Assembly: GCF_000739695.1 (NCBI RefSeq)
Contig: NZ_BBIO01000002.1
Location: 186,001-250,000 of the forward strand
Source: Tepidicaulis marinus
GTDB lineage: Bacteria > Pseudomonadota > Alphaproteobacteria > Parvibaculales > Parvibaculaceae
Direction of reading: 5' to 3'
DNA: 64,000 nucleotides
Shown here: positions 1-64,000 of the stretch, in pieces
Layout: the number at the start of each line of letters is the position of its first letter
How positions within the stretch are numbered: position 1 is the stretch's first letter
Translations under genes and position numbers: made by a program
Notes under the pieces: model-generated
Seen by the model: the letters and a program-made list of their open reading frames with translations, nothing else
What the model was told of the DNA's origin: nothing
Databases searched by the model: none

Positions 1-311
1 CGATGGAAATGCTGCTTCTGGGCGAAATGATCGACGCGGCGCGCGCCGCCGAATTCGGTCTCGTGAACCGCGCCGTCTCAGCAGACACGCTGGAAGCGGA
101 AGTGGAAAAAATGGCCGCCACCATTGCCGCCAAATCGCGCCTCACGGTCGAGATCGGCAAGACCGCGTTTTACGAACAGCTCGAAAAACGCCTCGGCGAT
201 GCCTATGACTATGCAAGCGACGTGATGGTGCACAACATGCTCGCGCACGATGCGCAAGAAGGCATCGGCGCCTTCATCGAAAAACGCGATCCCGTTTGGG
301 AAAACAGATAA
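1..311 (+). CDS. Enoyl-CoA hydratase/isomerase family protein, C-terminal part (5' end outside window)
   Basis: The frame is open from the window edge, and only about the last 102 residues are present. The stretch EMLLLGEMIDAARAAEFGLVNR followed by a C-terminal helical segment is the usual end of the crotonase fold, where the GLVNRAV turn precedes the trimerisation helices. Crotonases hydrate or isomerise acyl-CoA thioesters. The active-site oxyanion loops lie upstream of the window, so substrate and exact reaction cannot be told. The ATG at position 3 is an internal methionine, not the start. Next is a CoA-binding protein on the same strand. Confidence 0.85.
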   Translation, partial: MEMLLLGEMIDAARAAEFGLVNRAVSADTLEAEVEKMAATIAAKSRLTVEIGKTAFYEQLEKRLGDAYDYASDVMVHNMLAHDAQEGIGAFIEKRDPVWENR

Positions 312-356
312 GCACCGGAAACGACAACCGCCTTAAAAAACACGCGAGCCGCCCCC

Positions 357-839
357 ATGTCTCAGACCACGTATACGAGCGATTATCTCGCCGGGATTTT
401 GAAATCCGCAAAGACCATCGCCATGGTCGGCGCCTCGCCGAAATCCATCCGCCCGAGCTATATCGTGATGAAATACCTTCAAAAGAAAGGCTACCGCGTC
501 ATCCCGGTCAATCCGGGCGTGGCGGGCCAGGAAATCCTGGGCGAGAAAGTCTATGCCTCGCTGAGCGACATTCCCGAGAAGGTGGACATGGTCGATATTT
601 TCCGCTCGAGTGAGGCGGCCGGTCCTATCGTCGATGAAGCGATCGCCATCGGCGCGGCGTCCGTCTGGATGCAGATCGGCGTCATCAATCCTGAGGCCGC
701 AGCAAAAGCGGAAGCGGCCGGTCTTAAAACCGTGATGGACCGGTGCCCGAAAATCGAATATTCCCGCCTCTCAGGCGAGGCCGGTTGGATGGGCATCAAT
801 TCCAACCTGGTGAGTACACGCAGACAGCACCTGCTTTAA
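357..839 (+). CDS. CoA-binding domain protein (YccU-like)
   Basis: This is a 160-residue protein with a Rossmann-type CoA-binding fold. Seen: [16 protein letters not shown] near residues 20-35 (glycine-rich nucleotide loop), then VIPVNPG, and a [21 protein letters not shown] segment in the second half. It resembles the CoA-binding domain of succinyl-CoA synthetase alpha standing alone, the YccU/DUF succinyl-CoA-ligase-like family. No catalytic partner domain is present and the physiological role is unknown. It lies 51 bp upstream of the O-acetylhomoserine sulfhydrylase gene on the same strand and is probably co-transcribed; the pairing suggests a link to acyl-CoA or sulfur metabolism, but that is inference. 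Confidence 0.8.
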
Positions 840-890
840 ATCAACGTCCATAAGCGCGGCATCCGCGCGATCTATAATGGGGAACCTTCC

Positions 891-2165
891 ATGCCGGAAT
901 ACAGTTTCGACACGCTTTCCATTCATGCCGGCGCCAAGCCGGACCCGGCCACCGGCGCGCGCACCACGCCGATCTATCAGACGACGTCCTTCGTCTTCGA
1001 CGATGTGGACCATGCCGCAAGCCTCTTCAACCTGCAGCAATTCGGCAATATCTACACCCGCATCACAAACCCGACGACGGCGGTTCTGGAAGAACGCGTG
1101 GCGGCGCTGGAAGGCGGCGCGGCAGGCCTTGCCACGGCGTCGGGCCACGGCGCGCAGCTTCTCATCTTCCACACCCTGCTGCAGCCCGGCGATCACTTCG
1201 TTGCCTGCAAAAAACTTTATGGCGGCTCGATCACACAGTTCAGCCAGTCCTTCCAGAAATTTGACTGGCATGTGGACTGGGCCGAAACACCGGATGCCGC
1301 GGGCATCAAAGCCGCGATCACGCCGAAGACGAAAGCCGTCTTCATCGAAAGCCTCGCCAATCCGGGCGGCGTCATCATGGATATCGAGGCGATCGCCAAG
1401 GTCGCCCATGAGGCGGGCGTGCCGCTTATCGTCGATAACACGCTGGCCTCGCCCTATCTCTGCCAACCGATCAAGCACGGCGCGGACATCGTCGTTCATT
1501 CGGCAACGAAATTCCTCGGCGGCCATGGCAATTCGATGGGCGGCATCATTGTCGATGCGGGCACGTTCGACTGGTCGGCCAGCGACAAATATCCGAGCCT
1601 CTCGCAGCCCAACGAGGCCTATCACGGCATGAAGCTGCATGAGACCTTCGGCAATATCGCCTTCGCCATTACCTGCCGGGTGATCGGCCTGCGCGATCTG
1701 GGCCCTGCCATCTCGCCCTTCAATTCCTTCATGCTGATCACCGGCATCGAAACCCTGCCGCTGCGCATGCAGCGCCATTCGGAAAACGCGCTGAAAGTCG
1801 CCGAGTTTCTGGAAAGCCACAAGGAAGTGAGCTGGGTGTCTTATGCGGGCCTGAAGAACAGCCCTTATTACGATGCCCATCGGAAATACTGTCCGAAAGG
1901 CGCCGGCGCGGTGTTCACCTTCGGCGTGAAAGGCGGTTATGAAGCCGGCGTCAAACTCGTCAACGGCATCGAGCTCTTCAGCCACCTTGCCAATGTCGGC
2001 GACACGCGCAGCCTGATCATCCACCCCGCCTCCACCACGCACCGCCAGCTCAATGAAGCGCAGCAGGAAGCGGCGGGCGCCGGGCCGGACGTGATCCGCC
2101 TTTCCGTCGGGCTCGAAGATGCGGCCGACCTCATCGCAGATCTCGACAAGGCGCTGAAGGGGTAA
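891..2165 (+). CDS. metY: O-acetylhomoserine aminocarboxypropyltransferase (sulfhydrylase), PLP-dependent
   Basis: A 424-residue Cys/Met-metabolism PLP enzyme of cystathionine-gamma-synthase fold. It should condense O-acetylhomoserine with sulfide to homocysteine in the cytoplasm (direct sulfhydrylation branch of methionine synthesis). Seen: start SFDTLSIHAG, YTRITNPT near 56-63, and the PLP lysine in HSATKFLGGHG (Lys207). The length and the ending (VIRLSVGLEDAADLIADL) match the MetY class of about 430 residues rather than the shorter MetB/MetZ class of about 390. I looked in the 50-bp upstream gap for a SAM-II riboswitch and saw none. Paralogues acting on O-succinylhomoserine cannot be excluded from sequence alone. 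Confidence 0.88.
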   Translation: MPEYSFDTLSIHAGAKPDPATGARTTPIYQTTSFVFDDVDHAASLFNLQQFGNIYTRITNPTTAVLEERVAALEGGAAGLATASGHGAQLLIFHTLLQPGDHFVACKKLYGGSITQFSQSFQKFDWHVDWAETPDAAGIKAAITPKTKAVFIESLANPGGVIMDIEAIAKVAHEAGVPLIVDNTLASPYLCQPIKHGADIVVHSATKFLGGHGNSMGGIIVDAGTFDWSASDKYPSLSQPNEAYHGMKLHETFGNIAFAITCRVIGLRDLGPAISPFNSFMLITGIETLPLRMQRHSENALKVAEFLESHKEVSWVSYAGLKNSPYYDAHRKYCPKGAGAVFTFGVKGGYEAGVKLVNGIELFSHLANVGDTRSLIIHPASTTHRQLNEAQQEAAGAGPDVIRLSVGLEDAADLIADLDKALKG

Positions 2166-2187
2166 GTCCCCTTCCCTTCAAAACACC

Positions 2188-2280
2188 GTCATGCCCCGCT
2201 TTATGCGGGGCATCCACGGGCGGCGAGAACAAGCGCTTCTTCAAGCTGTCATGGATGGCCCGGATAAACCGGGCCATGAC
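2188..2280. repeat. Pair of REP-like palindromes in the metY/ctaA convergent gap
   Basis: Two hairpins lie between the ends of two convergent genes. The first is ATGCCCCGC (2191-2199), loop TTTAT, GCGGGGCAT (2205-2213). The second is ATGGCCCGG (2255-2263), loop ATAAA, CCGGGCCAT (2269-2277). Both are flanked by GTCATG or CATGAC. They lack U-tracts, so they are not classical intrinsic terminators; they look like dispersed extragenic palindromes common in alphaproteobacteria and could stabilise mRNA 3' ends from both sides. Confidence 0.7.
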
Positions 2281-2300
2281 ATTTTTGAGGTGAGGAAACT

Positions 2301-3356
2301 CTACCGCCGCGCGCTCAGATGCAGGTGGAAGAGCGCCGCGCCGAGAACCAGCATCGCGCCGCCCTGATGGATCACTCCGAGGGGAATGGGCACGGCGGCG
2401 AGCAGCGTCCAGATGCCGAGCACCACCTGCAGCAAAATAGCCGCCATCAAAAGGTGTCCGCTCATCTTCACCGCGCGAGGCGCGCTCTTCAGCGTAAAAA
2501 GGTGATAAAGCGCAAACGCCGTGATCGCATAGGCCACCATGCGGTGATCGAACTGCACGGTGATGTGGTTCTCGAAGAAATTCACCCACCAGGGGGACAG
2601 ATCGAAAAGCCCGCGCGGGATGATGCGGCCGTCCATGAGCGGCCAGGTATTATACGCATGCCCTGCCCGCAGCCCCGCCACGAAACCGCCAAGCAGCACC
2701 TGAAAAAAGATGGCGCCCGTCAGCACCGCCGCGCGCTTTGATATCCCGGTCCATGTTAGCGCCTGGCCGAGCGTGCCGCGCAGAAGATCGAGCGCCACCC
2801 AGAAAATGTAAGCGGCAATGACAAAGGCAAGGCCCAGATGCGCGGTGAGCCGGTACTGGCTCACATCCACCCGGTCCACGAGCCCGCTCATCACCATGTA
2901 CCAGCCAAGCGCGCCCTGCAGCCCGCCCAGCACGAACATCGCCGCCAGCTTGGGCACCAGCTGGCGCTCGACGCGCTTCGTTGCCAGGAAGAAAACGAAC
3001 GGCACAAAGAACGCAAATCCGATAAAGCGGCCGAGGAACCGGTGCCCCCATTCCCACCAATAGATGTATTGGAACTCGGCCAGGCTCATGCCCTTGTTGA
3101 CGAGCTGATATTCGGGGATCTGCCGGTACTTCTCGAATTCCTCAAGCCAGTGCTCTTCGGAAAGCGGCGGGATGGCCCCCATCACCGGCTTCCATTCCGT
3201 AATCGAGAGACCGGATTCGGTCAGCCGCGTCGCCCCGCCCACGATCACCATGCAAAAGATCAGCGCCGCCACCGTGAAAAGCCAATAGGCAATGGGCCGG
3301 CGGGCGGCTATCTGCCGGGCTGTGGGCCCGCTATGGGGAAGGACGGCATCGCTCAT
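2301..3356 (-). CDS. ctaA: Heme A synthase (CtaA/COX15)
   Basis: An integral membrane protein of 351 residues that hydroxylates the C8 methyl of heme O to make heme A for aa3-type cytochrome oxidase. Seen: GGATRLTESGLSITEWKP after the first membrane helix, and the four heme-ligand histidine regions WEWGHRF, RLTAHLGL, VQFDHRMVAY and VIHQGGAM. About eight hydrophobic segments are visible. The frame runs upstream to 3614, but the ATG at 3356 (MSDAVLPHSG) gives the family's normal length, and the upstream extension lacks any homology-like content. It is divergent from the DUF2842 gene. It needs a heme O synthase (CtaB), which is not in the window. Confidence 0.93.
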   Translation of the reverse strand: MSDAVLPHSGPTARQIAARRPIAYWLFTVAALIFCMVIVGGATRLTESGLSITEWKPVMGAIPPLSEEHWLEEFEKYRQIPEYQLVNKGMSLAEFQYIYWWEWGHRFLGRFIGFAFFVPFVFFLATKRVERQLVPKLAAMFVLGGLQGALGWYMVMSGLVDRVDVSQYRLTAHLGLAFVIAAYIFWVALDLLRGTLGQALTWTGISKRAAVLTGAIFFQVLLGGFVAGLRAGHAYNTWPLMDGRIIPRGLFDLSPWWVNFFENHITVQFDHRMVAYAITAFALYHLFTLKSAPRAVKMSGHLLMAAILLQVVLGIWTLLAAVPIPLGVIHQGGAMLVLGAALFHLHLSARR

Positions 3357-3537
3357 GGCACCGGAAATAGCGCGATCGGACCGAACCAACAAGAAAAAGC
3401 GGCCTGAATAACCCGCCCCCGCCTGTGACCCGATGGCGCAGTTTCCCGAGGTGAGGCTGGCCACCCCTCCCCGGAAATGCCATATACGGGGGGAAAGCTC
3501 TCTGGCCTCTTCCAGGCCTCGCCGAACAAGGACCGCC

Positions 3538-3771
3538 ATGCCCTCTTCCGCTTCCCGGCTTCCCATGCGCCTTAGAAAACTGATCGGCACCTTTTTGCTG
3601 ATGGCCTGGATCATTGCCTACACGGTGCTGGCGGTCACGCTGGGCACGGCCTCCTTCTTCCCGCAGCATGTGGCCGTGCAGCTCGTCTATTATGTGGTGG
3701 CGGGTATCGCCTGGATCTTTCCTGTGCGCTACCTCCTCGCCTGGATGCAAAAACCGGACACACCAGCCTAA
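3538..3771 (+). CDS. DUF2842 small membrane protein
   Basis: A 77-residue protein with two predicted membrane helices (LIGTFLLMAWIIAYTVLAVTL and VQLVYYVVAGIAWIFPVRYLL) and a short basic N-terminus. This pattern, including the ending WIFPVRYLLAWM, fits the alphaproteobacterial DUF2842 family, whose function is unknown. The start at 3538 is chosen because AAGGA lies 6 bases upstream; the longer frame from 3433 adds only low-complexity Arg/Ser residues. It is divergent from ctaA, so a shared role in respiratory membrane assembly is possible but unproven. Confidence 0.75.
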   Translation: MPSSASRLPMRLRKLIGTFLLMAWIIAYTVLAVTLGTASFFPQHVAVQLVYYVVAGIAWIFPVRYLLAWMQKPDTPA

Positions 3772-3860
3772 GCGCTGCTTGCACGCCTGCCGCCGCTTCT
3801 GCCACTCTGCCCCCAATCAACAACGATCCGGCGGCAAGCCGGCAACAGGGGCAACGGCAT

Positions 3861-5084
3861 ATGCGCATCGCAATCGAGAACGGCCATCTCTTCGACACGG
3901 AGAAGCTGGATTTTACCGGCGAAGCAACGCTCATCATCGAAGACGGGGTGATTGCCGGTATTGGCGAAAAAGCCGCCTCCGCCGATCTGCGCATCGACGC
4001 CAAAGGGCAATATGTCATGCCGGGCCTCATCGACGCGCATATTCACTTGCGTCTTGCGACCATGGATTTCCGCAAACTCGCCGCCTGGTCGGAAGTCGAG
4101 TTCGGCCTGCACATGGCACGGCTGGCGCGCGAAACGCTGGAACGCGGCTTTACCAGTGTGCGCGATATTGGCGGCGAGGTGGAAGGCATCATCCGCGCCA
4201 TCTCCAGCGGTCTTCTGGACGGCCCGCGTATCACCCGCGCCGGGCGCATGATCTCTCAGACGGGCGGCCATGGGGACGCGGAAGGCGGCGCCCGGCCCGT
4301 GCCGGACTGCGCCTGCCAGATGCGCCACACCGCGTTCGGCATTGTCGCGGACGGCGCGGATGCGGTGCGCAAAGCTGCCCGGCACAATCTGCGCGACGGC
4401 TCGGACTTTCTGAAAATCCATGTCTCAGGCGGTGTGGCAACGCCGAGCGATCCTTTGGAATGCACCCAGTACACGGCGGAGGAAATTACCGCCGCCGTCA
4501 CCGAAGCGCGCAACCGCCACACTTACGTCGCCGCTCATGCCTATACGCCGGATGCCATCAAGCTTGCCGTGGCAAACGGCGTTCATTCCATCGAGCATGG
4601 CAATCTCATCGATAAGGAAGCGGCGGAAGCCGTCGCCAAGGCGGGCGCGGTCATGGTCCCGACCCTTGCCACCTATGAAGCGATGTTCGAATTCGGCGCG
4701 GCGCTGAAACTGCCCGCCCGCAACCGGGAAAAGAACAAGGCGGTTTACGACGCGGGCCTTGCCTCGCTCGAAATCGCGCGGGAAGCCGGCGTCACGCTCG
4801 GCTTCGGCACCGACCTCATCGGGGAAACGCAGAACCGCCAGAACCGGGAATTCGCCATCCGCGCGGAAGTGGAACCGGCGCGCGACATCCTGCGCGCGGT
4901 CTATCACGTCAATCCGGTGCTTTGCCGGCTGGAGGGGAAAGCGGGCACGCTCGCGCCCGGCGCCTTTGGCGATGTTGTCATCGCCCGGCGGAACCCTTGC
5001 GAGGACATCCGGCATCTAGCCGATGCCGCCGTCTTCTCGCACATCATCAAGGACGGCAAGCCGGTCACCCGGCCTGGCGCCTAA
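3861..5084 (+). CDS. Metal-dependent amidohydrolase (imidazolonepropionase/prolidase-like subgroup)
   Basis: A 407-residue cytoplasmic amidohydrolase-superfamily protein. A small N-terminal beta-sandwich (residues 1-50) precedes a TIM barrel. Metal-site motifs are seen in order: MPGLIDAHIHLRL (HxH), DFLKIHVSGG (the bridging lysine position), VAAHAYT, VHSIEHGNLID and LGFGTDLIGE (the barrel aspartate). The closing GKAGTLAPGAFGDVVI returns to the sandwich domain. These are marks of the Xaa-Pro-dipeptidase-like and organophosphatase-like amidohydrolases (Cc2672/Sgx9260 type), most of which cleave small N-acyl or peptidic substrates. The real substrate cannot be read from sequence. Confidence 0.82.
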   Translation: MRIAIENGHLFDTEKLDFTGEATLIIEDGVIAGIGEKAASADLRIDAKGQYVMPGLIDAHIHLRLATMDFRKLAAWSEVEFGLHMARLARETLERGFTSVRDIGGEVEGIIRAISSGLLDGPRITRAGRMISQTGGHGDAEGGARPVPDCACQMRHTAFGIVADGADAVRKAARHNLRDGSDFLKIHVSGGVATPSDPLECTQYTAEEITAAVTEARNRHTYVAAHAYTPDAIKLAVANGVHSIEHGNLIDKEAAEAVAKAGAVMVPTLATYEAMFEFGAALKLPARNREKNKAVYDAGLASLEIAREAGVTLGFGTDLIGETQNRQNREFAIRAEVEPARDILRAVYHVNPVLCRLEGKAGTLAPGAFGDVVIARRNPCEDIRHLADAAVFSHIIKDGKPVTRPGA

Positions 5085-5096
5085 AAGATAGGGTAA

Positions 5097-5177
5097 TCAG
5101 TCGAGGCGGCCGAAGCTGATGAAGTTCAGCGCCAGAATGGCAACCAGGAAAATCGCAATAGCGTAAATCGCAACCAT
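5097..5177 (-). CDS. 26-residue single-pass membrane protein
   Basis: A short ORF from an ATG at 5177 to a TGA at 5097 encodes MVAIYAIAIFLVAILALNF followed by ISFGRLD. It is a single hydrophobic helix of about 19 residues with a polar basic/acidic tail (GRLD), which suggests an N-out or tail-like insertion in the inner membrane. AAGGG lies about 12 bases upstream. It sits 12 bp from the convergent amidohydrolase stop and just downstream of the tRNA-Pro terminator. I have an unverified impression that similar tiny proteins ending in FGRLD or FxRLD occur in other alphaproteobacteria. Function unknown. Confidence 0.55.
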   Translation of the reverse strand: MVAIYAIAIFLVAILALNFISFGRLD

Positions 5178-5249
5178 AGCGGCAGGCCCTTTCGGAGTTG
5201 AATGCTGGCCCTTGGCATAATCAGCTTCGCGCCGGAAGGCAAGGCCCCG

Positions 5250-5284
5250 AAAAGAAAACCGGCCCTGGGAGACCCCAGAGCCGG
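5250..5284 (-). terminator. Rho-independent terminator of tRNA-Pro
   Basis: Read on the minus strand: an 11-bp stem CCGGCTCTGGG / CCCAGGGCCGG (one G-U pair) with a 4-base loop GTCT, followed by TTTTCTTTT. It begins 8 bases after the CCA end of the tRNA, the expected position. Confidence 0.85.
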
Positions 5285-5291
5285 CTTCAAA

Positions 5292-5368
5292 TGGTCGGAG
5301 CGGCCGGATTTGAACCGACGACCCCTTGTCCCCCAGACAAGTGCGCTACCGGGCTGCGCTACGCTCCG
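5292..5368 (-). tRNA. tRNA-Pro, anticodon GGG
   Basis: A 77-base cloverleaf on the minus strand, from CGGAGCG at the 5' end to CGCTCCG-A-CCA at the 3' end. The acceptor stem pairs over 7 bp and the 3' CCA is encoded. The anticodon arm is CTTGT-CTGGGGG-ACAAG, giving anticodon GGG (decoding CCC and CCU). The T arm contains GGTTCAAATCC. The D arm is AGCGCAGCCCGGTAGCGC. Confidence 0.95.
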
Positions 5369-5416
5369 TCATTCCGGTAAGGGCTCAAGGGCAAAAGACG
5401 GCCTCAAGCGGGGCGG

Positions 5417-5445
5417 ACTATAGGGATGTGGCCTTGATCCGGCAA
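5417..5445 (-). promoter_or_regulatory. Candidate sigma-70 promoter of tRNA-Pro
   Basis: On the minus strand TTGCCG (5440-5445) is separated by exactly 17 bases from TATAGT (5417-5422). The predicted start of transcription is about 40 bases before the mature tRNA 5' end, leaving a short leader for RNase P. Confidence 0.5.
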
Positions 5446-5481
5446 TAGCTCTTTGGCGGGAAAAAGGGCAAATCTCCCGAA

Positions 5482-5970
5482 TTAATAGCTTTCCGTTTCC
5501 GCTTCCGGCACCCGCGCCTCTTCCAGCGCATCGCGCAGTTTTTCAAGCCGCAGGGCAATCGCCTCCAGCTCCTTGCGGGCCTTTACGGAAAGCGGCGAAT
5601 TGTCGTTGGCCTCCTCGGCCACATCTTCATCGGCGCCGTTCTGCCGCTCCACGGCCTCGCGGGCGAGCTCAGCGATAGTACCGTCCACCGTGCCGCGCCC
5701 GGCCTCGGCGACAAAGCGCCCGCCCTGCTCCCGGAAGACTTTCTGCACGCCCTTGATCGTGTAGCCGTCATTGTAAAGAAGCGCGCGCACACCGCGCAGC
5801 AGGTCCACATCTTCCGGGCGGTAATAGCGCCGCCCGCCGCCGCGCTTCAGCGGCTTGATCTGGGTGAATTTGCTTTCCCAAAAGCGCAGCACGTGCTGCG
5901 GCACGTCCAGTTCGGCGGCCACTTCACTGATGGTTCGAAACGCTTCCGGCGATTTTTGATGCAAAGACAC
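5482..5970 (-). CDS. MerR-family transcriptional regulator
   Basis: A 162-residue protein. The N-terminal MerR winged helix is clear: [23 protein letters not shown], then [23 protein letters not shown], then [14 protein letters not shown] (residues 12-85). The C-terminal part is a charged helix ([22 protein letters not shown]) suited to dimerisation; it has no cysteines, so no metal or redox sensing by thiols is expected. It follows ihfA on the same strand, a neighbourhood conserved in alphaproteobacteria. Effector and targets are unknown. Confidence 0.88.
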
Positions 5971-6006
5971 GCCTTAATATTCTCGTTTCCGGTCATTCGG
6001 CCAGGT

Positions 6007-6071
6007 AATCGGGCCTGACAATCGAGCCTGGCAATCGAGCCTGACAATCGGACCCGGCAAATGGGCCAGAC
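6007..6071. repeat. Five tandem 13-bp repeats between ihfA and merR
   Basis: Consecutive units are AATCGGGCCTGAC, AATCGAGCCTGGC, AATCGAGCCTGAC, AATCGGACCCGGC and AAATGGGCCAGAC. A more degenerate unit (CATTCGGCCAGGT) may precede them at 5994. The array lies 37-101 bases upstream of the merR start codon. A 13-bp period is not codon-sized. It could be replication slippage or a set of protein sites (about 1.25 helical turns apart). Confidence 0.85.
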
Positions 6072-6085
6072 AAGGGTTGAGGAAA

Positions 6086-6415
6086 CTAGTCCGCCGCTTC
6101 ACCGGCCTGGGCGCGCATGGCGCTCATGGCCTTATTGATTCGCTCTTTGAGCACGTGGCTCGGACGGAAAACAAGCACCCGGCGCGGCTTGATCGGCACT
6201 TCTTCCCCGGTCTTCGGGTTGCGGCCCATGCGGCCGCCCTTCTGACGAACGGAAAAGGATCCGAACGATGACAGCTTTACGGTTTCCCCGCGCGCAAGGC
6301 AGTCGGAAACTTCCTGCAGCACGGATTCCACCAGATCCGCCGACTCGTTACGCGACAGACCCACTTCCTGATAAACCGATTCACTCAGTTGCGCCCGCGT
6401 TACCGTCCGCGTCAT
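6086..6415 (-). CDS. ihfA: Integration host factor alpha subunit
   Basis: A 109-residue HU/IHF-family DNA-bending protein that pairs with IHF-beta. Seen: [20 protein letters not shown] at the N-terminal helices, [30 protein letters not shown], then [17 protein letters not shown]. The [12 protein letters not shown] motif and the arm proline needed for minor-groove intercalation are intact. The slightly long N-terminus and acidic C-tail favour IHF-alpha over HU. It lies between fabH and merR, as in related genomes. Confidence 0.92.
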
Positions 6416-6522
6416 GGCGTCCTGCTCCCTCGTTTGATAGTTGGCTATTTGATCACCAAAAAGCAGCCAATATCAAGGAGATAGTGAAGCTTCTTCAAGC
6501 AGGGATATGTTGAATTTTAAAC

Positions 6523-7500
6523 TTACCAGCGAACCAGCGCGGAGCCCCAGGTAAAACCGCCGCCCATCGCTTCAAGCAGCACCAGGTCACCCCGCTTGAT
6601 GCGCCCGTCCTTTACCGCCGCATCGAGCGCCAGCGGCACGGACGCGGCAGAGGTGTTGCCTTGTTCGCCGACGGTGATGACGACTTTTTCGGGCGCAAGG
6701 CCGATTCGCTTGGCCGTCGCATCGAGTATGCGCTTGTTCGCTTGATGCGGTACGAACCAGTCGATGTCGTCGGCGGTGAACCCCGTTGCCGCCAGCGCCT
6801 CTTCGATCGCCTCGGCGATATTCACGACCGCATGGCGGAAGACCTCCCGGCCCTCCATGCGCACATGGCCGACCGTTGAGGTTGAGCCCGGCCCGCCATC
6901 CACATAGAGCTTTTCCTTATACCGCCCGTCCGAGTGCAGATGCGCGGTCAAAACCCCCCGGTCTTCATTCGTGCCGCTCTGTTCCTCCGCTTTCAGGACG
7001 ATGGCGCCCGCCCCGTCCCCGAAAAGGACGCAGGTACCCCGGTCGTCCCAATCCAGAAGCCGCGAAAAGGTCTCCGCGCCGATCACCAAAATCGCGCGGG
7101 CCTGGCCCATGGCGATGAAATTATTCGCTACCGCAACCGCATAGACGAAGCCGGAGCAGACCGCCTGGACATCGAAAGCTGCGCCGTGATGCATGCCGAG
7201 CCCGGCCTGCACCGCCGTCGCCGTCGCCGGAAAGGTATTGTCCGGCGTCGTCGTCGCCAGGATGATCATATCGAGATCGTCCGCGTTCATGCCCGCATCT
7301 TCCAGCGCCTTGCGGGACGCGGCGAGGGCCAGATCGGAGGTTTTCTCATCGTCGGCAGCGATATGGCGGCGGTGAATGCCCGTGCGCTCCACGATCCATT
7401 CATCGCTCGTATCCACCATTTTGGCGAGATCCGCGTTGGTCAGGACCTTTTCGGGAAGAAAGGACCCGCACCCGGCAACGACACTTCGAATGACACTCAC
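6523..7500 (-). CDS. fabH: 3-oxoacyl-ACP synthase III (KAS III)
   Basis: A 325-residue condensing enzyme that starts fatty-acid synthesis by joining acetyl-CoA to malonyl-ACP. The catalytic triad is visible: Cys115 in QAVCSGF, His252 in VPHQANKRI and Asn282 in GNTSAASVP. The C-terminal [13 protein letters not shown] is the family ending. It overlaps plsX upstream by 4 bp (ATGA), so the two are translationally coupled in a cbp3-yceD-plsX-fabH-ihfA-merR order. Confidence 0.97.
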
Positions 7501-8567
7501 GATACTGCGGCCTCTTCCCGTTCGGCAGCTTCCGACAAATCACCGGCAAGCTGCACCAGCACATCCATATCCGTCGCGATTTTCCGCACGAGATCGGCGG
7601 CGGCTACATCCAGCGCCACATCGATGGCGGAGGCAAAGCCGAGCCCGTCCGTGCCGCCATGGCTCTTTACAACCAGCCCGTTCAACCCGAGAAAGACGCC
7701 GCCATTGACGTTGCGCGGGTCCATCTTGTCGCGCAGCGTGCGGAAGACGCTATGGGCGAAGAGATAACCGATCTTGGCGAAGAAGGAGCGCTCGATGCCC
7801 TCGCGCAGATAATGCGCCACTTGCCGGGCCGTGCCTTCCGCCGTCTTCAGCGCGATATTGCCGGTAAACCCGTCCGTCACCACCACATCGACGGTGCCCT
7901 TGCCGATATCATCGCCCTCCACGAAACCGTGGAAATCGATGGGCAGTTCCAGATTGCGGAGGATCTGCGCGGCAGCTTTCACCGATTCCGTGCCTTTGAC
8001 TTCTTCCTCGCCGATATTCAGCAAGCCGACGGTCGGCCGCTCCACGCCGAAAATCACGCGCGCATAAGCCTCTCCCATCACCGCGAATTGCACGAGCTGC
8101 TTGGCGTCCGGGCCGATCGTCGCGCCGAGATCGAGCACGATGCTCTCGCCCTTGATCGTCGGCCAGAGCCCGGCAATGGCAGGACGCTCGATATTCGGCA
8201 TGGTGCGCAGAATCACTTTGGCCATGGCCATCAGCGCGCCGGTATTCCCGGCAGAGACGGCCACTTGCGCGCGGCCCGTTTTCACCGCGTCGATCGCCAT
8301 CCACATACTGGAGGTTTTACGCCCGCGCCGCAGCGCCTGGGAGGGCTTGTCGTCCATGCCCACGGCGACTTCGGTGTGCACAAACTCGCTTGCACCGGCA
8401 ACGCGCGGATTGGCGTCCAGCAACGGCTTGATTTTCGCCTCGTCCCCGAAAATCAAAAAGCGGATATTGGGATGGCGGATGTGAGCGGCCTCGGCCCCTG
8501 CAATCACGACCTCGGGCCCGCTATCCCCTCCCATACCGTCCAGGGCGATGGTTATTTCGCGCATCAC
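7497..8567 (-). CDS. plsX: Phosphate acyltransferase PlsX
   Basis: A 356-residue enzyme making acyl-phosphate from acyl-ACP, the first step of phospholipid synthesis through PlsX/PlsY. Seen: [21 protein letters not shown] at the start, [16 protein letters not shown] (substrate loop), [34 protein letters not shown] and [17 protein letters not shown]. Two ATGs in tandem (8567 and 8564) are equally good starts. It is coupled to fabH. Confidence 0.97.
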
Positions 8568-8687
8568 GGTTGCTCTGCCTCCGTCCCCTCAAAACTGTGC
8601 CGGCGGACGCAAGGCGCGCCGCGGGCGCCCCGAACATAACCCCTCACCGGCCAGACTCAACCGTATTATATGCTTGAATTTTTTCGA

Positions 8688-9236
8688 TTAATCGTCTTGA
8701 CGGCGCAACTTGCCAAGAACCGCAAAGGGATTGTCCTCGCGTTTTCCATCCGTTTTGCCGTCATCTTCGACAACAGGACTAAATTCCGCATCTCCCTTGC
8801 GCGGATAAGGATTGATGGCAAGGCTGAGATGCTCGCTCACCAGCTCCCCCACATCGATTCCCCCGTCGTCCAGCGGGTCCGGATCATGCGCATCGTCAAG
8901 ATCGACATGAATTTCGGCTTGCGGATTGACCGGCGTCAGATCGCTTTCGGGAAGAAAATACGCTTCGAAACTGTCCGAGACGCTATCTTGCAGAGGCTCC
9001 AGCGTCACCACGCAGCTTTGCGTCACCTCGGCGGTAAAATGTCCGCGCACGGAGACGCCGCTTTTGCGCCACGGTTTCACCTCGGCCTCGGCCTTGAAGG
9101 CGTCGAGGGAGACAAGCCCCAGGCGTTTGGCAAGCGCGGCGCGCTCCTTCTCATCGGCCTCGAGTTTCACCCGCACGCCTTTTGAGGGAAGATCCTGGAC
9201 CTCTAGGCGGTAACTGAATTCAGGCGCGCGGCTCAT
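8688..9236 (-). CDS. DUF177 (YceD) family protein
   Basis: A 182-residue protein with the YceD pattern: a basic N-terminal strand region, then VRGHFTAEVTQSCVVTLEPLQ (residues about 63-83) around the family's single conserved Cys, then SDSFEAYFLPE and an acidic DLDDAHDPDPLDDGGIDVGELVSEHLSLAINPYP. YceD proteins are linked to ribosome and 23S rRNA metabolism and often precede rpmF; no rpmF lies here. The start overlaps the cbp3 stop by 4 bp (ATGA). Confidence 0.85.
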   Translation of the reverse strand: MSRAPEFSYRLEVQDLPSKGVRVKLEADEKERAALAKRLGLVSLDAFKAEAEVKPWRKSGVSVRGHFTAEVTQSCVVTLEPLQDSVSDSFEAYFLPESDLTPVNPQAEIHVDLDDAHDPDPLDDGGIDVGELVSEHLSLAINPYPRKGDAEFSPVVEDDGKTDGKREDNPFAVLGKLRRQDD

Positions 9237-9826
9237 AGCGTCTCCTTTGCCTCTTCCGGCGCTGCCTCTCTCACGGAAGGCTCGCTCATGGAAGGCGCTG
9301 CGCCGAAATCGGCCTTGCCGGTCATCAGCGTTTCGATGGGCTGGGTCTCGAGCCCCTCATAAACCCGGCGCACATAAGCGGCGAGCGCGCCGATCTGGCG
9401 TTCGTCCGCCCCGCCCTCGGGAAAAATGTTGCGCGACAGCGCGGCGCGCAGCGCGCCCTCATCACCGCTTTTCAGCGCGTCGCGGTAAGCGGCGCTGCGC
9501 CCGTAAAAGGCGGCGGCCATGGTTTTGATTTTCTTACCGACGGAAAGATCGCCGACGCCCATTTCGCGCAAGGACTGGTCCATATCGGCAAAGAGCAGAT
9601 CGAAAAGCGCCTGCGCCTGGCGTGCCGCGGCCTCGCCCTTGCCGCTCAGCCGGTTCACCAGCAAGAAGACATGCAGCACGATCATATCGAAGCGCCCGTC
9701 CAGCGTGTCGGGCACCGCAAAATCGCGGTAGAAGCCGGGCTGGCGCGCCTGCGCCACGGCGGCGGCATAAAGCTCATGGACGCTTTGCTCGTCCGTGTTC
9801 TGTTTGAACCAGCGTTTCCAGAACAT
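9233..9826 (-). CDS. Ubiquinol-cytochrome c chaperone (CBP3/UQCC1) family protein
   Basis: A 197-residue helical protein with WFKQNTDEQSVHELYAAAVAQARQPGFYRDFAVPDTLDGRFDM at the N-terminus and VGDLSVGKKIKTMAAAFYGRSAAY in the middle, both typical of the CBP3 domain that assists assembly of cytochrome b in the bc1 complex. Proline-rich acidic C-tail. It is divergent from bamE and coupled to the DUF177 gene, an arrangement common in alphaproteobacteria. Confidence 0.87.
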   Translation of the reverse strand: MFWKRWFKQNTDEQSVHELYAAAVAQARQPGFYRDFAVPDTLDGRFDMIVLHVFLLVNRLSGKGEAAARQAQALFDLLFADMDQSLREMGVGDLSVGKKIKTMAAAFYGRSAAYRDALKSGDEGALRAALSRNIFPEGGADERQIGALAAYVRRVYEGLETQPIETLMTGKADFGAAPSMSEPSVREAAPEEAKETL

Positions 9827-10100
9827 GCATACTCCTTGGAACCGGGCATTGGGGAACCGGTATCATCGGGAACCGGGGCATCCGGCGGAGGAATGGTCCT
9901 CAGCCTGGATGAGCGGCGCCATGCCCGTACCCCTGGCCGCTCCCGTCTTCTATACCGGACGGGGCCGGGAAGAAAGAGCCTGCCTTTTTGGCGCCAGCCC
10001 GTGTTAAAAGTTGAATTTAGCCGCCGCTCCCGGTAGGTCAACGGGGGCAGCGGCCGCCCTTACAGGGCGCAAACCGCAGATTCGAAGGAGTTCAGGCCTG

Positions 10101-10610
10101 ATGCAGTCCGCTTTTCTCCCGCTTCGCCGCACTGCGCGGCGGAAGATTTTGACACCGCTTCTTATTGCCGCGCCGCTGGCTTTTAGCCTCGCGGCCTGCT
10201 CTCCGGTGATCGAGGAGCGCGGCTATAAGGCGGAGCCGGGGGATCTGGAGCAATTGCAGCCGGGCGACAGCAAGGCAGAGGTGGAAGCCCTGCTCGGCTC
10301 GCCTTCCACAGCCGCCATCGTGGACAATGAGGCCTGGTTCTACATTTCCTCCAAGGTGGAAAAGTACCTTTTCTACGAACCCGAGGAGATCGACCGTACT
10401 GTCGTCGCCATTTATTTCGACGATCAGGAAGCGGTGGAGGAAGTCGCCTATTACACGCTGGAAGACGGGCGGATCATCAATCTGGTGGACCGCAAAACCC
10501 CGACCCGCGGCAAGCAGCTCACCATCCTCGGCGAGATTTTCGGCAATCTTGGCCGCTTCAACCGGCCCGGCGGCAGCGGCGCAGTGCCCACACCAGGCCG
10601 GCGGCGCTAA
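10101..10610 (+). CDS. bamE: BamE/OmlA outer-membrane assembly lipoprotein
   Basis: A 169-residue lipoprotein of the BAM complex. A basic N-terminus and hydrophobic stretch end in a lipobox LAAC (Cys33), then the SmpA/OmlA domain: LEQLQPGDSKAEVEALLGSPS, WFYISSKVEKYLFYEPEE, YFDDQEAVEEVAYYTLEDG. The start at 10101 is set by AAGGAG at 10085-10090. The C-terminal tail is glycine/proline-rich. A strong bidirectional terminator follows. Confidence 0.9.
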   Translation: MQSAFLPLRRTARRKILTPLLIAAPLAFSLAACSPVIEERGYKAEPGDLEQLQPGDSKAEVEALLGSPSTAAIVDNEAWFYISSKVEKYLFYEPEEIDRTVVAIYFDDQEAVEEVAYYTLEDGRIINLVDRKTPTRGKQLTILGEIFGNLGRFNRPGGSGAVPTPGRRR

Positions 10611-10656
10611 CTTTCCCGCCTGCGGCACGCCCGTGAAATAAAAATCGTCTCATGAA

Positions 10657-10686
10657 AAACCCCGCGAAGTTGCCTTCGCGGGGTTT
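10657..10686. terminator. Bidirectional intrinsic terminator between bamE and hppA
   Basis: A perfect 13-bp stem AAACCCCGCGAAG / CTTCGCGGGGTTT with loop TTGC. The A-tract before and the T-tract after the hairpin allow it to work for bamE on the plus strand and for hppA on the minus strand. Confidence 0.88.
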
Positions 10687-10706
10687 CGTTTGCGTATGAT
10701 CCGCTA

Positions 10707-12824
10707 TTAGCTGTGCGCCAGAATGGCGAGCAGCAACAGCGCCACGATATTCGTGATCTTGATCATCGGGTTGACGGCAGGACCGGCCGTATCCTTGTAA
10801 GGATCGCCGACCGTATCGCCGGTCACCGCGGCTTTATGGGCGTCCGAGCCCTTGCCGCCATGATTGCCGTCTTCGATATATTTCTTGGCATTGTCCCATG
10901 CCCCGCCCCCGGCGGTCATGGAAAGCGCCACGAAAAGACCGGTGACGATCACCCCGAGCAGCATCGCGCCGAGCGCCGAGAAGGCGGCGGACTTATCCGC
11001 GATCTGCAGCACGATAAAGTAAAGCACGATGGGTGAGAGTACCGGCAGCAAGGACGGCACCACCATTTCCTTGATCGCCGCTTTGGTCAGAAGGTCCACG
11101 GCCGCCTTATAGTCCGGCTTTTCCGTGCCCTGCATGATGCCCGGCTTTTCGCGGAACTGGCGCCGCACTTCTTCCACGATGGCGCCGCCCGCGCGGCCGA
11201 CCGCCATCATGCCCATGGCCCCGAAGAGATAGGGCAAGAGGCCGCCGACAAAGAGCCCGACCACGACGTAAGGATTGGAGAGCGAGAAGTTCGCTTCCAC
11301 CCCGGCGAAGTAAGGATAAAGCTCCGGACTAGCCGTAAAGAAGGTCAAGTCCTGCGTGTAAGCGGCGAAAAGCACCAGCGCGCCGAGACCGGCCGAACCG
11401 ATAGCATAACCTTTCGTCACGGCTTTCGTGGTGTTGCCCACGGCATCGAGCGCGTCGGTCGTATTGCGCACGTCCTCCGGCAGTTCCGCCATTTCCGCGA
11501 TGCCGCCGGCATTGTCCGTCACCGGACCGAAGGCATCGAGCGCCACGACCATCCCTGCCAGCGCCAGCATCGTCGTCACCGCAATCGCAATGCCGAAGAG
11601 ACCGGCAAGGCTGTAGGTCACGATAATGCCCACGACGATGACAAGCGCGGGAAGCGCAGTGGCTTCCATGGAAACGGCAAGCCCCTGAATGACGTTCGTG
11701 CCATGGCCCGTTTCCGACGCCTTGGCGATGGAGCGGACGGGACGGAAATTCACGCCCGTATAATATTCCGTGATCCAGATGATCAGGCCGGTAATGACCA
11801 GACCGGCTATGCCGCAAATATAAAGATCCATGCCGGTGAAGTTGCCTGTACTGGTCTCGAACGCGGTATCCAGCCCAAGCAGATGATCGGTCATGAAATA
11901 AAGCGCCACAAGCGACAGAACCGCAGAGGCCACAAAGCCCTTATAAAGAGCGCCCATGATGTTCTGGCTGGAGCCGAGACGGACGAAGAACGTACCGATG
12001 ATCGAGGTGATGATGCAGGTGCCGCCGATTGCCAGCGGATAGACCATCATGTCGCCGGCGCCCGCGCCGACGAAGAAGATCGAAGCCAGCACCATCGTGG
12101 CCACCACCGTCACCGCATAGGTCTCGAACAAGTCGGCGGCCATGCCGGCGCAGTCGCCCACATTGTCGCCCACGTTATCGGCGATCGTTGCCGGGTTGCG
12201 CGGATCGTCCTCGGGAATGCCCGCTTCCACCTTACCCACAAGGTCGCCGCCGACATCCGCACCCTTGGTGAAGATACCGCCGCCGAGACGGGCGAAAATC
12301 GAAATCAGCGAGGCGCCGAAACCGAGCGCCACCAGCGCGTCCACCACGTCGCGGCTGGACGGGTCAAAGCCCAGATGCACGGTCAGCACCGAGTAATAGA
12401 CAGCAACCGACAAGAGCGCGAGCCCGGCCACCAGCATACCCGTGACAGCCCCCGACTTGAAGGCGACGGAAAGCCCTGCGGCCAATGAGACGCTTGCCGC
12501 CTGCGTGGTGCGCACATTGGCACGGACCGATACGAGCATCCCGATATAACCGGCAGCGCCCGACAGAATAGCGCCAATGGCAAAGCCGATCGCGGCGAGC
12601 CAGGAAAGCTGCCAGGCAGCCAGCGCGAAGATCACTACACCCACCATGGCAATGGTGGTGTACTGACGATTGAGATATGCAGACGCGCCCTCCTGAATGG
12701 CGCCTGCGATTTCCTGCATCCGTTCATTACCAGGATCGGATGCCATCACGGAACGAATTGCCCAAAGGCCGTACACGATGGCCAGGACACCGCACCCGAT
12801 GATAGCCCATAAAGCCGTGCTCAT
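10707..12824 (-). CDS. hppA: K+-independent proton-pumping membrane pyrophosphatase
   Basis: A 705-residue integral membrane protein that pumps H+ using PPi hydrolysis. Seen: [20 protein letters not shown], the PPi/Mg site [35 protein letters not shown], and the late [18 protein letters not shown]. Lys467 and Thr470 in [10 protein letters not shown] mark the K+-independent class (K+-dependent enzymes have Ala at the first position). About 16 hydrophobic segments. The start at 12824 (MSTALWAI) is preceded by AAGGA at 7-8 bases; the frame extends 15 codons further without support. It ends at the shared terminator with bamE. Confidence 0.95.
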
Positions 12825-12997
12825 AGGATTGTCCTTATTGTTGCCTATAACTGTACGGGGAATACGCATCGCAGACGGATATAGAATCAGTCTGCGCCCC
12901 CTCTCTCCTCACAATGGAAAGGACCATGCCAAACCTGACCGCAGGTGGCAACAGGAACAGTTTTGCAGCTTGAAAGGGCTTCGCCCGCCTTCAGGGC

Positions 12998-13990
12998 TCA
13001 AAAATGCCGGTATCCGCTTTCGGCAAGCGGTTCGGTTCGCCCGCTCATATCTTCCAGAAGAACAGCCGGTTCGCCCGCTTCAAGATAGCCGATCCGCGTG
13101 ATCGGCACGCCGGTGGATCCGGCCAGAAGTTCGAGCTTCACCCCCGCCTCCCCCGGCGCTGCAAAGACGATTTCATAATCATCGCCGCCATTCAGCACCG
13201 ACGGCCACAGCGTTTCGTCTTTCTTGAGCAACTGACGCGCGGGCGCTGAAAGCGGCAAGGCGGATTGGGAAATACGGGCGCGCAGACCGCTCGCCTTGCA
13301 AAGATGAAGCAGATCGGCGCCAAGGCCGTCGGAAATATCGAGCCCGGCGGAGGCGATTCCCCTCAGCCCCGCGCCAACCGCCACGCGCGGCTGCGGCAGG
13401 CGGTAACGCTGAATGAGCGCGCGGCGCTCGCTTATGGAAAGCAGGTCGATGTCACCCCTGGCAAGTTTCAGCCCCAGCGCCGCATCGCCCAGCGTGCCGG
13501 TGACATAAACCGCATCGCCCGCCTTGGCCCCGGAGCGCCGGATGAATTCGCCATGAGGCACAGTGCCGATGGCGGTGAGCGAGAAGGTTGCAGGGCCCGG
13601 CGTCTTCACCGTGTCGCCGCCCAAAAGCTCCAGACCGTAAATGTCCTGATCCTTTTGAAGCCCCGCCGCAAAGAGCGCGATGTCTTTTTCCTCGACGCCT
13701 TCCGGCCAGGCAAGCGCCAGCAGATAGGCTTTGGGTTCGGCGCCTTTCGCCGCAAGGTCGGAGACATTGACCCGCACGAGCTTTTGCGCCACGAGGTCGT
13801 AAGGGTCCGCCGGAAGAAAATGAACGCCCGCCACAATGGCGTCCTTGGTCATGACAAGATCGTAGCCGGGCCGTGGCTGAAAGAGCGCCGCATCGTCCTT
13901 CAAGCCGAACGCGCCTTCGGTCCGTTTGGCCAAAGGCGCGAAATAGCGTTCGATAATCTCGAACTCGCCGGTGTTACCCTGTCCTGCCAT
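12998..13990 (-). CDS. thiL: Thiamine-monophosphate kinase
   Basis: A 330-residue PurM/AIR-synthase-fold kinase converting thiamine-P to thiamine-PP with ATP. Seen: GLKDDAALFQPRPGYDLVMTKDAIVAGVHF (metal-binding DDA), VRVNVSDLAAKGAEPKAYL, GGDTVKTPGPATFSLTAIG, GLDISDGLGADLLHLC and LNGGDDYEIVFAA. It overlaps the nusB stop by 17 bp, the usual nusB-thiL coupling. I found no THI-box upstream, so it is probably constitutive. Confidence 0.95.
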   Translation of the reverse strand: MAGQGNTGEFEIIERYFAPLAKRTEGAFGLKDDAALFQPRPGYDLVMTKDAIVAGVHFLPADPYDLVAQKLVRVNVSDLAAKGAEPKAYLLALAWPEGVEEKDIALFAAGLQKDQDIYGLELLGGDTVKTPGPATFSLTAIGTVPHGEFIRRSGAKAGDAVYVTGTLGDAALGLKLARGDIDLLSISERRALIQRYRLPQPRVAVGAGLRGIASAGLDISDGLGADLLHLCKASGLRARISQSALPLSAPARQLLKKDETLWPSVLNGGDDYEIVFAAPGEAGVKLELLAGSTGVPITRIGYLEAGEPAVLLEDMSGRTEPLAESGYRHF

Positions 13991-14489
13991 TGGCGCCGGT
14001 ATTGCTCCTGAATTCGCCCGCCCGCAATTCGCGGCCGAGCTTGTCGAGCAGCGCGTTCACGACTTTCGGCTCCTCGCCGTCGAAAAACGCATGGGCGATA
14101 TCGATATATTCCGTGATCACGACTTTGACCGGCACATCCTTGCAGCGCTGCAACTCGTAAACGCCCGAGCGTAAAATGGCACGCAGCGTGCTGTCGATCC
14201 GCTCCAGCTTCCAGCCCGCGGCCAGATTGCCGTGAATGCGCTGGTCGATGGCGCGTTGCTCGCGCACCACGCCGCGCACCAGATCCTCGAAATGGGCTTC
14301 ATGGGCGGGAAGATAGTCCGCCTCCTCGTCCATCTCGCGGCCGAGCCGGTGCAGCGCGAATTCCTCGATGATATCGTCGAGCGGGGTGCCCACCATATCC
14401 ATCTGGTAAAGCGCCTGCACGGCGCCGAGCCTTGCCGCGCTGCGCGAGGCTCGTGTTTTTCCCGAGGGCGTATTTTTTTGCGGCGTCAC
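13974..14489 (-). CDS. nusB: Transcription antitermination factor NusB
   Basis: A 171-residue all-helical protein that with NusE forms the boxA-binding complex in rRNA transcription. Seen: RLGAVQALYQMDMVGTPLDDIIEEF, DYLPAHEAHFEDLVRGV, W-LERIDSTLRAILRSGVYELQ and VVITEYIDIAHAFFDGEEPKVVNALLDKLGREL. The start codon is GTG. Six bases separate it from ribH, so it belongs to the rib operon. Confidence 0.95.
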   Translation of the reverse strand: MTPQKNTPSGKTRASRSAARLGAVQALYQMDMVGTPLDDIIEEFALHRLGREMDEEADYLPAHEAHFEDLVRGVVREQRAIDQRIHGNLAAGWKLERIDSTLRAILRSGVYELQRCKDVPVKVVITEYIDIAHAFFDGEEPKVVNALLDKLGRELRAGEFRSNTGANGRTG

Positions 14490-14495
14490 GTCAGC

Positions 14496-14963
14496 TCACC
14501 GCCCGCCCAGCAAGCCGAGCTTGCCTTTGAGTTCGATCATGTCGAGGCAAGCCGCCGCCGCCCCGCCGCCTTTGTTCTTCTTGTCCACCTTGGCGCGGGC
14601 CCAGGCCTGATCACCGTTTTCCACGGTCTGAATGCCGTTGCCGAGCGCCAGCGAATGCTCGATGGTCAGGTCCATCAACGCGCGGGCGCTTTCATTGCAT
14701 ACCGTGTCGTAATGGGTAGTTTCGCCGCGGATCACGCAGCCAAGCGCCACGAAGCCGTCGAAGGGTTTTTCGATAACCCGGCGCGACATGGCATCGAGCG
14801 CGAATTTGACCGCGCCCGGCACTTCCAGCACGCCCGGCACCGCGATGCGCTCATACGTGCCGCCGCGCTTTTCGATTTCGGCAATCGCGCCCCGCGCCAG
14901 CTCGTCGGTAATGTCCTCATAGAAACGGGCTTCGACGATGAGGATGTGGGAAGACTTGCTCAC
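14496..14963 (-). CDS. ribH: 6,7-dimethyl-8-ribityllumazine synthase
   Basis: A 155-residue enzyme that condenses the ribityl-pyrimidine with 3,4-dihydroxybutanone 4-phosphate, forming icosahedral or pentameric shells. Seen: ILIVEARFYEDITDELARGAI, VPGVLEVPGAVKFAL, FDGFVALGCVIRGETTHYD (catalytic His region) and GNGIQTVENGDQAWARA. Start is GTG overlapping the ribBX stop by 4 bp. Confidence 0.96.
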   Translation of the reverse strand: MSKSSHILIVEARFYEDITDELARGAIAEIEKRGGTYERIAVPGVLEVPGAVKFALDAMSRRVIEKPFDGFVALGCVIRGETTHYDTVCNESARALMDLTIEHSLALGNGIQTVENGDQAWARAKVDKKNKGGGAAAACLDMIELKGKLGLLGGR

Positions 14964-16132
14964 GATGTGGCCTCGGCTTTGTTTTTCGAAGACTTCTGAA
15001 GGCGCGGATTATCCGAGATCGGCTCCTGCCCGACAATATGCAGATCGTAGCCGTCAAGGCCGACTACCTGGCGCGTCGTATCGGAAAGCAGCACCATGTT
15101 GTGAATGCCCAGATCGAGCAGGATCTGCGCGCCCACACCATATTCGCGCAACCGGCGCGGCATGGACTGGCCGTCATCATCGCCCTTATGCAGCAGCATA
15201 TCCGAGACGACCGTTGCCGTCGTGTCGCGGATGAGCACGATCACGCCGCGCCCTTCTTCCTCGATGATGCGCATGGAATTTTGCAAAAGGTCGGCCCGCC
15301 CCCCATGGGTATTGAGCTTGCCTTCCGCGCCCAGCATGTCGTCGAACACATTGATCGCATGCATGCGCACCAGTACGGGTTCGGGCGTCGAGATATCGCC
15401 CTTCACCAGCGCGATATGCTCGGCATATTCCACCGTGTTGAGATAGACTTTGAGATCGAACTTGCCGCCATAACGCGTGTCGATTTCCGTTTCGATGGCC
15501 CGGTGAATGAGATTGTCGTGCTTGCGCCGGTAGGCGATGAGATCGGCGATCGTCGCGATCTTCAGCCCGTGCAATTGCGCGAACTGCACGAGATCGGGCA
15601 GGCGCGCCATGGTGCCGTCTTCATTCATGATCTCGCAGATCACGCCCGCCGGATAAAGCCCGGCCAGGCGGGCAATATCGACCGCCGCTTCCGTGTGCCC
15701 GGCACGCACCAGAACGCCGCCGTCACGGGCGACCAGCGGGAAGACGTGGCCCGGCGAAACGATATCGCGCTCGGCTTTCGTCGGGTCGATGGCGACGGAA
15801 ATCGTACGCGCGCGGTCATGGGCGGAAATACCGGTCGTAATGCCCTCGCGCGCTTCGATGGAGACGGTGAAAGCCGTCTGATGGCGCGACTGATTGGTAT
15901 TCGACATCAGCTGCAGATTGAGCTGCTTGGCCCGCTCGCCCGTCATGGAAAGACAGATCAGGCCGCGGCCGTATTTCGCCATGAAATTAACCGCCTCGGG
16001 CGTCGCCATCTGCGCGGGGATGACGAGATCGCCCTCGTTTTCCCGGTCCTCGGCGTCCACGAGAATGAACATTTTGCCATTCCGCGCGTCTTCGATGACG
16101 TCTTCGATGGGCGATAGAAATTCCTTATACAC
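14960..16132 (-). CDS. ribB: 3,4-dihydroxy-2-butanone 4-phosphate synthase with degenerate GTP cyclohydrolase II domain (RibBX-type)
   Basis: A 390-residue, two-domain protein. The N-terminal RibB domain (residues 1-205) looks active: RENEGDL at 30-36, [20 protein letters not shown] at 82-101, [24 protein letters not shown] at 126-149, and [12 protein letters not shown] at 166-177. The C-terminal half (206-390) aligns in outline with GTP cyclohydrolase II ([15 protein letters not shown]) but has none of the three zinc cysteines (family pattern CLTGD..SLRCDCG) and no RQEGRGIGL loop; here the region reads [20 protein letters not shown] and [11 protein letters not shown]. It should therefore make the C4 unit but not open GTP, so a separate RibA must exist elsewhere. 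It is often annotated ribBA. Confidence 0.9.
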
Positions 16133-16137
16133 AGATC

Positions 16138-16737
16138 TTAGTCCTCTTGCCTTAGGCGGGCGACATAGCGGGCCAGCATATCAATTTCAAGATTAACTGC
16201 ATCCCCCGCCTTTGCGGTGCCCCAGGTGGTGACGGCCTGGGTGTGGGGAATGATGTTGACGCCGAAGCGGTTGCCTTTCACCTCGTTCACGGTCAGCGAG
16301 GTGCCGTTAAGGGTGACGGAGCCTTTTTCGGCAATGAATTTTTTAAGGTCTTCCGGCGCTTCGAAAGTAAAGCGCACGGAATCCCCTTCCGGGCGGATGT
16401 CGAGGATTTTGCCGACGCCGTCCACATGGCCCGAAACGATATGCCCGCCAAGCTCGTCGCCGACTTTCAGCGCGCGCTCCAGATTGATGCGCTGGCCTTC
16501 TTTCCAAGTGCCGAGCGTCGTGCAGTCCAACGTCTCCTGCGAGGCTTCGACGGCGAACCAGTTCTGCCCGTTCTGCGCGCCGCGCTCGATCACGGTCAAG
16601 CACGCCCCGTCACAGGCGATGGACGCGCCAAGCTCGATGCCAGCGGCATCATATGCCGTTTCGATGACAAGGCGCGTGTCGCCTCTCTTTTCCATCGACC
16701 GCAGCCGCCCGATATCCGTGATGATGCCTGTGAACAT
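16138..16737 (-). CDS. ribE: Riboflavin synthase alpha chain
   Basis: A 199-residue enzyme with two lumazine-binding repeats that dismutates two lumazine molecules to riboflavin. Seen: MFTGIITDIG start, SIACDGACLTVIERG in repeat 1, GGHIVSGHVDGVGKI, then GSVTLNGTSLTVNEV in repeat 2. The order ribD-ribE-ribBX-ribH with 2-5 bp gaps shows an operon. The usual C-terminal length is kept. Confidence 0.96.
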   Translation of the reverse strand: MFTGIITDIGRLRSMEKRGDTRLVIETAYDAAGIELGASIACDGACLTVIERGAQNGQNWFAVEASQETLDCTTLGTWKEGQRINLERALKVGDELGGHIVSGHVDGVGKILDIRPEGDSVRFTFEAPEDLKKFIAEKGSVTLNGTSLTVNEVKGNRFGVNIIPHTQAVTTWGTAKAGDAVNLEIDMLARYVARLRQED

Positions 16738-16739
16738 GC

Positions 16740-17858
16740 TTACTCCTGCCGGCGGAAACTGAAGCGCTGCAGCGAGTCCTCGCCCAGCGCCAATACCTGA
16801 CGCCGCTCCAGCACCGGCGCCTCATCCATCTTCTGCACACCGAGCGCGGCAAGGGCGGGATAGCCGTCCCCGCCAATGAGCTTGGGCGCCTGAAACCAGT
16901 CGATCCGGTCGACGAGCCCGGCTTGCACCAGCGAAGAGGCAAGCCGCGAGCCGCCTTCCACCATGAGGCGGGTAATGCCCCGCGCGCCGATTTCCTGCAA
17001 GGCGGCTTTCATATCCATGAGCCCGCCCTGCCCGCGCGGCACCTCGATCAGCTCCGCGCCGCAATCGAGAAAGGCCGCGCGCCGGTCTTCATCCCCGTCC
17101 GGCAGCGTTAAAATCCAGAGCGGCACTTTCGCCGCGCTCTGCACCAGTTTCGAGGTGAGCTGCATACGCAGCCGCCCGTCGGCCACGATGCGCACCGGCG
17201 AGTGCTGGCCAAGCCCCGGCAGGCGGCACGTCAGCGTCGGATCGTCGACGATCGCCGTCGCGCTGCCGATCATGATGGCATCGGCTTCCGCGCGCATCAG
17301 GTGCCCGCGGTTGCGCGCCGCCTCGCCCGTGATCCACTGGCTTTCCCCGTCATGGGTAGCGGTGCGCCCATCGAGCGAGCTCGCCAGCTTCAGCATCACC
17401 AGGGGGCGGCCTTCGCGCACTTTCAGAACGAAGCCTTCATTGAGGTGATAGGCGTCCTCTTCCAGAACGCCTTCCACCACCTCGATCCCGGCTTTACGGA
17501 GCATCTCGTGCCCCTTGCCGGAAACACGCGGGTCCGGGTCCGTCATGGCGCTGACGACGCGGGTCACGCCTGCCTCGATCAAGGCTTCGGCGCAAGGCGG
17601 CGTCTTGCCGTGATGGGCGCAGGGCTCGAGCGTCACATAAGCCGTTGCGCCTTTCGCCTTGCCGCCAATTTTGTTCAGCGCGTGAACTTCCGCATGGGGC
17701 CGCCCGCCCGGCTGCGTCCAGCCGCGCGCCAGAATACGCCCGCTCTCAGGCGCCACCAGCACGCAGCCGACCGCCGGGTTGGGCGCCACACGGCCCAGCC
17801 CCCGCTGCGCCAGATGCAGCGCCAGCTTCATGTATCTGATGTCGTCCGGCCCGCTCAT
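16740..17858 (-). CDS. ribD: Bifunctional riboflavin deaminase/reductase
   Basis: A 372-residue fusion: an N-terminal cytidine-deaminase-like domain (1-147) with RPHAEVHAL (zinc His, catalytic Glu) and PCAHHGKTPPCAEALI, then a C-terminal NADPH reductase of dihydrofolate-reductase fold with RPLVMLKLASSLDGRTA and LMVEGGSRLASSLVQAGLVD. It carries out the deamination and ribosyl-reduction steps of riboflavin synthesis. It precedes ribE by 2 bp and follows nrdR by about 42 bp. Confidence 0.96.
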   Translation of the reverse strand: MSGPDDIRYMKLALHLAQRGLGRVAPNPAVGCVLVAPESGRILARGWTQPGGRPHAEVHALNKIGGKAKGATAYVTLEPCAHHGKTPPCAEALIEAGVTRVVSAMTDPDPRVSGKGHEMLRKAGIEVVEGVLEEDAYHLNEGFVLKVREGRPLVMLKLASSLDGRTATHDGESQWITGEAARNRGHLMRAEADAIMIGSATAIVDDPTLTCRLPGLGQHSPVRIVADGRLRMQLTSKLVQSAAKVPLWILTLPDGDEDRRAAFLDCGAELIEVPRGQGGLMDMKAALQEIGARGITRLMVEGGSRLASSLVQAGLVDRIDWFQAPKLIGGDGYPALAALGVQKMDEAPVLERRQVLALGEDSLQRFSFRRQE

Positions 17859-17900
17859 GCCAATCCTTTGCAGCCTTCTTGCCGAAGGAGCCTTGCCGGA

Positions 17901-18368
17901 TCAGCCTGGAATATCTTCCGGTCCGGAAAGCTCGCCAATAACGTCTTCAAAATCCTTGGCTTCGCGGAAATCCCGGTAAACGGACGCAAAGCGCACATAA
18001 GCCACATCGTCGAGGGTCCGCAGCCCCTCCATCACCATTTCGCCCAGCACCTGGGAGGGAATGTCGGATTCCCCCATGCTTTCCAAGCGCCGCACGATCC
18101 CGCTCACCATACGCTCGACCCGTTCGCTCTCAACCGGCCTTTTTCGCATGGCGATTTGCACCGAGCGCATCAGCTTGTCCCGGTCGAAGGGAACCCGGCG
18201 GCCATTGGTCTTGATGATCGTCAGCTCGCGCAGCTGCACCCGCTCGAACGTCGTAAACCGGCCGCCGCAGGCCATGCAGGCGCGCCGCCGCCTTATGGCA
18301 TTGTTGTCCTCCGTCGGACGGGAATCCTTCACCTGAGTGTCTTCGTTGCCGCAATAAGGACACCGCAT
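17901..18368 (-). CDS. nrdR: Transcriptional repressor NrdR
   Basis: A 155-residue regulator of ribonucleotide reductase genes. It has an N-terminal zinc ribbon ([18 protein letters not shown] ... [14 protein letters not shown]; four Cys) and an ATP-cone ([21 protein letters not shown]). The start at 18368 is set by GGAGG upstream; the frame extends 6 codons further without support. It sits between glyA and ribD, the standard order in alphaproteobacteria. Confidence 0.95.
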
Positions 18369-18440
18369 GGTTTTCTTCCCCTCCAACCGGGCCCAAGCTC
18401 GGGCTGAGGCCCGGCCGGCTGCCCCTTCTATCCTGCGTGA

Positions 18441-19742
18441 TCAGTAAATCGGAAACCGCTGGCACAGGCCGAGCACGCGTTCGCGCACCGAGGCTTCGAC
18501 CGCGCCGTTGCCCTCATCGCCATTTTCCGACAGCCCCGTGAGTACTTCTGAAATCAGCTCGCCCACTTCCCTGAATTCCGCCACACCGAAACCGCGCGTC
18601 GTGCCCGCCGGTGTGCCGAGCCGCACGCCCGAGGTGATCATCGGCTTTTCAGGATCGAAGGGAATGCCGTTCTTGTTGCAGGTGATATGCGCGCGCTCAA
18701 GGGCGGCTTCCGCCACCTTGCCGGTGAGTTTCTTCGGGCGCAGATCGACCAGCATCAAATGCGTGTCGGTGCCGCCGGAAACGATATCCACACCGTTTGA
18801 GGCAAGCGTTGCGGCAAGCGCGCGGGCATTGTCCACCACGGCCTGCGCATAAAGCTTGAAGGAGGGCTGCAGCGCTTCACCGAAGGCCACGGCCTTGCCC
18901 GCGATCACATGCATGAGCGGGCCGCCTTGAATGCCGGGGAAGATCGCCGAATTGATCTTCTTGCCGAGCTCTTCATTGTTGGAAAGGATCATGCCGCCGC
19001 GCGGGCCGCGCAGGGTCTTGTGCGTCGTCGTGGTGACGACATCGGCGTATGGCAGCGGGCTTGGATGCGCCCCGCCTGCGACGAGACCGGCGAAATGCGC
19101 CATATCCACCATGAGATAGGCGCCCACGGAATCGGCGATTTCACGGAAAGCCTTGAAGTCGATAACGCGCGGATAAGCCGAGCCGCCTGCAATAATGAGC
19201 TGCGGCTTGTGCTGCTTCGCAAGGGTTTCCACCTCGTCCATGTCGATCAGGTGGTCCTGCTGGCGCACGCCATATTGAACGGCGTTGAACCATTTACCGG
19301 ACTGGTTCGGTGGCGCGCCATGGGTCAGGTGACCGCCCGCGGCAAGGCTCATGCCGAGAATCGTATCGCCCGGCTTGATCAGCGCCATCATGGCGCCCTG
19401 ATTGGCCTGGGAGCCGGAATTGGGCTGCACGTTGACATAGGCGCAGTCGAATAGTTTCTTGGCGCGGTCGATGGCCAGCTTTTCGGCCACATCAACGAAC
19501 TCGCAGCCGCCGTAATAGCGCTTGCCCGGATAGCCTTCGGCATATTTGTTGGTCATGATCGAGCCCTGGGCTTCGAGCACGGCCTGCGAGACGATGTTCT
19601 CCGAGGCAATCAGTTCGATCTGCTCGCGCTGCCGGCGCAGCTCCTGCTCGATCGCATCCAGGATTTCAGGGTCCCGCTCCGCGAGCCCTTGAGTAAAAAA
19701 CGCCGTCGTCGCGCTACCGGATGCCGCGTCGCTCACCGCCAT
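18441..19742 (-). CDS. glyA: Serine hydroxymethyltransferase
   Basis: A 433-residue PLP enzyme interconverting serine and glycine and charging tetrahydrofolate. Seen: [40 protein letters not shown], the PLP lysine in [15 protein letters not shown], and [17 protein letters not shown]. The start at 19742 (MAVSDAAS) has AGAGG 7 bases upstream; a further 11 upstream codons are not conserved in character. It is likely first gene of the glyA-nrdR-rib transcription unit, with an AT-rich 410-bp upstream region. Confidence 0.97.
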
Positions 19743-20152
19743 GATCTGACCTCTTGATACCAAAGGAAGACGCAAGGGCCTCTACCGGAAGATAGCTACC
19801 ATATCTTGTATCTTCCGGGCCCAATATTCTGGCCTCTTAGCATATGCGCCCATGCCCGCCAAGCGCGCAGCTAAAGACTTGATGAGGAAGCCTCCATTAC
19901 CCAACTGCTTTGTAAAATAGGAAGACATTCCAAGAAAACACACCGTTTGTTGTTTGTTTTCTGTTTCCAATTTTGTGAACAATCTCTACAGTTTGGGGCA
20001 ATTAACCATAAATTGATCTGACGTTGCTGTATTTAATGAGTGGCATGCAATGGAAAATCTGTCGTTCTACTTGATTTTTCCTTCATCCTTGTTCATAAAT
20101 CGCATCCGCTAATGGTAATTAAGTTTATTGACGTGTCGCGCAAGGCCCACAG
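19743..20152. other. 410-bp AT-rich intergenic region between divergent glyA and mucR
   Basis: This is the most AT-rich stretch in the window. It must hold the promoters of both divergent genes. I see a candidate mucR promoter (20071-20099) and A/T-rich inverted segments such as CAATTAACCATAAATTG near 20000. MucR proteins bind AT-rich DNA and regulate themselves in the organisms studied, which makes this a plausible autoregulatory site. A 66-codon minus-strand frame (19782-19982) is present but unconvincing. No riboswitch fold was recognised. Confidence 0.6.
20071..20099 (+). promoter_or_regulatory. Candidate sigma-70 promoter of mucR
   Basis: TTGATT (20071-20076) and CATAAA (20094-20099) are spaced by 17 bases. 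The predicted start lies about 45-50 bases before the mucR ATG at 20153. Confidence 0.35.
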
Positions 20153-20590
20153 ATGACCAGCAAAACAGACCACCAGGGCATATCGCGGGCTGAAGCTTTG
20201 GAGTTGGCATCGGAAATCGTTTCCGCCTATGTCAGCAATAACGCCGTCGCCGCCGCCGAATTGCCGGCAATGATCAAGACGATGCACGACACATTGCTGT
20301 CTTTGGGCGGCAATACGGAAATCGGCAAGACGGAACTCGATCCTGCGGTACCCGTAAAGAAGTCGATCACGCCCGAATATCTAATTTGTTTGGAAGACGG
20401 CAAGCGGTTGAAAATGCTCAAGCGCTATTTGCGCTCACGGTACAACATGTCGCCGGAAGAATACCGCGCACGTTGGAACCTGCCGGCAGACTATCCCATG
20501 GTGGCGCCGAATTACGCCGCCCAGCGCTCGCAGCTTGCCAAGGAAATCGGCCTCGGCCAGGCAGCCAGCAGCGGCCGGCGCAAACGCTGA
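20153..20590 (+). CDS. mucR: MucR/Ros-family transcriptional regulator lacking zinc-ligand histidines
   Basis: A 145-residue DNA-binding regulator. N-terminal helices (10-57) for oligomerisation, then PAVPVKKSITPEYLICLEDGK and WNLPADYPMVAPNYAAQRSQLAKEIGLG, all diagnostic for MucR/Ros. The prokaryotic zinc finger of Ros uses C79, C82, H92, H97. At the same numbers this protein has Cys79, Asp82, Tyr92 and Tyr97, so both histidines are gone and zinc binding looks unlikely; zinc-independent members of the family are known. MucR proteins act as H-NS-like silencers and cell-cycle or exopolysaccharide regulators. Confidence 0.9.
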   Translation: MTSKTDHQGISRAEALELASEIVSAYVSNNAVAAAELPAMIKTMHDTLLSLGGNTEIGKTELDPAVPVKKSITPEYLICLEDGKRLKMLKRYLRSRYNMSPEEYRARWNLPADYPMVAPNYAAQRSQLAKEIGLGQAASSGRRKR

Positions 20591-20626
20591 CTAAGCCCGC
20601 CTGCCTGCCCACCTCTTCGATCCAGT

Positions 20627-20926
20627 CTAGATAAGAATACCGCCACCATCATCCCCGCCTGAAGACGGTTTATCTTTAGACGGTTTATCTTTTTTGGATT
20701 TGGCGTCCCGTTCCATTACATAGCGCAGCTTGTTGATCGCCACGCGTTCGAGTTCCGCTTGCGGCGCTTTCGACGAGCCGACGATGGAAACTTCCAGCCC
20801 CGTTTCCGCATCGATGGCGCAGACCTTCACAAAACCGCCCGACGCGGGATGGACTTCAAGATAAACCTCCCGGCTGCCTCCAGAGGCTTCGCCGGGGCGG
20901 CCCTTGCCGCTGCGATCAGGCGGCAC
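20627..20926 (-). CDS. Small conserved protein (DUF6898-like)
   Basis: A 99-residue protein with a compact beta-rich core [53 protein letters not shown] and a low-complexity Lys/Asp/Gly C-tail. This core matches my memory of the DUF6898 family of alphaproteobacteria, which has no known function. The start is a GTG at 20926 that overlaps the hemA stop by 11 bp, so translation is coupled to 5-aminolevulinate synthase. No catalytic motif is seen. Confidence 0.65.
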
Positions 20927-22127
20927 GCTTCAAGTTGCGCTGGGTCCAGACCTTGTCCAGCGCATCCACAAGAGCTTCCATCATCTCATCGGTGTGATAA
21001 GGCGAGGGCGTGAAGCGCAGCCGCTCCGTGCCGCGCGGCACGGTCGGATAATTGATCGGCTGCACATACATGCCGTAAGTGTCGAGCAATTCGTCCGCGA
21101 CTTCCTTGCACAGGACCGGGTCCCACACCATCACCGGGACGATATGACTTTCGCACATCAGAACCGGCAGCCCGCGATCCGCCAGCATGCGCTTCAGCTT
21201 TGCTGAACGTTCCTGATGCTGGCCGCGAATATTGTTGTCGCGCTTCAAATGCCGCACGCTCGCCAGAACGCCTGCCGCAATGGTGGGCGCCAGCGACGTG
21301 GAGAAGATGAAGCCCGGCGCATAGGAGCGCACCACATCCACCAGTACGGAGCTTGCCGCGATATAGCCGCCCATCACGCCGAACCCTTTGGCCAGCGTGC
21401 CTTCGATAATATCCACCTTGTCGAGTACCCCGTCCCGCTCGGCAACGCCGCCGCCATGCCGCCCGTAAAGGCCGACCGCATGCACTTCATCGAGATAGGT
21501 CAGCGCATTGTATTTGCGCGCGAGATCGCAAATCTCACCGATCGGCGCAATATCGCCATCCATGGAATAAACGGATTCGAAGGCGACGATCTTCGCCTGA
21601 TTGGGGTCCGCTTGCGAGAGCAGCTCTTCCAGATGGCCGAGATCATTATGCCGCCAAACCCGCTTCGGCCCCTTACCGCGCCGGATACCCTCGATCATCG
21701 AGGCATGGTTCATCTCGTCGGAAATGATCAGGCAGTCGCCGAAGACTTTCGAGAGCGTGGCGAGCGTCGCGTCATTGGCGTTGTAGCCGGAGGTGAAAAG
21801 CAGCGCCGCTTCCTTCTGGTGCAGCGAGGCCAGCTCTTTTTCCAGTTCGACGTGGTAATGGGTCGTGCCGGCAATGTTGCGGGTGCCGCCGGAGCCGGCG
21901 CCGTGCTTGTCGAGCGCATCCTTCATGGCATCGAGCACCACCGGGTGCTGGCCCATGCCCAGATAATCGTTCGAGCACCAGACGACGATATCGCGCTTGC
22001 CCTCATCCGTATGCAGCGTGGCGCGCGGAAACGAGCCGCGATGGCGCAGAAGATCGGCAAACACACGGTAGCGCCCTTCCCGCTTGACGGTGTTCAGCGC
22101 ATCGCAGAGCAAGCCCTCATAATCCAT
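20916..22127 (-). CDS. hemA: 5-aminolevulinate synthase
   Basis: A 403-residue PLP enzyme of the alpha-oxoamine synthase family that condenses glycine with succinyl-CoA to 5-aminolevulinate. Seen: [41 protein letters not shown], and the PLP lysine Lys247 in [14 protein letters not shown]. The C-terminal [15 protein letters not shown] is typical of HemA/ALAS rather than BioF or Kbl. hemB is also in the window, at 29.6 kb. Confidence 0.97.
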
Positions 22128-22324
22128 AACGTCGGTCCTCTATGTCGTACTCCGGTCCCGGCCGTTTCCGGCCTGGCCCGCCGCGTGCCCTCAGTTTCCC
22201 GCATCCAGATTGAATGGTGCTTAACGCGGGGGCCCGAGGGCGCAGCGGCCGCGGCCATTAAGGCCGCCGGACCTGAGTCTGGCCAGCCGCGAATTGTCGC
22301 AGCCGGACAGTCACTTAGCTCTTT

Positions 22325-23098
22325 TTACTCCCATAGGCCCCGCGCTTCCAGAACCGATTTCAGCACCTCCGGCTCGTCGGTCATCAGCCCGTCCACGCCC
22401 AAATCGATCAACCGGTGCATTTCTGCCGGGTCATCGATGGTCCAGACATGGATTTGCAGCCCCAGCGCATGGGCATGATCGACCATCCGCCGGTCGATTA
22501 GCCGCAATCCGGACTGGTAAACCGGCAATTGGGCGCAGCCTGCCGCAAAGCCGCCGAGCAAGCCTTTGAACGGGCCGAGAAAGCTTCCAAGTCTCAGCCG
22601 CGTTGCGGCGATGGGGCCCATGCTCGTGCACAGCCCCGGGCCGAGCGCCGCGCGCATGGCGGCAAGCCGGGCATCGGAAAATGAGCCGATCCCCACCCGC
22701 TCCGTCGCCCGGGCCTCCTTGAGCACGTCGATGAGCGGGGCGACCGCATTATCCGCCTTCGGATCGATATTGATTTTTACAGCCGGAAAAGCGCTCAGAA
22801 GATCTGCCATGAGCGGGATCGGTTCTTTGCCTTCCACCTTGGCGCCGCGCACCTCGTCATAGGTCATTTCAGCGATGATACCGGTCTTGTCCGTCACCCG
22901 GTCGAGCCTGTCATCGTGAAAGGCAAGCAGCACGCCGTCCTTGGTCGCATGAACATCCGTTTCGATATAACGATAGCCGAGCGAGATCGCATGCTCGAAG
23001 GCCGGCATGGTGTTTTCCGGATGCACATTCGCCCCGCCCCGGTGGGCAAAGGCCAAAAGGCCGTTCGATTCAAGATATGGAAATTTCGCTGGCCGCAT
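22325..23098 (-). CDS. ugpQ: Glycerophosphodiester phosphodiesterase
   Basis: A 257-residue GDPD-family enzyme hydrolysing glycerophosphodiesters to glycerol-3-phosphate and an alcohol. Seen: AFAHRGGANVHPENTMPAFEHA (catalytic HR and metal residues), YIETDVHATKDGVLLAFHDDRLDRVTDKTG (E-x-D and the second His), NIDPKAD and WTIDDPAEMHRLIDLGVDGLMTDEPEVL at the end. No signal peptide is seen, so it should be cytoplasmic. Separate transcription from hemA is likely given the 197-bp gap upstream of hemA. Confidence 0.93.
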   Translation of the reverse strand: MRPAKFPYLESNGLLAFAHRGGANVHPENTMPAFEHAISLGYRYIETDVHATKDGVLLAFHDDRLDRVTDKTGIIAEMTYDEVRGAKVEGKEPIPLMADLLSAFPAVKINIDPKADNAVAPLIDVLKEARATERVGIGSFSDARLAAMRAALGPGLCTSMGPIAATRLRLGSFLGPFKGLLGGFAAGCAQLPVYQSGLRLIDRRMVDHAHALGLQIHVWTIDDPAEMHRLIDLGVDGLMTDEPEVLKSVLEARGLWE

Positions 23099-23194
23099 GC
23101 TCCCTCCCTGCCTGGAACCGGCTTAGAAACTAGGCCCGCGCCCTCGCCGCGCCAAGCCGGAAATGAATGGCGGCGCTGCGGCGTCGGATGATGC

Positions 23195-24493
23195 CTACTC
23201 TGTGAGAGAAGTGGTGCGCACGCGTTTGTCGAGGCTGTAAATATCGTCGCGGAAATTCACCACGCCGTCCGCGCTCACCCAGGCGGTCAGATAAAGAAGA
23301 TAGACCGGCACGGGCTCCCCCAAAGCCACATCCATGCGGTTGCCGGAGGCAACGGTGCTGTCCACCTTGCGCCGGTCCCAGCCCTCTGTCTCCTCAAGCA
23401 GCCAGGCAACCAGATCATGCACCTTATCCACCCGCACACAGCCGGAGGAATAAGCGCGCGCATTGCGCCCGAAAAGGCTCTTGGAGGGCGTGTCGTGCAG
23501 ATAAACGGCATGCGGGTTCGGGAAATGAATTTTCACCGTGCCCAGCGAATTGCGCCGGCTCGGGTCCTGGCGCAGACGCAGACGCTCGGCGGCGGGCGAA
23601 GACCAGTCCACATTGTAAGGATTAAGCTCGCGCGGATTGGGCCCGTAATCGGACAGCACGCGGATGCCCATGCGTTTCAGATAGCCCGGATCGCGGATTG
23701 CCTTCGGGATAATGTCTTTCTTGGCGATGCTTTGCGGCACGTTCCAATAAGGATTGAAGGCGATGAAGGTGATCTTGCTTTCATATTCCGGCGTCTGCCG
23801 GTCGGTCTTGCCGACAATGACGCGGCGGCGCAGCTCGACGCGCCCGTCCGAGACGGCTTCGACTTCCTGGCCTGCAATATTCACGAAAACATAGCGCCGG
23901 CCGAGCGTGGCCGATTGCTCGTTGAGGCGTTTCAGGTTGACGGCAAGCTGCTTGATCCGCGTTTCCACCGGCACATTCATGGCGGCAAGCGTGCGCGTGC
24001 CGATAATGCCGTCCGGCGTCAGCCCATGGCGGCTTTGAAAGCGGCGCACCGCATCGAAAACGCTCTCATCGTAGACATTGGGATCGCCGCCGGAGGCCGC
24101 CAGATCGCCCGTCGCCACCAGCCGCTCCCGGATCAGCGCGAGGCGCGGATCGCGCATGCCTTTTTCGATCTTCTCGCCATTGGGAATGGGCTTCCAGCCG
24201 CCCCATTCCTGAATCTGCTCATACATGGACATGGCGCGCAGCAGCGGCCAGAAACCGGCATCACCCAGCGTCGGGATGGTCGAGCGGCTGACCCGGCTCT
24301 CCGTTACCTCCGCTTGCGAAGAGGTCGCCCAGGGGTCCACCCATTGCAATTTCCAGGGGTCGAAGGCCTCATTGGCGGCTTTCGCCGGGAGCGAGGCGAA
24401 CGAGAAAGCTGCGGCGCATAGCAAAATGGCCACGCGCGCGGAAAACCGCGCCGCGCCCTGCCGCTTATGCCCCCAAGCTCCCAGATCCTTCAC
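23195..24493 (-). CDS. L,D-transpeptidase (YcbB-like), exported
   Basis: A 432-residue periplasmic cell-wall enzyme. Residues 1-40 form a signal peptide ending near PAKAANE. A peptidoglycan-binding domain lies at about 140-185 (FDAVRRFQSRHGLTPDGIIGTRTLAAMN). The YkuD catalytic domain follows with HAVYLHDTPSKSLFGRNARAYSSGCVRV, placing His333 and the nucleophile Cys352. It forms 3-3 cross-links or attaches proteins to peptidoglycan. A perfect palindrome lies just upstream of the start, and an LdtR-like regulator gene is 1 kb away. Confidence 0.93.
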   Translation of the reverse strand: MKDLGAWGHKRQGAARFSARVAILLCAAAFSFASLPAKAANEAFDPWKLQWVDPWATSSQAEVTESRVSRSTIPTLGDAGFWPLLRAMSMYEQIQEWGGWKPIPNGEKIEKGMRDPRLALIRERLVATGDLAASGGDPNVYDESVFDAVRRFQSRHGLTPDGIIGTRTLAAMNVPVETRIKQLAVNLKRLNEQSATLGRRYVFVNIAGQEVEAVSDGRVELRRRVIVGKTDRQTPEYESKITFIAFNPYWNVPQSIAKKDIIPKAIRDPGYLKRMGIRVLSDYGPNPRELNPYNVDWSSPAAERLRLRQDPSRRNSLGTVKIHFPNPHAVYLHDTPSKSLFGRNARAYSSGCVRVDKVHDLVAWLLEETEGWDRRKVDSTVASGNRMDVALGEPVPVYLLYLTAWVSADGVVNFRDDIYSLDKRVRTTSLTE

Positions 24494-24515
24494 GATTGCC
24501 CACCTTGCCCAAGGA

Positions 24516-24532
24516 GTTAACGGTCCGTTAAC
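24516..24532. promoter_or_regulatory. Candidate operator in the L,D-transpeptidase promoter
   Basis: GTTAACGG-T-CCGTTAAC is a perfect inverted repeat with 8-bp arms and a 1-base centre. Each arm also contains the self-complementary GTTAAC. It sits 23 bases upstream of the transpeptidase start codon, in the gap shared with the divergent DUF1295 gene. Confidence 0.5.
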
Positions 24533-24677
24533 GGGGCGCGGAAGTCAAACCGATTCGGCCTAAATGACCTTAAATGAGACAGAAAGCCTCACTTTCGGCG
24601 GTAACCCGCGCCTCTTGGGCTTCACGCAGCAAGGCAGATGCCAAACGCAAAGATTTCAGCCAAACTCCGGACTCACC

Positions 24678-25547
24678 ATGGAAAGCACACCCTTTACCCT
24701 GATCGAGCCCCGCCTCATGGCCTCCTGGCCGCTCTACCTTCTGGCGAGCGCCCTGACGGTTGCCGCGCTGATGGCGGCCATCTGGCTGTGGAGCCTGAAG
24801 CGGCGCGACGTGAGCATGGTGGACGCCTTCTGGGCACCGGGCTTTGCCGTCATTCTGTGGACGCTGCTAATTCTCACGCGCAACATCACCCCTTTCACTT
24901 TGCTGCTGGTTTTCCTGACGAGCTTTTGGGCAATCCGCCTCGGCTTCTATCTGGCCGGACGCTGGCTTGCTCACGGCGAAGAAGACAGGCGCTATGCCGC
25001 CATGCGCGCCCATCACGCAGGCCGCTTTGGCCGGGTGAGCCTTTACACGGTTTTCGGCCTGCAAGCCGCGCTCATGTGGCTGATCGCCCTGCCGCTGCAA
25101 TTGGCCCTTCTCACCGTGCCCAGCCCCCCGCTCGGGCTGTTCGGCATTTTGGGCACCGCGCTCTTTCTCCTCGGCTTCGCGCTCGAGGCGGCAGCGGATG
25201 CGCAATTACATGCGTTCAAGGCCAATCCTGAAAACGAGGGAAAGGTGATGGACCGGGGGCTTTGGGGCTGGAGCCGCCATCCGAATTATTTCGGCAATGC
25301 GATGCTCTGGTGGGGGCTTTTCCTGCTGGCGGCGGAAACGGAAGCGGCGCGCTGGGCATTCTTCGCGCCGGTGCTCATGACTTTCCTTCTGCTCCGGGTC
25401 TCGGGCGTGCGGCTGTTGGAAAAGACCATCGCCAAGCGGCGCCCGGACTATGAAGACTATAAGACCCGTGTAAATGCATTTGTGCCGCTCCCTCCAGGCT
25501 GGAGGAAACGGCACAAAATCTCGAACGCCGATAAACGCAGTACTTAG
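24678..25547 (+). CDS. DUF1295 membrane protein (isoprenylcysteine methyltransferase/steroid reductase-like)
   Basis: A 289-residue protein with about six or seven membrane helices. Seen: SMVDAFWAPGF in the first third, AIRLGFYLAGRWLAHGEEDRRYAAMR, and the diagnostic GLWGWSRHPNYFGNAMLWWGLFLLA followed by LLEKTIAKRRPDYEDYKTRVNAFVPLPP. The RHPNYFG box is the NADPH or SAM-binding signature of DUF1295/ICMT-like enzymes. Substrate is unknown. The start at 24678 is chosen because the frame upstream lacks membrane character, but no strong ribosome site is visible. It ends with a 4-bp overlap against the convergent MarR gene. Confidence 0.82.
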   Translation: MESTPFTLIEPRLMASWPLYLLASALTVAALMAAIWLWSLKRRDVSMVDAFWAPGFAVILWTLLILTRNITPFTLLLVFLTSFWAIRLGFYLAGRWLAHGEEDRRYAAMRAHHAGRFGRVSLYTVFGLQAALMWLIALPLQLALLTVPSPPLGLFGILGTALFLLGFALEAAADAQLHAFKANPENEGKVMDRGLWGWSRHPNYFGNAMLWWGLFLLAAETEAARWAFFAPVLMTFLLLRVSGVRLLEKTIAKRRPDYEDYKTRVNAFVPLPPGWRKRHKISNADKRST

Positions 25548-26059
25548 AGGCGGAAGCGGATCTGATCCGTCCAGAAGCGTTCAAGCTTAAACAGTGTCGA
25601 GTTCAGCATTTCCAGCTCGTCCATGCGGATATCCGCAACCTGTTCGAGCTGCTGCCAATGGCGGTCGTAGAGCGCTTCCACGACTTCGCGGATTTCGTGG
25701 CCCATTTCGGTCAGCTTCACACGCACCGAGCGGCGGTCCTGATCGGAGCGCTGGTGGTTGATGTAACCGGCCTCGACCAGCTTCTTCAAATTGTAGGAGA
25801 CGTTGGACCCGAGATAGTGGCCGCGCGTGCGCAGTTCGCCCGCCGTCATTTCCTGGTTGCCAATGTTGAAAATCAAGAGCGCTTGGACGCTGTTGATTTC
25901 CGTGTTGCCCATCCGGTCCAATTCATCCTTGATCACATCCAGAAGACGGCGGTGAAGCCGCTCTACAAGCGTCAACGATTTGAGATAGACGTCATGGCTT
26001 TCGGTGGCCTCATTGCCCGCCGTGGCTTCTGCCGCGTTGCTGCTCATCGAATGCATCAT
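25544..26059 (-). CDS. ldtR: MarR-family regulator, LdtR-like
   Basis: A 171-residue winged-helix regulator. The block YLKSLTLVERLHRRLLDVIKDEL, INSVQALLIFNIGNQEMTAGEL, YLGSNVSYNLKKLVEAGYINHQRSDQDRRSVRVKLTEMGHEI matches the LdtR subgroup known from Liberibacter and Rhizobiales, where LdtR controls an L,D-transpeptidase gene (ldtP). An L,D-transpeptidase gene lies 1 kb away here. GAGG precedes the start; the second ATG (26056) has slightly better spacing. A cluster of inverted GCAAA/TTTGC repeats lies upstream at 26176-26211. Confidence 0.8.
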   Translation of the reverse strand: MMHSMSSNAAEATAGNEATESHDVYLKSLTLVERLHRRLLDVIKDELDRMGNTEINSVQALLIFNIGNQEMTAGELRTRGHYLGSNVSYNLKKLVEAGYINHQRSDQDRRSVRVKLTEMGHEIREVVEALYDRHWQQLEQVADIRMDELEMLNSTLFKLERFWTDQIRFRL

Positions 26060-26361
26060 CTAATCCTCAAACTACTTATCCCCGCACACCCCCCTTTTGC
26101 ACAGATAAGCAGTGCCCGGGACGTACGTCTGCCATGGACAAGAGCTTAAGAGAGCTGGACTAATGAGCCCTTAAAGCAAATGTTCGCATTTTGCCTTTCG
26201 CAAAAATTTGCAGCGATTTCTGATATAAATTTCGCAATTCTGCGCGGGCGGCCCGCAAAGACATGCGGCCATGCTTAATACCGGCTAAACAAAGGGCCGC
26301 CGCCCGCCCGCAGCTGCCCCAGTTCGGCACAGCAGCGCGGCGCGGGCTTTAATGGAAAACC
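26060..26361. other. Intergenic region upstream of ldtR (302 bp)
   Basis: It separates ldtR from the upstream valine-catabolism gene mmsB, both on the minus strand. The half near ldtR is AT-rich and holds the GCAAA/TTTGC inverted-repeat cluster described separately; the half near mmsB is GC-rich (about 26240-26350) and shows no gene-like frame or clear terminator. Confidence 0.6.
26176..26211. promoter_or_regulatory. Cluster of inverted TTTGC/GCAAA repeats upstream of ldtR
   Basis: Overlapping inverted repeats share half-sites: GCAAATG-TTCG-CATTTTGC, then TTTTGC-CTTTC-GCAAAA, then GCAAA-AA-TTTGC. The cluster lies 117-152 bases upstream of the ldtR start. Several half-sites at short spacing suggest binding of MarR dimers, and autoregulation is common in the family. 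The motif is not the same as the palindrome at 24516. Confidence 0.45.
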
Positions 26362-27252
26362 TTAAAGTTCACCGCGCAGCAATTTGATGATTCCGGAAAA
26401 GTCGATGCTGTCCTGCCCCGAGGCTTCGACCATCGCATAAAGCGAGGCGGCCATGGCGCCGAGCGGAGTTGCGGCATGGGCACTCTGCGCGGCCTCCTGC
26501 GCAAGGCGCAAATCCTTCAGCATCATCGCCGCGGTGAAGCCGGGCTTGTAATCATTATTGGCGGGCGATGCGGGCACCGGCCCCGGCACCGGGCAGTAAG
26601 AGGTCATGGACCAGCACTGGCCGGACGCGGTCGAGGAAATATCGAACAGCGTCTGCGCATCCAGGCCCAGCTTTTCGGCCAGCAAAAATGCCTCGCTCGT
26701 GCCGATCATGGAAATGCCGAGCAGCATATTGTTGCAGACCTTGGCAACCTGGCCGTTTCCCGCGGCGCCTGCGTGGAACACATTCTTGCCCATGATGTCG
26801 AGCAAGGGCTTGGCCTGATCGAAAGCAGCTTTCTCCCCGCCGACCATGAAGGTGAGCGTGCCGGCCTGCGCCCCGCCGACGCCGCCCGAAACGGGGGCGT
26901 CCACCATTTCCATCCCGGCCTCGCGGGCAAGGCCGATCACCTTGCGCGCGGTCGGTACATCGATGGTCGAGGAATCGATGAAGAGCGTGCCTTTCCCGGC
27001 TTGGGCCAGAAGCCCGTCCTTGCCGAGATAAACGCTTTCGACATGGGGGCCCGCAGGCAGCATCGTCACCACGGCCTCCGCGCCTTTGGCGGCATCGCCC
27101 GCCGTCGCCGCCGCTTTCGCACCCGCCGCCACCAGCGTGTCCACAGCTTCTTTGGAGAGATCGAAGACGGTCAGCTCATGGCCCGCCTTGACCAGATTGA
27201 GCGCCATGGGCCCGCCCATATTTCCAAGCCCGATAAAGCCGATCGCCGTCAT
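26362..27252 (-). CDS. mmsB: 3-hydroxyisobutyrate dehydrogenase
   Basis: A 296-residue NAD-dependent dehydrogenase of valine catabolism. Seen: IGFIGLGNMGGPMALNLVKAGH (dinucleotide loop at the N-terminus), MVDAPVSGGVGGAQAGTLTFMVGG (substrate-binding consensus), KVCNNMLLGISMIGTSEAFLLAEKLG with the catalytic lysine, and CPVPGPVPASPANNDYKPGF, which favours true HIBADH over the generic beta-hydroxyacid dehydrogenases. The start at 27252 has GGAGG upstream. It is third in the acyl-CoA dehydrogenase, HIBCH, mmsB set. Confidence 0.93.
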   Translation of the reverse strand: MTAIGFIGLGNMGGPMALNLVKAGHELTVFDLSKEAVDTLVAAGAKAAATAGDAAKGAEAVVTMLPAGPHVESVYLGKDGLLAQAGKGTLFIDSSTIDVPTARKVIGLAREAGMEMVDAPVSGGVGGAQAGTLTFMVGGEKAAFDQAKPLLDIMGKNVFHAGAAGNGQVAKVCNNMLLGISMIGTSEAFLLAEKLGLDAQTLFDISSTASGQCWSMTSYCPVPGPVPASPANNDYKPGFTAAMMLKDLRLAQEAAQSAHAATPLGAMAASLYAMVEASGQDSIDFSGIIKLLRGEL

Positions 27253-27332
27253 CTCTTCCTCCCGCTTCCTATTGTTCCGTTTTGCGCGGCCTGACCGGAG
27301 CATAACGGTGATTGATAGCCAGCCGCGTCACC

Positions 27333-28370
27333 TTAAAACGTCAGCTCGTCCGCACCCAGATCCGCGAAATATGCCCGCACCATCTCATCGCTGACACCCT
27401 CCAGCGTGGCCGGGTCCCATTTCGGCGCCTGATCCTTGTCGATCACGACCGCCCGCACCCCTTCGTAAAAATCATGCCCCGCCATGAAGCGGTTCGTCAG
27501 GCGGAACTCAAGCTGCATAGCGGCGTCGAAATCGAGTTTCGCGCCGGCACGTACCTGTGCAAAGGCAACTTTGGTTGAAAGCGGGCTCTTGGCGCGGATG
27601 GTCTTCGCCGTCTCCTGCGCCCAGTCGCTGCCCGCCGCATCGAGGGAGGCGAGAATTTCCTCGACGCTTTCCCCGGCAAAATGCGTGTCAATCGCCGCGC
27701 GCACTTCGGCAAGCGGCGCACCTCCTGCAGGTTCGCTGAAACGCGCCACGACCTCGCCCGGCGCCGCATCGCCCTTGGCGAGCGCGGCCTTCAATTCTTC
27801 CAGTTTTTCGGACGGCACGAACGCATCGGCAAGGCCGGCATAAAGACAGTCCGCCGCTTTCAGCCGCGCGCCGGTCAGCGCCAGATACATGCCGACCTCA
27901 CCGGGGCAGCGCGGCAGGAAATAGGTCCCGCCCACATCCGGAAAAAGGCCGATCCCCGTTTCCGGCATCGCAAAAAGCGTGCGCTCGCTCACCACCCGGT
28001 GCGCGCCGTGGATGGAAAGGCCGACGCCGCCGCCCATATCGATCCCGTCGATTAGCGCCACATAAGGCTTGGGATATTTTTTGATGAAGCGGTTGAGCCG
28101 GTACTCTTCCCGGTAAAAATCAATCTGTGTGCGGTCTTTCGCTTTGCCCCAATCATGCAGCGCGCGAATGTCCCCGCCCGCGCAAAAAGCTTTCTCGCCT
28201 GCCCCTTGCACCACAACGCAAGAGACGGCCTCGTCCGCCGCCCAGGCCTCAAGCTGAGGATGCAGCGCGCGCACCATGGCAAGCGTCAGCGCGTTCAGCG
28301 CCTTCGGCCGGTTCAGCGTCACAAACCCGGCAGCGCCTTCGCGCTCGAACAGGACTTCTTCCTCACTCAT
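27333..28370 (-). CDS. 3-hydroxyisobutyryl-CoA hydrolase
   Basis: A 345-residue crotonase-superfamily thioesterase of valine catabolism. Seen: GFVTLNRPKALNALTLAMV, KAFCAGGDIRALHDWG (oxyanion loop), IDGIDMGGGVGLSIHGAHRVVSE and FAMPETGIGLFPDVGGTYFL (catalytic Glu/Asp region of HIBYL-CoA hydrolase), and a C-terminal extension beyond the 260-residue hydratases. It releases 3-hydroxyisobutyrate for MmsB. It is 8 bp downstream of the acyl-CoA dehydrogenase. Confidence 0.92.
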   Translation of the reverse strand: MSEEEVLFEREGAAGFVTLNRPKALNALTLAMVRALHPQLEAWAADEAVSCVVVQGAGEKAFCAGGDIRALHDWGKAKDRTQIDFYREEYRLNRFIKKYPKPYVALIDGIDMGGGVGLSIHGAHRVVSERTLFAMPETGIGLFPDVGGTYFLPRCPGEVGMYLALTGARLKAADCLYAGLADAFVPSEKLEELKAALAKGDAAPGEVVARFSEPAGGAPLAEVRAAIDTHFAGESVEEILASLDAAGSDWAQETAKTIRAKSPLSTKVAFAQVRAGAKLDFDAAMQLEFRLTNRFMAGHDFYEGVRAVVIDKDQAPKWDPATLEGVSDEMVRAYFADLGADELTF

Positions 28371-28378
28371 GAGAAGCC

Positions 28379-29518
28379 TTACTCCTTCAATAGTTCGCGC
28401 GCGATGATGACGCGCATGATCTCATTCGTGCCCTCGAGGATCTGATGGACGCGTAGGTCGCGCACATGCCGCTCCAGCGGGTAATCGTTCAGATAGCCAT
28501 AGCCGCCATGGATCTGCAGCGCCTCGTTCGCCACACGGAAACCCGTGTCCGTAGCAAAACGCTTAGCCATGGCCGCGAACATCGTGGCGTCATGCGTCTT
28601 CGCATCCACCTTGACGGCGGCTTGGAGAAGCAGAAGCCGGGCGGCTTCCAGCTCCGTCGCCATATCGGCAAGTTTGAACTGCAAGGCCTGAAAATCGGCA
28701 AGCGGGCGGCCGAACTGCTCGCGCTCCTTCATATAGGTACGTGCCGTTTCAAGCGCCCCGCGCGCCGTGCCGAGAGAACAGGCGCCGATATTCAGCCGGC
28801 CCCCATCGAGCCCGCTCATGGCGATCTTGAACCCCTGGTCTTCCGCGCCCAGAAGATTGGCCGCGGGCACGCGCGCATCCTCGAAAATCACCTGCCGCGT
28901 CGGCTGGCTTTTCCAGCCCATCTTCTTTTCGTCCGCGCCGAAGGAAACGCCCGGCATGTCCTTTTCGATGATCAGGCAGGATATGCCCTTCGCGCCTTCG
29001 CCGCCCGTTCGCACCATGCAGACATAAATGTCCGAAACACCGGCGCCGGAAATGAAAGCCTTGCCGCCATTGAGAACGTATTCGTCCCCCTCCTTCACCG
29101 CCTTGGTGCGCAGCGAGGCCGCATCCGAGCCCGAGCCCGGCTCCGTCAGGCAGTAGCTTGCGATCTTTTTCATGGAGGTGAGATCGGGCAGGTATTTCTG
29201 GCGCTGCTCTTCCGTCCCGTAGGTGTCGATCATCCAGGACGCCATATTATGGATCGAGATGAAAGACGCCGTGGAAGTGCAGCCCCGCGACAGCGCCTCG
29301 AAGATCAGCGCCGCATCGAGCCGGGTGAGCGCCGAGCCCCCCACATCCTCGCGCACGTAAATCCCGGCAAAGCCGAGGCCCGCCGCCTCGCGCATCACAT
29401 CCACGGGAAAATGCGAGGTTCTGTCCCATTCGGCGGCATGGGGGGCCAATTTATCGGCGGCAAATTGCGCCGCCATATCCTGAATGGCGCGCTGCTGTTC
29501 ATCGAGCTCGAATTGCAT
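28379..29518 (-). CDS. Acyl-CoA dehydrogenase, probable isobutyryl-CoA dehydrogenase
   Basis: A 379-residue FAD enzyme. Seen: the ACAD middle domain YCLTEPGSGSDAASLRTKA and the C-terminal signature QIHGGYGYLNDYPLERHVRDLRVHQILEGTNEIMRVIIARELL with the catalytic Glu in EGTNEI. In a cluster with HIBCH and mmsB it most likely oxidises isobutyryl-CoA to methacrylyl-CoA. The start at 29518 (MQFELDEQQ) has GGGAGGA upstream; the frame otherwise runs 51 codons further into the hemB promoter region, which is unlikely. The methacrylyl-CoA hydratase and mmsA are not in the window. Confidence 0.9.
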   Translation of the reverse strand: MQFELDEQQRAIQDMAAQFAADKLAPHAAEWDRTSHFPVDVMREAAGLGFAGIYVREDVGGSALTRLDAALIFEALSRGCTSTASFISIHNMASWMIDTYGTEEQRQKYLPDLTSMKKIASYCLTEPGSGSDAASLRTKAVKEGDEYVLNGGKAFISGAGVSDIYVCMVRTGGEGAKGISCLIIEKDMPGVSFGADEKKMGWKSQPTRQVIFEDARVPAANLLGAEDQGFKIAMSGLDGGRLNIGACSLGTARGALETARTYMKEREQFGRPLADFQALQFKLADMATELEAARLLLLQAAVKVDAKTHDATMFAAMAKRFATDTGFRVANEALQIHGGYGYLNDYPLERHVRDLRVHQILEGTNEIMRVIIARELLKE

Positions 29519-29556
29519 GACGATCCTCCCATAACGGGTTCTTGGGCGGGTTCTGA

Positions 29557-30678
<1,122 letters not shown>

Positions 30679-30714
30679 CGCCCACCTATATCTGCGGCGT
30701 GGTGTGAGGCTGCT

Positions 30715-30814
30715 TGGACCCCGGGTCAAGCCCGGGGTGACATCTGGTGACTGGTGTAAGGCATTGCTCTGCAACTTACTCAGGTTGTCACCCCGGCCCC
30801 CGTGCCGGGGTCCA
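30715..30814. repeat. Bipartite palindromic element, copy 1
   Basis: Two GC-rich palindromes in inverted orientation flank a 43-bp spacer: TGGACCCCGGGTCAAGCCCGGGGTGACA-like (30715-30742; longer than 20 bases in full) and TGTCACCCCGG ... CCGGGGTCCA (30786-30814). The element is 100 bp and lies between the convergent ends of hemB and the decarboxylase gene. A second copy of the same length is at 61374. It is not transposase-bearing; it resembles REP/BIME-type repeats. Confidence 0.85.
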
Positions 30815-30861
30815 CACTGACTATGCGCCAGGTGAGAGTGCGTGAGCGTAGCACACGTCCC

Positions 30862-32037
30862 TCACGCCGACAGCGTCTCCGCCTCGGCAAGCGGCATGGC
30901 CTCTTCAAGCCAATGCGGGCGCCCGTCGACGCGCAGCACCGTGTCGGTGACGAAGCCGTTGAAGCCCGTGGCCAGCGCTAGCGAATATGCGCCCATCAGC
31001 CCGACCTCGATCCAGTCGCCTTCCTCGATATCGTCCGGCACGAGGAAAGGCCCGTCCATCACATCAAGACTGTCGCAGGTCGGCCCGAACACGCGGAAGG
31101 CTTTCGGCGCGCCGGTCAGCGCCCGCCCGCCCTTGCCGAAAGCGCGGGCCGGCATGACGAAATTGCCGATATTGACCTCCGAGAGACAACCGTAAATCCC
31201 CTCATTCACATAAATCGCATCACCTTTCCGAAGATGCACCTGCAAGAGCAGCGAGCAGCCATCGGCGACGAGCGCGCGGCCCGGCTCGCAAAGGAGCGGC
31301 AGCGTGATGCCGAGTTCTTTCACGGCAGCGGCGATATCGGCCAGCATCGCTTCAAGATCCACATGCACGCCCGCATAAGGCGCGGGGAAGCCGCCGCCGA
31401 TGTCGAGGAACTGAAGCGGCACATCCGCCTTTTCCATGATCTCGACGGCGCGTTTCAAAGCGCTGCGATAGGCATCCGGATCGAGACACTGGCTGCCGAC
31501 ATGAAAGGTGAGCCCGGCGCGCATGCCCCGCTCATGGACGATCTTGAGAAGCCGCACGGCTTCTTCCGGCGGTGCGCCGAACTTGCTCGAAAGATTATAG
31601 ACGGCGCCCTTGCCATCCGTTTCAAAACGCACAGCAACCGTGACATCGCGCCCGGCGATTTCCTCGATCTTGTCGATCTCCACTTCATGATCGACGACGA
31701 AATCCGTAATGCCGTAAACATCGGCAGCGGAGTCGATCGCCCCGCGCCCTTTTACCGGGTGATTGAAATAACAATCGGCATCGGGAAGCAGCTCGCGCAC
31801 CGCCGCGATCTCCGGCAGCGAGGCTGTGTCATAAGAAGTGATGCCGCCTTCGCTGAGCGCTTTCAACACGAAGGGATGGGGATTGCATTTGACCGCATAA
31901 AGAACGTCGCCGGAAAAATGCTCGACGAAGAGCCGCGCCTTTTCCCTCAACACCTCCGGCCAGACGATGAACACCGGGTAGGACGGATTGAGCCGCTCGA
32001 TGATCGAGGCGACGGAGGGAAAGCTGCGGGCTTTCAT
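30862..32037 (-). CDS. Ornithine decarboxylase-type PLP enzyme (fold III)
   Basis: A 391-residue decarboxylase of the alanine-racemase fold. Seen: VLYAVKCNPHPFVLKAL with the PLP lysine, GLTFHVGSQCLDP (His stacking on PLP), FLDIGGGFP, LLCEPGRALVADG, and FGPTCDSLDVM, the C-terminal motif with the reactive cysteine of ornithine/lysine decarboxylases. It should make putrescine from ornithine, possibly cadaverine from lysine, for polyamine synthesis. No antizyme-like or start-of-operon control element is visible. Confidence 0.88.
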   Translation of the reverse strand: MKARSFPSVASIIERLNPSYPVFIVWPEVLREKARLFVEHFSGDVLYAVKCNPHPFVLKALSEGGITSYDTASLPEIAAVRELLPDADCYFNHPVKGRGAIDSAADVYGITDFVVDHEVEIDKIEEIAGRDVTVAVRFETDGKGAVYNLSSKFGAPPEEAVRLLKIVHERGMRAGLTFHVGSQCLDPDAYRSALKRAVEIMEKADVPLQFLDIGGGFPAPYAGVHVDLEAMLADIAAAVKELGITLPLLCEPGRALVADGCSLLLQVHLRKGDAIYVNEGIYGCLSEVNIGNFVMPARAFGKGGRALTGAPKAFRVFGPTCDSLDVMDGPFLVPDDIEEGDWIEVGLMGAYSLALATGFNGFVTDTVLRVDGRPHWLEEAMPLAEAETLSA

Positions 32038-32063
32038 CGGCGTTTCTCCCGTTCAAGTTCGTT

Positions 32064-32933
32064 TTATTTTTCAAGGCGCGCGATGAGGCTCGATGTATCC
32101 CAGCGCCCGCCGCCCATTTGCTGCACTTCCGAATAAAACTGATCTACAAGAGCTGCGACCGGCAAATGCGAGCCGTTGCGCCGCGCTTCTTCCAGGCAAA
32201 TCGAAAGGTCCTTGCGCATCCAATCGACCGCGAAGCCGAAATCGAATGTGCCCTCGATCATGGTTTGATAGCGGTTCTCCATCTGCCAGGACTGGGCGGC
32301 GCCTTTTGAAATAACGTCGATAACGGCGGCAGGGTCCAGGCCGGCCTGTTTGGCGAAATGAATGCCTTCCGAAAGTCCCTGCACGAGCCCGGCGATACAG
32401 ATCTGATTGACCATTTTGGTGAGCTGCCCCGCGCCGGGGCCGCCGAGAAGTTTGACCGAGCGGGCATAGGCATCGATCACCGGGGCGGCTTTTTCGAAAT
32501 CCGCTTCGCCGCCGCCGCACATCACCGTCAGGACCCCGTTTTCCGCCCCGGCTTGGCCGCCGGAAATCGGCGCATCGATGGCGCCGATGCCTTTGGCGAT
32601 GGCCGCGCCGTAAATTTCCCGGGCGACGATTGCCGAAGCCGTGGTGTGATCGACGAAAATCGCGCCGCTTTTCATACCCTCGAAAGCGCCTTCCGGGCCG
32701 AGCGTGACCGCGCGCAGATCATCGTCATTGCCGACGCAGGTGAAAACGAAATCGGCTCCTTCCGCCGCCCGCGCCGGGCTCGGGGCATTCTTGCCGCCGA
32801 ATGCCTTGCTCCAAGCCTCAGCTTTTGCGCCGGTGCGGTTATAGACCGTGACCGTGTGCCCGGCCTTTTGCAGATGGCCAGCCATGGGATAGCCCATCAC
32901 GCCAAGCCCGATAAACGCCGCCTTTACACCCAT
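32064..32933 (-). CDS. NAD(P)-dependent beta-hydroxyacid dehydrogenase (HIBADH family)
   Basis: A 289-residue relative of mmsB. Seen: AAFIGLGVMGYPMAGHLQKAGH, IDAPISGGQAGAENGVLTVMCGG, and QLTKMVNQICIAGLVQGLSEGIHFAKQAGLD with the catalytic lysine. It lacks the long CPVPGP loop of true HIBADH and looks closer to the 2-hydroxy-3-oxopropionate or glyoxylate/succinic-semialdehyde reductase type. GAGGATCTG-ATG sets the start at 32933. It is 26 bp upstream of the decarboxylase gene on the same strand, perhaps one transcript. Substrate not determinable. Confidence 0.85.
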   Translation of the reverse strand: MGVKAAFIGLGVMGYPMAGHLQKAGHTVTVYNRTGAKAEAWSKAFGGKNAPSPARAAEGADFVFTCVGNDDDLRAVTLGPEGAFEGMKSGAIFVDHTTASAIVAREIYGAAIAKGIGAIDAPISGGQAGAENGVLTVMCGGGEADFEKAAPVIDAYARSVKLLGGPGAGQLTKMVNQICIAGLVQGLSEGIHFAKQAGLDPAAVIDVISKGAAQSWQMENRYQTMIEGTFDFGFAVDWMRKDLSICLEEARRNGSHLPVAALVDQFYSEVQQMGGGRWDTSSLIARLEK

Positions 32934-33101
32934 CAGATCCTCACTATTTCTCATCTGTCATGGCGGCGTCCCATTTTGCCGTGGGACTTATCCCCGCCTT
33001 TTGCGGCCATGGTATAGAGGGAGCGGGCAAAAACCAAAACCGGCCCTGTGAGCCAATCTCGTGAGCGAGCCGTTTGAGCCAGCCTTGGGGGGAGAGGAAA
33101 C

Positions 33102-35549
33102 ATGAAACGCGTGAAGAAAGCGGCCAAATGGACCGGCATCGTGTTTGCGGGCGCGTTTGCCCTCATCGCCCTTCTCCTGCTCGACCGGTTTTCCGCCGCC
33201 CGCCATGCCGCCCCGCAAATTCAAGGTGAAAAAGAAATAGCATCTCCCCTTGGCAGCGGCGTGACATTGAGTGCGCCCGTCACAATCCTGCGGGATAAAA
33301 ACGCCGTCCCGCATATCGAAGCGCAAAGCGAAAAAGATGCGCTCTTTGCCCTGGGTTATGCCCACGGCCAGGACCGGCTCTGGCAGATGGAGCTGCTGCG
33401 CCGGGTGGGCACCGGACGGCTTGCGGAAGTCTTCGGCCCGCCCGCCCTTTCCATCGACCGGTTTTTCCGCACCCTCGGCTTTGCCCATCTGGCGGACGAT
33501 ACCTACGCCGCCCTGCCCGGCAGGATGAAGGAACTCCTCGATGCCTATGCCGCGGGCGTGAACGCCTCCATGAGCGGGCGGGACAAACCGCTGCCGCTCG
33601 AATTCCAGCTGCTCTTTCATGAGCCCGAACCCTGGGAACCGCGCCACTCGCTCGTCATGGTGAAAATGCTGGAGCTCGGCCTTTCGGCCAATGCCTTCGA
33701 TGAAATTGCCCGCGCGCGGCTCGCCCGCGATTTGCCGCCGACAAGCTTTCAGGAATTTTTCGGCGTCGAAGAAGAACTCGCCCCTTTTCTCGTCGGCGAA
33801 CTCGGCAAGCTTTTCCAAAAAGCGCCGCTGACCAAGACCGCGCGCGCCTGGCCCGATCTCGGCCCCATCGGCGCCTCCAATAATTGGGTGGTAAACGGAG
33901 AGCACACGAAAAGCGGCAAGCCGCTGCTCGCCAATGATCCCCATCTTGGCATGCTCGCCCCCTCGCTCTGGTATCTCGTGCATCTGCAAAACCCGGTGGA
34001 GGGTGAGACCCGCAATCTTGTGGGCGCGACGATCCCCGGCATTCCAAGCGTGCTGCTCGGCCGGAACGACCGCATCGCCTGGGGCCTTACGAATACGCGG
34101 CCCGACAGCCAGGACCTTTATATCGAGCGGCTCAATCCCGATAACCCGGATGAATATGAAACGCCCGATGGCTTTACCGCCTTTAAGGTGCGCGAGGAAC
34201 ACATCAAGGTACGCTTCGGCTCGGATGAAGTCTTGAGCGTCAGGGCGACGCGGCACGGCCCGGTACTGCCGGAGGAAACCGTGGCAGGCGCGCCCTCGCT
34301 CGAAGAAGGTCACGTCCTCGCGCTTTCCTGGCCGGCGCTTGAGCCCGGCGATCTGACGGTCGCGGCAGGATACAAGATGAGCCGGGCGGAAAATTTCACC
34401 GGCTTCCTGGAGGCGCTGCGCGATGACTATGTCAGCCCCATGCAGTCCATCGTCTATGGCGATATTGACGGGAATATCGGCTTCATCGCGCCGGCGCATA
34501 TTCCGCTACGCGGGCCGGCGCACCGCACGAAAGGGCTGATGCCCGCCGAAGGCTGGCTGCGCGACAATGACTGGACGGGCATCATTCCCTTCGACGCGCT
34601 GCCGCAGCTTTACAATCCGGCAAGCGGCATCATCGCGAGCGCCAATCACAAGATCGTGGACGACAATTATCCCTATCAGCTCGCGCTCGACTGGAACGCG
34701 CCTTACCGCGCCATTCGCATTTATGAACTCCTGGAAGCGGGAGACGATTTCAGCGCGCAGGATTTCGCCGACATGCAGATGGATAATCTCTCGCTTTTTG
34801 CCGCCCGCGTGCTGCCGCTTCTTCTGGAACATTTGCCTGAGGCGCAAAAAGAAACGGCGGAAGGCAAACTGCTTGCCGCCTGGAACCATTCCCTCGATGC
34901 GGAAAAAGCCGCCCCGCTCATCTATGCCGCCTTTCTGCACGAGCTGCCGAAAACACTCTGGGCGGATGAGCTTGGTGCCTCTTTTGACAGTTACAAAAGC
35001 CCGCGTTCGGATTTTCTCTTGAGCATCTTCGAAGGCACACGCCCCAATACCCATTGGTGCGATGACACGCAAACGGAAGAAACGGAAAGCTGCGCCGCCC
35101 AAACCGGCAAGGCCTTTGAGGCGGCAATGGCGGGGCTGCGCGAGACATATGGCGAAGACCCTCAAGATTGGACCTGGGGCGCGGCGCATCCCGTGATCAA
35201 CAACCACATTCCGGGCGGCAGCTTGCCCTTCCTGAAAAACTGGCTGAGCCTTGAAACGCCATCGGCGGGCGGCATACATACGCTGAACCGCGGGCAATAT
35301 CGAGGCAGCGGCGCGCGGCCCTTCGCCAATATCCATGCGGCAGGTTTCCGCGCCGTCTATGATTTTGCCGATCTCGACAGCTCGCTTTACATGATCTCGA
35401 CCGGCCAGTCGGGCGATCCTTATTCGCCCTTTTACGGCAATCTTCTGGAAGATTGGGCGGCGGGTCGAACCATCACCATTTCAACGCGCAAGGACGTTTA
35501 TCGCAAAGGCGCGCTTGGCACGCTCACCCTGCGCCCGGCAGACGGATAA
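33102..35549 (+). CDS. Penicillin acylase family Ntn hydrolase, membrane-anchored or exported
   Basis: An 815-residue precursor. A basic N-terminus and hydrophobic helix (residues 10-28) act as signal or anchor. The alpha-chain part includes FALGYAHGQDRLWQMELLRRVGTGRLAEVFG. Autocleavage should occur before Ser259 in IGASNNWVVNG, making Ser259 the beta-chain nucleophile; the SNNW box is intact. Later motifs are NDPHLGMLAPSLWYLVHL, IPGIPSVLLGRNDRIAWGLTN and IVYGDIDGNIGFIAPAHIP. Such acylases cleave side-chain amides of beta-lactams, acyl-homoserine lactones or other N-acyl compounds. A strong ribosome site (GAGAGG) precedes the start. Its 3' end lies 5 bp from the convergent TonB-like gene. Confidence 0.9.
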   Translation: MKRVKKAAKWTGIVFAGAFALIALLLLDRFSAARHAAPQIQGEKEIASPLGSGVTLSAPVTILRDKNAVPHIEAQSEKDALFALGYAHGQDRLWQMELLRRVGTGRLAEVFGPPALSIDRFFRTLGFAHLADDTYAALPGRMKELLDAYAAGVNASMSGRDKPLPLEFQLLFHEPEPWEPRHSLVMVKMLELGLSANAFDEIARARLARDLPPTSFQEFFGVEEELAPFLVGELGKLFQKAPLTKTARAWPDLGPIGASNNWVVNGEHTKSGKPLLANDPHLGMLAPSLWYLVHLQNPVEGETRNLVGATIPGIPSVLLGRNDRIAWGLTNTRPDSQDLYIERLNPDNPDEYETPDGFTAFKVREEHIKVRFGSDEVLSVRATRHGPVLPEETVAGAPSLEEGHVLALSWPALEPGDLTVAAGYKMSRAENFTGFLEALRDDYVSPMQSIVYGDIDGNIGFIAPAHIPLRGPAHRTKGLMPAEGWLRDNDWTGIIPFDALPQLYNPASGIIASANHKIVDDNYPYQLALDWNAPYRAIRIYELLEAGDDFSAQDFADMQMDNLSLFAARVLPLLLEHLPEAQKETAEGKLLAAWNHSLDAEKAAPLIYAAFLHELPKTLWADELGASFDSYKSPRSDFLLSIFEGTRPNTHWCDDTQTEETESCAAQTGKAFEAAMAGLRETYGEDPQDWTWGAAHPVINNHIPGGSLPFLKNWLSLETPSAGGIHTLNRGQYRGSGARPFANIHAAGFRAVYDFADLDSSLYMISTGQSGDPYSPFYGNLLEDWAAGRTITISTRKDVYRKGALGTLTLRPADG

Positions 35550-35554
35550 GACGC

Positions 35555-36427
35555 CTATTCGATCCGGCCTTCCGCCGCGATCCGGCCCGTCTTGCAATTG
35601 GGCGAGGAATCGATGGTGCATTTGTCGTAGTAAAGCCGCACCGTACCCGCCTCGTCCTGCGTCATGTGATAGCAGTCTTTGGTGTTGTAGGAGATGACGG
35701 GCGATTGATGGCACCACATGTCGCCTTCGATCCACCAGCGCCCTTCCCCGTCGAGGCTGCGCGTCGAAGAGCGCTGCTGGTGGAAAGTCTTGTAGTGGTA
35801 ATAGACGAGTTCCACTTCCGAGGTGCCGTCCGGCTTCAGCTTGATGATCGTGTTGGTGAGGCGGTTGCCGCCGGGAATATCGAGTCGGCCCATTTCCAGA
35901 TTGAACGTATGTCCGCTCGACTGCGCGGCGATCTGGATGCCGGTCATTTTCGTCCCCTTTTGATTGAGGATCGTCTGCTCGGCCTCGCCGCTGCTGCCTT
36001 GCGTATCGTCTCCGCTTGTACCCTCGGAGCGTCCGGCAACGGCCTGTTTGGCCTCGCCCTCAACGGGCGTCGTCTTTTCCGCCGTCTGGGGGCGTTCGGT
36101 CTTGCGCAGCGGAATGACGTCGGGCTTGGGCTTCGGTTTTTCCACGACTTCGGGTTTTTCGGCAGGCTTCGGCGCCGGGTCCACATCGGCATCGGCAAAG
36201 ACCGGGTCCTGCTGCGCCCCGTCAATATCCGCCGCCGCATCCACGTCCTGGCCCGGCCCGGCCGCAAGCTGAAAGAACAGCTTGTCGCCGCCGCCCGGCC
36301 CCGGCGCGCCGAAAATACCGCCCGCCAGCATGAAGAGGATAAAGGCCAGCACATGCACCAGCGCGGAGCCGATAAGAAACCGCTTTATATTCGGCGGTGA
36401 GGATGGCGATTGTTCGGCCAAACTCAT
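35555..36427 (-). CDS. TonB-like shuttle protein with a non-TonB C-terminal domain
   Basis: A 290-residue protein, the last gene of an exbB-exbD-exbD-like operon. One membrane helix spans about residues 16-38 and contains Ser21-x3-His25 (SALVH), the SxxxH pattern of the TonB/TolA helix that contacts ExbB-ExbD. A Pro/Lys/Glu-rich linker follows (84-125), then a Gly/Ser stretch. The C-terminal domain (163-290) has no TonB C-terminal motif. It is beta-rich with SGHTFNLEMG, IIKLKPDGTSEVELVYYH, GRWWIEGDMWCHQ and KDCYHMTQDEAG, and four cysteines (239, 252, 270, 278) that could make two disulfides. The GxWxxxGDxxC...CYxxxxD pattern recalls DUF995-like or lipocalin-like periplasmic domains. Strong ribosome site GGGAGGAG. 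Confidence 0.75.
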   Translation of the reverse strand: MSLAEQSPSSPPNIKRFLIGSALVHVLAFILFMLAGGIFGAPGPGGGDKLFFQLAAGPGQDVDAAADIDGAQQDPVFADADVDPAPKPAEKPEVVEKPKPKPDVIPLRKTERPQTAEKTTPVEGEAKQAVAGRSEGTSGDDTQGSSGEAEQTILNQKGTKMTGIQIAAQSSGHTFNLEMGRLDIPGGNRLTNTIIKLKPDGTSEVELVYYHYKTFHQQRSSTRSLDGEGRWWIEGDMWCHQSPVISYNTKDCYHMTQDEAGTVRLYYDKCTIDSSPNCKTGRIAAEGRIE

Positions 36428-36488
36428 GTTACTCCTCCCGTTACACCCCCGCCCGCGCCCGGCACCCGGCCCGGGCGGCGCGTTTCTT

Positions 36489-36896
36489 TTATTCCTTTGC
36501 TTGCTGCGTGATCAGCATGACCTCCTTCACGCCGATATTGCGCAGGCCCTCCATGAGCTGAATGAGATCATGGGCATCCGCCGCCTGATCCGCCTTCACC
36601 GTCACGGCCTCCACCGCGAGCTTGGAGAAGCGGTTGCGCAGCATGTAGGGCGCCATTTGCGCGTCCATGGTCAGGTCCTGAAAATGCACGAAGCCGTCCG
36701 CTTCCACATAAAGGATGAGTTCTTCTTCCTGCTTCTTGTCGTCCACCTGGCCGGTGGGAAGCTCGACATCCACCGTGTCGGTCTTCTTCAGCGTGCCGGT
36801 GAGAAGAAAGAAGATCAGCAGCAGAAACACTACATTTATGAGCGGCACCACGCTTTCGATCTGGCGGCGGGGCGGGTTTTCCTCGAACTCGATCAT
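36489..36896 (-). CDS. ExbD/TolR-family protein with Asn at the proton-carrying position
   Basis: A 135-residue biopolymer-transport protein with one N-terminal membrane helix (VVPLINVVFLLLIFFLLTGT, residues 16-35) and a periplasmic domain (VKADQAADAHDLIQLMEGLRNIG near 98-120). In ExbD/TolR/MotB-type stators the helix begins with an essential Asp (PLIDVVF); here it is Asn21. It overlaps the preceding exbD gene by 4 bp (ATGA), so the two ExbDs are made together and could form a heterodimer in the ExbB pore. Confidence 0.85.
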   Translation of the reverse strand: MIEFEENPPRRQIESVVPLINVVFLLLIFFLLTGTLKKTDTVDVELPTGQVDDKKQEEELILYVEADGFVHFQDLTMDAQMAPYMLRNRFSKLAVEAVTVKADQAADAHDLIQLMEGLRNIGVKEVMLITQQAKE

Positions 36897-37321
36897 TGCC
36901 CGCCCCCCACGCGTGTCGTGGCCACGGTGCGCGCGCCCGCCTGACGGGCCGCCTCCACCGCACTGATGAGCGGCTGCACCTGCACATCCTTCTCCGCCAG
37001 GATGGAGACCACCGCCTCCTTGTCCCCGCCGAGCGCCGCCTTGATGGCCGCCGAGAGCTCTTCGACCGGCGCGGCTTCCCCATCGACACGGAACGTACCG
37101 CCGGGGGCAACGCGCACCTCCACCACCGTCCAGTCGCTGTCGGTCTCGCTTGCCGCCTTGGGCGGGGTGATGACGCTCAACGTCTGCGTTTGCAGAAAGG
37201 TGCTTGCCAGCATGAAGAAGATCAGCAGCAAAAACACCACGTCGATCAGCGGCGTCAAAGAGACGATGCGCCGCTTGACCTCGTAGTGCCCGAAAAGATC
37301 GTCGCCGCTTCCATGTTGCAT
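36893..37321 (-). CDS. exbD: ExbD/TolR-family protein with intact proton-carrying Asp
   Basis: A 142-residue protein with a short basic cytoplasmic start, a membrane helix SLTPLIDVVFLLLIFFMLAST (residues 21-41) with Asp27 as the expected proton carrier, and a periplasmic domain ending VSILAEKDVQVQPLISAVEAARQAGA. It is 8 bp after the exbB-like gene and overlaps the second exbD by 4 bp. It would supply the proton-conducting helix of the stator. Confidence 0.9.
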   Translation of the reverse strand: MQHGSGDDLFGHYEVKRRIVSLTPLIDVVFLLLIFFMLASTFLQTQTLSVITPPKAASETDSDWTVVEVRVAPGGTFRVDGEAAPVEELSAAIKAALGGDKEAVVSILAEKDVQVQPLISAVEAARQAGARTVATTRVGGGQ

Positions 37322-37329
37322 GGCTGGCC

Positions 37330-38103
37330 TCAGACGAGTTTCAAAATGGCGAGCATGCGGCCCGTCGCGTCACGCAGACGCAAACGCACCTGGTCCACCC
37401 GGTTCTCGAAAAGATTGAGCGCCCCGATGGCGGGAATAGCAACGGCCAGACCCACGGCGGTCGTCAGCAGCGCTTCCCAGATGCCGCCGGAAAGAATCGC
37501 CGGATCGACCCGGTTGCCCGCCGCTTCAAGCTGCTGGAACGCCTCGATCATGCCGATCACCGTGCCGAGCAAGCCGAGCAAGGGCGAAATATTGCCGATC
37601 ACTTCCAGCCAGCGGAAATAGCCTTGCAGGGCGCCCAGCTCATTGCCGCCGACACGGGCCATCTCTTCGGCAGGCTGCATGCCATTGCGCTTCGCCTCGA
37701 CACCGGCCAGAAGCACGCGGGCGATGGGCGAGCGGTGCTTGCGCAAAATGTCTGCCGCCTCATCGAGCTTGCCGGCCGAGGCTTTGTCCAGCGCCGGTTC
37801 CAAGAACGCTTTGCGCGACAGGCCTGCACGCCAAAACTGCACCACCTTGAGCAGAATGACCGCCAGGGAGAAAACCGAAAGAATGATCAGGATAACGACG
37901 ATGGGGCCGCCCTTATCGACCAGCGGCACCAGATCGAGCAGCCCACCCCCATCGGCGGGAATGGATGCGGCGGCATCGCCCGCCGCCTGCGCCGCGCCTT
38001 CCGCGGCCTCTGCCGCCCCCTCGACGGCGCCTTCGGCCGCATTTACAGCTTCTTCAGCGTTTTCAGCGCTCGCTTCGGCGCCCGAACTCGTGACGTCGTC
38101 CAC
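37330..38103 (-). CDS. exbB: MotA/TolQ/ExbB proton-channel family protein
   Basis: A 257-residue protein, the first gene of the Ton-like operon. An Ala/Glu-rich periplasmic N-terminal extension (1-50) precedes three membrane helices: 67-88 (GPIVVILIILSVFSLAVILLK), 170-190 (ISPLLGLLGTVIGMIEAF) and 212-233 (LLTTAVGLAVAIPAIGALN). The last two carry the conserved TolQ/ExbB pore motifs GLLGTVxGM and TTAVGLxxAIPA. Start is GTG at 38103 with AGGGGGA upstream. The extended N-terminus is longer than in TolQ but seen in some ExbB proteins. Confidence 0.92.
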   Translation of the reverse strand: MDDVTSSGAEASAENAEEAVNAAEGAVEGAAEAAEGAAQAAGDAAASIPADGGGLLDLVPLVDKGGPIVVILIILSVFSLAVILLKVVQFWRAGLSRKAFLEPALDKASAGKLDEAADILRKHRSPIARVLLAGVEAKRNGMQPAEEMARVGGNELGALQGYFRWLEVIGNISPLLGLLGTVIGMIEAFQQLEAAGNRVDPAILSGGIWEALLTTAVGLAVAIPAIGALNLFENRVDQVRLRLRDATGRMLAILKLV

Positions 38104-38154
38104 ACTTTCCCCCTATGCTTGTTCTTCGCATTATGCGGTGGTAGAACCCACTTA

Positions 38155-38169
38155 GTAAATTAAATTTAC
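38155..38169. promoter_or_regulatory. Candidate operator between exbB-like and MarR genes
   Basis: GTAAATT-A-AATTTAC is a perfect inverted repeat (7-bp arms). A smaller one, ATCAT-GGA-ATGAT, follows at 38173-38185. Both lie in the 142-bp divergent promoter region, about 75-90 bases before the MarR start and 50-65 bases from the exbB-like start. It is a natural target for the divergent MarR regulator. Confidence 0.5.
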
Positions 38170-38245
38170 GAAATCATGGAATGATCGGCAGGTCAACGGT
38201 CATACCTGACTATTACAGAATAACAGCAATCGCGGCGCGAAACTC

Positions 38246-38863
38246 ATGCCCCAGAACCTGCCAGCCGATAAAAATAAAGTCAGCGCCGCGGGGCGAGCCG
38301 CGGCCGGGCCGGACGAGATTCCGAAGCCGCCCGCAGGCGAGACGGAGCTGGGGCCGGGCTATTTTCTGCAATTGCTGGAAGGTATAGGCACCTCGCTGGA
38401 ACAGGCCTATGACAGCGCCAACCCGCTGCCACGCGGCCACCAGCGCCTGATCCGCCAATTGCTGCTCAAGGACGGCCAGACCCAGACGGAACTCGCTACG
38501 GCTATGCACATCCACAAAGTGTCCGTCGGGCTCTACATCAACGATCTGGTGGAAATGGGTCTGGTGGAACGCCGCCGCCACCCCAAGGACGGGCGCGCCT
38601 ATTGCATCCATCTGACCGAATATCTGCACCGTTTCCGCCCGGAAGGCGAACGGGTCTTCGCCGAAATCCACGCCCATGCCATCAAGGGCCTGCCAACCGA
38701 GGAATACCGGATGTTGCTGCAGGCCATGGAGAAGATCTATCTCAACCTGCAGGGCCTGGCGCGGGCCCCTGACAAGGTAAAGCCGATTACGTCCCCAGCG
38801 CCTGATAGCCGCCCCGGTGATAAACCAGCGGGCGCCCCTCCTGTTCGGAAGAAAACGCCTTAA
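38246..38863 (+). CDS. MarR-family transcriptional regulator divergent from the Ton-like operon
   Basis: A 205-residue protein. A flexible Pro/Ala-rich N-terminus (1-34) and basic C-tail (180-205) flank a winged-helix core: LPRGHQRLIRQLLLKDGQTQTELATAMHIHKVSVGLYINDLVEMGLVERRRHPKDGRAYCIHLTE (the D-R wing is intact). One Cys only. It likely controls the divergent exbB operon. Its 3' end overlaps the convergent flavin reductase gene by 77 bp. Confidence 0.87.
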   Translation: MPQNLPADKNKVSAAGRAAAGPDEIPKPPAGETELGPGYFLQLLEGIGTSLEQAYDSANPLPRGHQRLIRQLLLKDGQTQTELATAMHIHKVSVGLYINDLVEMGLVERRRHPKDGRAYCIHLTEYLHRFRPEGERVFAEIHAHAIKGLPTEEYRMLLQAMEKIYLNLQGLARAPDKVKPITSPAPDSRPGDKPAGAPPVRKKTP

Positions 38864-39266
38864 CCCGGCCAATCAGGATGATGTGGTCGCCCGCATCATG
38901 CCTTGCATAAATATCGCATTCGAACACCGCCAGCGCCGCCTCGATGCGCGGACAGCCATTCTCCCCTTCCCGCGTGGCAACCGCCTCAAGCGAGTGATCG
39001 CCGCTCTTGGCCAGTTCGTTGGAAATGTGTTTTTGATCCTCGCTGAGAATGTTCACGGTGAAGGCATCGCACGTCTCGAAAATGGAAAGCGTGTCCGAGC
39101 CTTTGTCGAGGCACCAAAGAACCAGCGGCGGGTCCAGTGAAACCGAGGAAAAGGAATTGACCGTAATTCCAATAGGGGTTTTCCCCGGTACTTTCGTCGT
39201 CACAATGGCAACGCCGGTGGCGAACCACCCCAAGGCGTTGCGGAGGGCCCGCGGATCGTGGGTCAT
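38787..39266 (-). CDS. Flavin reductase-like domain protein
   Basis: A 159-residue FMN-binding protein of the flavin-reductase/DIM6 family. Seen: RNALGWFATGVAIVTTKVPG, PIGITVNSFSSVSLDPPLVLWCLDKGSDTLSIF and FTVNILSEDQKHISNELAKSG, the usual order, ending with DHIILIGRVKAFSSEQEGRPLVYHRGGY. These enzymes pass reduced flavin to a two-component monooxygenase; no monooxygenase is nearby. The start at 39266 is set by GGGAG. Its last 77 bp lie over the end of the MarR gene. Confidence 0.9.
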   Translation of the reverse strand: MTHDPRALRNALGWFATGVAIVTTKVPGKTPIGITVNSFSSVSLDPPLVLWCLDKGSDTLSIFETCDAFTVNILSEDQKHISNELAKSGDHSLEAVATREGENGCPRIEAALAVFECDIYARHDAGDHIILIGRVKAFSSEQEGRPLVYHRGGYQALGT

Positions 39267-39501
39267 TAACGCTGCTCCCAACGGCTGATTTGTGATCAAT
39301 TCTTAATTAGACCGGTTTTAGGAAGGTTTGCAGGCCGGTGCAATGCCTCAATCATGCCGGGCCTTTTGCGTGCCGGCGGCCTCATCCGGGCAATTTACCT
39401 AAACTCGGTATTAACCCGATTTCGCGGACAATGTGCCAAATCGGACTACCTGCGGAGCACCCGCGGGACATCCGCCGTGAGACAGGGGGACCGTCGGGGT
39501 C

Positions 39502-40365
39502 ATGAAGTTTATCATCGGCATTGTCATCGTCGTCGTCGCTGTTTTCGGCGGTTATTGGGGCGTCGGCGGCCATTTGGGGGTACTCTGGCAGCCTTACGAA
39601 TTCGTGATCATTCTGGGCGCGGCCATCGGCGCCTTCGTCATCGGCAACCCGCCTTCCGTGCTCAAGGGCCTGGGCCGGACATTCAAGATCATGCTCAAGG
39701 GGCCCCAGTACAAAAAAGACTCCTATCTGGAATTGCTCGGCCTGCAATACACGCTCTTCAAATTGGCCAAAGCCAAAGGCAGCCTGGCGCTGGAAGCGCA
39801 TGTGGAGAACCCTTCGGAATCGGACATCTTCAACAGGTTCCCGGCCATTGCATCGGATCCGCGCGCGCTAGAATTCATGTGCGATTATTTGCGCCTTGTT
39901 ACGCTGGGCACGGAAAACTCCCACGAAGTCGAAGCGCTGATGGATGAGGAACTGGAAACCCTCAACCAGGAAGACGAGCAGATGGTCGCCGCCATTCAGT
40001 CGCTTGCAGACGGCACGCCTGCCCTCGGTATCGTGGCCGCGGTGCTCGGCGTTATTCACACGATGGGCTCGATCGACCAGCCGCCGGAAATTCTCGGCCA
40101 CCTCATCGGCGCGGCGCTTGTGGGCACGTTCTTCGGCGTGTTCTGCGCCTACGGCTTCTTCGCGCCCATGGCCATGGCGCTGAAGAATGCCTTTGAATCG
40201 GAAAACAAATTCTACCTCTCCATGAAGGCCGGCATTCTGGCGCATTTGCAAGGCTATGCGCCGGCGGTGTCGGTGGAATTTGCGCGTAAAGCCCTGATGA
40301 GCGATGTGCGCCCGACCTTTGCGGAAGTCGAAGAATCCACACAGAACAGTGCGCAGGCCGCTTAA
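39502..40365 (+). CDS. motA: Flagellar motor stator protein MotA
   Basis: A 287-residue inner-membrane protein of the proton-driven stator. Seen: four hydrophobic helices, GNPPSVLKGLGRTFKIML in the second loop region, MDEELETLNQEDEQMVAAIQSLADGTPALGIVAAVLGVIHTMGSI (with the conserved PALGIVAAVLG proline helix) and HLIGAALVGTFFGVFCAYGF. It is 66 bp upstream of motB. Its presence means the host probably swims by a flagellum. Confidence 0.95.
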   Translation: MKFIIGIVIVVVAVFGGYWGVGGHLGVLWQPYEFVIILGAAIGAFVIGNPPSVLKGLGRTFKIMLKGPQYKKDSYLELLGLQYTLFKLAKAKGSLALEAHVENPSESDIFNRFPAIASDPRALEFMCDYLRLVTLGTENSHEVEALMDEELETLNQEDEQMVAAIQSLADGTPALGIVAAVLGVIHTMGSIDQPPEILGHLIGAALVGTFFGVFCAYGFFAPMAMALKNAFESENKFYLSMKAGILAHLQGYAPAVSVEFARKALMSDVRPTFAEVEESTQNSAQAA

Positions 40366-40431
40366 CACGACCCTTGCGCTCCGGCACACAAGGCACAGAC
40401 CTGAAACAGTACGGAACGGGCGACCCAGACG

Positions 40432-41388
40432 GTGAACGAAGCGCAACCCATCATCAAGAAGATCAAGAAGGGCAAGCACCCGCACCATGGCGGCGCGTGG
40501 AAAATCGCCTATGCCGACTTCGTGACCGCGATGATGGCATTCTTCCTTCTGCTCTGGCTGATCTCCATGACGACGCCGGAGCAAAAGCAAGGACTGGCCG
40601 ACTATTTCGCACCGGCAAATGTCAGTCGCTCGACCAGCGGCTCGGGCGGCGTCATGGGCGGCACCGCCTTCGACATCGAAGGCTCGCGCATGGCCGGCAC
40701 CACCCCGCAAGTGGTGATGAACATTTCCGCTCCGCCCAAACCGAAAAATTCGTATAAGGATGAAAAGGACCGCGCCGAGTCCGCCGAGACGGTGAGTACC
40801 GTTCAGGACAAGCAGGGCCAGGAAGGCACGACCCAGGTCTTCGACGAGCAGCGCCAGCTGGCCGCCGCGACCTCGCGCGAGAAAGACGATTTCCGCTCCG
40901 CCGCCGAAAGCATCCGCCAGGCGCTGCGCGACATGCCGGATCTCGCCGAGCTTTCCAAGAACATATTGGTGGAAGAAACACCCGAAGGCCTGCAAATCCA
41001 GCTCGTCGATCAGGAAGGCCGCTCGATGTTCCCCGCCGGGATCGAGGAACCTTATGAGCGCACCCGGCGCCTCTTGGAAGAAGTTGCCAAGATCGTTCAG
41101 AAATTGCCGAACCGCATCGCCATTTCCGGCCACACCGATTCTGCGGCGAGCTATGGCGGCTCGGACAGCCAGAAATGGGATCTGACAGCCGACCGGGCCA
41201 ATGCCACGCGCCGCATCCTGCAAGGGGCCGGCGTGCCGGACGACCGCATCTACGAAGTGACCGGCAAGGCCGATACGCTGCCGCTCTTCCCCGAGGACCC
41301 GAGCTTGCCCGCCAACCGGCGCATTTCCATTCTCCTCAAGCGCGAGGCGCCTGTCGTGCCGCCCGATTTCGGCAACGGACGCGGCTGA
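40432..41388 (+). CDS. motB: Flagellar motor stator protein MotB
   Basis: A 318-residue stator partner. Basic N-terminus (IIKKIKKGKHPHHGGAWKIA), one helix YADFVTAMMAFFLLLWLIS with the proton-carrying Asp, a plug and linker, and a C-terminal OmpA-like peptidoglycan-binding domain (ISGHTDSAASYGGSDSQKWDLTADRANATRRIL). The start is GTG at 40432 with no strong ribosome site; the next in-frame ATG would remove the motor helix, so GTG is preferred. Confidence 0.94.
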   Translation: MNEAQPIIKKIKKGKHPHHGGAWKIAYADFVTAMMAFFLLLWLISMTTPEQKQGLADYFAPANVSRSTSGSGGVMGGTAFDIEGSRMAGTTPQVVMNISAPPKPKNSYKDEKDRAESAETVSTVQDKQGQEGTTQVFDEQRQLAAATSREKDDFRSAAESIRQALRDMPDLAELSKNILVEETPEGLQIQLVDQEGRSMFPAGIEEPYERTRRLLEEVAKIVQKLPNRIAISGHTDSAASYGGSDSQKWDLTADRANATRRILQGAGVPDDRIYEVTGKADTLPLFPEDPSLPANRRISILLKREAPVVPPDFGNGRG

Positions 41389-41461
41389 TCTTCAAGGCCA
41401 CTTGCTATCGGGCGCCAGTCTTCCTACTTATTTTTGAAGCAGACCGGAAAAGGAGACCCGA

Positions 41462-41980
41462 ATGAGCGCGAGCGGCGACGAAACTTATCCCTCCCCTCAT
41501 TCCGCCTCCCGCGCCAATGACGGCCAGAATGACGGTCTGGCCGACCCGTTCGACGATAGCGAATTCCGCGGCATTCTCGTTTCACGCTTTTTGGCTGTAA
41601 TAGCGGACTTCCTCATTCTGACGGTACTGATCGTGTCGGCCTGGCTGCTTTTGGGCGTGCTTGGCTTTTTGACATTCGGCCTTGCATGGCTTGCATTGCA
41701 ACTCGTCACGCCCGTTGTCTTTTTCGGCTATTTCACGCTGACCCTGGGCGGCGAGCATTCGGCCACACCCGGCATGCGCTTTCAGGGCATTCATGCGGAA
41801 ACCTGGGACCGGCGCGCGCCCGGCCTCGTGCAAGCCTTCGTTCAGACCGTGCTTTTTTACCTGACCGTGAGCATCCTCACGCCGCTCATTCTTCTCGTGG
41901 CGCTCTTCAACCGCCGCCGGCGCTGCCTGCATGATTATCTGTCAGGCATGGTCTATGTGCGCAACCGCGAACTGATATAA
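41462..41980 (+). CDS. RDD-family membrane protein
   Basis: A 172-residue protein with a Ser/Asp-rich cytoplasmic N-terminus, RDD-type first helix (RFLAVIADFLILTVLIVSAWLLLG), a second and third hydrophobic segment, GEHSATPGMRFQGIHAETWD and a final FNRRRRCLHDYLSGMVYV, the C-terminal RRxLHD box of RDD proteins. AAAGGAG precedes the start. Function in the family is mostly unknown, with some acting as ion transporters. Confidence 0.85.
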   Translation: MSASGDETYPSPHSASRANDGQNDGLADPFDDSEFRGILVSRFLAVIADFLILTVLIVSAWLLLGVLGFLTFGLAWLALQLVTPVVFFGYFTLTLGGEHSATPGMRFQGIHAETWDRRAPGLVQAFVQTVLFYLTVSILTPLILLVALFNRRRRCLHDYLSGMVYVRNRELI

Positions 41981-42061
41981 CCGCCCCTCGCGTCTCGCGC
42001 CGCCGTCCCATTTCCACTAGACTCGCCCCGGATCAGCGGGCAAATTGCGCGCCGCTGAAAA

Positions 42062-43942
42062 ATGAGGCCTATGGAAACTCTACTTCCAGATAGCTGGCAG
42101 ATGTGGGTGACGTTCGCTGCCATCGGCACCGCGGTCGTCTTCTACTCTATGAGCCGTTTTTCCCTGGAGCTGACGTCGCTGTTCGCCGTCGGCTTCCTGA
42201 TGATTTTCTTTCATCTGTTTCCCTTCGAAAACGCGCAAGGCGAAAACCTGCTCGACAGTTCCGTATTGCTGTCCGGTTTTGCCGCGCCCGCCCTCATTTC
42301 GGTTCTGGCATTGCTTGTGGTCGGCCAGGGGCTTTTCCATTCCGGCGCGCTCGACAAACCCACCCGCATCATCGCCTCCGCCGCAGGCAGCCGCCCGCAG
42401 CTTGTCGTCATAGCCACGTTGCTGCTGATCGCCTTTGTCAGCGCCTTTTTGAACAACACCCCCGTCGCGGTGATGTTCATTCCCGTACTTGCCACCCTTG
42501 CCGCGCGGCTGCGCCACCGGCCAAGCAAGCTGATGATGCCGCTTTCCTTCGTTTGCATTCTAGGCGGCATGACAACGCTGATCGGCTCGTCCACCAACCT
42601 GCTGGCCGCCGGCATTGCCAGCCGCACGGGCGTCGGCGAAATCGGTTTTTTCGATTTTACCGGGCTCGGCGTCATGCTGGCAGGTGTCGGCCTCGTCTAT
42701 GTGCTCTTTGTCGTACCGCGCATCCTGCCCGACCGGGAAGGCCTTGCGGACGAGCTGACGGGGGGCACCGGCAAGCAGTTCATCGCGCAAATTCAGATCA
42801 CTTACGACCATCCCCTTGTCGGCATGGAATCGGTCGCCGGGCTTTTTCCCCCGCTCAAAGACATGACCGTGCGCATGATCCAGCGGCGCGAACATGCCTT
42901 CCTGCCGCCTTTCGAGGATGTGCGGCTGCAGCCGGGCGATACCGTCATCATCGCCGCCACCCGCCAGGCGCTGACCGAAGTGCTCAAATCGCGCAGCGGG
43001 CTTTTCGAAAACATGCTGGAGGAAAACCACCAGAACCAGAACTGGGACGGCGAGCGCGGCGAGGAAACGCCGGAACGCCCCACCGGCGATCTGACCATGG
43101 TGGAAGTCGTCGTGGCGCCCGGCTCGCGGATGATCGGACGCAATATCGAACAGATCGGCTTTCGCTATGAAACCGCCTGCATCGTGCTCGGCATTCAGCG
43201 CCGCAGCCGGATGATCCGCGCGCGCATGAGCGATATCCGCCTGGAAGACGGCGATGTCTTGCTGGTGCTGGGTAAACCGAGCGATGTCGGCGGGCTCAGG
43301 CTCAACCGCGACGTTATCCCGCTGGAATGGTCGGCGACCGAACTGCCCGACCCGAGCCGGGCCCGGCGCGCCCGGTATGTTTTCGCAGGCACCGTGCTCG
43401 CCGCCGTTTCCGGCATCGTGCCCATCGAGGTGGCGGCGGTTCTGGGCGCGGCAGCCATGATCGCCTTCGACGTCTTGAACATCCGCCAGGCTGCGCGCGC
43501 CATCGACCGGCGGATTTTTCTGCTTGTGGGGGCGGCGCTTGCCATGGGCATCGCGCTCGATGTCACGGGGGGCGCGGCCTATCTGGCCGAGGGCGTGGTT
43601 AGCCTCTTTGCCGATGCCGGACCGGCGGTCGCGCTTTCCGCCTTTTTCCTCTTCATTGCCATTGCGACAAATATTCTGACCAATAATGCAACGGCCGTGC
43701 TCTTCGTGCCCATTGCCGCCAATGCCGCCAGCCAGTTCGGCGTCGATCCCATGATCTTCATTTACATGGTGATCTTCGCCGCCAATTGCTCCTTTGCCAC
43801 GCCCATGGGCTATCAGACGAACCTCTTGGTCATGGGGCCCGGCCATTACCAGTTTTCCGACTATATGCGCGCCGGCGTGCCGCTGATTCTTCTGCTCTGG
43901 ATAACCTTCTCTTTGCTCGCGCCCTGGTATTATGGTCTTTAA
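42062..43942 (+). CDS. SLC13/DASS-type permease with two RCK_C domains
   Basis: A 626-residue transporter. Two membrane halves (about residues 12-220 and 440-626) flank two regulatory TrkA-C/RCK_C domains (about 250-310 and 347-425: [29 protein letters not shown] and [25 protein letters not shown] ... [11 protein letters not shown]). The helix-turn motifs [15 protein letters not shown] and [15 protein letters not shown] are the SLC13 substrate/Na+ signature. It may transport sulfate, dicarboxylates or other anions; specificity cannot be inferred. Confidence 0.88.
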
Positions 43943-44043
43943 TAGACCTCTGGGAGGCCTTGGCGCGGGGCGCGGCCATGCTGCCTGTCCCGGCCACAAA
44001 AGCGGGCAAGCCACGAAAGCGGGCGAGAAAGGGACCACAGCGT

Positions 44044-44775
44044 ATGACGCGGCATGACCAGACGCAGTTTCCGCAGTTCTACATCACGGCCCCCTCGCCC
44101 TGCCCTTATCTGAAAGGCCGGTACGAGAAAAAGGTCTTTACCCATCTGGTCGGCGAACAGGCGGGTAGCCTGAACAATATGCTCTCCCAGGCCGGGTTCC
44201 GGCGCAGCCAGGGCATTGCCTACCGCCCGGCTTGCGACGGGTGCGATGCCTGCATATCGGTGCGCATCCGTGTGAACGAGTTCTCGCCATCGCGCAACAT
44301 GCGCCGCATCCTCAATGCCAATCAAAATCTCGTGCGGACGCGCAAACCGGCCCGCGCGACGGAAGAGCAATTTTCGCTGCTGCGCTCTTATTTGGATGCC
44401 CGCCATCAGCAAGGCGGCATGGCGGATATGACGGCCCTCGATTTCGTGTCCATGGTCGAGGACACCGCCGTGGACACCAATATCATCGAGTACCGCCCCC
44501 GGGCGGCCGATGCCGATAACCGGCTGATCGCAACGGCGCTCACCGACCGTCTCGAAGACGGATTGTCCATGGTCTATTCCTTTTTCGACCCGGACCTGAG
44601 CGCCCGGAGCCTTGGGACCTATCTCATTCTCGATCACATAGCGCTCGCCCGGGAGCTGGGCCTGCCTTACGTCTATCTGGGCTACTGGATCGAAGGATCG
44701 GCGAAAATGGCCTATAAGGCCCGTTTCAAGCCGCTGGAGGCGCTGACCCGCGAGGGCTGGCGGCTGATGGACTAA
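44044..44775 (+). CDS. bpt: Aspartate/glutamate leucyltransferase (Bpt/ATE family)
   Basis: A 243-residue aminoacyl-tRNA-protein transferase that adds Leu (Bpt) or Arg (Ate) to acidic N-termini in the N-degron pathway. Seen: [39 protein letters not shown] (conserved CxxCxxC box), [41 protein letters not shown] and [11 protein letters not shown]. The start at 44044 (AAAGGG upstream) gives the family length; the frame opens 86 codons earlier inside the permease gene. Leu versus Arg specificity follows the bacterial Bpt group but was not tested. Confidence 0.9.
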
Positions 44776-44909
44776 ACCATTCCCTCTATTCTGCCGCCCC
44801 TTGCAGCGCCATTGCACCTTGCGCCGCCCTGCCTATACTGGCCGCAAACCGGCGCTGCGGGGGATTTTAAGCGCGCCGACACAACAAGTCTTCGGGGAGA
44901 GCTTGCTCT

Positions 44910-45995
44910 ATGAAACGCCGTTCCTTTCTTGCTGGCGCCGGTCTTATGGCCGCTTCCGCCGCGACGCTGCCTGCGCCGGCCATTGCCGCGAATGTAAAAC
45001 GCCTGAAAATGGTCACGACCTGGCCGAAAAACTTCCCCGGCATGGGCGTTTCCGCCGAGCGGCTGGCCGCCCGCATCAAGGCCATGACGGACGGCGAGAT
45101 CGACATCAAGGTCTATGCGGCAACCGAACTCGTGCCCCCGCTGCAGGCCTTCGACACAGTGTCGAGCGGCGGCGCGGAAATCTATCACGGCGCCGAATAT
45201 TACTGGCAGGGCAAGTCGCCCGCCTTCAACTTCTTCACCACCGTGCCCTTCGGCATGACGGCGAATGAAATCAACGCCTGGATCTATCATGGCGGCGGGC
45301 AGGAACTGTGGGACGAGCTTTCGGCCCAGTTCAACATCAAGCCCTTCATGGCCTCCAATACGGGCGTGCAGATGGGCGGCTGGTTCCGCAAGGAAATCAA
45401 GACGCTGGAAGACTTCAAAGGCCTGCGCATCCGCATGCCCGGCCTTGGCGGGGAAGTAATGCGCCGGCTGGGCGCTGCCGCCGTGACCATGGCGGGCAAC
45501 GAGATTTATCAGGCGCTGCAAAACGGCACGATCGAGGCGACCGAATGGGTGGGGCCGTGGAACGACATGGCCTTCGGTTTCCATCAAGTGGCCGAATATT
45601 ATTACTGGCCGGGTTTCCACGAGCCGGGGCCCGCCCTTGCCGTCGGGTTCAATCTCGATGTCTTCAACGGCCTTACCCCGTCTCAAAAAGCAGCCGTGGA
45701 AGCGGCCTGCGCGGCGGAGAACGATTACACGCTCGCCGAGTTCAACTATTACAACGCCAAGGCGCTGCAAACCTTGATCACCGAGCACAAGGTCAAGCTC
45801 AGCCGCTTCTCGCCGGAAATTCTGGCCGAGTTCCGCCGCCTCTCCGCAGAGGTCGTGGAAGAAGCCGGCAACACGGATGAGCTGACCAAACGCATCTATG
45901 AAAGCTACAAGGCCTCGCTCGCCCTCTCGCGCGAATGGACGAAGATCGCCGATCAGGGCTTCGTGGAAGCCCGCCAGGGTGTCGCTCTCGATTGA
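44910..45995 (+). CDS. dctP: TRAP transporter substrate-binding protein DctP (TakP-like)
   Basis: A 361-residue periplasmic binding protein. The N-terminus MKRRSFLAGAGLMAASAATLP with a twin-arginine KRRSFLAG is a Tat-like signal, cleaved near APAIAAN. Seen: FPGMGVSAERLAARIKAMT, EIYHGAEYYWQGKSPAFNFFTTVPFGM, LRIRMPGLGGEVMRRLGA and EATEWVGPWNDMAFGFHQVAEYYYWPGFHEPG. The last block resembles TakP-type receptors that bind 2-oxo acids with Na+, so an alpha-keto acid is the likely ligand, by inference only. Confidence 0.9.
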   Translation: MKRRSFLAGAGLMAASAATLPAPAIAANVKRLKMVTTWPKNFPGMGVSAERLAARIKAMTDGEIDIKVYAATELVPPLQAFDTVSSGGAEIYHGAEYYWQGKSPAFNFFTTVPFGMTANEINAWIYHGGGQELWDELSAQFNIKPFMASNTGVQMGGWFRKEIKTLEDFKGLRIRMPGLGGEVMRRLGAAAVTMAGNEIYQALQNGTIEATEWVGPWNDMAFGFHQVAEYYYWPGFHEPGPALAVGFNLDVFNGLTPSQKAAVEAACAAENDYTLAEFNYYNAKALQTLITEHKVKLSRFSPEILAEFRRLSAEVVEEAGNTDELTKRIYESYKASLALSREWTKIADQGFVEARQGVALD

Positions 45996-46007
45996 TAGGA
46001 AACTTGC

Positions 46008-46538
46008 GTGCTGCGTTTAGCCACTCTCATCGACGGCTTTAACGACCGGCTGGGCCGGTTCGTTTCCTGGGCGGCGCTTGCCATGGTGCTGGTGCAGTTC
46101 ATCGTCGTCATCATGCGTTATGTCTTCGGGCTCGGCTCCGTGTGGATGCAGGAATCGATTATCTATCTGCATGGCCTTCTTTTCATGCTGGCCGCCGGTT
46201 ATACGCTGCTCATGGACGAGCATGTACGGGTGGATATTTTCTATCGCGAGGCAAGCCCGCGTTACAAAGCCACAGTAAACTTGCTCGGCACGGTGTTTTT
46301 TCTCTGGCCCGTCTGCTGGCTGATCTGGGACGCGGCCTGGCCTTACGTGGCGCTTTCCTGGTCCTATTTCGAAGGCTCGCAGGAAACGAGTGGCATTCCC
46401 GCCGTTTTTCTTCTCAAATCCGTCATTCTGGCCTTCACCGTGCTCGTTGCGCTGCAAGGCGTGTCCGTCATTTTGCACGCCGTCCGCACCCTGCGCGGCC
46501 TTGAAGTGCCGCGCAGCGAGCCCGCGCCGAAACTATAA
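46008..46538 (+). CDS. dctQ: TRAP transporter small permease DctQ
   Basis: A 176-residue protein with four membrane helices. Seen: VLVQFIVVIMRYVFGLGSVWMQESIIYLHGLLFMLAAGYTLLMDEHVRVDIFYREAS and WDAAWPYVALSWSYFEGSQETSGIPAVFLLKSVI, both DctQ consensus regions. Start is GTG at 46008 with AGGAAA upstream. 12 bp after dctP and 14 bp before dctM. Confidence 0.92.
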   Translation: MLRLATLIDGFNDRLGRFVSWAALAMVLVQFIVVIMRYVFGLGSVWMQESIIYLHGLLFMLAAGYTLLMDEHVRVDIFYREASPRYKATVNLLGTVFFLWPVCWLIWDAAWPYVALSWSYFEGSQETSGIPAVFLLKSVILAFTVLVALQGVSVILHAVRTLRGLEVPRSEPAPKL

Positions 46539-46552
46539 GGTCAGTCCCCTTC

Positions 46553-48145
46553 ATGAATCTCGCCGACACGCTCGATCTCATCATGTTTGCCGTTGCCTGC
46601 GGGGTGCTGCTGACGGGCTATCCCGTCGCCTTCACGCTGGGCGGCGTGGCGCTGGTGTTTGCCGGTATCGGCATCTGGCTGGGCATTTTCGATTCCGGCT
46701 ACATCTTCGCCTTGCCCCAGCGCATTTTCGGCACGATGACGAACGAGACGCTGATCGCCGTGCCGCTTTTCGTTTTCATGGGCACGATGCTCGAACGTTC
46801 GAAAGTCGCCGAAGAACTCCTGGAGAATATGGGCCGTCTCTTCGGCTCCTTGCGCGGCGGGCTCGGCATTTCCGTTTCCATTGTGGGCGCGCTGCTCGCC
46901 GCCTCCACCGGCATTGTCGGCGCGACGGTCGTTACCATGGGCCTCCTCTCGCTGCCCACCATGCTGCGCCGGGGCTACAACCCCTCGCTTGCCGCTGGCT
47001 CCATCGCCGCTGCCGGAACGCTCGGGCAGATCATTCCGCCTTCCATCGTTCTCGTGCTGCTCGGCGATGTGCTTTCCAACGCCTATCAGAAAGCCCAGCT
47101 CGAACAGGGCATCTTCACGCCCGAGACCATGTCCGTCGGCGATCTTTTCGCGGGCGCCCTCATTCCGGGCCTCATGCTGGTCGGCCTTTACATCGCCTAT
47201 CAGGCCTTCCGCGCGCTCATAGACCCTGCCTCCTCACCCGCCGTGCCCCATGAAGGCGAGGAAGAAGATACCGCCGCGCTGATCTTCAAGACGTTGCGCG
47301 CGCTCTTTGCGCCCGTCGCCCTCATTATTGCGGTGCTGGGCTCGATCCTTGCCGGGATCGCCACGCCCACCGAGGCTGCCGCCGTCGGCGCCATCGGCGC
47401 GGTGCTGCTGGCCGGGTACCGCCAGCAGGGGGCGTCACGGCCCGTTGTCATTGCCGCATTATCGCTGATCGGTGTGTTGCTGCTTACCGCCTTTGTCGAT
47501 CTACGCGTCGCGCGCAATGAAATCAGCACCGGAGAATATGCGGCCATCACCCTCGCCTTTCTTCTCTGCGCTGCCATGGCCTGGGGCATCACCATCAGTC
47601 TTATCCGGCTTTACCGCAACGATGTGCTCCCCAGCGTCATGCAATCGACGGCGCGCATCAGTTCCATGGTCTTCGTCATTCTGATCGGCGCGGCGCTCTT
47701 CTCGCTCGTCTTCCGGGGGCTCGGCGGGGACGAGACCGTTCAGTCCTTCCTCAGTTTCGATGACGCAAGCCTGATGGGCCGGCTCTTCGGCGACATGGCG
47801 CCCATCATCGCCGTCATGGCCGTGATGTTCATTCTCGGTTTCTTTCTCGATTTCATCGAGATCACCTTCGTCGTGGTGCCGATCGTCGCGCCCATTCTGC
47901 TCGCCATGGGCTTCGACCCCGTCTGGCTCGGCGTGATGATGGCGATCAACCTGCAGACCTCGTTCCTCACCCCGCCCTTCGGCTTCGCGCTCTTTTATTT
48001 GCGCGGGGTGGCACCCGACAGCATGCGCACGGCGCAGATTTACCGGGGGGTCATTCCCTTCGTCTTGATCCAGATCGGCGCCTTGATCATCATTTCGCTT
48101 TACCCGCAGCTTGCGACCTGGCTGCCAACGATCGTTTTCGGTTAG
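46553..48145 (+). CDS. dctM: TRAP transporter large permease DctM with an internal insertion
   Basis: A 530-residue permease, longer than the usual DctM of about 430. The core is present: GYPVAFTLGGVALVFAGIG, MTNETLIAVPLFVFMGTMLERSKVAEELL, GLGISVSIVGALLAASTGIVGATVVTMGLL, LGQIIPPSIVLVLLGD and PTEAAAVGAIGA. About 65 extra residues with two hydrophobic segments are inserted after the PTEAAAVG motif (around residues 285-350), before MQSTARISSMVFVILIGAALF. The large-insert form exists in some TRAP subfamilies. Confidence 0.92.
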   Translation: MNLADTLDLIMFAVACGVLLTGYPVAFTLGGVALVFAGIGIWLGIFDSGYIFALPQRIFGTMTNETLIAVPLFVFMGTMLERSKVAEELLENMGRLFGSLRGGLGISVSIVGALLAASTGIVGATVVTMGLLSLPTMLRRGYNPSLAAGSIAAAGTLGQIIPPSIVLVLLGDVLSNAYQKAQLEQGIFTPETMSVGDLFAGALIPGLMLVGLYIAYQAFRALIDPASSPAVPHEGEEEDTAALIFKTLRALFAPVALIIAVLGSILAGIATPTEAAAVGAIGAVLLAGYRQQGASRPVVIAALSLIGVLLLTAFVDLRVARNEISTGEYAAITLAFLLCAAMAWGITISLIRLYRNDVLPSVMQSTARISSMVFVILIGAALFSLVFRGLGGDETVQSFLSFDDASLMGRLFGDMAPIIAVMAVMFILGFFLDFIEITFVVVPIVAPILLAMGFDPVWLGVMMAINLQTSFLTPPFGFALFYLRGVAPDSMRTAQIYRGVIPFVLIQIGALIIISLYPQLATWLPTIVFG

Positions 48146-48155
48146 GAGAAGAGCC

Positions 48156-48641
48156 ATGGCTTTGCCCGATTGGCTGAAACCAGGCCGCGGCCTGCCCGCG
48201 GCGGTGCGCACCTCGCTCATCACCATCGCCGCCGTTTTGGCGCTCGGCTATTTTTTGCAATTTGCAGGGCTCTATGAAGCCGAAGACAAGCTCACCGCGA
48301 CGCTTGAAGCCGGCAGCCTGCAAGACGGCATCGTGCCGCTGACCGTGACGCTGCGCCTCAACAATCACGATGAGGAAGGCGTGCTCTACGAAGCGGAGAA
48401 CCCGTGCAATGTATTCCGCTGGATATTGCTCGATCCGGAGCGGGCCTTCGTGCAGTCGGAGGCGGAGGAAAACTGCCCGGATGTGCATATGGAGCAGTAC
48501 ATCAAGCCCAAGCATTATCTCGAACAGAGCTATACGCTGGAGATCGATGCGCGCCGTCTGAAAACCGGCGAAAGCTATGTGCTGCAAATGCGTTTCTGGG
48601 GCGAGGAGATACGCAAGGACGTGCCGCCGCTGCTTCCCTGA
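48156..48641 (+). CDS. Membrane-anchored protein of unknown function, last gene of the TRAP operon
   Basis: A 161-residue protein. One N-terminal helix (about residues 20-37, RTSLITIAAVLALGYFLQFAG) anchors a soluble domain with VPLTVTLRLNNHDEEGVLYEAENPCNVFRWILLDPERAFVQSEAEENCPD and SYTLEIDARRLKTGESYVLQMRFWGEE. Two cysteines could form a disulfide, suggesting it faces the periplasm. AGGAG is 10 bp after the dctM stop, so it is co-translated with dctM. I recognise no family. Confidence 0.7.
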   Translation: MALPDWLKPGRGLPAAVRTSLITIAAVLALGYFLQFAGLYEAEDKLTATLEAGSLQDGIVPLTVTLRLNNHDEEGVLYEAENPCNVFRWILLDPERAFVQSEAEENCPDVHMEQYIKPKHYLEQSYTLEIDARRLKTGESYVLQMRFWGEEIRKDVPPLLP

Positions 48642-48657
48642 TCCAGCCTTGAGACGC

Positions 48658-50898
48658 CTAGATTTTCGGCCCGAACGTTTCCCCATGCGGGAAGCCTTTA
48701 GGCGGCAGGCGCCCGGCCTGTGCCCGCGCGCCGAGCCAGTCTTTCAGCCTATCGAAGTGCCGGTTGCGCCCGCCGCGGTCGACGACGGTGAGGCCTTCTT
48801 TCAGCGTAAAGCACTTCACGTCTTTCAGCACACCGTCGCGGTATTTTTGAAGGCGCACGCCCTTGCCGCGCGTCATTTCGGGCACCTCGGAAAGCGGGAA
48901 GAGCAGCAGCTTGCGGTTCTCGCCGATCACCGCCACCGTGTCGCCTTCCACGGGCGCAAGCGCGCAGGCTTCCACATCGCCCGAGACGTTGAGCACGACC
49001 TTGCCCGGCCGGCGCAGCGCCACGACTTCGGCCTCCGGCACGATGAAACCGTGCCCGGAGCTTGAGGCGACGAGCAGTTTGCGCTCGGGATCGTGGACGA
49101 AGAAGGCCACAACGTCGTGCCCGTCATCGAGATCGATGAAGAAACGGACCGGCTGGCCATTGCCGCGCCCGCCCGGCAGCTTGTCCGCCTGGATCGTATA
49201 AAAGCGGCCGTCGGTGGCGAAAAGAATGAGTTTGTCCGTCGTCTGCGCATGGAAGACGAAGCGCTCCTTGTCGCCTTCCTTGTATTTCAGATCGCCCGTG
49301 TTTTCCGCATGGCCCTTGAGCGAACGCACCCAGCCCTTGGCCGAGCAGATGACGGTGATAGGTTCGCGTTCGACCATGGCCTCGAGCGGCACATCTTCGA
49401 GCGCAGGCGCGTCGCCGAATGTGGTGCGCCGGCGCCCGAGCGGCGTCTTCGGCCCGAATTCCTTCTTCACCTCGCGCAATTCGCCGTCGATCTGCTTCCA
49501 CTGCGCCTCGTCGGATTTGAGGAGCGCGCGCAGGCGCTTGGCTTCGGCTTTGAGCGCCTTGTGCTCTTTTTTCAGCTCCATCTCTTCAAGCCTGCGCAAG
49601 GAGCGCAAACGCATGTTGAGAATGGCCTCGGCCTGCGTATCGCTGAGCTCGAAGGCGCGGATCAATTCTTTCTTCGGCTCGTCTTCCTCGCGGATGATGC
49701 GGATCACTTCATCGAGGTTGAGGAAGGCGATGATATAGCCGTCGAGAATTTCAACCCGCCGCTCGACCTTATCGAGCTGGAACCGGCTGCGCCGCACCAG
49801 CACTTCCTTGCGGTGCGCAAGCCAGGCGCTGAGCACATCGCGCAGGCTCATGACCTTGGGCACCTGCCCGCCGTCGAGCACATTCATGTTGAGCGAGATG
49901 CGGCTTTCCAGCTCCGTCGTCTTGAAGAGCGATTCCATCAGATGGAGCGGGTCGACATTGCGCGATTTCGGTTCCAGCACGACGCGGATGTCTTCGGCGG
50001 ATTCATCGCGCACATCTTCCAGAAGCGGCAATTTCTTGGCCATCAAAAGCTCGGCGATCCGCTCGATGAGCTTGGCCTTTTGCACCTGGTAAGGAATTTC
50101 CGTAACGACGATCTGCCAGCCGCCGCGCGGCAAGTCCTCCAGCTCCCAGCGTGCGCGCACCCGGAACCCGCCGCGCCCCGTCGCATAGGCCTCGGCCACG
50201 CTCTCCTTGCTCTCGATCATGATGCCGCCGGTCGGAAAATCCGGGCCGGGCACGAGATCGGCGAGTTTGGCCGCCGAGGCATTGGGGAATTTGATGAGAT
50301 GCAGCGCCGCGTCGCACAGCTCGGCCACATTATGGGGGGGAATGTTCGTTGCCATGCCCACGGCAATGCCCGAGGAACCGTTCGCCAGCAGGTTCGGGAA
50401 ATTGGCGGGCAGAACGATGGGCTCTTTTTCTTCCCCATCGTAAGTCGCGCGGAAGTCGATCGTGTCTTCGTCGATCCCTTCCAAAAGCAGCTCGGCAACC
50501 CGCGTCAACCGCGCCTCGGTGTACCGCATGGCAGCGGCATTATCGCCGTCGATATTGCCGAAATTGCCCTGCCCGTCGACCAGCGGGTAGCGCACGGCAA
50601 AATCCTGCGCGAGGCGCACCAGCGCGTCATAGACGGCGCTGTCCCCATGGGGGTGGTATTTACCGATAACATCGCCCACCACGCGGGCCGACTTCTTGAA
50701 GCCGGAATTGGGATCGAGCTTGAGCTGGCGCATCGCGTAGAGCAGCCGCCGGTGCACGGGTTTCAGCCCGTCGCGCACATCCGGCAGCGCCCGGTGCATG
50801 ATGGTGGAGAGCGCATAGGCAAGATAGCGCTCTTCCAGCGCCTCACGCAGGCGGATCTCTTCGGCGGGCGATTCGGGCGGTACGGTTACTTTCGTCAT
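48658..50898 (-). CDS. parC: DNA topoisomerase IV subunit A
   Basis: A 746-residue type IIA topoisomerase subunit. Seen: [65 protein letters not shown] (quinolone-resistance-determining region, with Ser in the usual place), [22 protein letters not shown] with the active tyrosine, and a C-terminal beta-pinwheel. Length and the [19 protein letters not shown] start favour ParC rather than GyrA. It is downstream of recO on the minus strand with a 97-bp gap. Confidence 0.95.
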
Positions 50899-50995
50899 GG
50901 CGCGACTATATCATGAGGACTGGCCGGCACAGGACGCGCAGGCGCGGGATACTTGATAGACGATTCTCCCCTGAAATACAGGGGCCCGATATCAC

Positions 50996-51763
50996 TCAGG
51001 CAGGCCCCCCAGGACCGGGCCGACCGCCGCCTGCGACCGCCTGGCGCCGCTCGAAAAGCTCCACCAGCCGCCGGCGGGCATCCGGCAAGGTGCGCTCCTG
51101 AGGCGCAAAAAGGTAGCGGTCCATAAAATGCGCGGTCAGTTTCAGCCCGTCCGCCACATCCTGCATCGAGGCGCCGCCCGCCTGCGCGCCCATCAGGAAG
51201 CCCGGCAGCGCCAGAAGCTTGCCCTTGTAAGGCAGCCCCGCCCCGCGGCTGACCGCCCGCCCGCTTTTGGGCGAAACGAAAACCAGATCCTCGCGCTCCC
51301 CCGTCGCCGCGCAGCGGCTGAGATCGAGCCCGTAGCCAAGTTCCTGCAAAAGCCCGAGCTCCCAGCGCACGAGCACGGCAGGCCAGATGTCGGCGTCGTC
51401 CATGCTTTCCAGCAGGATTTCGAGCGCCTCATAAAGCGGGGTATGAGCCTCACGCTCGGGCAGCGCACCGGCCACCGCGCAAACGGATAAAAGCCCGCTG
51501 AGCGCCATGGGCTCTTCCATGAGCATACCTGCCCGCGATTTGACGAGATCGGCGGTGAAAGTGCCCAGATGCTCCTGCAGCCGCGCCCGCCAGGTCAGGG
51601 TGAGCGAATTGCCGGGCTGCAGCACCGGCTTCATCCGCCGCGACGCGCCGCCGCGCACCAGCCCCATATGGCGGCCGTGCTCGGCGGTCAGCACCTCCAG
51701 AATGGCGGAGGTTTCGCCATGCGGGCGCACGGAAAGGACGATGCCCTGGTCGCGCCACTCCAC
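50996..51763 (-). CDS. recO: DNA repair protein RecO
   Basis: A 255-residue protein of the RecF pathway. It binds SSB-coated DNA and anneals strands. Seen: MEWRDQGIVLSVRPHGETSAILEVLTAEHGRHMGLVRGG, ALEILLESMDD region, LGYGLDLSRCAATGEREDLVFVSPKSGRAVS and DRYLFAPQERTLPDARRRLVELF. The GTG at 51763 is chosen: AGGAGG is 9-14 bases upstream, while the GTG at 51772 overlaps that ribosome site. Downstream of era but with 270 bp between, so possibly its own promoter. Confidence 0.93.
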   Translation of the reverse strand: MEWRDQGIVLSVRPHGETSAILEVLTAEHGRHMGLVRGGASRRMKPVLQPGNSLTLTWRARLQEHLGTFTADLVKSRAGMLMEEPMALSGLLSVCAVAGALPEREAHTPLYEALEILLESMDDADIWPAVLVRWELGLLQELGYGLDLSRCAATGEREDLVFVSPKSGRAVSRGAGLPYKGKLLALPGFLMGAQAGGASMQDVADGLKLTAHFMDRYLFAPQERTLPDARRRLVELFERRQAVAGGGRPGPGGPA

Positions 51764-51827
51764 GCTGCTCACCTCCTGATTTACCTAGTTGGCCGCAGGG
51801 TCCAGCCTGCCGCCGCTCCGACCTACC

Positions 51828-51856
51828 AGATAATGTGAAACAGGCTTTCAGGTCAA
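51828..51856 (-). promoter_or_regulatory. Possible recO promoter
   Basis: On the minus strand TTGACC (51851-51856) is 17 bases from TTATCT (51828-51833). The -10 match is weak. The 270-bp era-recO gap makes a separate promoter likely. An inverted repeat GCGCTTTT-C-AAAAGCGC (51972-51988) lies further up in the same gap. Confidence 0.3.
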
Positions 51857-52042
51857 AATGCTGCAAAAACACCCGTCAAACATGCACGGAAAAGGTTCCT
51901 GATCCTCAAAACCCGGCTCTGTGCAGATTCATCACAGCGATCAGCAATTTTGCCACATACTAGATCCTGTGGCGCTTTTCAAAAGCGCAAAAGGCCCGCC
52001 ACATCAAATAGTTAACACGCCTATTGCATGGAAGCTTTGAGC

Positions 52043-52978
52043 TCATTCCTTCGGGAAATCGAGCCCCATCTGCGAATAGCGTTCCGGGTCGTCACCCCAC
52101 TTTTCGCGCACCTTGACGAAGATGAAAAGATGCACGCGCCGCTCCAGCATCTCTTCCAGTTCCTTACGCGCCTGGGCACCGATGGATTTCAGCGTCGCGC
52201 CCTGTTTGCCGATCAGGATCTTCTTATGCGCCTCGCGCTGCACATAGATCACCTGCTCGATGCGCGCCGAGCCGTCCTTCAACTCCTTCCAGCTTTCCGT
52301 CTCCACGGTGAGCTGATAGGGCAACTCCTGATGGAGGCGTAAAAAGAGCTTCTCGCGCGTCACTTCCGCCGCCAGATTGCGCATCGGCGCATCGGCAATC
52401 TGGTCTTCCGGGTAAAGCCAGGGGCCGGGCGGCACATGGGCGGCGAGATAAGCGCGCAGATCCGCCACCCCGTCGCCTTTTTCCGCCGAGATCATGAAGG
52501 TTTCCGCGAACGGCACTTTGGCGTTGATATCGGCGGCCAGCACCAGAAGCTCTTCGCGGCGGATGAGGTCGATCTTGTTGAGCGCCAGCAAAAGCGGGCG
52601 GCGCACATCCTGAAGGCCCTTTAAAATGGCCTCTACCTCTTCTGTCAGCCCGCGCTGGGCATCGACCAGCAACACCACGAGATCGGCATCCTCCGCCCCG
52701 CCCCAGGCAGCCTGCACCATGGCCCGGTCGAGGCGGCGGCGCGGGCGGAAAATACCGGGCGTGTCGACGAAGACGAGCTGGCTCTGCCCCTCGATCGCAA
52801 TGCCGCGCAGGCGCGAGCGCGTGGTCTGCACTTTATGGGTGACGATGGCGACTTTCGAGCCGACCATCTGATTGAGCAGCGTGGACTTGCCCGCATTGGG
52901 CGCGCCGATCAGCGCCACGAAACCGGCCCGCTGGCCGTCTGCGCTCTTCAAGATCCCGCCGGTGGGCGCCTCACTCAT
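52043..52978 (-). CDS. era: GTPase Era
   Basis: A 311-residue GTPase needed for 16S rRNA maturation and 30S assembly. G motifs: GAPNAGKSTLLNQMVG (P-loop), VDTPGIFRPRRRLDRAM, LALNKIDL. The C-terminal KH domain follows (LRLHQELPYQLTVETESW and KILIGKQGATLKSIGAQARKELE). The start at 52978 (MSEAPTGG) overlaps the rnc stop region by 8 bp; the upstream GTG at 52996 is less convincing. Confidence 0.95.
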   Translation of the reverse strand: MSEAPTGGILKSADGQRAGFVALIGAPNAGKSTLLNQMVGSKVAIVTHKVQTTRSRLRGIAIEGQSQLVFVDTPGIFRPRRRLDRAMVQAAWGGAEDADLVVLLVDAQRGLTEEVEAILKGLQDVRRPLLLALNKIDLIRREELLVLAADINAKVPFAETFMISAEKGDGVADLRAYLAAHVPPGPWLYPEDQIADAPMRNLAAEVTREKLFLRLHQELPYQLTVETESWKELKDGSARIEQVIYVQREAHKKILIGKQGATLKSIGAQARKELEEMLERRVHLFIFVKVREKWGDDPERYSQMGLDFPKE

Positions 52979-53696
52979 ATCCTTCAACCTTTTCACGCTT
53001 GAGCAGCTTTTCCGCCGCCATCTGTTCCGCCGCCCGTTTGGAAGAGCCGAGCCCCTTGGCAGGTTTATGCCCTTCGACGCTCACTTCCACCTCGAATGTC
53101 GGGGCATGATCCGGCCCCTTGCGCCCGGCCAGGCTGTAACGCGGCAGGCCGAAGCCGCCCGCCTGCGCCCATTCCTGCAGCACGGTTTTGGAATCGCGCG
53201 GCGGGCGCAGATCGAGCTGCAGACGCGGGCGCCAATGCCGTTCGATAAAGGCCTCGGCCGCCTCAAGCCCGCCATCGAGATAAAGCGCGCCGATCACCGC
53301 TTCGCAAACATCAGCGAGGATCGTCGCATGGCGCCGCCCGCCGGCCCGCGCCTCGCCCGCGCTCATGGCGATATATTTGCCAAAGCCTGCTTCCTGCGCC
53401 ACCGCCTCGCAGGTTTCCGCCCGCACAAGCGCGTTGAGCCGCACGGCCAGATCCCCTTCCCGCTCGCCCGGAAAGGTCTCGATCAGCATCCGCGCGATCA
53501 CAAGCCCAAGCACCCGGTCGCCCAGAAACTCAAGCCGCTCATAACTGCCATGGGGCCCTTCCGGCACGCTGCTCATATGGGTCAGCGCTTCGCTCAAAAG
53601 CGACGGGTTCTGAAAGCTGTGGCCCAGAACGGCGCTCAGCGGATGGGAAGAAGGCGTATCGCTGGTATCGGTGTCGTTGCGCGGCTTGCGCGGCAT
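52971..53696 (-). CDS. rnc: Ribonuclease III
   Basis: A 241-residue dsRNA endonuclease for rRNA and mRNA processing. Seen: signature ERLEFLGDRVLGLVIARML (residues 53-71), ILADVCEAVIGALYLDGGLEAA with the catalytic Asp and Glu, and a C-terminal dsRNA-binding domain (DSKTVLQEWAQAGGFGLPRYSL and KRAAEQMAAEKLL). It lies between lepB (3-bp gap) and era. Confidence 0.96.
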   Translation of the reverse strand: MPRKPRNDTDTSDTPSSHPLSAVLGHSFQNPSLLSEALTHMSSVPEGPHGSYERLEFLGDRVLGLVIARMLIETFPGEREGDLAVRLNALVRAETCEAVAQEAGFGKYIAMSAGEARAGGRRHATILADVCEAVIGALYLDGGLEAAEAFIERHWRPRLQLDLRPPRDSKTVLQEWAQAGGFGLPRYSLAGRKGPDHAPTFEVEVSVEGHKPAKGLGSSKRAAEQMAAEKLLKREKVEGYE

Positions 53697-53699
53697 CTG

Positions 53700-54458
53700 T
53701 CAGTCAACCTCATGGAAAAGGCGGTTCCAGCGCGTGGCCGAAAACCAGTTCCAAATTTCCCAAATACGAGCGCTGCCATCGGTGGAGAAGAAAATCACTT
53801 CCGCCCGGCCGACGAGATTCTCAAACGGCACATAGCCCACTTCGCTGGGCACGCGGCTGTCGTTCGAATTGTCCCTGTTGTCGCCCATCATGAAGTAATG
53901 GCCCTCGGGGACTTTATAAACGCCGGTATTGTCGAGATAGCCATTGGCATCAGTGTCGAGTGTCGTGTAGCTGACGCCGTTCGGCAGCGTCTCGCGGTAT
54001 TGCGGATAGCGGCGCAAATCGCCCGAGGGCGCTTTCTCGATGAAATCTTCCAGCCGCTCGCGCTTCACCGGCTTGCCGTTGATATGCAGGATGCCCCGGC
54101 GGACCTGAATTTCATCGCCGGGCAGCCCGATCAGGCGCTTGATGAAATCGGTTTGATTGTCGGTCGGTTTTTTGAAGACGATCACATCGCCCCGCTCCGG
54201 CTGGCTGGCGAGCACCCGCCCGTCGAAAATCGGCAGCGAGAACGGGAAGGAATGCTTGGAATAGCCGTAAGAGAATTTGGAGACGAAAAGATAATCCCCG
54301 ATCAGGAGCGTCGGGATCATCGAGCCAGAGGGGATGTTGAACGGCTGGAAGAGAAAGGCGCGGATGATCAGCGCGATCACCACCGCGTAGGTCACCGTGC
54401 GCGCGGTATCGACCCACTCGCTCTCCCGGAAATTCTTTACCTTGTCTGTCATCGACAT
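53700..54458 (-). CDS. lepB: Signal peptidase I
   Basis: A 252-residue inner-membrane serine protease. One membrane helix (about 22-40), nucleophile Ser46 in NIPSGSMIPTL, the general-base lysine Lys107 in DFIKRLIGLPGD, then GHYFMMGDNRDNSNDSR (box E), and a final strand region. A second Met three codons in is an equally possible start. It is part of the acpS-lepB-rnc-era block. Confidence 0.96.
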   Translation of the reverse strand: MSMTDKVKNFRESEWVDTARTVTYAVVIALIIRAFLFQPFNIPSGSMIPTLLIGDYLFVSKFSYGYSKHSFPFSLPIFDGRVLASQPERGDVIVFKKPTDNQTDFIKRLIGLPGDEIQVRRGILHINGKPVKRERLEDFIEKAPSGDLRRYPQYRETLPNGVSYTTLDTDANGYLDNTGVYKVPEGHYFMMGDNRDNSNDSRVPSEVGYVPFENLVGRAEVIFFSTDGSARIWEIWNWFSATRWNRLFHEVD

Positions 54459-54572
54459 TGCCTACCGGCTCCCCCGCAAATCACCGCCCGGCGCCCGCGC
54501 GCCAAAGCGGCGCGACCATAGCATACCAGACCGGCAAGCCTAATCCTTTCCTGAGGCGGATGGACGCAGGGA

Positions 54573-54980
54573 TCAGTCCTTAGGGACGGGCAAAGCTTCA
54601 ATGATCACAAAGGCTTGGGCGAGCGGATCATCATCGGTGATGGTGAGGTGGATATGGGCGGCCATGCCCGCCGGGGTCATCGCCTCCAGCCGTTTCAGCG
54701 CGCCGCCCGTCAGCTTCATGGTGGGCTGGCCGGTGGCAAGGTTCACCACCCCCATATCCTTCCAGAAAACGCTCTGGCGGATGCCGGTGCCGAGCGCTTT
54801 GGAACAAGCTTCCTTGGCGGCAAAGCGCTTGGCGTAAGAGGCGGCGCGGTTGCGGCGGCGATCGGACTTCTTGCGTTCGATATCGGTGAAAACGCGGGTG
54901 GTGAACCGCTCGCCGTGGCGCTCCAATACCTTGGCCACCCGGCGGATGTCGATCAGGTCATTGCCCATGCCGATAATCAT
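54573..54980 (-). CDS. acpS: Holo-[acyl-carrier-protein] synthase
   Basis: A 135-residue phosphopantetheinyl transferase that activates ACP. Seen: [32 protein letters not shown] and [21 protein letters not shown] (Mg2+ and CoA site), then a C-terminal [17 protein letters not shown]. The start overlaps pdxJ by 4 bp. Confidence 0.96.
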
Positions 54981-55756
54981 GAAACCTCCCGGCCCGCTTC
55001 TGCCTGCCCGCGCGCGGCCTCCATGCGGCGGCGCATTTCGCAGATAGCCGCTTCAAGGCCGATAAAAATCGCCTCGCCCACCAGAAAATGCCCGATATTC
55101 AGCTCCCGCACTTCCGCGATTGCAGCAACGGGGGCCACCGTGTCGAACGTAATGCCGTGACCGGCATGAACCTCAAGCCCCATGGAGGCGCCAAGAGAGG
55201 CGGCGCGCTGCAGGCGGGCAAGCTCACGCGCGGCTTCTTCCGTTTTTCCATCGGCAAAGGCATCGCAATAAGCGCCGGTGTGAAGTTCGACGACCGGCGC
55301 GCCGAGCCGCACCGCCGCTTCAAGCTGCGCCTCGCTTGCCTCGATGAAAAGAGAAACCCGCGAGCCTGCATCGGAAAGGCGGGCGACGAAAGGCGCCAGA
55401 TGATTGTGCGCGCCAGCGGCATCAAGCCCGCCTTCGGTGGTGCGCTCCTCGCGCTTTTCCGGCACGAGGCAGCAAGCATGGGGCTTATGGCGCAGCGCGA
55501 TTTGCAGCATTTCCTCGGTTGCCGCCATTTCAAGATTGAGCGGCAGGCCGATCTCAGCCGAAAGCCGCTCGATATCCTCATCGGAAATATGCCGGCGGTC
55601 CTCGCGCAGATGGGCGGTAATGCCGTCCGCCCCGGCCTTTTGCGCCAGATGCGCGGCACGCAGCGGTTCAGGATGACGCCCGCCCCGCGCGTTCCGGATC
55701 GTGGCCACATGGTCGATATTGACCCCAAGGCGCAAATTCTTGCCGCTGCCAGTCAT
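54977..55756 (-). CDS. pdxJ: Pyridoxine 5'-phosphate synthase
   Basis: A 259-residue TIM-barrel enzyme closing the pyridoxine ring from 1-deoxyxylulose 5-phosphate and aminoacetone phosphate. Seen: [23 protein letters not shown] at the start, [29 protein letters not shown] and [15 protein letters not shown], plus [13 protein letters not shown] and [20 protein letters not shown] near the end. Coupled to acpS. Confidence 0.97.
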
Positions 55757-55795
55757 CCTGCTCCTCGCGTATTCGGCTTATTCGGCCTCACTGGT

Positions 55796-56389
55796 TTATT
55801 CGGGAAGGGCCTGCCCTTGCCTTTCGGACATTTTGGCATTCCTGTGCCGTGCCCGCTGCGCCAGGGTCTCGCGGCGCTTCTTCTGATAGGCTTCCACCGC
55901 CGGTTTCGAGACGAAATAGATCGCGACGGCGGCCGGTACACCCAGAAGCACGCTGCCCAGCGACATCGGGCCGATTATCGGCAGCACCTTATCGAGAGCC
56001 TGGTTGAAGAACAGGTCCGATGACAGCGCAGTTGGATGCATATTGGCTGGCTTATCGTAGGACAACAGCCAGCGCCCCAGATCGTAAGTGCCGATCCAGA
56101 TGAAGGGGAAGGTGATGGGATTGCCGACGAATGTACCGAAGGCGGAGGCGATCAGATTGCCCCGGAAAATCCAAGCCACCATGAAGCCGAGCATGAAGTG
56201 AAAGCCGACAAAGGGCGTGAAGGAGGCAAAGGCGCCCGCCGCCACACCGATGGCGATGGCATGGGGAGAGCCCGACAGCCGCCAGACCCGCCGCCAGCCA
56301 TATTGAAAGGCGCGCCGCCATCCGCTGCGCGGCCAAAACCATTCGCGCAAGCGCTCGATCGGATGCAATTCTTTGCGGCGGCGGAACAT
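55796..56389 (-). CDS. DUF2062 membrane protein
   Basis: A 197-residue protein. Seen: RLREWFWPRSGWRRAFQYGWRRVWRLSGSPHAIAIGVAAGAFASFTPFVGFHFMLGFMVAWIFRGNLIASAFGTFVGNPITFPFIW, the DUF2062 core with the conserved GxFxSFTPFxGxH and GTxVGNPxTxP boxes, three or so membrane helices, and a basic/Gln-rich C-tail. The frame is open far upstream into the pyrE gene, but this core and the ATG at 56389 give the family length. Function unknown. It sits in the pyrE-pdxJ interval, 39 bp before pdxJ. Confidence 0.85.
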   Translation of the reverse strand: MFRRRKELHPIERLREWFWPRSGWRRAFQYGWRRVWRLSGSPHAIAIGVAAGAFASFTPFVGFHFMLGFMVAWIFRGNLIASAFGTFVGNPITFPFIWIGTYDLGRWLLSYDKPANMHPTALSSDLFFNQALDKVLPIIGPMSLGSVLLGVPAAVAIYFVSKPAVEAYQKKRRETLAQRARHRNAKMSERQGQALPE

Positions 56390-56469
56390 CGGTCTGCGGT
56401 TCTTCCCATGGCGCCGGGCTTTTCGCCCGTTTCTGCCAATATGGCACTCAAATACTAACGCTCTATGCG

Positions 56470-57051
56470 CTATTTCGTCCGGCTGCCCGGCTTTACCGCA
56501 GGTATCTGCGCCAAATCGGGCGGCAATTTGTCCGCCTCGTAAGCGGGAATTTTCAATTTTGCGAGGGAGACGAGTTTCGTCCCGATCTTGGCCTTGCCGC
56601 CGGAGCGGTCGATAAGGCAGGCCCCGCCCACGACCCGGCCGCCATTTTCCCGAATGGCGGCAATGGCTTCGCGCGAGGAAAGGCCGGTGGTCACGATATC
56701 CTCGACCATCAGGCAGCGCGCGCCTTTGGGGATGGCAAAGCCCCGGCGAAGCTCGAAGCTCCCTGTCGGGCGCTCCAGAAACATCGAGGGCACGCCGAGC
56801 TGACGGCCCATTTCGTAGCCCACAATCACCCCGCCCATGGCCGGGGAGACGACGAAATCGATTTCCTTGTCGATTTCCTCGCGCACCTTGCCCGCCAGCG
56901 CCTTGCACAGCTTGGCCGCGCGCTTGGCGTCCATCAGCGCGCGGGCGCATTGAAGATAACGGGCGCTGTGGAGCCCCGAAGAGAGAATGAAATGACCGTT
57001 GAGGAGCGCGCCTGCCTTCTCGAACTCCTTGAGCACCTGAGCTTCGTTCAT
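56470..57051 (-). CDS. pyrE: Orotate phosphoribosyltransferase
   Basis: A 193-residue enzyme adding ribose-5-phosphate from PRPP to orotate in pyrimidine synthesis. Seen: GHFILSSGLHSARYLQCARAL, VVSPAMGGVIVGYEMGRQLG and the PRPP-binding MVEDIVTTGLSSREAIAAI. The start at 57051 has GGAGAGAGAGGA upstream; a further 30 codons of open frame have no homology-like content. It lies 146 bp after rsh. Confidence 0.95.
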   Translation of the reverse strand: MNEAQVLKEFEKAGALLNGHFILSSGLHSARYLQCARALMDAKRAAKLCKALAGKVREEIDKEIDFVVSPAMGGVIVGYEMGRQLGVPSMFLERPTGSFELRRGFAIPKGARCLMVEDIVTTGLSSREAIAAIRENGGRVVGGACLIDRSGGKAKIGTKLVSLAKLKIPAYEADKLPPDLAQIPAVKPGSRTK

Positions 57052-57197
57052 GTCCTCTCTCTCCTGACGCCTCGTGTTTCCGGCGGGCCGATTTGCGGAC
57101 CGGATTGCGGGAGGGCCCCGCACGGCTATGGCCTGTCTCATACCCCGCCGCCCGAAAGCGGCGCAATAGAGTTAAATGCCGCGCCCGGAAGCGGCGC

Positions 57198-59348
57198 TTA
57201 GCCGCGGGTGACTTTATTGACCACCGAGAGGCCGCGCAGCGCACTCATGATAGAGGTGAGATGCTTGAGATCGCGCACCTCCAGCATGATCTGAAGCGTA
57301 TAAAAGTCGCGGTCCCGCTGGGGTGTGGAGAGCGTATCGATATTGCCGTCATAATCGGCAATCAGCGTGGCGATGGAGCCGAGCGCGCCCACCTCGTTGC
57401 GCACCATCAGCGTGATTTTGGCGAGGAAGGCAGCTTCTTCCTCGTTTTGCACATCCCAGGTCACATCGATCCAGCGCTCCGGCTCGCTGTCGAAAGCGGC
57501 CAGCGCCTCCGAATCAATCGGATAGACCGTCACCCCTTCGCCCGGCGTCAAAATACCGACGATCCGGTCCCCGGGCAGCGGATAGGTGCCTTCGGCAAAA
57601 TGCACCGCCCCGTGGGACATGCGCTTATCGAGTTTGACGAGCGGCTTCACCGCGCGCTCGCCCGACGGCAGGGCCCGCCCGCTTGCGCCCTCACCCACTT
57701 TAGGTTTGCGCACGCGCGGGTAAACCGCTTTCAAGACGTCATAGGCCTGAATGCGGCCCTCGCCGACATCGGCCAGAAGCTCCTCGATGTCCTTGCGGTC
57801 GAAGCGGCCGACAGCCCGCTCCAGCACCGCATCGCTGAACTCTTTTCCTGCCAGCTCGAAAACGCTGGAGACCATGAGGCGGCCCAGCCGGGCAAGCTCA
57901 TGCTGCTGGGACTGACGGGCGGCGCGGCGGATGGCCGAGCGCGCCTTGCCGGTGGCGACAAACGCTTCCCAGGCCGGCGACGGGGTCTGCGCTTTGGAGC
58001 GGATGATTTCCACTTCATCACCGTTTTTCAGCTCGGTGCGCAGCGGCATATGGCGGCCATTGATCTTGCAGCCAACGCATGTGTCGCCAATGTCGGTATG
58101 GACCGCATAAGCGAAATCGACGGGCGTTGCCCCGCGCGGCAGCGTGATCAAAAGCCCCTTCGGCGTGAAGCAGAAAACCTGGTCGACAAAGAGCTGGAGC
58201 TTGGAATGTTCGAGCAGTTCCTCAGCCGAGCTGCCATGTTCCAGCATCTCAACAAGGTGCCGTAACCATTTGAACGTATTGGCAAATTCTTCCGAGGCTT
58301 CGGCGTGATTGCCGCGATCCTTATAGAACCAGTGCGCCGCGATGCCGTATTCGGCCACCTCGTGCAGCTTGCGGGTGCGCACTTGCACTTCCACGCGTTT
58401 GCGCTCCGGGCCGATGATCGTCGTGTGGATAGAGCGGTAGCCGTTATTCTTCGGTGTGGAGATATAGTCCTTGAAACGGCCCGGCACCATCGGCCAGGTC
58501 GTGTGCAGGATACCTACCGCCTTATAGCAATCGGCAACGTCTTCGACGATGACGCGGAAGCCGTAAATATCCGAGAGCTGCTCGAGCGAGATGGAGCGGC
58601 GCTCCATCTTCTTCCAGACCGAGAACGGTTTCTTCTCCCGCCCATAGACGACGACGTCCATGCCATGGGCCTTGAAGGTGGAGCGCAGCATCTCGCTGAT
58701 CCGCTCGACGATATCGCTGCGTTCTTCCCGGATCTGGTTGAGGCGGTTGATCAGCGTGTCGCGCGCTTCGGGCTGCAGCACCTGGAAAGAGAGGTCTTCC
58801 AGCTCCTCGCGCACTTCCTGCATGCCCATGCGCCCGGCGAGCGGGGCATAGATATCCATGGTTTCCTGGGCGATGCGCTGACGTTTTTCGGGCTTGGAGA
58901 TGAAATGCAGGGTGCGCATGTTATGCAGCCGGTCGGCCAGCTTGACCAGCAGCACGCGGATATCACTCGACATGGCGAGCAGGAATTTGCGGAAATTCTC
59001 CGCCTGTTTGGCGTGCTCCGAATCCCATTCGAGGCGGGAGAGCTTCGTCACCCCGTCCACGAGATTGGCGACTTCCTTGCCAAAGAGTTCCTCGATCTCG
59101 GCCACCGTCGTATCGGTATCCTCGATCGTGTCGTGGAGAAGGCCGGTAATGATCGTCGCCGTGTCGAGACGCAGCTCGGTCAGGATGCCCGCCACTTCGA
59201 TGGGGTGGGAGAAATAAGGGTCGCCGGAGGCCCGCTTCTGGTTGCCGTGTTTACGCGTGCCGAACACATAGGCACGGTTCAGCGCTGCCTCATCCGCCTG
59301 CGGGTCATAGGCAACGACACGGTCAACCAATTCGTACTGGCGCAACAC
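57198..59348 (-). CDS. rsh: Bifunctional (p)ppGpp synthetase/hydrolase (Rsh)
   Basis: A 716-residue stringent-response enzyme. Domain order: N-terminal HD hydrolase (GLLHDTIEDTDTT, His72-Asp73, and VKLADRLHNMRTL), synthetase (ISLEQLSDIYGFRVIVEDVADCYKAVG, GRFKDYISTPKNNGYRSIHTTI), TGS domain (VFCFTPKGLLITLPRGATPVDFAYAVHTDIG), helical zinc-finger-like region, and a C-terminal ACT domain. All hydrolase and synthetase boxes look intact, as in the single bifunctional Rsh of alphaproteobacteria. Start is GTG. Confidence 0.96.
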   Translation of the reverse strand: MLRQYELVDRVVAYDPQADEAALNRAYVFGTRKHGNQKRASGDPYFSHPIEVAGILTELRLDTATIITGLLHDTIEDTDTTVAEIEELFGKEVANLVDGVTKLSRLEWDSEHAKQAENFRKFLLAMSSDIRVLLVKLADRLHNMRTLHFISKPEKRQRIAQETMDIYAPLAGRMGMQEVREELEDLSFQVLQPEARDTLINRLNQIREERSDIVERISEMLRSTFKAHGMDVVVYGREKKPFSVWKKMERRSISLEQLSDIYGFRVIVEDVADCYKAVGILHTTWPMVPGRFKDYISTPKNNGYRSIHTTIIGPERKRVEVQVRTRKLHEVAEYGIAAHWFYKDRGNHAEASEEFANTFKWLRHLVEMLEHGSSAEELLEHSKLQLFVDQVFCFTPKGLLITLPRGATPVDFAYAVHTDIGDTCVGCKINGRHMPLRTELKNGDEVEIIRSKAQTPSPAWEAFVATGKARSAIRRAARQSQQHELARLGRLMVSSVFELAGKEFSDAVLERAVGRFDRKDIEELLADVGEGRIQAYDVLKAVYPRVRKPKVGEGASGRALPSGERAVKPLVKLDKRMSHGAVHFAEGTYPLPGDRIVGILTPGEGVTVYPIDSEALAAFDSEPERWIDVTWDVQNEEEAAFLAKITLMVRNEVGALGSIATLIADYDGNIDTLSTPQRDRDFYTLQIMLEVRDLKHLTSIMSALRGLSVVNKVTRG

Positions 59349-59502
59349 CTATTCTTCACCTTTCCGCCCGGCACACCAAGCTGCCGGAACAAAATACGCC
59401 GCCCAAGCCAGGAGCCGGGGCGGCGCTGTCGGCGGGAGCACCCGCTTAACCGATTGTGCTGCAGGGCCAGTGCCCCTCTTCCCTGACTTAAGGGTGCGGC
59501 AC

Positions 59503-59898
59503 TTACTTCTGCGGTGCGTCCATCTGGCTCTGCAGAGCACGCAGCAAGTCTTCCTCGCTCATGCGGTCGCCCGCGCCCAGCGCCTCTTCGGCGCCGCCTG
59601 CGGCCTGTTCCGGCTGAGCGGCTTCCTGACCCGGCAGAAGCGCCATCGGCTCCATTTCCGGCTCGTCCGTCTCCACCCGCTTTTGCATGCTGGCGATGAA
59701 ATCTTCGTAGAGCTCGGCCGGCTTGACGGTTTCCTCGGCAATCTCACGCAGGGCAACGACCGGATTTTTGTCGTTGTCGCGGTCGATCGTCAGCTCGGAA
59801 CCGGCGGAAATGCTGCGGGCCCGGTGAGCAGCCAGAAGCACGAGCTCGAACCGGTTTGTGACTTTATCCACGCAATCTTCAACGGTGACACGCGCCAT
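59503..59898 (-). CDS. rpoZ: DNA-directed RNA polymerase omega subunit
   Basis: A 131-residue subunit that helps fold beta-prime and carries a ppGpp site. Seen: [58 protein letters not shown], then a long acidic/Gln-rich C-terminal extension typical of alphaproteobacteria. It lies directly upstream of rsh, a natural pairing. A promoter is visible upstream at 59941-59969. Confidence 0.96.
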
Positions 59899-59940
59899 GC
59901 GGGCCTATCTCCTGCAATGTGAGGGATCATGTTTGCAGAT

Positions 59941-59969
59941 TATCTAGGGGTTTGCACGCTCAAACGCAA
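59941..59969 (-). promoter_or_regulatory. Candidate sigma-70 promoter of rpoZ-rsh
   Basis: On the minus strand TTGCGT (59964-59969) is separated by 17 bases from TAGATA (59941-59946; the sequence continues AT, giving TAGATAAT). The predicted start lies about 35 bases before the rpoZ ATG at 59898. Confidence 0.45.
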
Positions 59970-60017
59970 GGGAAAACAAGCAATTAGGTGAAGAAAGGCC
60001 TGAATTACTGCCCTTTT

Positions 60018-60560
60018 TCACGCCCCCTCCCGTTCCGGCGCAATCCCCGCCAGATCCGCAGGGTCAAGCCGGCCAAGCAGCTCCCGCGCGGTGAGACCGA
60101 GAACCGGATGGCGCCATTCGGGCGCAATATCGGCAAGCGGCACCAGCACGAAAGCCCGCTGGGCAAGGCCGCTATGGGGCAGTTCCAAGGGCCGGGGCTT
60201 CCAGGGCTCGCCCGGCTGCGGCCCGCCGCCTGCCGGGGAAACGACAAGATCATCAAAGGCCAGAAGGTCGAGATCGATGATCCGCTCTTCCCAGCGCACC
60301 GCCCGCTCCCGGCCCAAAGCCTGCTCGATCCGGTGCAATTGCGCCAAAAGCGCTTCGGGCGGCAGCGCCGCTTCCACCTCCGCCACGGCGTTGATGAAAT
60401 CGGGCTGCGCATAGGGGCCAACCGCCGGGGTGCGGTAAAATGGGGAAACGCGCACCGGCTCCAGCCCATGCAGGGGGAACTGGCCTAGCGCGGCGCGCAG
60501 CACATGGGCCGGGCTTTCATAAGCCCCTGCCATATTCGACCCGAGCGATATCAGGATCAT
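60018..60560 (-). CDS. folK: 2-amino-4-hydroxy-6-hydroxymethyldihydropteridine pyrophosphokinase
   Basis: A 180-residue enzyme of folate synthesis. Seen: MILISLGSNMAGAYESPAHVLRAAL, SPFYRTPAVGPYAQPDFINAVAEVE and the catalytic RWEERIIDLDLLAFDDLVV with the Mg2+-binding Asp pair, then LELPHSGLAQRAFVLVPLADIAPEW. The start at 60560 gives the normal N-terminus; the frame has 18 further codons upstream that do not resemble the family. Confidence 0.95.
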   Translation of the reverse strand: MILISLGSNMAGAYESPAHVLRAALGQFPLHGLEPVRVSPFYRTPAVGPYAQPDFINAVAEVEAALPPEALLAQLHRIEQALGRERAVRWEERIIDLDLLAFDDLVVSPAGGGPQPGEPWKPRPLELPHSGLAQRAFVLVPLADIAPEWRHPVLGLTARELLGRLDPADLAGIAPEREGA

Positions 60561-60689
60561 GCCCACTCTTCCTGCGTACTTTAAACCGGCTGCATGCTTT
60601 AAACAGGCACCCATACCTGCGATAAAGCCGGGCCTGCGATAAAGCCGGGCCTCCCGACACCGGAGCCCAACCGATCAGAAGACCGACTT

Positions 60690-61349
60690 ATGCCAAAAAA
60701 AGCCGCGCCCGCCTATACGCCCGAACCGCCGCTCGACTGCCCGCTCTGCCCGCGCCTTGTCGGCTTTCTGGACGAGCAGCGGGACAAGCACCCGGACTGG
60801 TTCAATGCGCCCGTCCCCTCTTTCGGCGACGAAGAGGCGAAGCTGTTGATCGTGGGGCTCGCTCCGGGCCTGCAAGGGGCGAACCGCACGGGCCGGCCTT
60901 TTACCGGGGATTATGCGGGCGATCTTCTCTACCCGACGCTGCTGAGCTTCGGCTGGGCCGAAGGCACGTTCAAAGCCGACCCTAATGACGGACTGAAACT
61001 GAAAGGCGCGATGATCACCAACGCGGTGCGCTGCGTACCGCCGCAGAACAAACCGACGGGCGCTGAGACCAAAACCTGCCGCGGCTTTCTCGAAGCCCGC
61101 CTTGGCGCGCTGCCGAAGCTGAAAGCCATTCTGGCGCTCGGACGCATCGCCCATGACAGCACACTGCCCGCGCTGGGGTTGAAACGCACGAGCTTCACCT
61201 TCGGCCACAACGCCGCCCATGACCTCGGCAACGGCATCACGCTTTTCGACAGCTATCATTGCTCCCGCTACAATGTGAACACGCGCCGCCTGACCGAAGA
61301 GATGTTTCACGACGTCTTCCGCTCCATCGCCGCGCATTTGGGCCGGTAG
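60690..61349 (+). CDS. Family 5 (UDGb-type) iron-sulfur uracil-DNA glycosylase
   Basis: A 219-residue base-excision enzyme. Motif 1 GLAPGLQGANRTGRPFTGD (residues 56-74) lacks the usual acidic water-activating residue of families 1 and 4, as expected for family 5. Motif 2 SYHCSRYNVNTRRLT lies at 188-202. Four cysteines Cys17, Cys20, Cys115 and Cys130 are spaced for a 4Fe-4S cluster. Such enzymes remove uracil, hypoxanthine or other deaminated bases. It is a stand-alone plus-strand gene. Confidence 0.88.
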   Translation: MPKKAAPAYTPEPPLDCPLCPRLVGFLDEQRDKHPDWFNAPVPSFGDEEAKLLIVGLAPGLQGANRTGRPFTGDYAGDLLYPTLLSFGWAEGTFKADPNDGLKLKGAMITNAVRCVPPQNKPTGAETKTCRGFLEARLGALPKLKAILALGRIAHDSTLPALGLKRTSFTFGHNAAHDLGNGITLFDSYHCSRYNVNTRRLTEEMFHDVFRSIAAHLGR

Positions 61350-61373
61350 AGTTCGGTCTGCCGAAAGGCTGTA

Positions 61374-61473
61374 TGGACCCGGGACAAGCCCGGGGTGACA
61401 TTCGGTATTTGCGGATAAGCTACAGACTATCGTCTAGCTCTGTACGTCACCCCGGCCCCCGTGCCGGGGTCCA
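61374..61473. repeat. Bipartite palindromic element, copy 2
   Basis: This is the same 100-bp architecture as at 30715: TGGACCCGGGACAAGCCCGG...GTGACA (61374-61400) and CGTCACCCCGG ... CCGGGGTCCA (61445-61473) with an unrelated 44-bp spacer. It lies between the convergent uracil-DNA glycosylase and SDR genes. The arms are nearly identical to copy 1 while the spacers differ. Confidence 0.85.
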
Positions 61474-61514
61474 TGCAGCACCAGCCACAAACGAAAGCGG
61501 CAGCAGGCAATCAC

Positions 61515-62282
61515 TCAAAAATGCGACAAGTACCCGCCATCCACCGCAATGGTCTGGCCGGTAATGTATGAAGCGGCAGGCGAGGCAAGAAAGACCGCCA
61601 CGCCCGCAATTTCTTCCGGTCGTCCCCAGCGGGCAAGCGAAGTGCGCCGGGAAAGCCAATCGGCAATTTCGGGATTTGCGCTCATCGCTGCATTCGCTTC
61701 CGTCGCAAAGAAGCCGGGCGCCACGGCATTGACCGTAATGCCATGCTCGCCAAGTTCGGCGGCAAGCGCGCGGGTGAGAGCGTCAAGCCCGCCCTTCGCC
61801 GTCGTGTAAACCGCATCGCCCTTGTTGGAGATGGGCCCTGCAATGGAGGTAATGTTGATGATGCGCCCGCCCTGCCGCGCGCGCATCAGCTTCGCCGCTT
61901 CCCGGCTGAGATGAAACGGCGCGATGAGATCGGCGCCGATCAGCCGCTCCACATCCTCCATATCAAAATCGAAAAGCCCGCGCCGGTCGCGAATGCCGAC
62001 ATTATTGACGAGAATGTCGAGCCCGCCCTGCTCTTCCCCAATGCCGCGCAGAACCGTTTCGACAAGCGGGCGGTCGGTCACATCGAGAAGAAGCGGCGCG
62101 GCCTTGCCGCCTTCGCTCTCGATCGCGGCGACCGCCTCTTCAAGCGCTTCCCGGCGCCGGCCATTGACGAAGACGAAAGCACCTGCCGCCGCCAGACCCT
62201 TGGCGATCTCAAAGCCGAGGCCGCGCGCGCTGCCCGTGACCAGCGCATTGCGCCCTTCCAGTGAAAACCCGGTAAGCCCCAT
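61515..62282 (-). CDS. Short-chain dehydrogenase/reductase
   Basis: A 255-residue NAD(P)-dependent classical SDR. Seen: NALVTGSARGLGFEIAKGLAAAGA (TGxxxGxG), LDILVNNVGI (NNAG variant), INITSIAGPISNKGDAVYTTAKGGLDALTRAL with the active Tyr-x3-Lys, and SYITGQTIAVDGGYLSHF at the end. It is closest in appearance to gluconate 5-dehydrogenase-type SDRs, but substrate assignment is unsafe. The start at 62282 shares one base with the molybdopterin-enzyme stop (TGATG). Confidence 0.88.
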   Translation of the reverse strand: MGLTGFSLEGRNALVTGSARGLGFEIAKGLAAAGAFVFVNGRRREALEEAVAAIESEGGKAAPLLLDVTDRPLVETVLRGIGEEQGGLDILVNNVGIRDRRGLFDFDMEDVERLIGADLIAPFHLSREAAKLMRARQGGRIINITSIAGPISNKGDAVYTTAKGGLDALTRALAAELGEHGITVNAVAPGFFATEANAAMSANPEIADWLSRRTSLARWGRPEEIAGVAVFLASPAASYITGQTIAVDGGYLSHF

Positions 62283-62950
62283 CACCCGTACCGCTGCTCC
62301 GTCCACGGATCGCCGTCATTATGATAACCGCGCTCTTCCCAGAAACCCGGCTTATCCACTTCGGAAAACTCGATCCGCTTGATCCATTTCGCGCTTTTCC
62401 AGAAATACCAGCTCGGCACGATGGCCCGCGCGGGCGCGCCATGTTCCGCCGTCAATGGGCGGCCTTCCCAGCTATGGGCGATGAGCACATTCTCATCATC
62501 GAACATGGAAAGGCGCAAATTCGTCGTATAGCCGTCATAGGCATGAAAAATGACATGACGTGCTTCAGGCAGCGGCTTTACGACCTCGAGAATATGCCGC
62601 GCGGAAACACCCTCCCAGCGATTGTCATAGCGCGACCAGGTGGTGACGCAATGAATGTCGCTGAGAAAACTTTGTTGGGGCTGATCGAGAAAAGTCTGCC
62701 AGTCCCAGGTCACGGGATTTGCGACCGCCCCGTCTATGGCAAGCGACCAGGAGCCGGTTGAGATTTGCGGCTGAATGCCGAGATCGAGCACAGGCCATTT
62801 TTCCACCCGGTGCTGGCCGGGCGGCAAACGGTTTTCGCGCGACAGGTCTTGGCGGCCCGTCAGGTGCCGCCCCTCCGCCGCCGTCTTTTCTTTGGAGCGT
62901 ATCAGCTTGTCTTTGATCTGCCCGAAGAACCCGCGCTCATCCGCACTCAT
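62282..62950 (-). CDS. Sulfite-oxidase-like molybdopterin oxidoreductase
   Basis: A 222-residue enzyme with the Mo-cofactor domain of the sulfite oxidase family. Cys101 in DIHCVTTWSRYDNRWEGV is the expected molybdenum ligand. LIAHSWEGRPLTAEHGAPARAIVPSWYFWKSAKWIKRIEF is the cofactor-binding strand region. There is no Tat or Sec signal, so it is cytoplasmic, unlike MsrP. No heme domain. The start at 62950 has AGGAG upstream. Its gene overlaps the SDR gene by one base, suggesting a shared job. Confidence 0.88.
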   Translation of the reverse strand: MSADERGFFGQIKDKLIRSKEKTAAEGRHLTGRQDLSRENRLPPGQHRVEKWPVLDLGIQPQISTGSWSLAIDGAVANPVTWDWQTFLDQPQQSFLSDIHCVTTWSRYDNRWEGVSARHILEVVKPLPEARHVIFHAYDGYTTNLRLSMFDDENVLIAHSWEGRPLTAEHGAPARAIVPSWYFWKSAKWIKRIEFSEVDKPGFWEERGYHNDGDPWTEQRYG

Positions 62951-63053
62951 GTTTTTCTCCTGCGTTCTCGCGGGGCCGATACTAGCCCGGAAACGAAAAA
63001 GACGGCCAGTCCCGAAGAACCGGCCGCCTTCTTTAACCGAAAGGACGCGCTGC

Positions 63054-63470
63054 TTAAAGCACGGCCAGGATGTTACGGATCGCGATAACGACGAGCACCA
63101 GCGTCGACACGGCAAACAGCGTGAAGCGCAGCGTCACTTTGTTGACCGTGATCTGCACCAGAGAATGCAGCACACGCAGACCCACATAGGCCCAGGCAAG
63201 CGTCAGGTTCAGCTCGTCCGCCACACCTGCAAGCTGCGAATAGATGATCAGCGCATAGAAGATCGTCGGCTGTTCATGCAGGTGATTGTAGTTATCCGCG
63301 GCAAAACGCGCGGGCTTCGGCAGCATGTTCAGTGAGCCGGGATGTTGCGCTTCTTGCGGATCGAGCCCCGCCGCATTCATCGCCGGGATACGGCGCGCAT
63401 ACATCCAGAACCAGACGATCAACGTCCAGGAAACCAGTGCGAGCACCGGCGTCAGAAAAGTCGTTTCCAT
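63054..63470 (-). CDS. MAPEG-family membrane protein
   Basis: A 138-residue protein with four membrane helices. Seen: LVSWTLIVWFWMYARRIPAM, KPARFAADNYNHLHEQPTIFYALIIYSQLAGVADELNLTLAWAYVGLRVLHSLVQITVNKVTLRFTLFAVSTLVLVV, the MAPEG core with the conserved NHxxxxP...Y pattern. MAPEG proteins bind glutathione or fatty-acid-like substrates; function here is unknown. GGAGGGG precedes the ATG at 63470; the frame continues upstream without support. Confidence 0.88.
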   Translation of the reverse strand: METTFLTPVLALVSWTLIVWFWMYARRIPAMNAAGLDPQEAQHPGSLNMLPKPARFAADNYNHLHEQPTIFYALIIYSQLAGVADELNLTLAWAYVGLRVLHSLVQITVNKVTLRFTLFAVSTLVLVVIAIRNILAVL

Positions 63471-63588
63471 GTGTCCCCTCCGCCATTCAGGCTTTGTTTT
63501 TTCCCGGCGAATGGGAAAAGTCGGAGGGCGAAAAGTCAAGAAAACAATGTGTGAGGCAGCGCGGCACCAGCGTTGACCCCGCGTCCGA

Positions 63589-64000
63589 TCAGCCTTTTTC
63601 GCGCAAGAGCCTTGCCTTGTCGCGCTGCCAGCTACGGTCTTTTTCCGTCTGGCGTTTATCGGCCATCTTCTTGCCTTGAGCAACGCCAAGCTCGACCTTG
63701 GCGATTCCCCGCTCATTGAAATAAAGCCGGAGCGGCACGACTGTCATGCCCTGCTTGTTCACCGCATCGGAAAGCTTGGCGATCTCACGGGCATGAAGCA
63801 GCAATTTGCGCGGGCGGCGCGGGGCATGGTTGAAGCGGTTGGCCTGCAGGTATTCGGGAATATGCGCGTTGATGAGATGAACCTCGCCGTTCTTGATCTG
63901 CGCATAGGACTCACCAAGGCTCGCCGCACCGGTACGCAAGGACTTAACCTCGGTACCGGTGAGCATGATACCTGCTTCATAGGTATCCTTGATGAAGTAG
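63589..64000 (-). CDS. smpB: SsrA-binding protein SmpB (5' end outside window)
   Basis: At least 136 residues are in frame to the window edge ([11 protein letters not shown] before [11 protein letters not shown]). SmpB binds tmRNA to rescue stalled ribosomes. Seen: [63 protein letters not shown] and a basic C-terminal tail for the decoding centre. The ATG at 63966 is internal. tmRNA (ssrA) is not seen in the window. Confidence 0.95.

Follow-up and report, generated by a model that had tools for sequence, protein, structure and literature searches.

The operon described here very probably encodes a dedicated Ton-type motor, in which the complex assembles with an ExbD(Asp)/ExbD(Asn) heterodimer and transmits force through an arm tipped by a predicted barrel. 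Taken as a whole, with the job of the machine included, a Ton-type motor driving a barrel-tipped effector is the explanation that we prefer on balance. The window, i.e. the whole stretch of 64,000 nucleotides that was analysed, belongs to contig C45 of a 3.48-Mb genome. Inspection of its open reading frames and their translations places exbB, exbD1, exbD2 and a TonB-like gene head to tail on the minus strand, between positions 35555 and 38103:

37330..38103, minus strand: exbB, 257 aa with a GTG start, MotA/TolQ/ExbB-family proton-channel subunit (Pfam MotA_ExbB, E=1.2e-28)
36893..37321, minus strand: exbD1, ExbD/TolR subunit with protonatable Asp27 (Pfam ExbD, E=9.5e-24)
36489..36896, minus strand: exbD2, ExbD/TolR subunit with Asn21 in the Asp position (Pfam ExbD, E=1.8e-18)
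35555..36427, minus strand: TonB-like effector gene, 290 aa, no Pfam match

All four genes thus lie where the preliminary description had put them, with Pfam recognizing ExbB and both ExbDs, and the residues singled out there (Asp27, Asn21, Ser21 and His25) are found at the positions named and are conserved in relatives well beyond chance. The intergenic gaps are 8 bp between exbB and exbD1, -4 bp (a 4-bp overlap) between exbD1 and exbD2, and 61 bp between exbD2 and the effector gene. The GTG start of exbB is preceded by AGGGGGAA, and its product carries the channel motifs GLLGTVIG and GGIWEALLTT. The codons of Asp27 and Asn21 occupy positions 37243-37241 and 36836-36834, respectively. Of the 20 Parvibaculaceae loci read, 18 have an exbB ortholog in this position. 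Both B-type subunits of the operon are ExbD/TolR proteins of 135-142 aa devoid of an OmpA-like peptidoglycan-binding domain, which distinguishes the operon from a MotAB stator. A separate motAB pair is located nearby, at 39502-41388.

Reading of the gene neighbourhoods shows marR, a flavin reductase gene and motAB on one side of the operon, and penicillin acylase, dehydrogenase and decarboxylase genes on the other. The downstream ornithine-decarboxylase-like and hydroxyisobutyrate-dehydrogenase-like genes were considered as partners and rejected: they are syntenic, but look functionally unrelated and lie at least 67-85 bp away. The survey for a conserved outer-membrane partner, proposed in the preliminary description, was carried out on the 20 Parvibaculaceae loci and revealed no such gene adjacent to the operon; the neighbours shared by these loci include no receptor either. 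A Plug-domain search of the genome found no TonB-dependent receptor gene in the window, as had been claimed for the immediate surroundings of the operon; of the six Plug-domain genes of the genome, the one closest to the operon lies about 38 kb away, at C45:262595. These data bear on the possibility that the barrel is a substitute TonB tip which still drives TonB-dependent receptors via their plugs or TonB boxes. The six Plug-domain genes, together with the Ton-type N-terminus and motor, would fit such a role, but contig C31 of the same genome has a canonical exbB-exbD-exbD-tonB operon whose TonB ends in a TonB_C tip and which has two Plug genes at distances of about 6 and 14 kb; another TonB_C gene is present elsewhere in the genome. 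Given also the distance to the closest Plug gene, we regard this possibility as distinctly unlikely.

The effector has the layout of a TonB-type arm up to its tip, and its parts can be delimited as follows:

36317..36388, minus strand: TM helix, residues 14-37 (helix in the AlphaFold model)
36353..36367, minus strand: S21xxxH25 motif in the TM helix (alignment of membrane-anchored relatives)
36260..36280, minus strand: D-box-like strand, residues 50-56, LFFQLAA (common form VTFQLAA)
35957..36259, minus strand: periplasmic linker, Pro/Lys/Glu-rich, mostly disordered, about 110 residues
35558..35956, minus strand: C-terminal barrel domain, residues 158-290 (AlphaFold pLDDT 85.9)

An SxxxH motif in a single N-terminal TM helix, a D-box-like strand and a Pro/Lys-rich linker are all features of the Ton system, and the TonB-like character earlier attributed to helix and linker is confirmed. 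His25 is invariant among the aligned membrane-anchored relatives (26/26), and Ser is present in 23 of the 26. The D-box of canonical TonB is a strand in which hydrophobic and hydrophilic residues alternate and that is captured by an ExbD dimer (PMC10907165, PMC12905483) and sits 10-15 residues past the TM helix (PMC12905483). Judged by sequence pattern only, the strand LFFQLAA fits both this alternation (PMC10907165) and this distance (PMC12905483). A VTFQLAA-like strand is kept in effectors with their own energiser, whereas in two genomes with no energiser at the locus it is either broken in pattern (MKYQRAA in G015) or D-box-like but of a different type (LEVTLVH in G002). Such an alteration where exbB-exbD-exbD has been lost would be expected of a strand that is tuned to the ExbD pair of its own operon, although only two such cases are at hand. 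In the full-length AlphaFold model, pLDDT is below 50 at residues 43-83 and 90-149, the disordered stretch spans residues 43-149, and the folded part begins at about residue 158.

To compare the effectors with TonB, 13 canonical TonBs were taken from sister operons of the same energiser family. With hhalign, the N-terminal 75 residues of the effectors match those of the TonBs with a probability of 93.4% (E 2.5e-7), whereas the barrel domain matches their tips with a probability of 0.1%; hence the arm is of TonB type and the tip is not. Used as a control, the canonical tips do retrieve TonB and HasB structures from the PDB. Pfam TonB_C (PF03544) has no match in the effector gene and matches two other places in the genome. 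An NCBIfam TonB match to the effector (E 0.004) was discarded, as it is confined to the Pro/Lys linker. Searches of Pfam, NCBIfam and PDB sequences with the effector and with an alignment of its C-terminal domain returned nothing usable. The tip of the effector is a non-TonB fold, in line with the different C-terminal domain first noticed. The earlier proposal of a distinct trans-envelope machine stands in part, namely as a Ton-like energised module with a non-TonB tip. Since the arm ends in an unnamed barrel instead of a TonB tip, the motor probably has a load different from the known nutrient receptors.

The AlphaFold and Foldseek check suggested for this domain was performed. The AlphaFold model of residues 157-290, built with 32 relatives, comprises one helix and eight strands with a mean pLDDT of 85.9. 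The best Foldseek matches are lipocalin-like Bacteroides proteins, with E-values of 6e-3 and weaker, while the top structure with VIA-align, and the nearest in the PDB, is the periplasmic domain of ToxS (8u2f; Z 10.7, rmsd 2.5 over 111 residues), with about 11% identity in the structural alignment. Further VIA-align matches are designed (de novo) barrels (Z 9.0), a second ToxS structure (8alo, 8.6), lipocalin-like proteins (7.5-8.0) and VtrC (7.3). We read the C-terminal domain as a predicted calycin-like 8-stranded barrel with a moderate fold match; Z values of 8-10 support a common arrangement and say nothing for a common function. Calycin barrels have many roles besides lipid binding. A search for the TonB or TolA C-terminal fold was negative: both are missing from the Foldseek and VIA-align matches, though this absence by itself excludes neither fold. 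Cysteines 239, 252, 270 and 278 of the barrel are invariant in the alignment, even in remote relatives, which suggests that they could form two disulfides.

The predicted fold makes the domain similar to the ToxS and VtrC barrels and to bacterial lipocalins, which are small periplasmic calycin-like barrels as well, but it has no sequence match to ToxS or VtrC, is mounted on a Ton-type arm and holds four invariant cysteines. It could nevertheless be mainly a periplasmic sensor of the ToxS/VtrC kind, the motor part being gated by the barrel or relaying a signal, with no load moved. Apart from the fold matches to ToxS and VtrC, a secreted barrel-only copy that adjoins the operon in one genome (G028) would agree with this. 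According to PMC9214523, however, ToxS and VtrC pair with a DNA-binding membrane partner, and none is encoded at the operon; moreover, a full proton-channel set with a conserved Asp exceeds the needs of a sensor. A mainly sensory role appears unlikely.

The ExbB and ExbD energiser is a further likeness to the Ton system, and the Asp of ExbD1 occurs in every homologous operon that was read. Among the barrel-type operons, that of the window included, Asp is present in the first ExbD in 35/35 and Asn in the second in 34/35, the remaining one having Ser; accordingly, the motifs PLIDVVF of exbD1 and PLINVVF of exbD2 are kept, with Ser replacing Asn in one operon. The window operon differs from the Ton system in combining one Asp and one Asn ExbD, in the absence of a nearby receptor and in the replacement of TonB_C by the predicted 8-strand barrel. 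Asn21 is no peculiarity of this operon: the Asp/Asn pair turns out to be usual in an alphaproteobacterial exbB-exbD-exbD-tonB family. Of 22 further alphaproteobacterial exbB-exbD-exbD loci (a biased sample, fetched by similarity to exbD2), 20 have it, one is Asp/Asp and one was not resolved; the canonical TonB operon on C31 of the same genome has it too, whereas Tol-type and other paired ExbDs in the genomes examined retain Asp. Since canonical TonB operons carry the Asn too, it was rejected as the mark of a new kind of machine; the Asp/Asn pair predates the barrel-tipped system and is more widespread. The tonB1-exbB1-exbD1-exbD2 cluster of Sphingobium SYK-6 similarly comprises one exbB, two exbD and a TonB-type gene, but both of its ExbDs keep Asp-25, the gene is annotated as TonB and the gene order is different (PMC8599685). 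A search of the open-licence literature, which is too narrow a scope for proof, turned up no published description of this exact operon type or of the Asp/Asn pair.

In a tree computed from ExbB, ExbD1 and ExbD2, the barrel-type energisers form one clade with 100/100 support inside the exbB-exbD-exbD family, and the TonB tip was therefore probably swapped for the barrel a single time. Recent paralogy with the TonB operon of the same genome was also considered; it is unsupported, as the energiser of that operon (L054) groups with L181, outside the barrel clade. If the two ExbDs form a heterodimer, as we infer, the motor would have a single protonatable axle site. In ExbD structures, the two Asp residues face opposite ways, and this asymmetry is thought to matter for proton flow (PMC12905483). 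The Asp/Asn pair, which occurs in many Alphaproteobacteria, could serve as a ready-made test of whether a 5:2 motor requires two protonation sites.

The effector was found in 36 of the 61 genomes searched, all 36 being Parvibaculaceae, and it is a core gene of the order, present in 39/40 genomes and in 27/27 near-complete ones. Relatives of the barrel domain that bear names come nearly all from Parvibaculum or other Parvibaculaceae/Rhodobiaceae. In a sample of the class, 19 of 385 genomes have any match to the barrel domain, and a phylum sample of 398 genomes gave no match outside Alphaproteobacteria. Two other alphaproteobacterial families, f126 and f167 (loci L119-L122), contain full operons. 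On the other hand, two lineages, g2 (G002 read) and G015, have lost exbB-exbD-exbD at the locus and kept the effector, so that a tight coupling is not obligatory; no Asp/Asn pair was detected among the other ExbDs read in G002 and G015. One could then suppose that the motor is dispensable or decaying and that the effector works without proton power, a view to which the Asn ExbD would also lend itself. Both energiser-less lineages retain the operator described below, and remote SxxxH arms with a related tip but no adjacent exbB/exbD exist in families f42, f54 and f4. However, the Asp/Asn pair is conserved in many alphaproteobacterial families with no erosion, and lineages whose effector lacks its own energiser nonetheless retain the TM His, as expected if another ExbB/ExbD is borrowed. 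We consider a dispensable motor most improbable.

The conservation across the order would also fit a housekeeping role of Tol type, in which the barrel grips peptidoglycan or a lipoprotein of the outer membrane and keeps the envelope stable, for example in division. Tol-Pal has a homologous energiser and a trans-periplasmic arm (TolQ-TolR-TolA), TolA also carries an SHLS-type helix (PMC10907165), and the window ExbB scores best against TolQ, though under the TolQ family cut-off. Yet neither tolB nor pal adjoins the operon, no TolA-type tip was found in the effector, and the genome has a separate Tol system on contig C26 (L053, L060) with a TolA-like gene downstream. Such a role is accordingly an improbable one. 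The operon probably works like a Ton system, yet its effector has no TonB_C domain, and it is a variant of the Ton/Tol kind.

The region upstream of exbB contains two elements that could govern the operon:

38152..38172, no strand assigned: putative palindromic operator TTAGTAAATTAAATTTACGAA, between exbB and the divergent marR; core TAGTAA-N7-TTACTA at 38153-38171
38246..38863, plus strand: divergent gene of a MarR-family regulator (Pfam MarR_2, 1.8e-9)

The core TAGTAA-N7-TTACTA has exactly one match in each of 20/20 Parvibaculaceae loci of 19.8-19.9 kb; the site is always intergenic, before exbB or before a lone effector gene, and its spacer varies. It persists without exbB-exbD-exbD (G002 and G015) and without an adjacent marR (G023). 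The marR gene holds the same divergent position in nearly all Parvibaculaceae loci read, and none was found beside the operon of G023 (L048). On this basis the MarR protein is the probable controller of the operon and would bind the palindromic site. The operator was not found in the f126 and f167 operons. In the 18 genomes searched, its totals per genome are barely above a reversed-pattern control, and lone sites elsewhere are therefore not trusted. Nevertheless, some sites recur in orthologous places with differing spacers: a DUF1329 gene has one immediately upstream in G000 and in five g3 genomes, an MFS_2 transporter gene has one at its start in G000 and in g5 genomes, and the gene of a small secreted protein has one upstream in g5. 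The conserved position of these sites, the only evidence on this point, would argue for a regulon extending beyond the operon. DUF1329 proteins are LolA-like, and AmeB of Castellaniella, which belongs to them, was reported to be essential for growth on monoterpenes (PMC6394551).

The operon and its conservation, the predicted fold, the TonB-like start of the effector and the monophyly of the barrel-type energisers are results of computation. We infer that the complex assembles and that the arm transmits force, and the parts of the proposed motor could cooperate as follows. ExbB and the ExbD(Asp)/ExbD(Asn) pair would constitute an inner-membrane motor of the 5:2 family, in which proton flow moves the arm. 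The effector would dock on ExbB via its SxxxH helix and be gripped by the ExbD pair at the D-box-like strand, and the disordered Pro/Lys/Glu linker would carry it across the periplasm. There, the calycin-like four-Cys barrel, in place of the receptor-binding domain of TonB, would engage a partner, and the whole operon would be controlled by the MarR regulator. The barrel fold and the operator sites at DUF1329 and MFS_2 genes weakly point to hydrophobic molecules or lipids. The likeliest job that we can tentatively propose is an action on a hydrophobic ligand, or on a partner associated with lipids or lipoproteins, in the outer envelope and under MarR control. A more specific version, in which a proton-powered motor with a one-proton-site ExbD heterodimer drives a tethered lipocalin-like barrel that, across the periplasm, moves hydrophobic molecules or lipids or remodels a lipid-associated partner, is rather doubtful.

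The usual view has two machines, Ton and Tol, each with a tip of its own. A motor conserved throughout an order but ending in another tip would demonstrate a modular energised arm, adaptable to new loads, and, if true, the tethered-barrel motor would be a third kind of Ton/Tol-type trans-envelope machine. The barrel provides a defined domain for finding the load. Among its more distant relatives, a related protein of family f99 lacks the SxxxH motif, and the weak relatives, none of which is in Pfam, comprise small secreted proteins and the tail of a kinase.

Asn regularly replaces the proton-binding Asp in one of the two ExbDs encoded by alphaproteobacterial exbB-exbD-exbD-tonB operons:

Window 36834-36836 (reverse strand): Asn21 codon of the second ExbD
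Loci L001, L160 and L170-L191: canonical operons of this kind

As judged from sequence, this Asn-for-Asp ExbD marks a natural variant of the 5:2 motor that is widespread. Within the Asp/Asn family formed by both operon types, the Glu of ExbB is presumably the counterpart of E. coli ExbB Glu176. Since seven residue types (Glu, Val, Gln, Ala, Thr, Ile or Leu) occupy the equivalent position, Glu is not conserved across this family.

Presumed Glu176-equivalent region, window exbB (reverse strand): motif GGIWEALLTT
Same region, other loci: L006, L014, L170 and others

The motA-motB genes (window 39502-41388) are neighbours of the exbB-exbD-exbD operon, as in almost all Parvibaculaceae loci read, and the arrangement is a conserved synteny of two motors of the same superfamily. 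The window also carries a 292-aa ORF (43939-44817, reverse strand), 31-64% identical within the family and having no Pfam match, and a penicillin-acylase-family gene (33102-35549, forward strand). In genera g1, g2 and g3 the latter lies between the effector and dehydrogenase genes, a place where the loci read from g4 and g5 lack it. In six genomes from two genera (L211, L222-L226), the operator palindrome TAGTAA-N7-TTACTA recurs a short way upstream of a DUF1329 gene, with a spacer that varies.

Two separate lineages have lost exbB-exbD-exbD while retaining the effector, and in both the D-box-like strand is altered:

L034, 9446-10384: effector without exbB-exbD-exbD
L044, 14069-14827 (the same as L024): effector without exbB-exbD-exbD

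The barrel domain alone is found as a secreted copy adjoining a full operon (L050, 8769-9458). The tail of a serine/threonine kinase (L131, 7059-9155) matches this domain weakly, which suggests that the barrel belongs to a wider unnamed domain family.

Follow-up and report, generated by a model that had tools for sequence, protein, structure and literature searches.

In the window, the 64,000-nucleotide stretch of Tepidicaulis marinus DNA that was analyzed, the minus strand carries from position 38103 to position 35555 four genes in the order exbB-exbD1-exbD2-tonB-like, and the two ExbD-family proteins differ at the proton site, which is aspartate in the first and asparagine in the second. Because this pairing has been kept across many bacterial families, it is probably functional rather than accidental. 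Our best reading, which we consider fairly probable, is a Ton-type 5:2 stator in which each ExbB pentamer would hold one ExbD1 and one ExbD2, and which would drive the TonB-like protein from a single proton site; hetero-assembly, cycle and drive are all parts that we infer.

The assignments rest on profile matches and alignments (Table 1). ExbB aligned with TolQ and ExbB of solved structures. In phmmer alignments, Asp27 of ExbD1 paired with the transmembrane (TM) aspartate of ExbD and TolR, and Asn21 of ExbD2 paired with the same residue of solved ExbD. The residues and coordinates that had originally been noted for both sites were confirmed by these alignments and by the codons, and the same was true for the ATGA overlap between the two ExbD genes. 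Several traits of the stator family were present, namely an ExbB-family subunit with the pore threonines in TM2 and TM3, ExbD-family subunits, and the TM aspartate of ExbD1, but the essential TM aspartate of the central subunit is absent from ExbD2. With an ExbD2 that lacks this defining residue and scores below every NCBIfam equivalog cut-off for ExbD and TolR (TolR, 56.7 against 127.3 bits; ExbD_1, 35.6 against 152.95 bits; ExbD_2, 30.1 against 123.45 bits), the operon of the window departs from the known ExbBD kind.

Table 1. Features of the four-gene operon, in positions of the window.
Feature	Position	Strand	Remarks
ExbB, 257 aa	37330..38103	-	PF01618 MotA_ExbB, 99.8 bits; first gene of the operon; GTG start as called, tentative
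ExbB TM2 Thr181 (equivalent of E. coli ExbB Thr148 and of TolQ)	37561..37563	-	alignment
ExbB Trp209, typical of Asp/Asn operons, motif GIWxALLTT	37477..37479	-	motif counts
ExbB Glu210 (equivalent of E. coli ExbB Glu176), present in the window	37474..37476	-	alignment
ExbB TM3 Thr215 (equivalent of E. coli Thr181)	37459..37461	-	alignment
ExbD1, Asp type, 142 aa	36893..37321	-	Pfam PF02472 ExbD, 84.3 bits, cut-off 25.4
ExbD1 Asp27, codon GAC (SLTPLIDVVF), proton site	37241..37243	-	alignment with solved proteins
ATGA overlap of 4 bases, ExbD1 stop and ExbD2 start	36893..36896	-	
ExbD2, Asn type, 135 aa	36489..36896	-	PF02472 ExbD, 67.3 bits, cut-off 25.4
ExbD2 Glu14 codon, acid at -7, typical of the Asn type	36855..36857	-	
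ExbD2 Asn21, codon AAT (SVVPLINVVF), at the proton site	36834..36836	-	phmmer alignment
TonB-like fourth gene	35555..36427	-	TonB/TolA-type N-terminal TM, Pro-rich linker, C-terminal domain

The window's family comprises at least 31 close orthologues, of which 30 were examined (G025 was left out). At all 30 loci, ExbD1 had Asp and ExbD2 had Asn, with ExbD2 identities of 45-100%. Conservation of the pair in homologous operons had been proposed from the window alone; it was found throughout the examined family and reached far beyond it, and random Asp/Asn variation among homologues is rejected by these 30 orthologous operons and by the pairs of the wider survey described next.

For the wider survey, 385 genomes of the class and 398 genomes of the phylum, and thus one phylum, were searched with an Asn-type profile, and the class was searched again with an ExbD1-only profile (A2). 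The survey loci were hand-chosen among the matches listed, so that the counts are not class-wide prevalences. Pairs were counted at loci L006-L264 after merging of identical core segments, and L265-L284 served the neighbourhood analysis only. Among the matches listed, 131 distinct tandem ExbD pairs were obtained, namely 116 Asp/Asn pairs, 14 Asp/Asp pairs and one Asp/Ser pair, and not a single one of the 131 contained Asn in the first ExbD. Second partners belonging to the ExbD2 clade of the window had Asn in 116 of 119 listed cases, and 12 of the 14 Asp/Asp pairs belonged to other ExbD/TolR lineages (by tree where included, by motif for the rest). A control set of unpaired ExbD/TolR proteins, which was retrieved with the Asn-type or the ExbD1 profile and is not a random ExbD/TolR sample, had Asp at the site in 82 of 83 cases among the matches listed. 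The lone Asn (L072) lies at a contig edge, in an ORF 222 bases from the contig start, and a truncated ExbD1 (L242) lies at another contig edge of the same assembly. Given the near-uniform Asp of unpaired proteins and the near-uniform Asn of the clade's second partners, the Asp/Asn pairing goes beyond chance.

Asp/Asn pairs were found under at least 33 family codes, of which three lie outside the class (there are 34 labels, but one repeats the window's family under a name), and at least 13 genomes had two or three such operons, every one of them Asp/Asn. The genome of the window is an example: its five ExbD-family genes are the pair of the window, a second pair on contig C31, which again has Asp followed by Asn (SLIDVIF, PLINIVF) in an exbB-exbD-exbD-tonB operon, and one TolR-like gene. 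A bias caused by the Asn-containing profile was considered as a source of the pattern and set aside, because the ExbD1-only profile still yielded Asn partners at 30 of the 30 best loci listed, in a check that shared most of its genomes with the Asn-bait set and used the same genome draw. No relatives were found on named plasmids.

The constraint on the site was quantified with a non-redundant set (<70%) of 78 clade pairs from the matches listed. ExbD1 had Asp in all 78 pairs, and ExbD2 had Asn in 75, Asp in two and Ser in one. With 0.27 bits, the Asn column was among the lowest-entropy columns of ExbD2 in this set, and Asn was in one of just five invariant columns of 20 chosen ExbD2 sequences, from which the three departures L077, L143 and L047 were left out. 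In these alignments, Asn behaves as a constrained residue. A decayed proton site that has no function and is kept by descent is therefore a very improbable explanation: it could build on a possible single origin of Asn, but the sequences other than that of the window were only 21-37% identical to it, a distance at which decay would have varied the residue. We give just as little credence to post-translational deamidation, by which the Asn of ExbD2 would become Asp and both sites would carry protons. The conversion is chemically possible and two clade members do encode Asp in ExbD2, yet this process would leave unexplained why Asp is not simply encoded in the 116 Asn-type pairs, and the ExbD2 Asn precedes Val or Ile, both of which are slow contexts for deamidation.

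Trees were built without the site column; they were quick and based on few columns. Even with this column removed, ExbD1s and ExbD2s were separated, and four state changes sufficed both in a tree of 193 rows and in a mixture-model tree of 71 rows. In the latter, the Asn rows and the three departures (L077, Asp; L143, Asp; L047, Ser) lay on one side of a branch with a support of 76. Two origins of Asn, which the 193-row LG+G4 tree with five f125/f75 Asn rows outside had indicated, were discarded, as these rows were joined to the others in the mixture-model tree. The simplest history would be one change to Asn followed by three departures, and a single origin is compatible with the trees. At L144:1315-1896 (G458, of the phylum but outside the class), a Trp-type ExbB and a TonB-like gene accompany a single Asp-type ExbD, without ExbD2, which is perhaps an ancestral or a reduced form. 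This locus and the three departures indicate that Asn is dispensable in some lineages.

The ExbB proteins encoded upstream of Asp/Asn pairs share the TM3 motif GIWxALLTT or a close variant. Among the matches listed, the Trp was present beside Asp/Asn pairs in 114 of the 114 cases in which the motif was found, in 4 of 74 single-ExbD operons, and in none of 12 other Asp/Asp operons. No motif was found at two of the 116 Asp/Asn loci and at six of the 80 single loci, and the edge singles L072, L231 and L242 were treated separately. Of the four Trp residues beside singles, three belong to a different motif, GVWQATLPT; the fourth, in L144, is part of GIWEAM. These counts did not require the Glu that follows the Trp, as Glu-requiring expressions missed about 67-71 of the 116 loci, and in nine of the missed loci that were inspected the Glu itself was replaced. 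The residue after the Trp (n=114) was Glu in 49 cases, Val in 41, Gln, Thr and Leu in 6 each, Ala in 3, Ile in 2 and Gly in 1. The Glu was absent also from 36 of 74 ExbBs beside single ExbDs. The corresponding Glu176 of E. coli ExbB is reported to be essential (PMC8599685).

These features could also mean that the pore is adapted, through the ExbD2 Asn and the ExbB Trp, to a task other than a one-proton rotary cycle, e.g. to a different coupling ion or to a gated leak. We regard this as improbable. The ExbB Glu has been lost in 65 of the 114 Asp/Asn operons, and the ion path may run through an environment unlike that in E. coli, but both pore threonines were kept in 114 of 114 operons among the matches listed, and the Asp of ExbD1 is likewise invariant.

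The juxtamembrane region also differed between the two ExbDs. In the non-redundant set of listed matches, an acid at -7 was present in 76% of the ExbD2s and in none of the ExbD1s or singles. Single ExbD/TolR proteins had an acid at -8 (59%) or -6 (34%), and ExbD1s had one at these positions in only 4% and 1%, respectively, being basic there. What an ordinary ExbD combines, a TM aspartate and a juxtamembrane acid, thus appears to be divided between ExbD1 and ExbD2. The acid at -7 was considered as a relocated proton site, and this was rejected because it lies outside the conserved TM core; it is a correlate only. When relatedness was ignored, it occurred in 57 of 65 operons without the ExbB Glu and in 31 of 49 operons with it. 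At the level of sequence, ExbB and the juxtamembrane part of ExbD1 and ExbD2 differ from ordinary stators in step. Nevertheless, the ExbB Trp and the ExbD2 acid may be mere lineage markers, and the correlations of Trp, acid and Asn are not independent tests, because the three genes travel together.

The two ExbD genes overlapped by -4 or -1 in 70 of 116 Asp/Asn pairs and in all 34 pairs labelled with the window's family, both among the matches listed. The ATGA overlap had been taken to indicate stoichiometric synthesis; it implies translational coupling, whereas the stoichiometry itself is only suggested by it. The fixed gene order, the translational coupling, the split juxtamembrane acid and the lineage-specific ExbB Trp together make it plausible that one ExbB pentamer encloses a hetero-pair of ExbD1 and ExbD2 which conducts asymmetrically, as was originally predicted. 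One ORF that contains both an ExbD1 and an ExbD2 domain (L056:1039-1902, G159) was set aside as proof of hetero-assembly. It is more likely to be a frameshift or an assembly error, because its ExbD1 is cut short and its linker lacks a second TM.

Alternatively, ExbD1 homodimers could be the working stator and ExbD2 a non-conducting accessory which, in mixed or separate complexes, throttles, assembles or positions the motor, either as a natural dominant-negative or as a subunit that binds peptidoglycan or TonB. This arrangement seems rather unlikely to us, but it deserves consideration: no conserved residue of an active ExbD TM is missing from ExbD1 itself, L144 combines a Trp-type ExbB with a single ExbD of the Asp type, and exbD2 of Xanthomonas, likened here without its site residue, is reported to be dispensable for iron uptake and needed for another output (PMC3551730). 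An accessory role would not lead one to expect that conservation in the TM of ExbD2 matches that of a pore helix, or that the pairing of ExbD1 with ExbD2 is nearly universal in the clade.

In the 5:2 stator with one ExbD1 and one ExbD2 that we favour, the ExbD1 helix would be the proton carrier, with its Asp, and the ExbD2 helix would be permanently neutral, with an Asn resembling a protonated Asp. The axle could then adopt only the states [- N] and [H N], and a doubly charged state would be impossible. With one proton site per turn, the cycle would advance in 72-degree steps or as a reciprocating stroke, instead of in ten 36-degree steps, and the output of the motor would pass to the TonB-like fourth protein. 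That these operons are widespread natural rotary stators with one axle proton site, in which any rotation would proceed via a doubly neutral state and in five steps instead of ten, is a tentative proposal that we hold to be possible but on balance doubtful.

In solved Ton, Tol and Mot motors, each pentamer surrounds a single pair of ExbD, TolR or MotB helices, with the two Asp residues in different environments (PMC12215075), and in the rotary model the two residues alternate (PMC9389320). The published mechanisms differ in what they would permit. The turnstile scheme locks the doubly neutral state (PMC9389320); an Asp/Asn dimer could therefore not rotate, which counts against our best reading. 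The model of Santiveri et al., according to PMC9389320, allows rotation only with both sites protonated. Asn at the site is a laboratory mimic of protonated Asp, e.g. in MotB D22N (PMC9389320), and E. coli ExbD D25N is reported to be inactive (PMC11658791), which also counts against the best reading. From these two observations an Asn/Asn axle should be dead, and this fits the occurrence of Asn beside Asp.

If an Asp/Asn motor works, this would speak for the model of Santiveri et al. or for a non-rotary stroke rather than for the turnstile. Such a motor would break, in nature, the ten-fold symmetry that has been called almost certainly universal for 5:2 motors in a review, and it would answer whether the cycle passes through [H H] or [- -]. 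Since one proton site is missing from such an axle by nature and not by mutagenesis, the simple fact that the motor works would discriminate between the models, and the need for ten-fold symmetry in 5:2 motors could be tested. The distinct identities of the two ExbDs could, in addition, make it possible to trace which of them is the proton carrier and which contacts TonB or peptidoglycan.

Tandem exbD genes as such are already known from Xanthomonas, Sphingobium and Flavobacterium (PMC8599685, PMC3551730). The ExbBD-TonB systems of E. coli and S. marcescens have in common with the window a PF01618 ExbB with both pore threonines, a PF02472 ExbD, and the Ser-x3-His of the TonB TM. However, E. 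coli has an ExbD homodimer with two Asp where the window's operon encodes an Asp and an Asn protein. Asp/Asn operons differ further by the Trp in ExbB TM3 and the frequent loss of the adjacent Glu, and the window's fourth protein by a C-terminal domain that is not that of TonB. In Sphingobium sp. SYK-6, TonB1-ExbB1-ExbD1-ExbD2, presumed to energize TonB-dependent uptake, is likewise encoded with tandem exbD genes, but Asp25 is reported to be conserved in its ExbD1, ExbD2 and ExbD3, and the pair is therefore Asp/Asp (PMC8599685). In Xanthomonas campestris pv. campestris, tonB-exbB-exbD1-exbD2 also contains tandem exbD genes, and exbD2 has a phenotype of its own (PMC3551730); this comparison was made without the site residue. 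The AglRQS gliding motor of Myxococcus similarly combines one MotA/ExbB-like with two ExbD/TolR-like genes (PMC9389320). Unlike the window's pair, AglQ and AglS are both predicted to have Asp, and according to the same source they might form either hetero- or homodimers (PMC9389320). The laboratory mutants MotB D22N and ExbD D25N have the same Asp-to-Asn change at the same site as ExbD2; D25N was inactive as the sole ExbD (PMC11658791), whereas in the window Asn is natural and confined to one of two paralogues. The literature searched, with subscription papers and bioRxiv preprints mostly outside its coverage, contained no description of an ExbD partner of the Asn type or of a heterodimer between ExbD1 and ExbD2.

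The N-terminal TM of the TonB-like protein contains SALVH, in which Ser21 and His25 form Ser-x3-His; both residues were invariant among three sequences, and His25 was present in 90% or more of 12 TonB-like sequences. The TonB C-terminal domain (PF03544/PF13103) had no match in this protein, and for its C-terminal domain no Pfam or PDB relative was found. Comparison of the 12 sequences revealed four invariant Cys and a WWI motif in that domain, and a profile of the 12 proteins matched only N-terminal and linker parts of TolA and TonB, weakly (E 0.001-0.06). Two AlphaFold2 models had a mean pLDDT of 49.5 and 38.3; with low confidence, the C-terminal domain is predicted to consist mostly of strands. 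The four-Cys protein was found in families f1 (that of the window), f126 and f167. In contrast to the window's protein, the fourth proteins of the C31 operon (51.7 bits) and of L056, the two tested, both had the PF03544 domain. A rough motif classification of the fourth gene at 117 loci, near-duplicates included, yielded 39 with the TonB domain, 38 of the window type, 32 unclear cases, and 8 without a gene found. The same kind of motor would therefore be fitted with two different output arms.

The C31 operon adjoins genes for periplasmic-binding, FecCD and ABC proteins, i.e. a FecCD-type importer. Among 17 genomes from outside the family, two had homologues of all three importer genes within 10-18 kb, and two more had homologues of two of the three. 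The operon of the window is adjoined, at 38246-41388, by a MarR-type gene, a flavin reductase gene and flagellar-type MotA-MotB genes, and its divergent orientation from the MarR-type gene, followed by flavin reductase and MotA-MotB, was found in 3 of 3 family genomes examined. On the other side, a penicillin amidase family protein is encoded convergently on the plus strand (33102-35549, 720.8 bits), with 5 bases between it and the end of the TonB-like gene; such a neighbour was present in one of the three family genomes.
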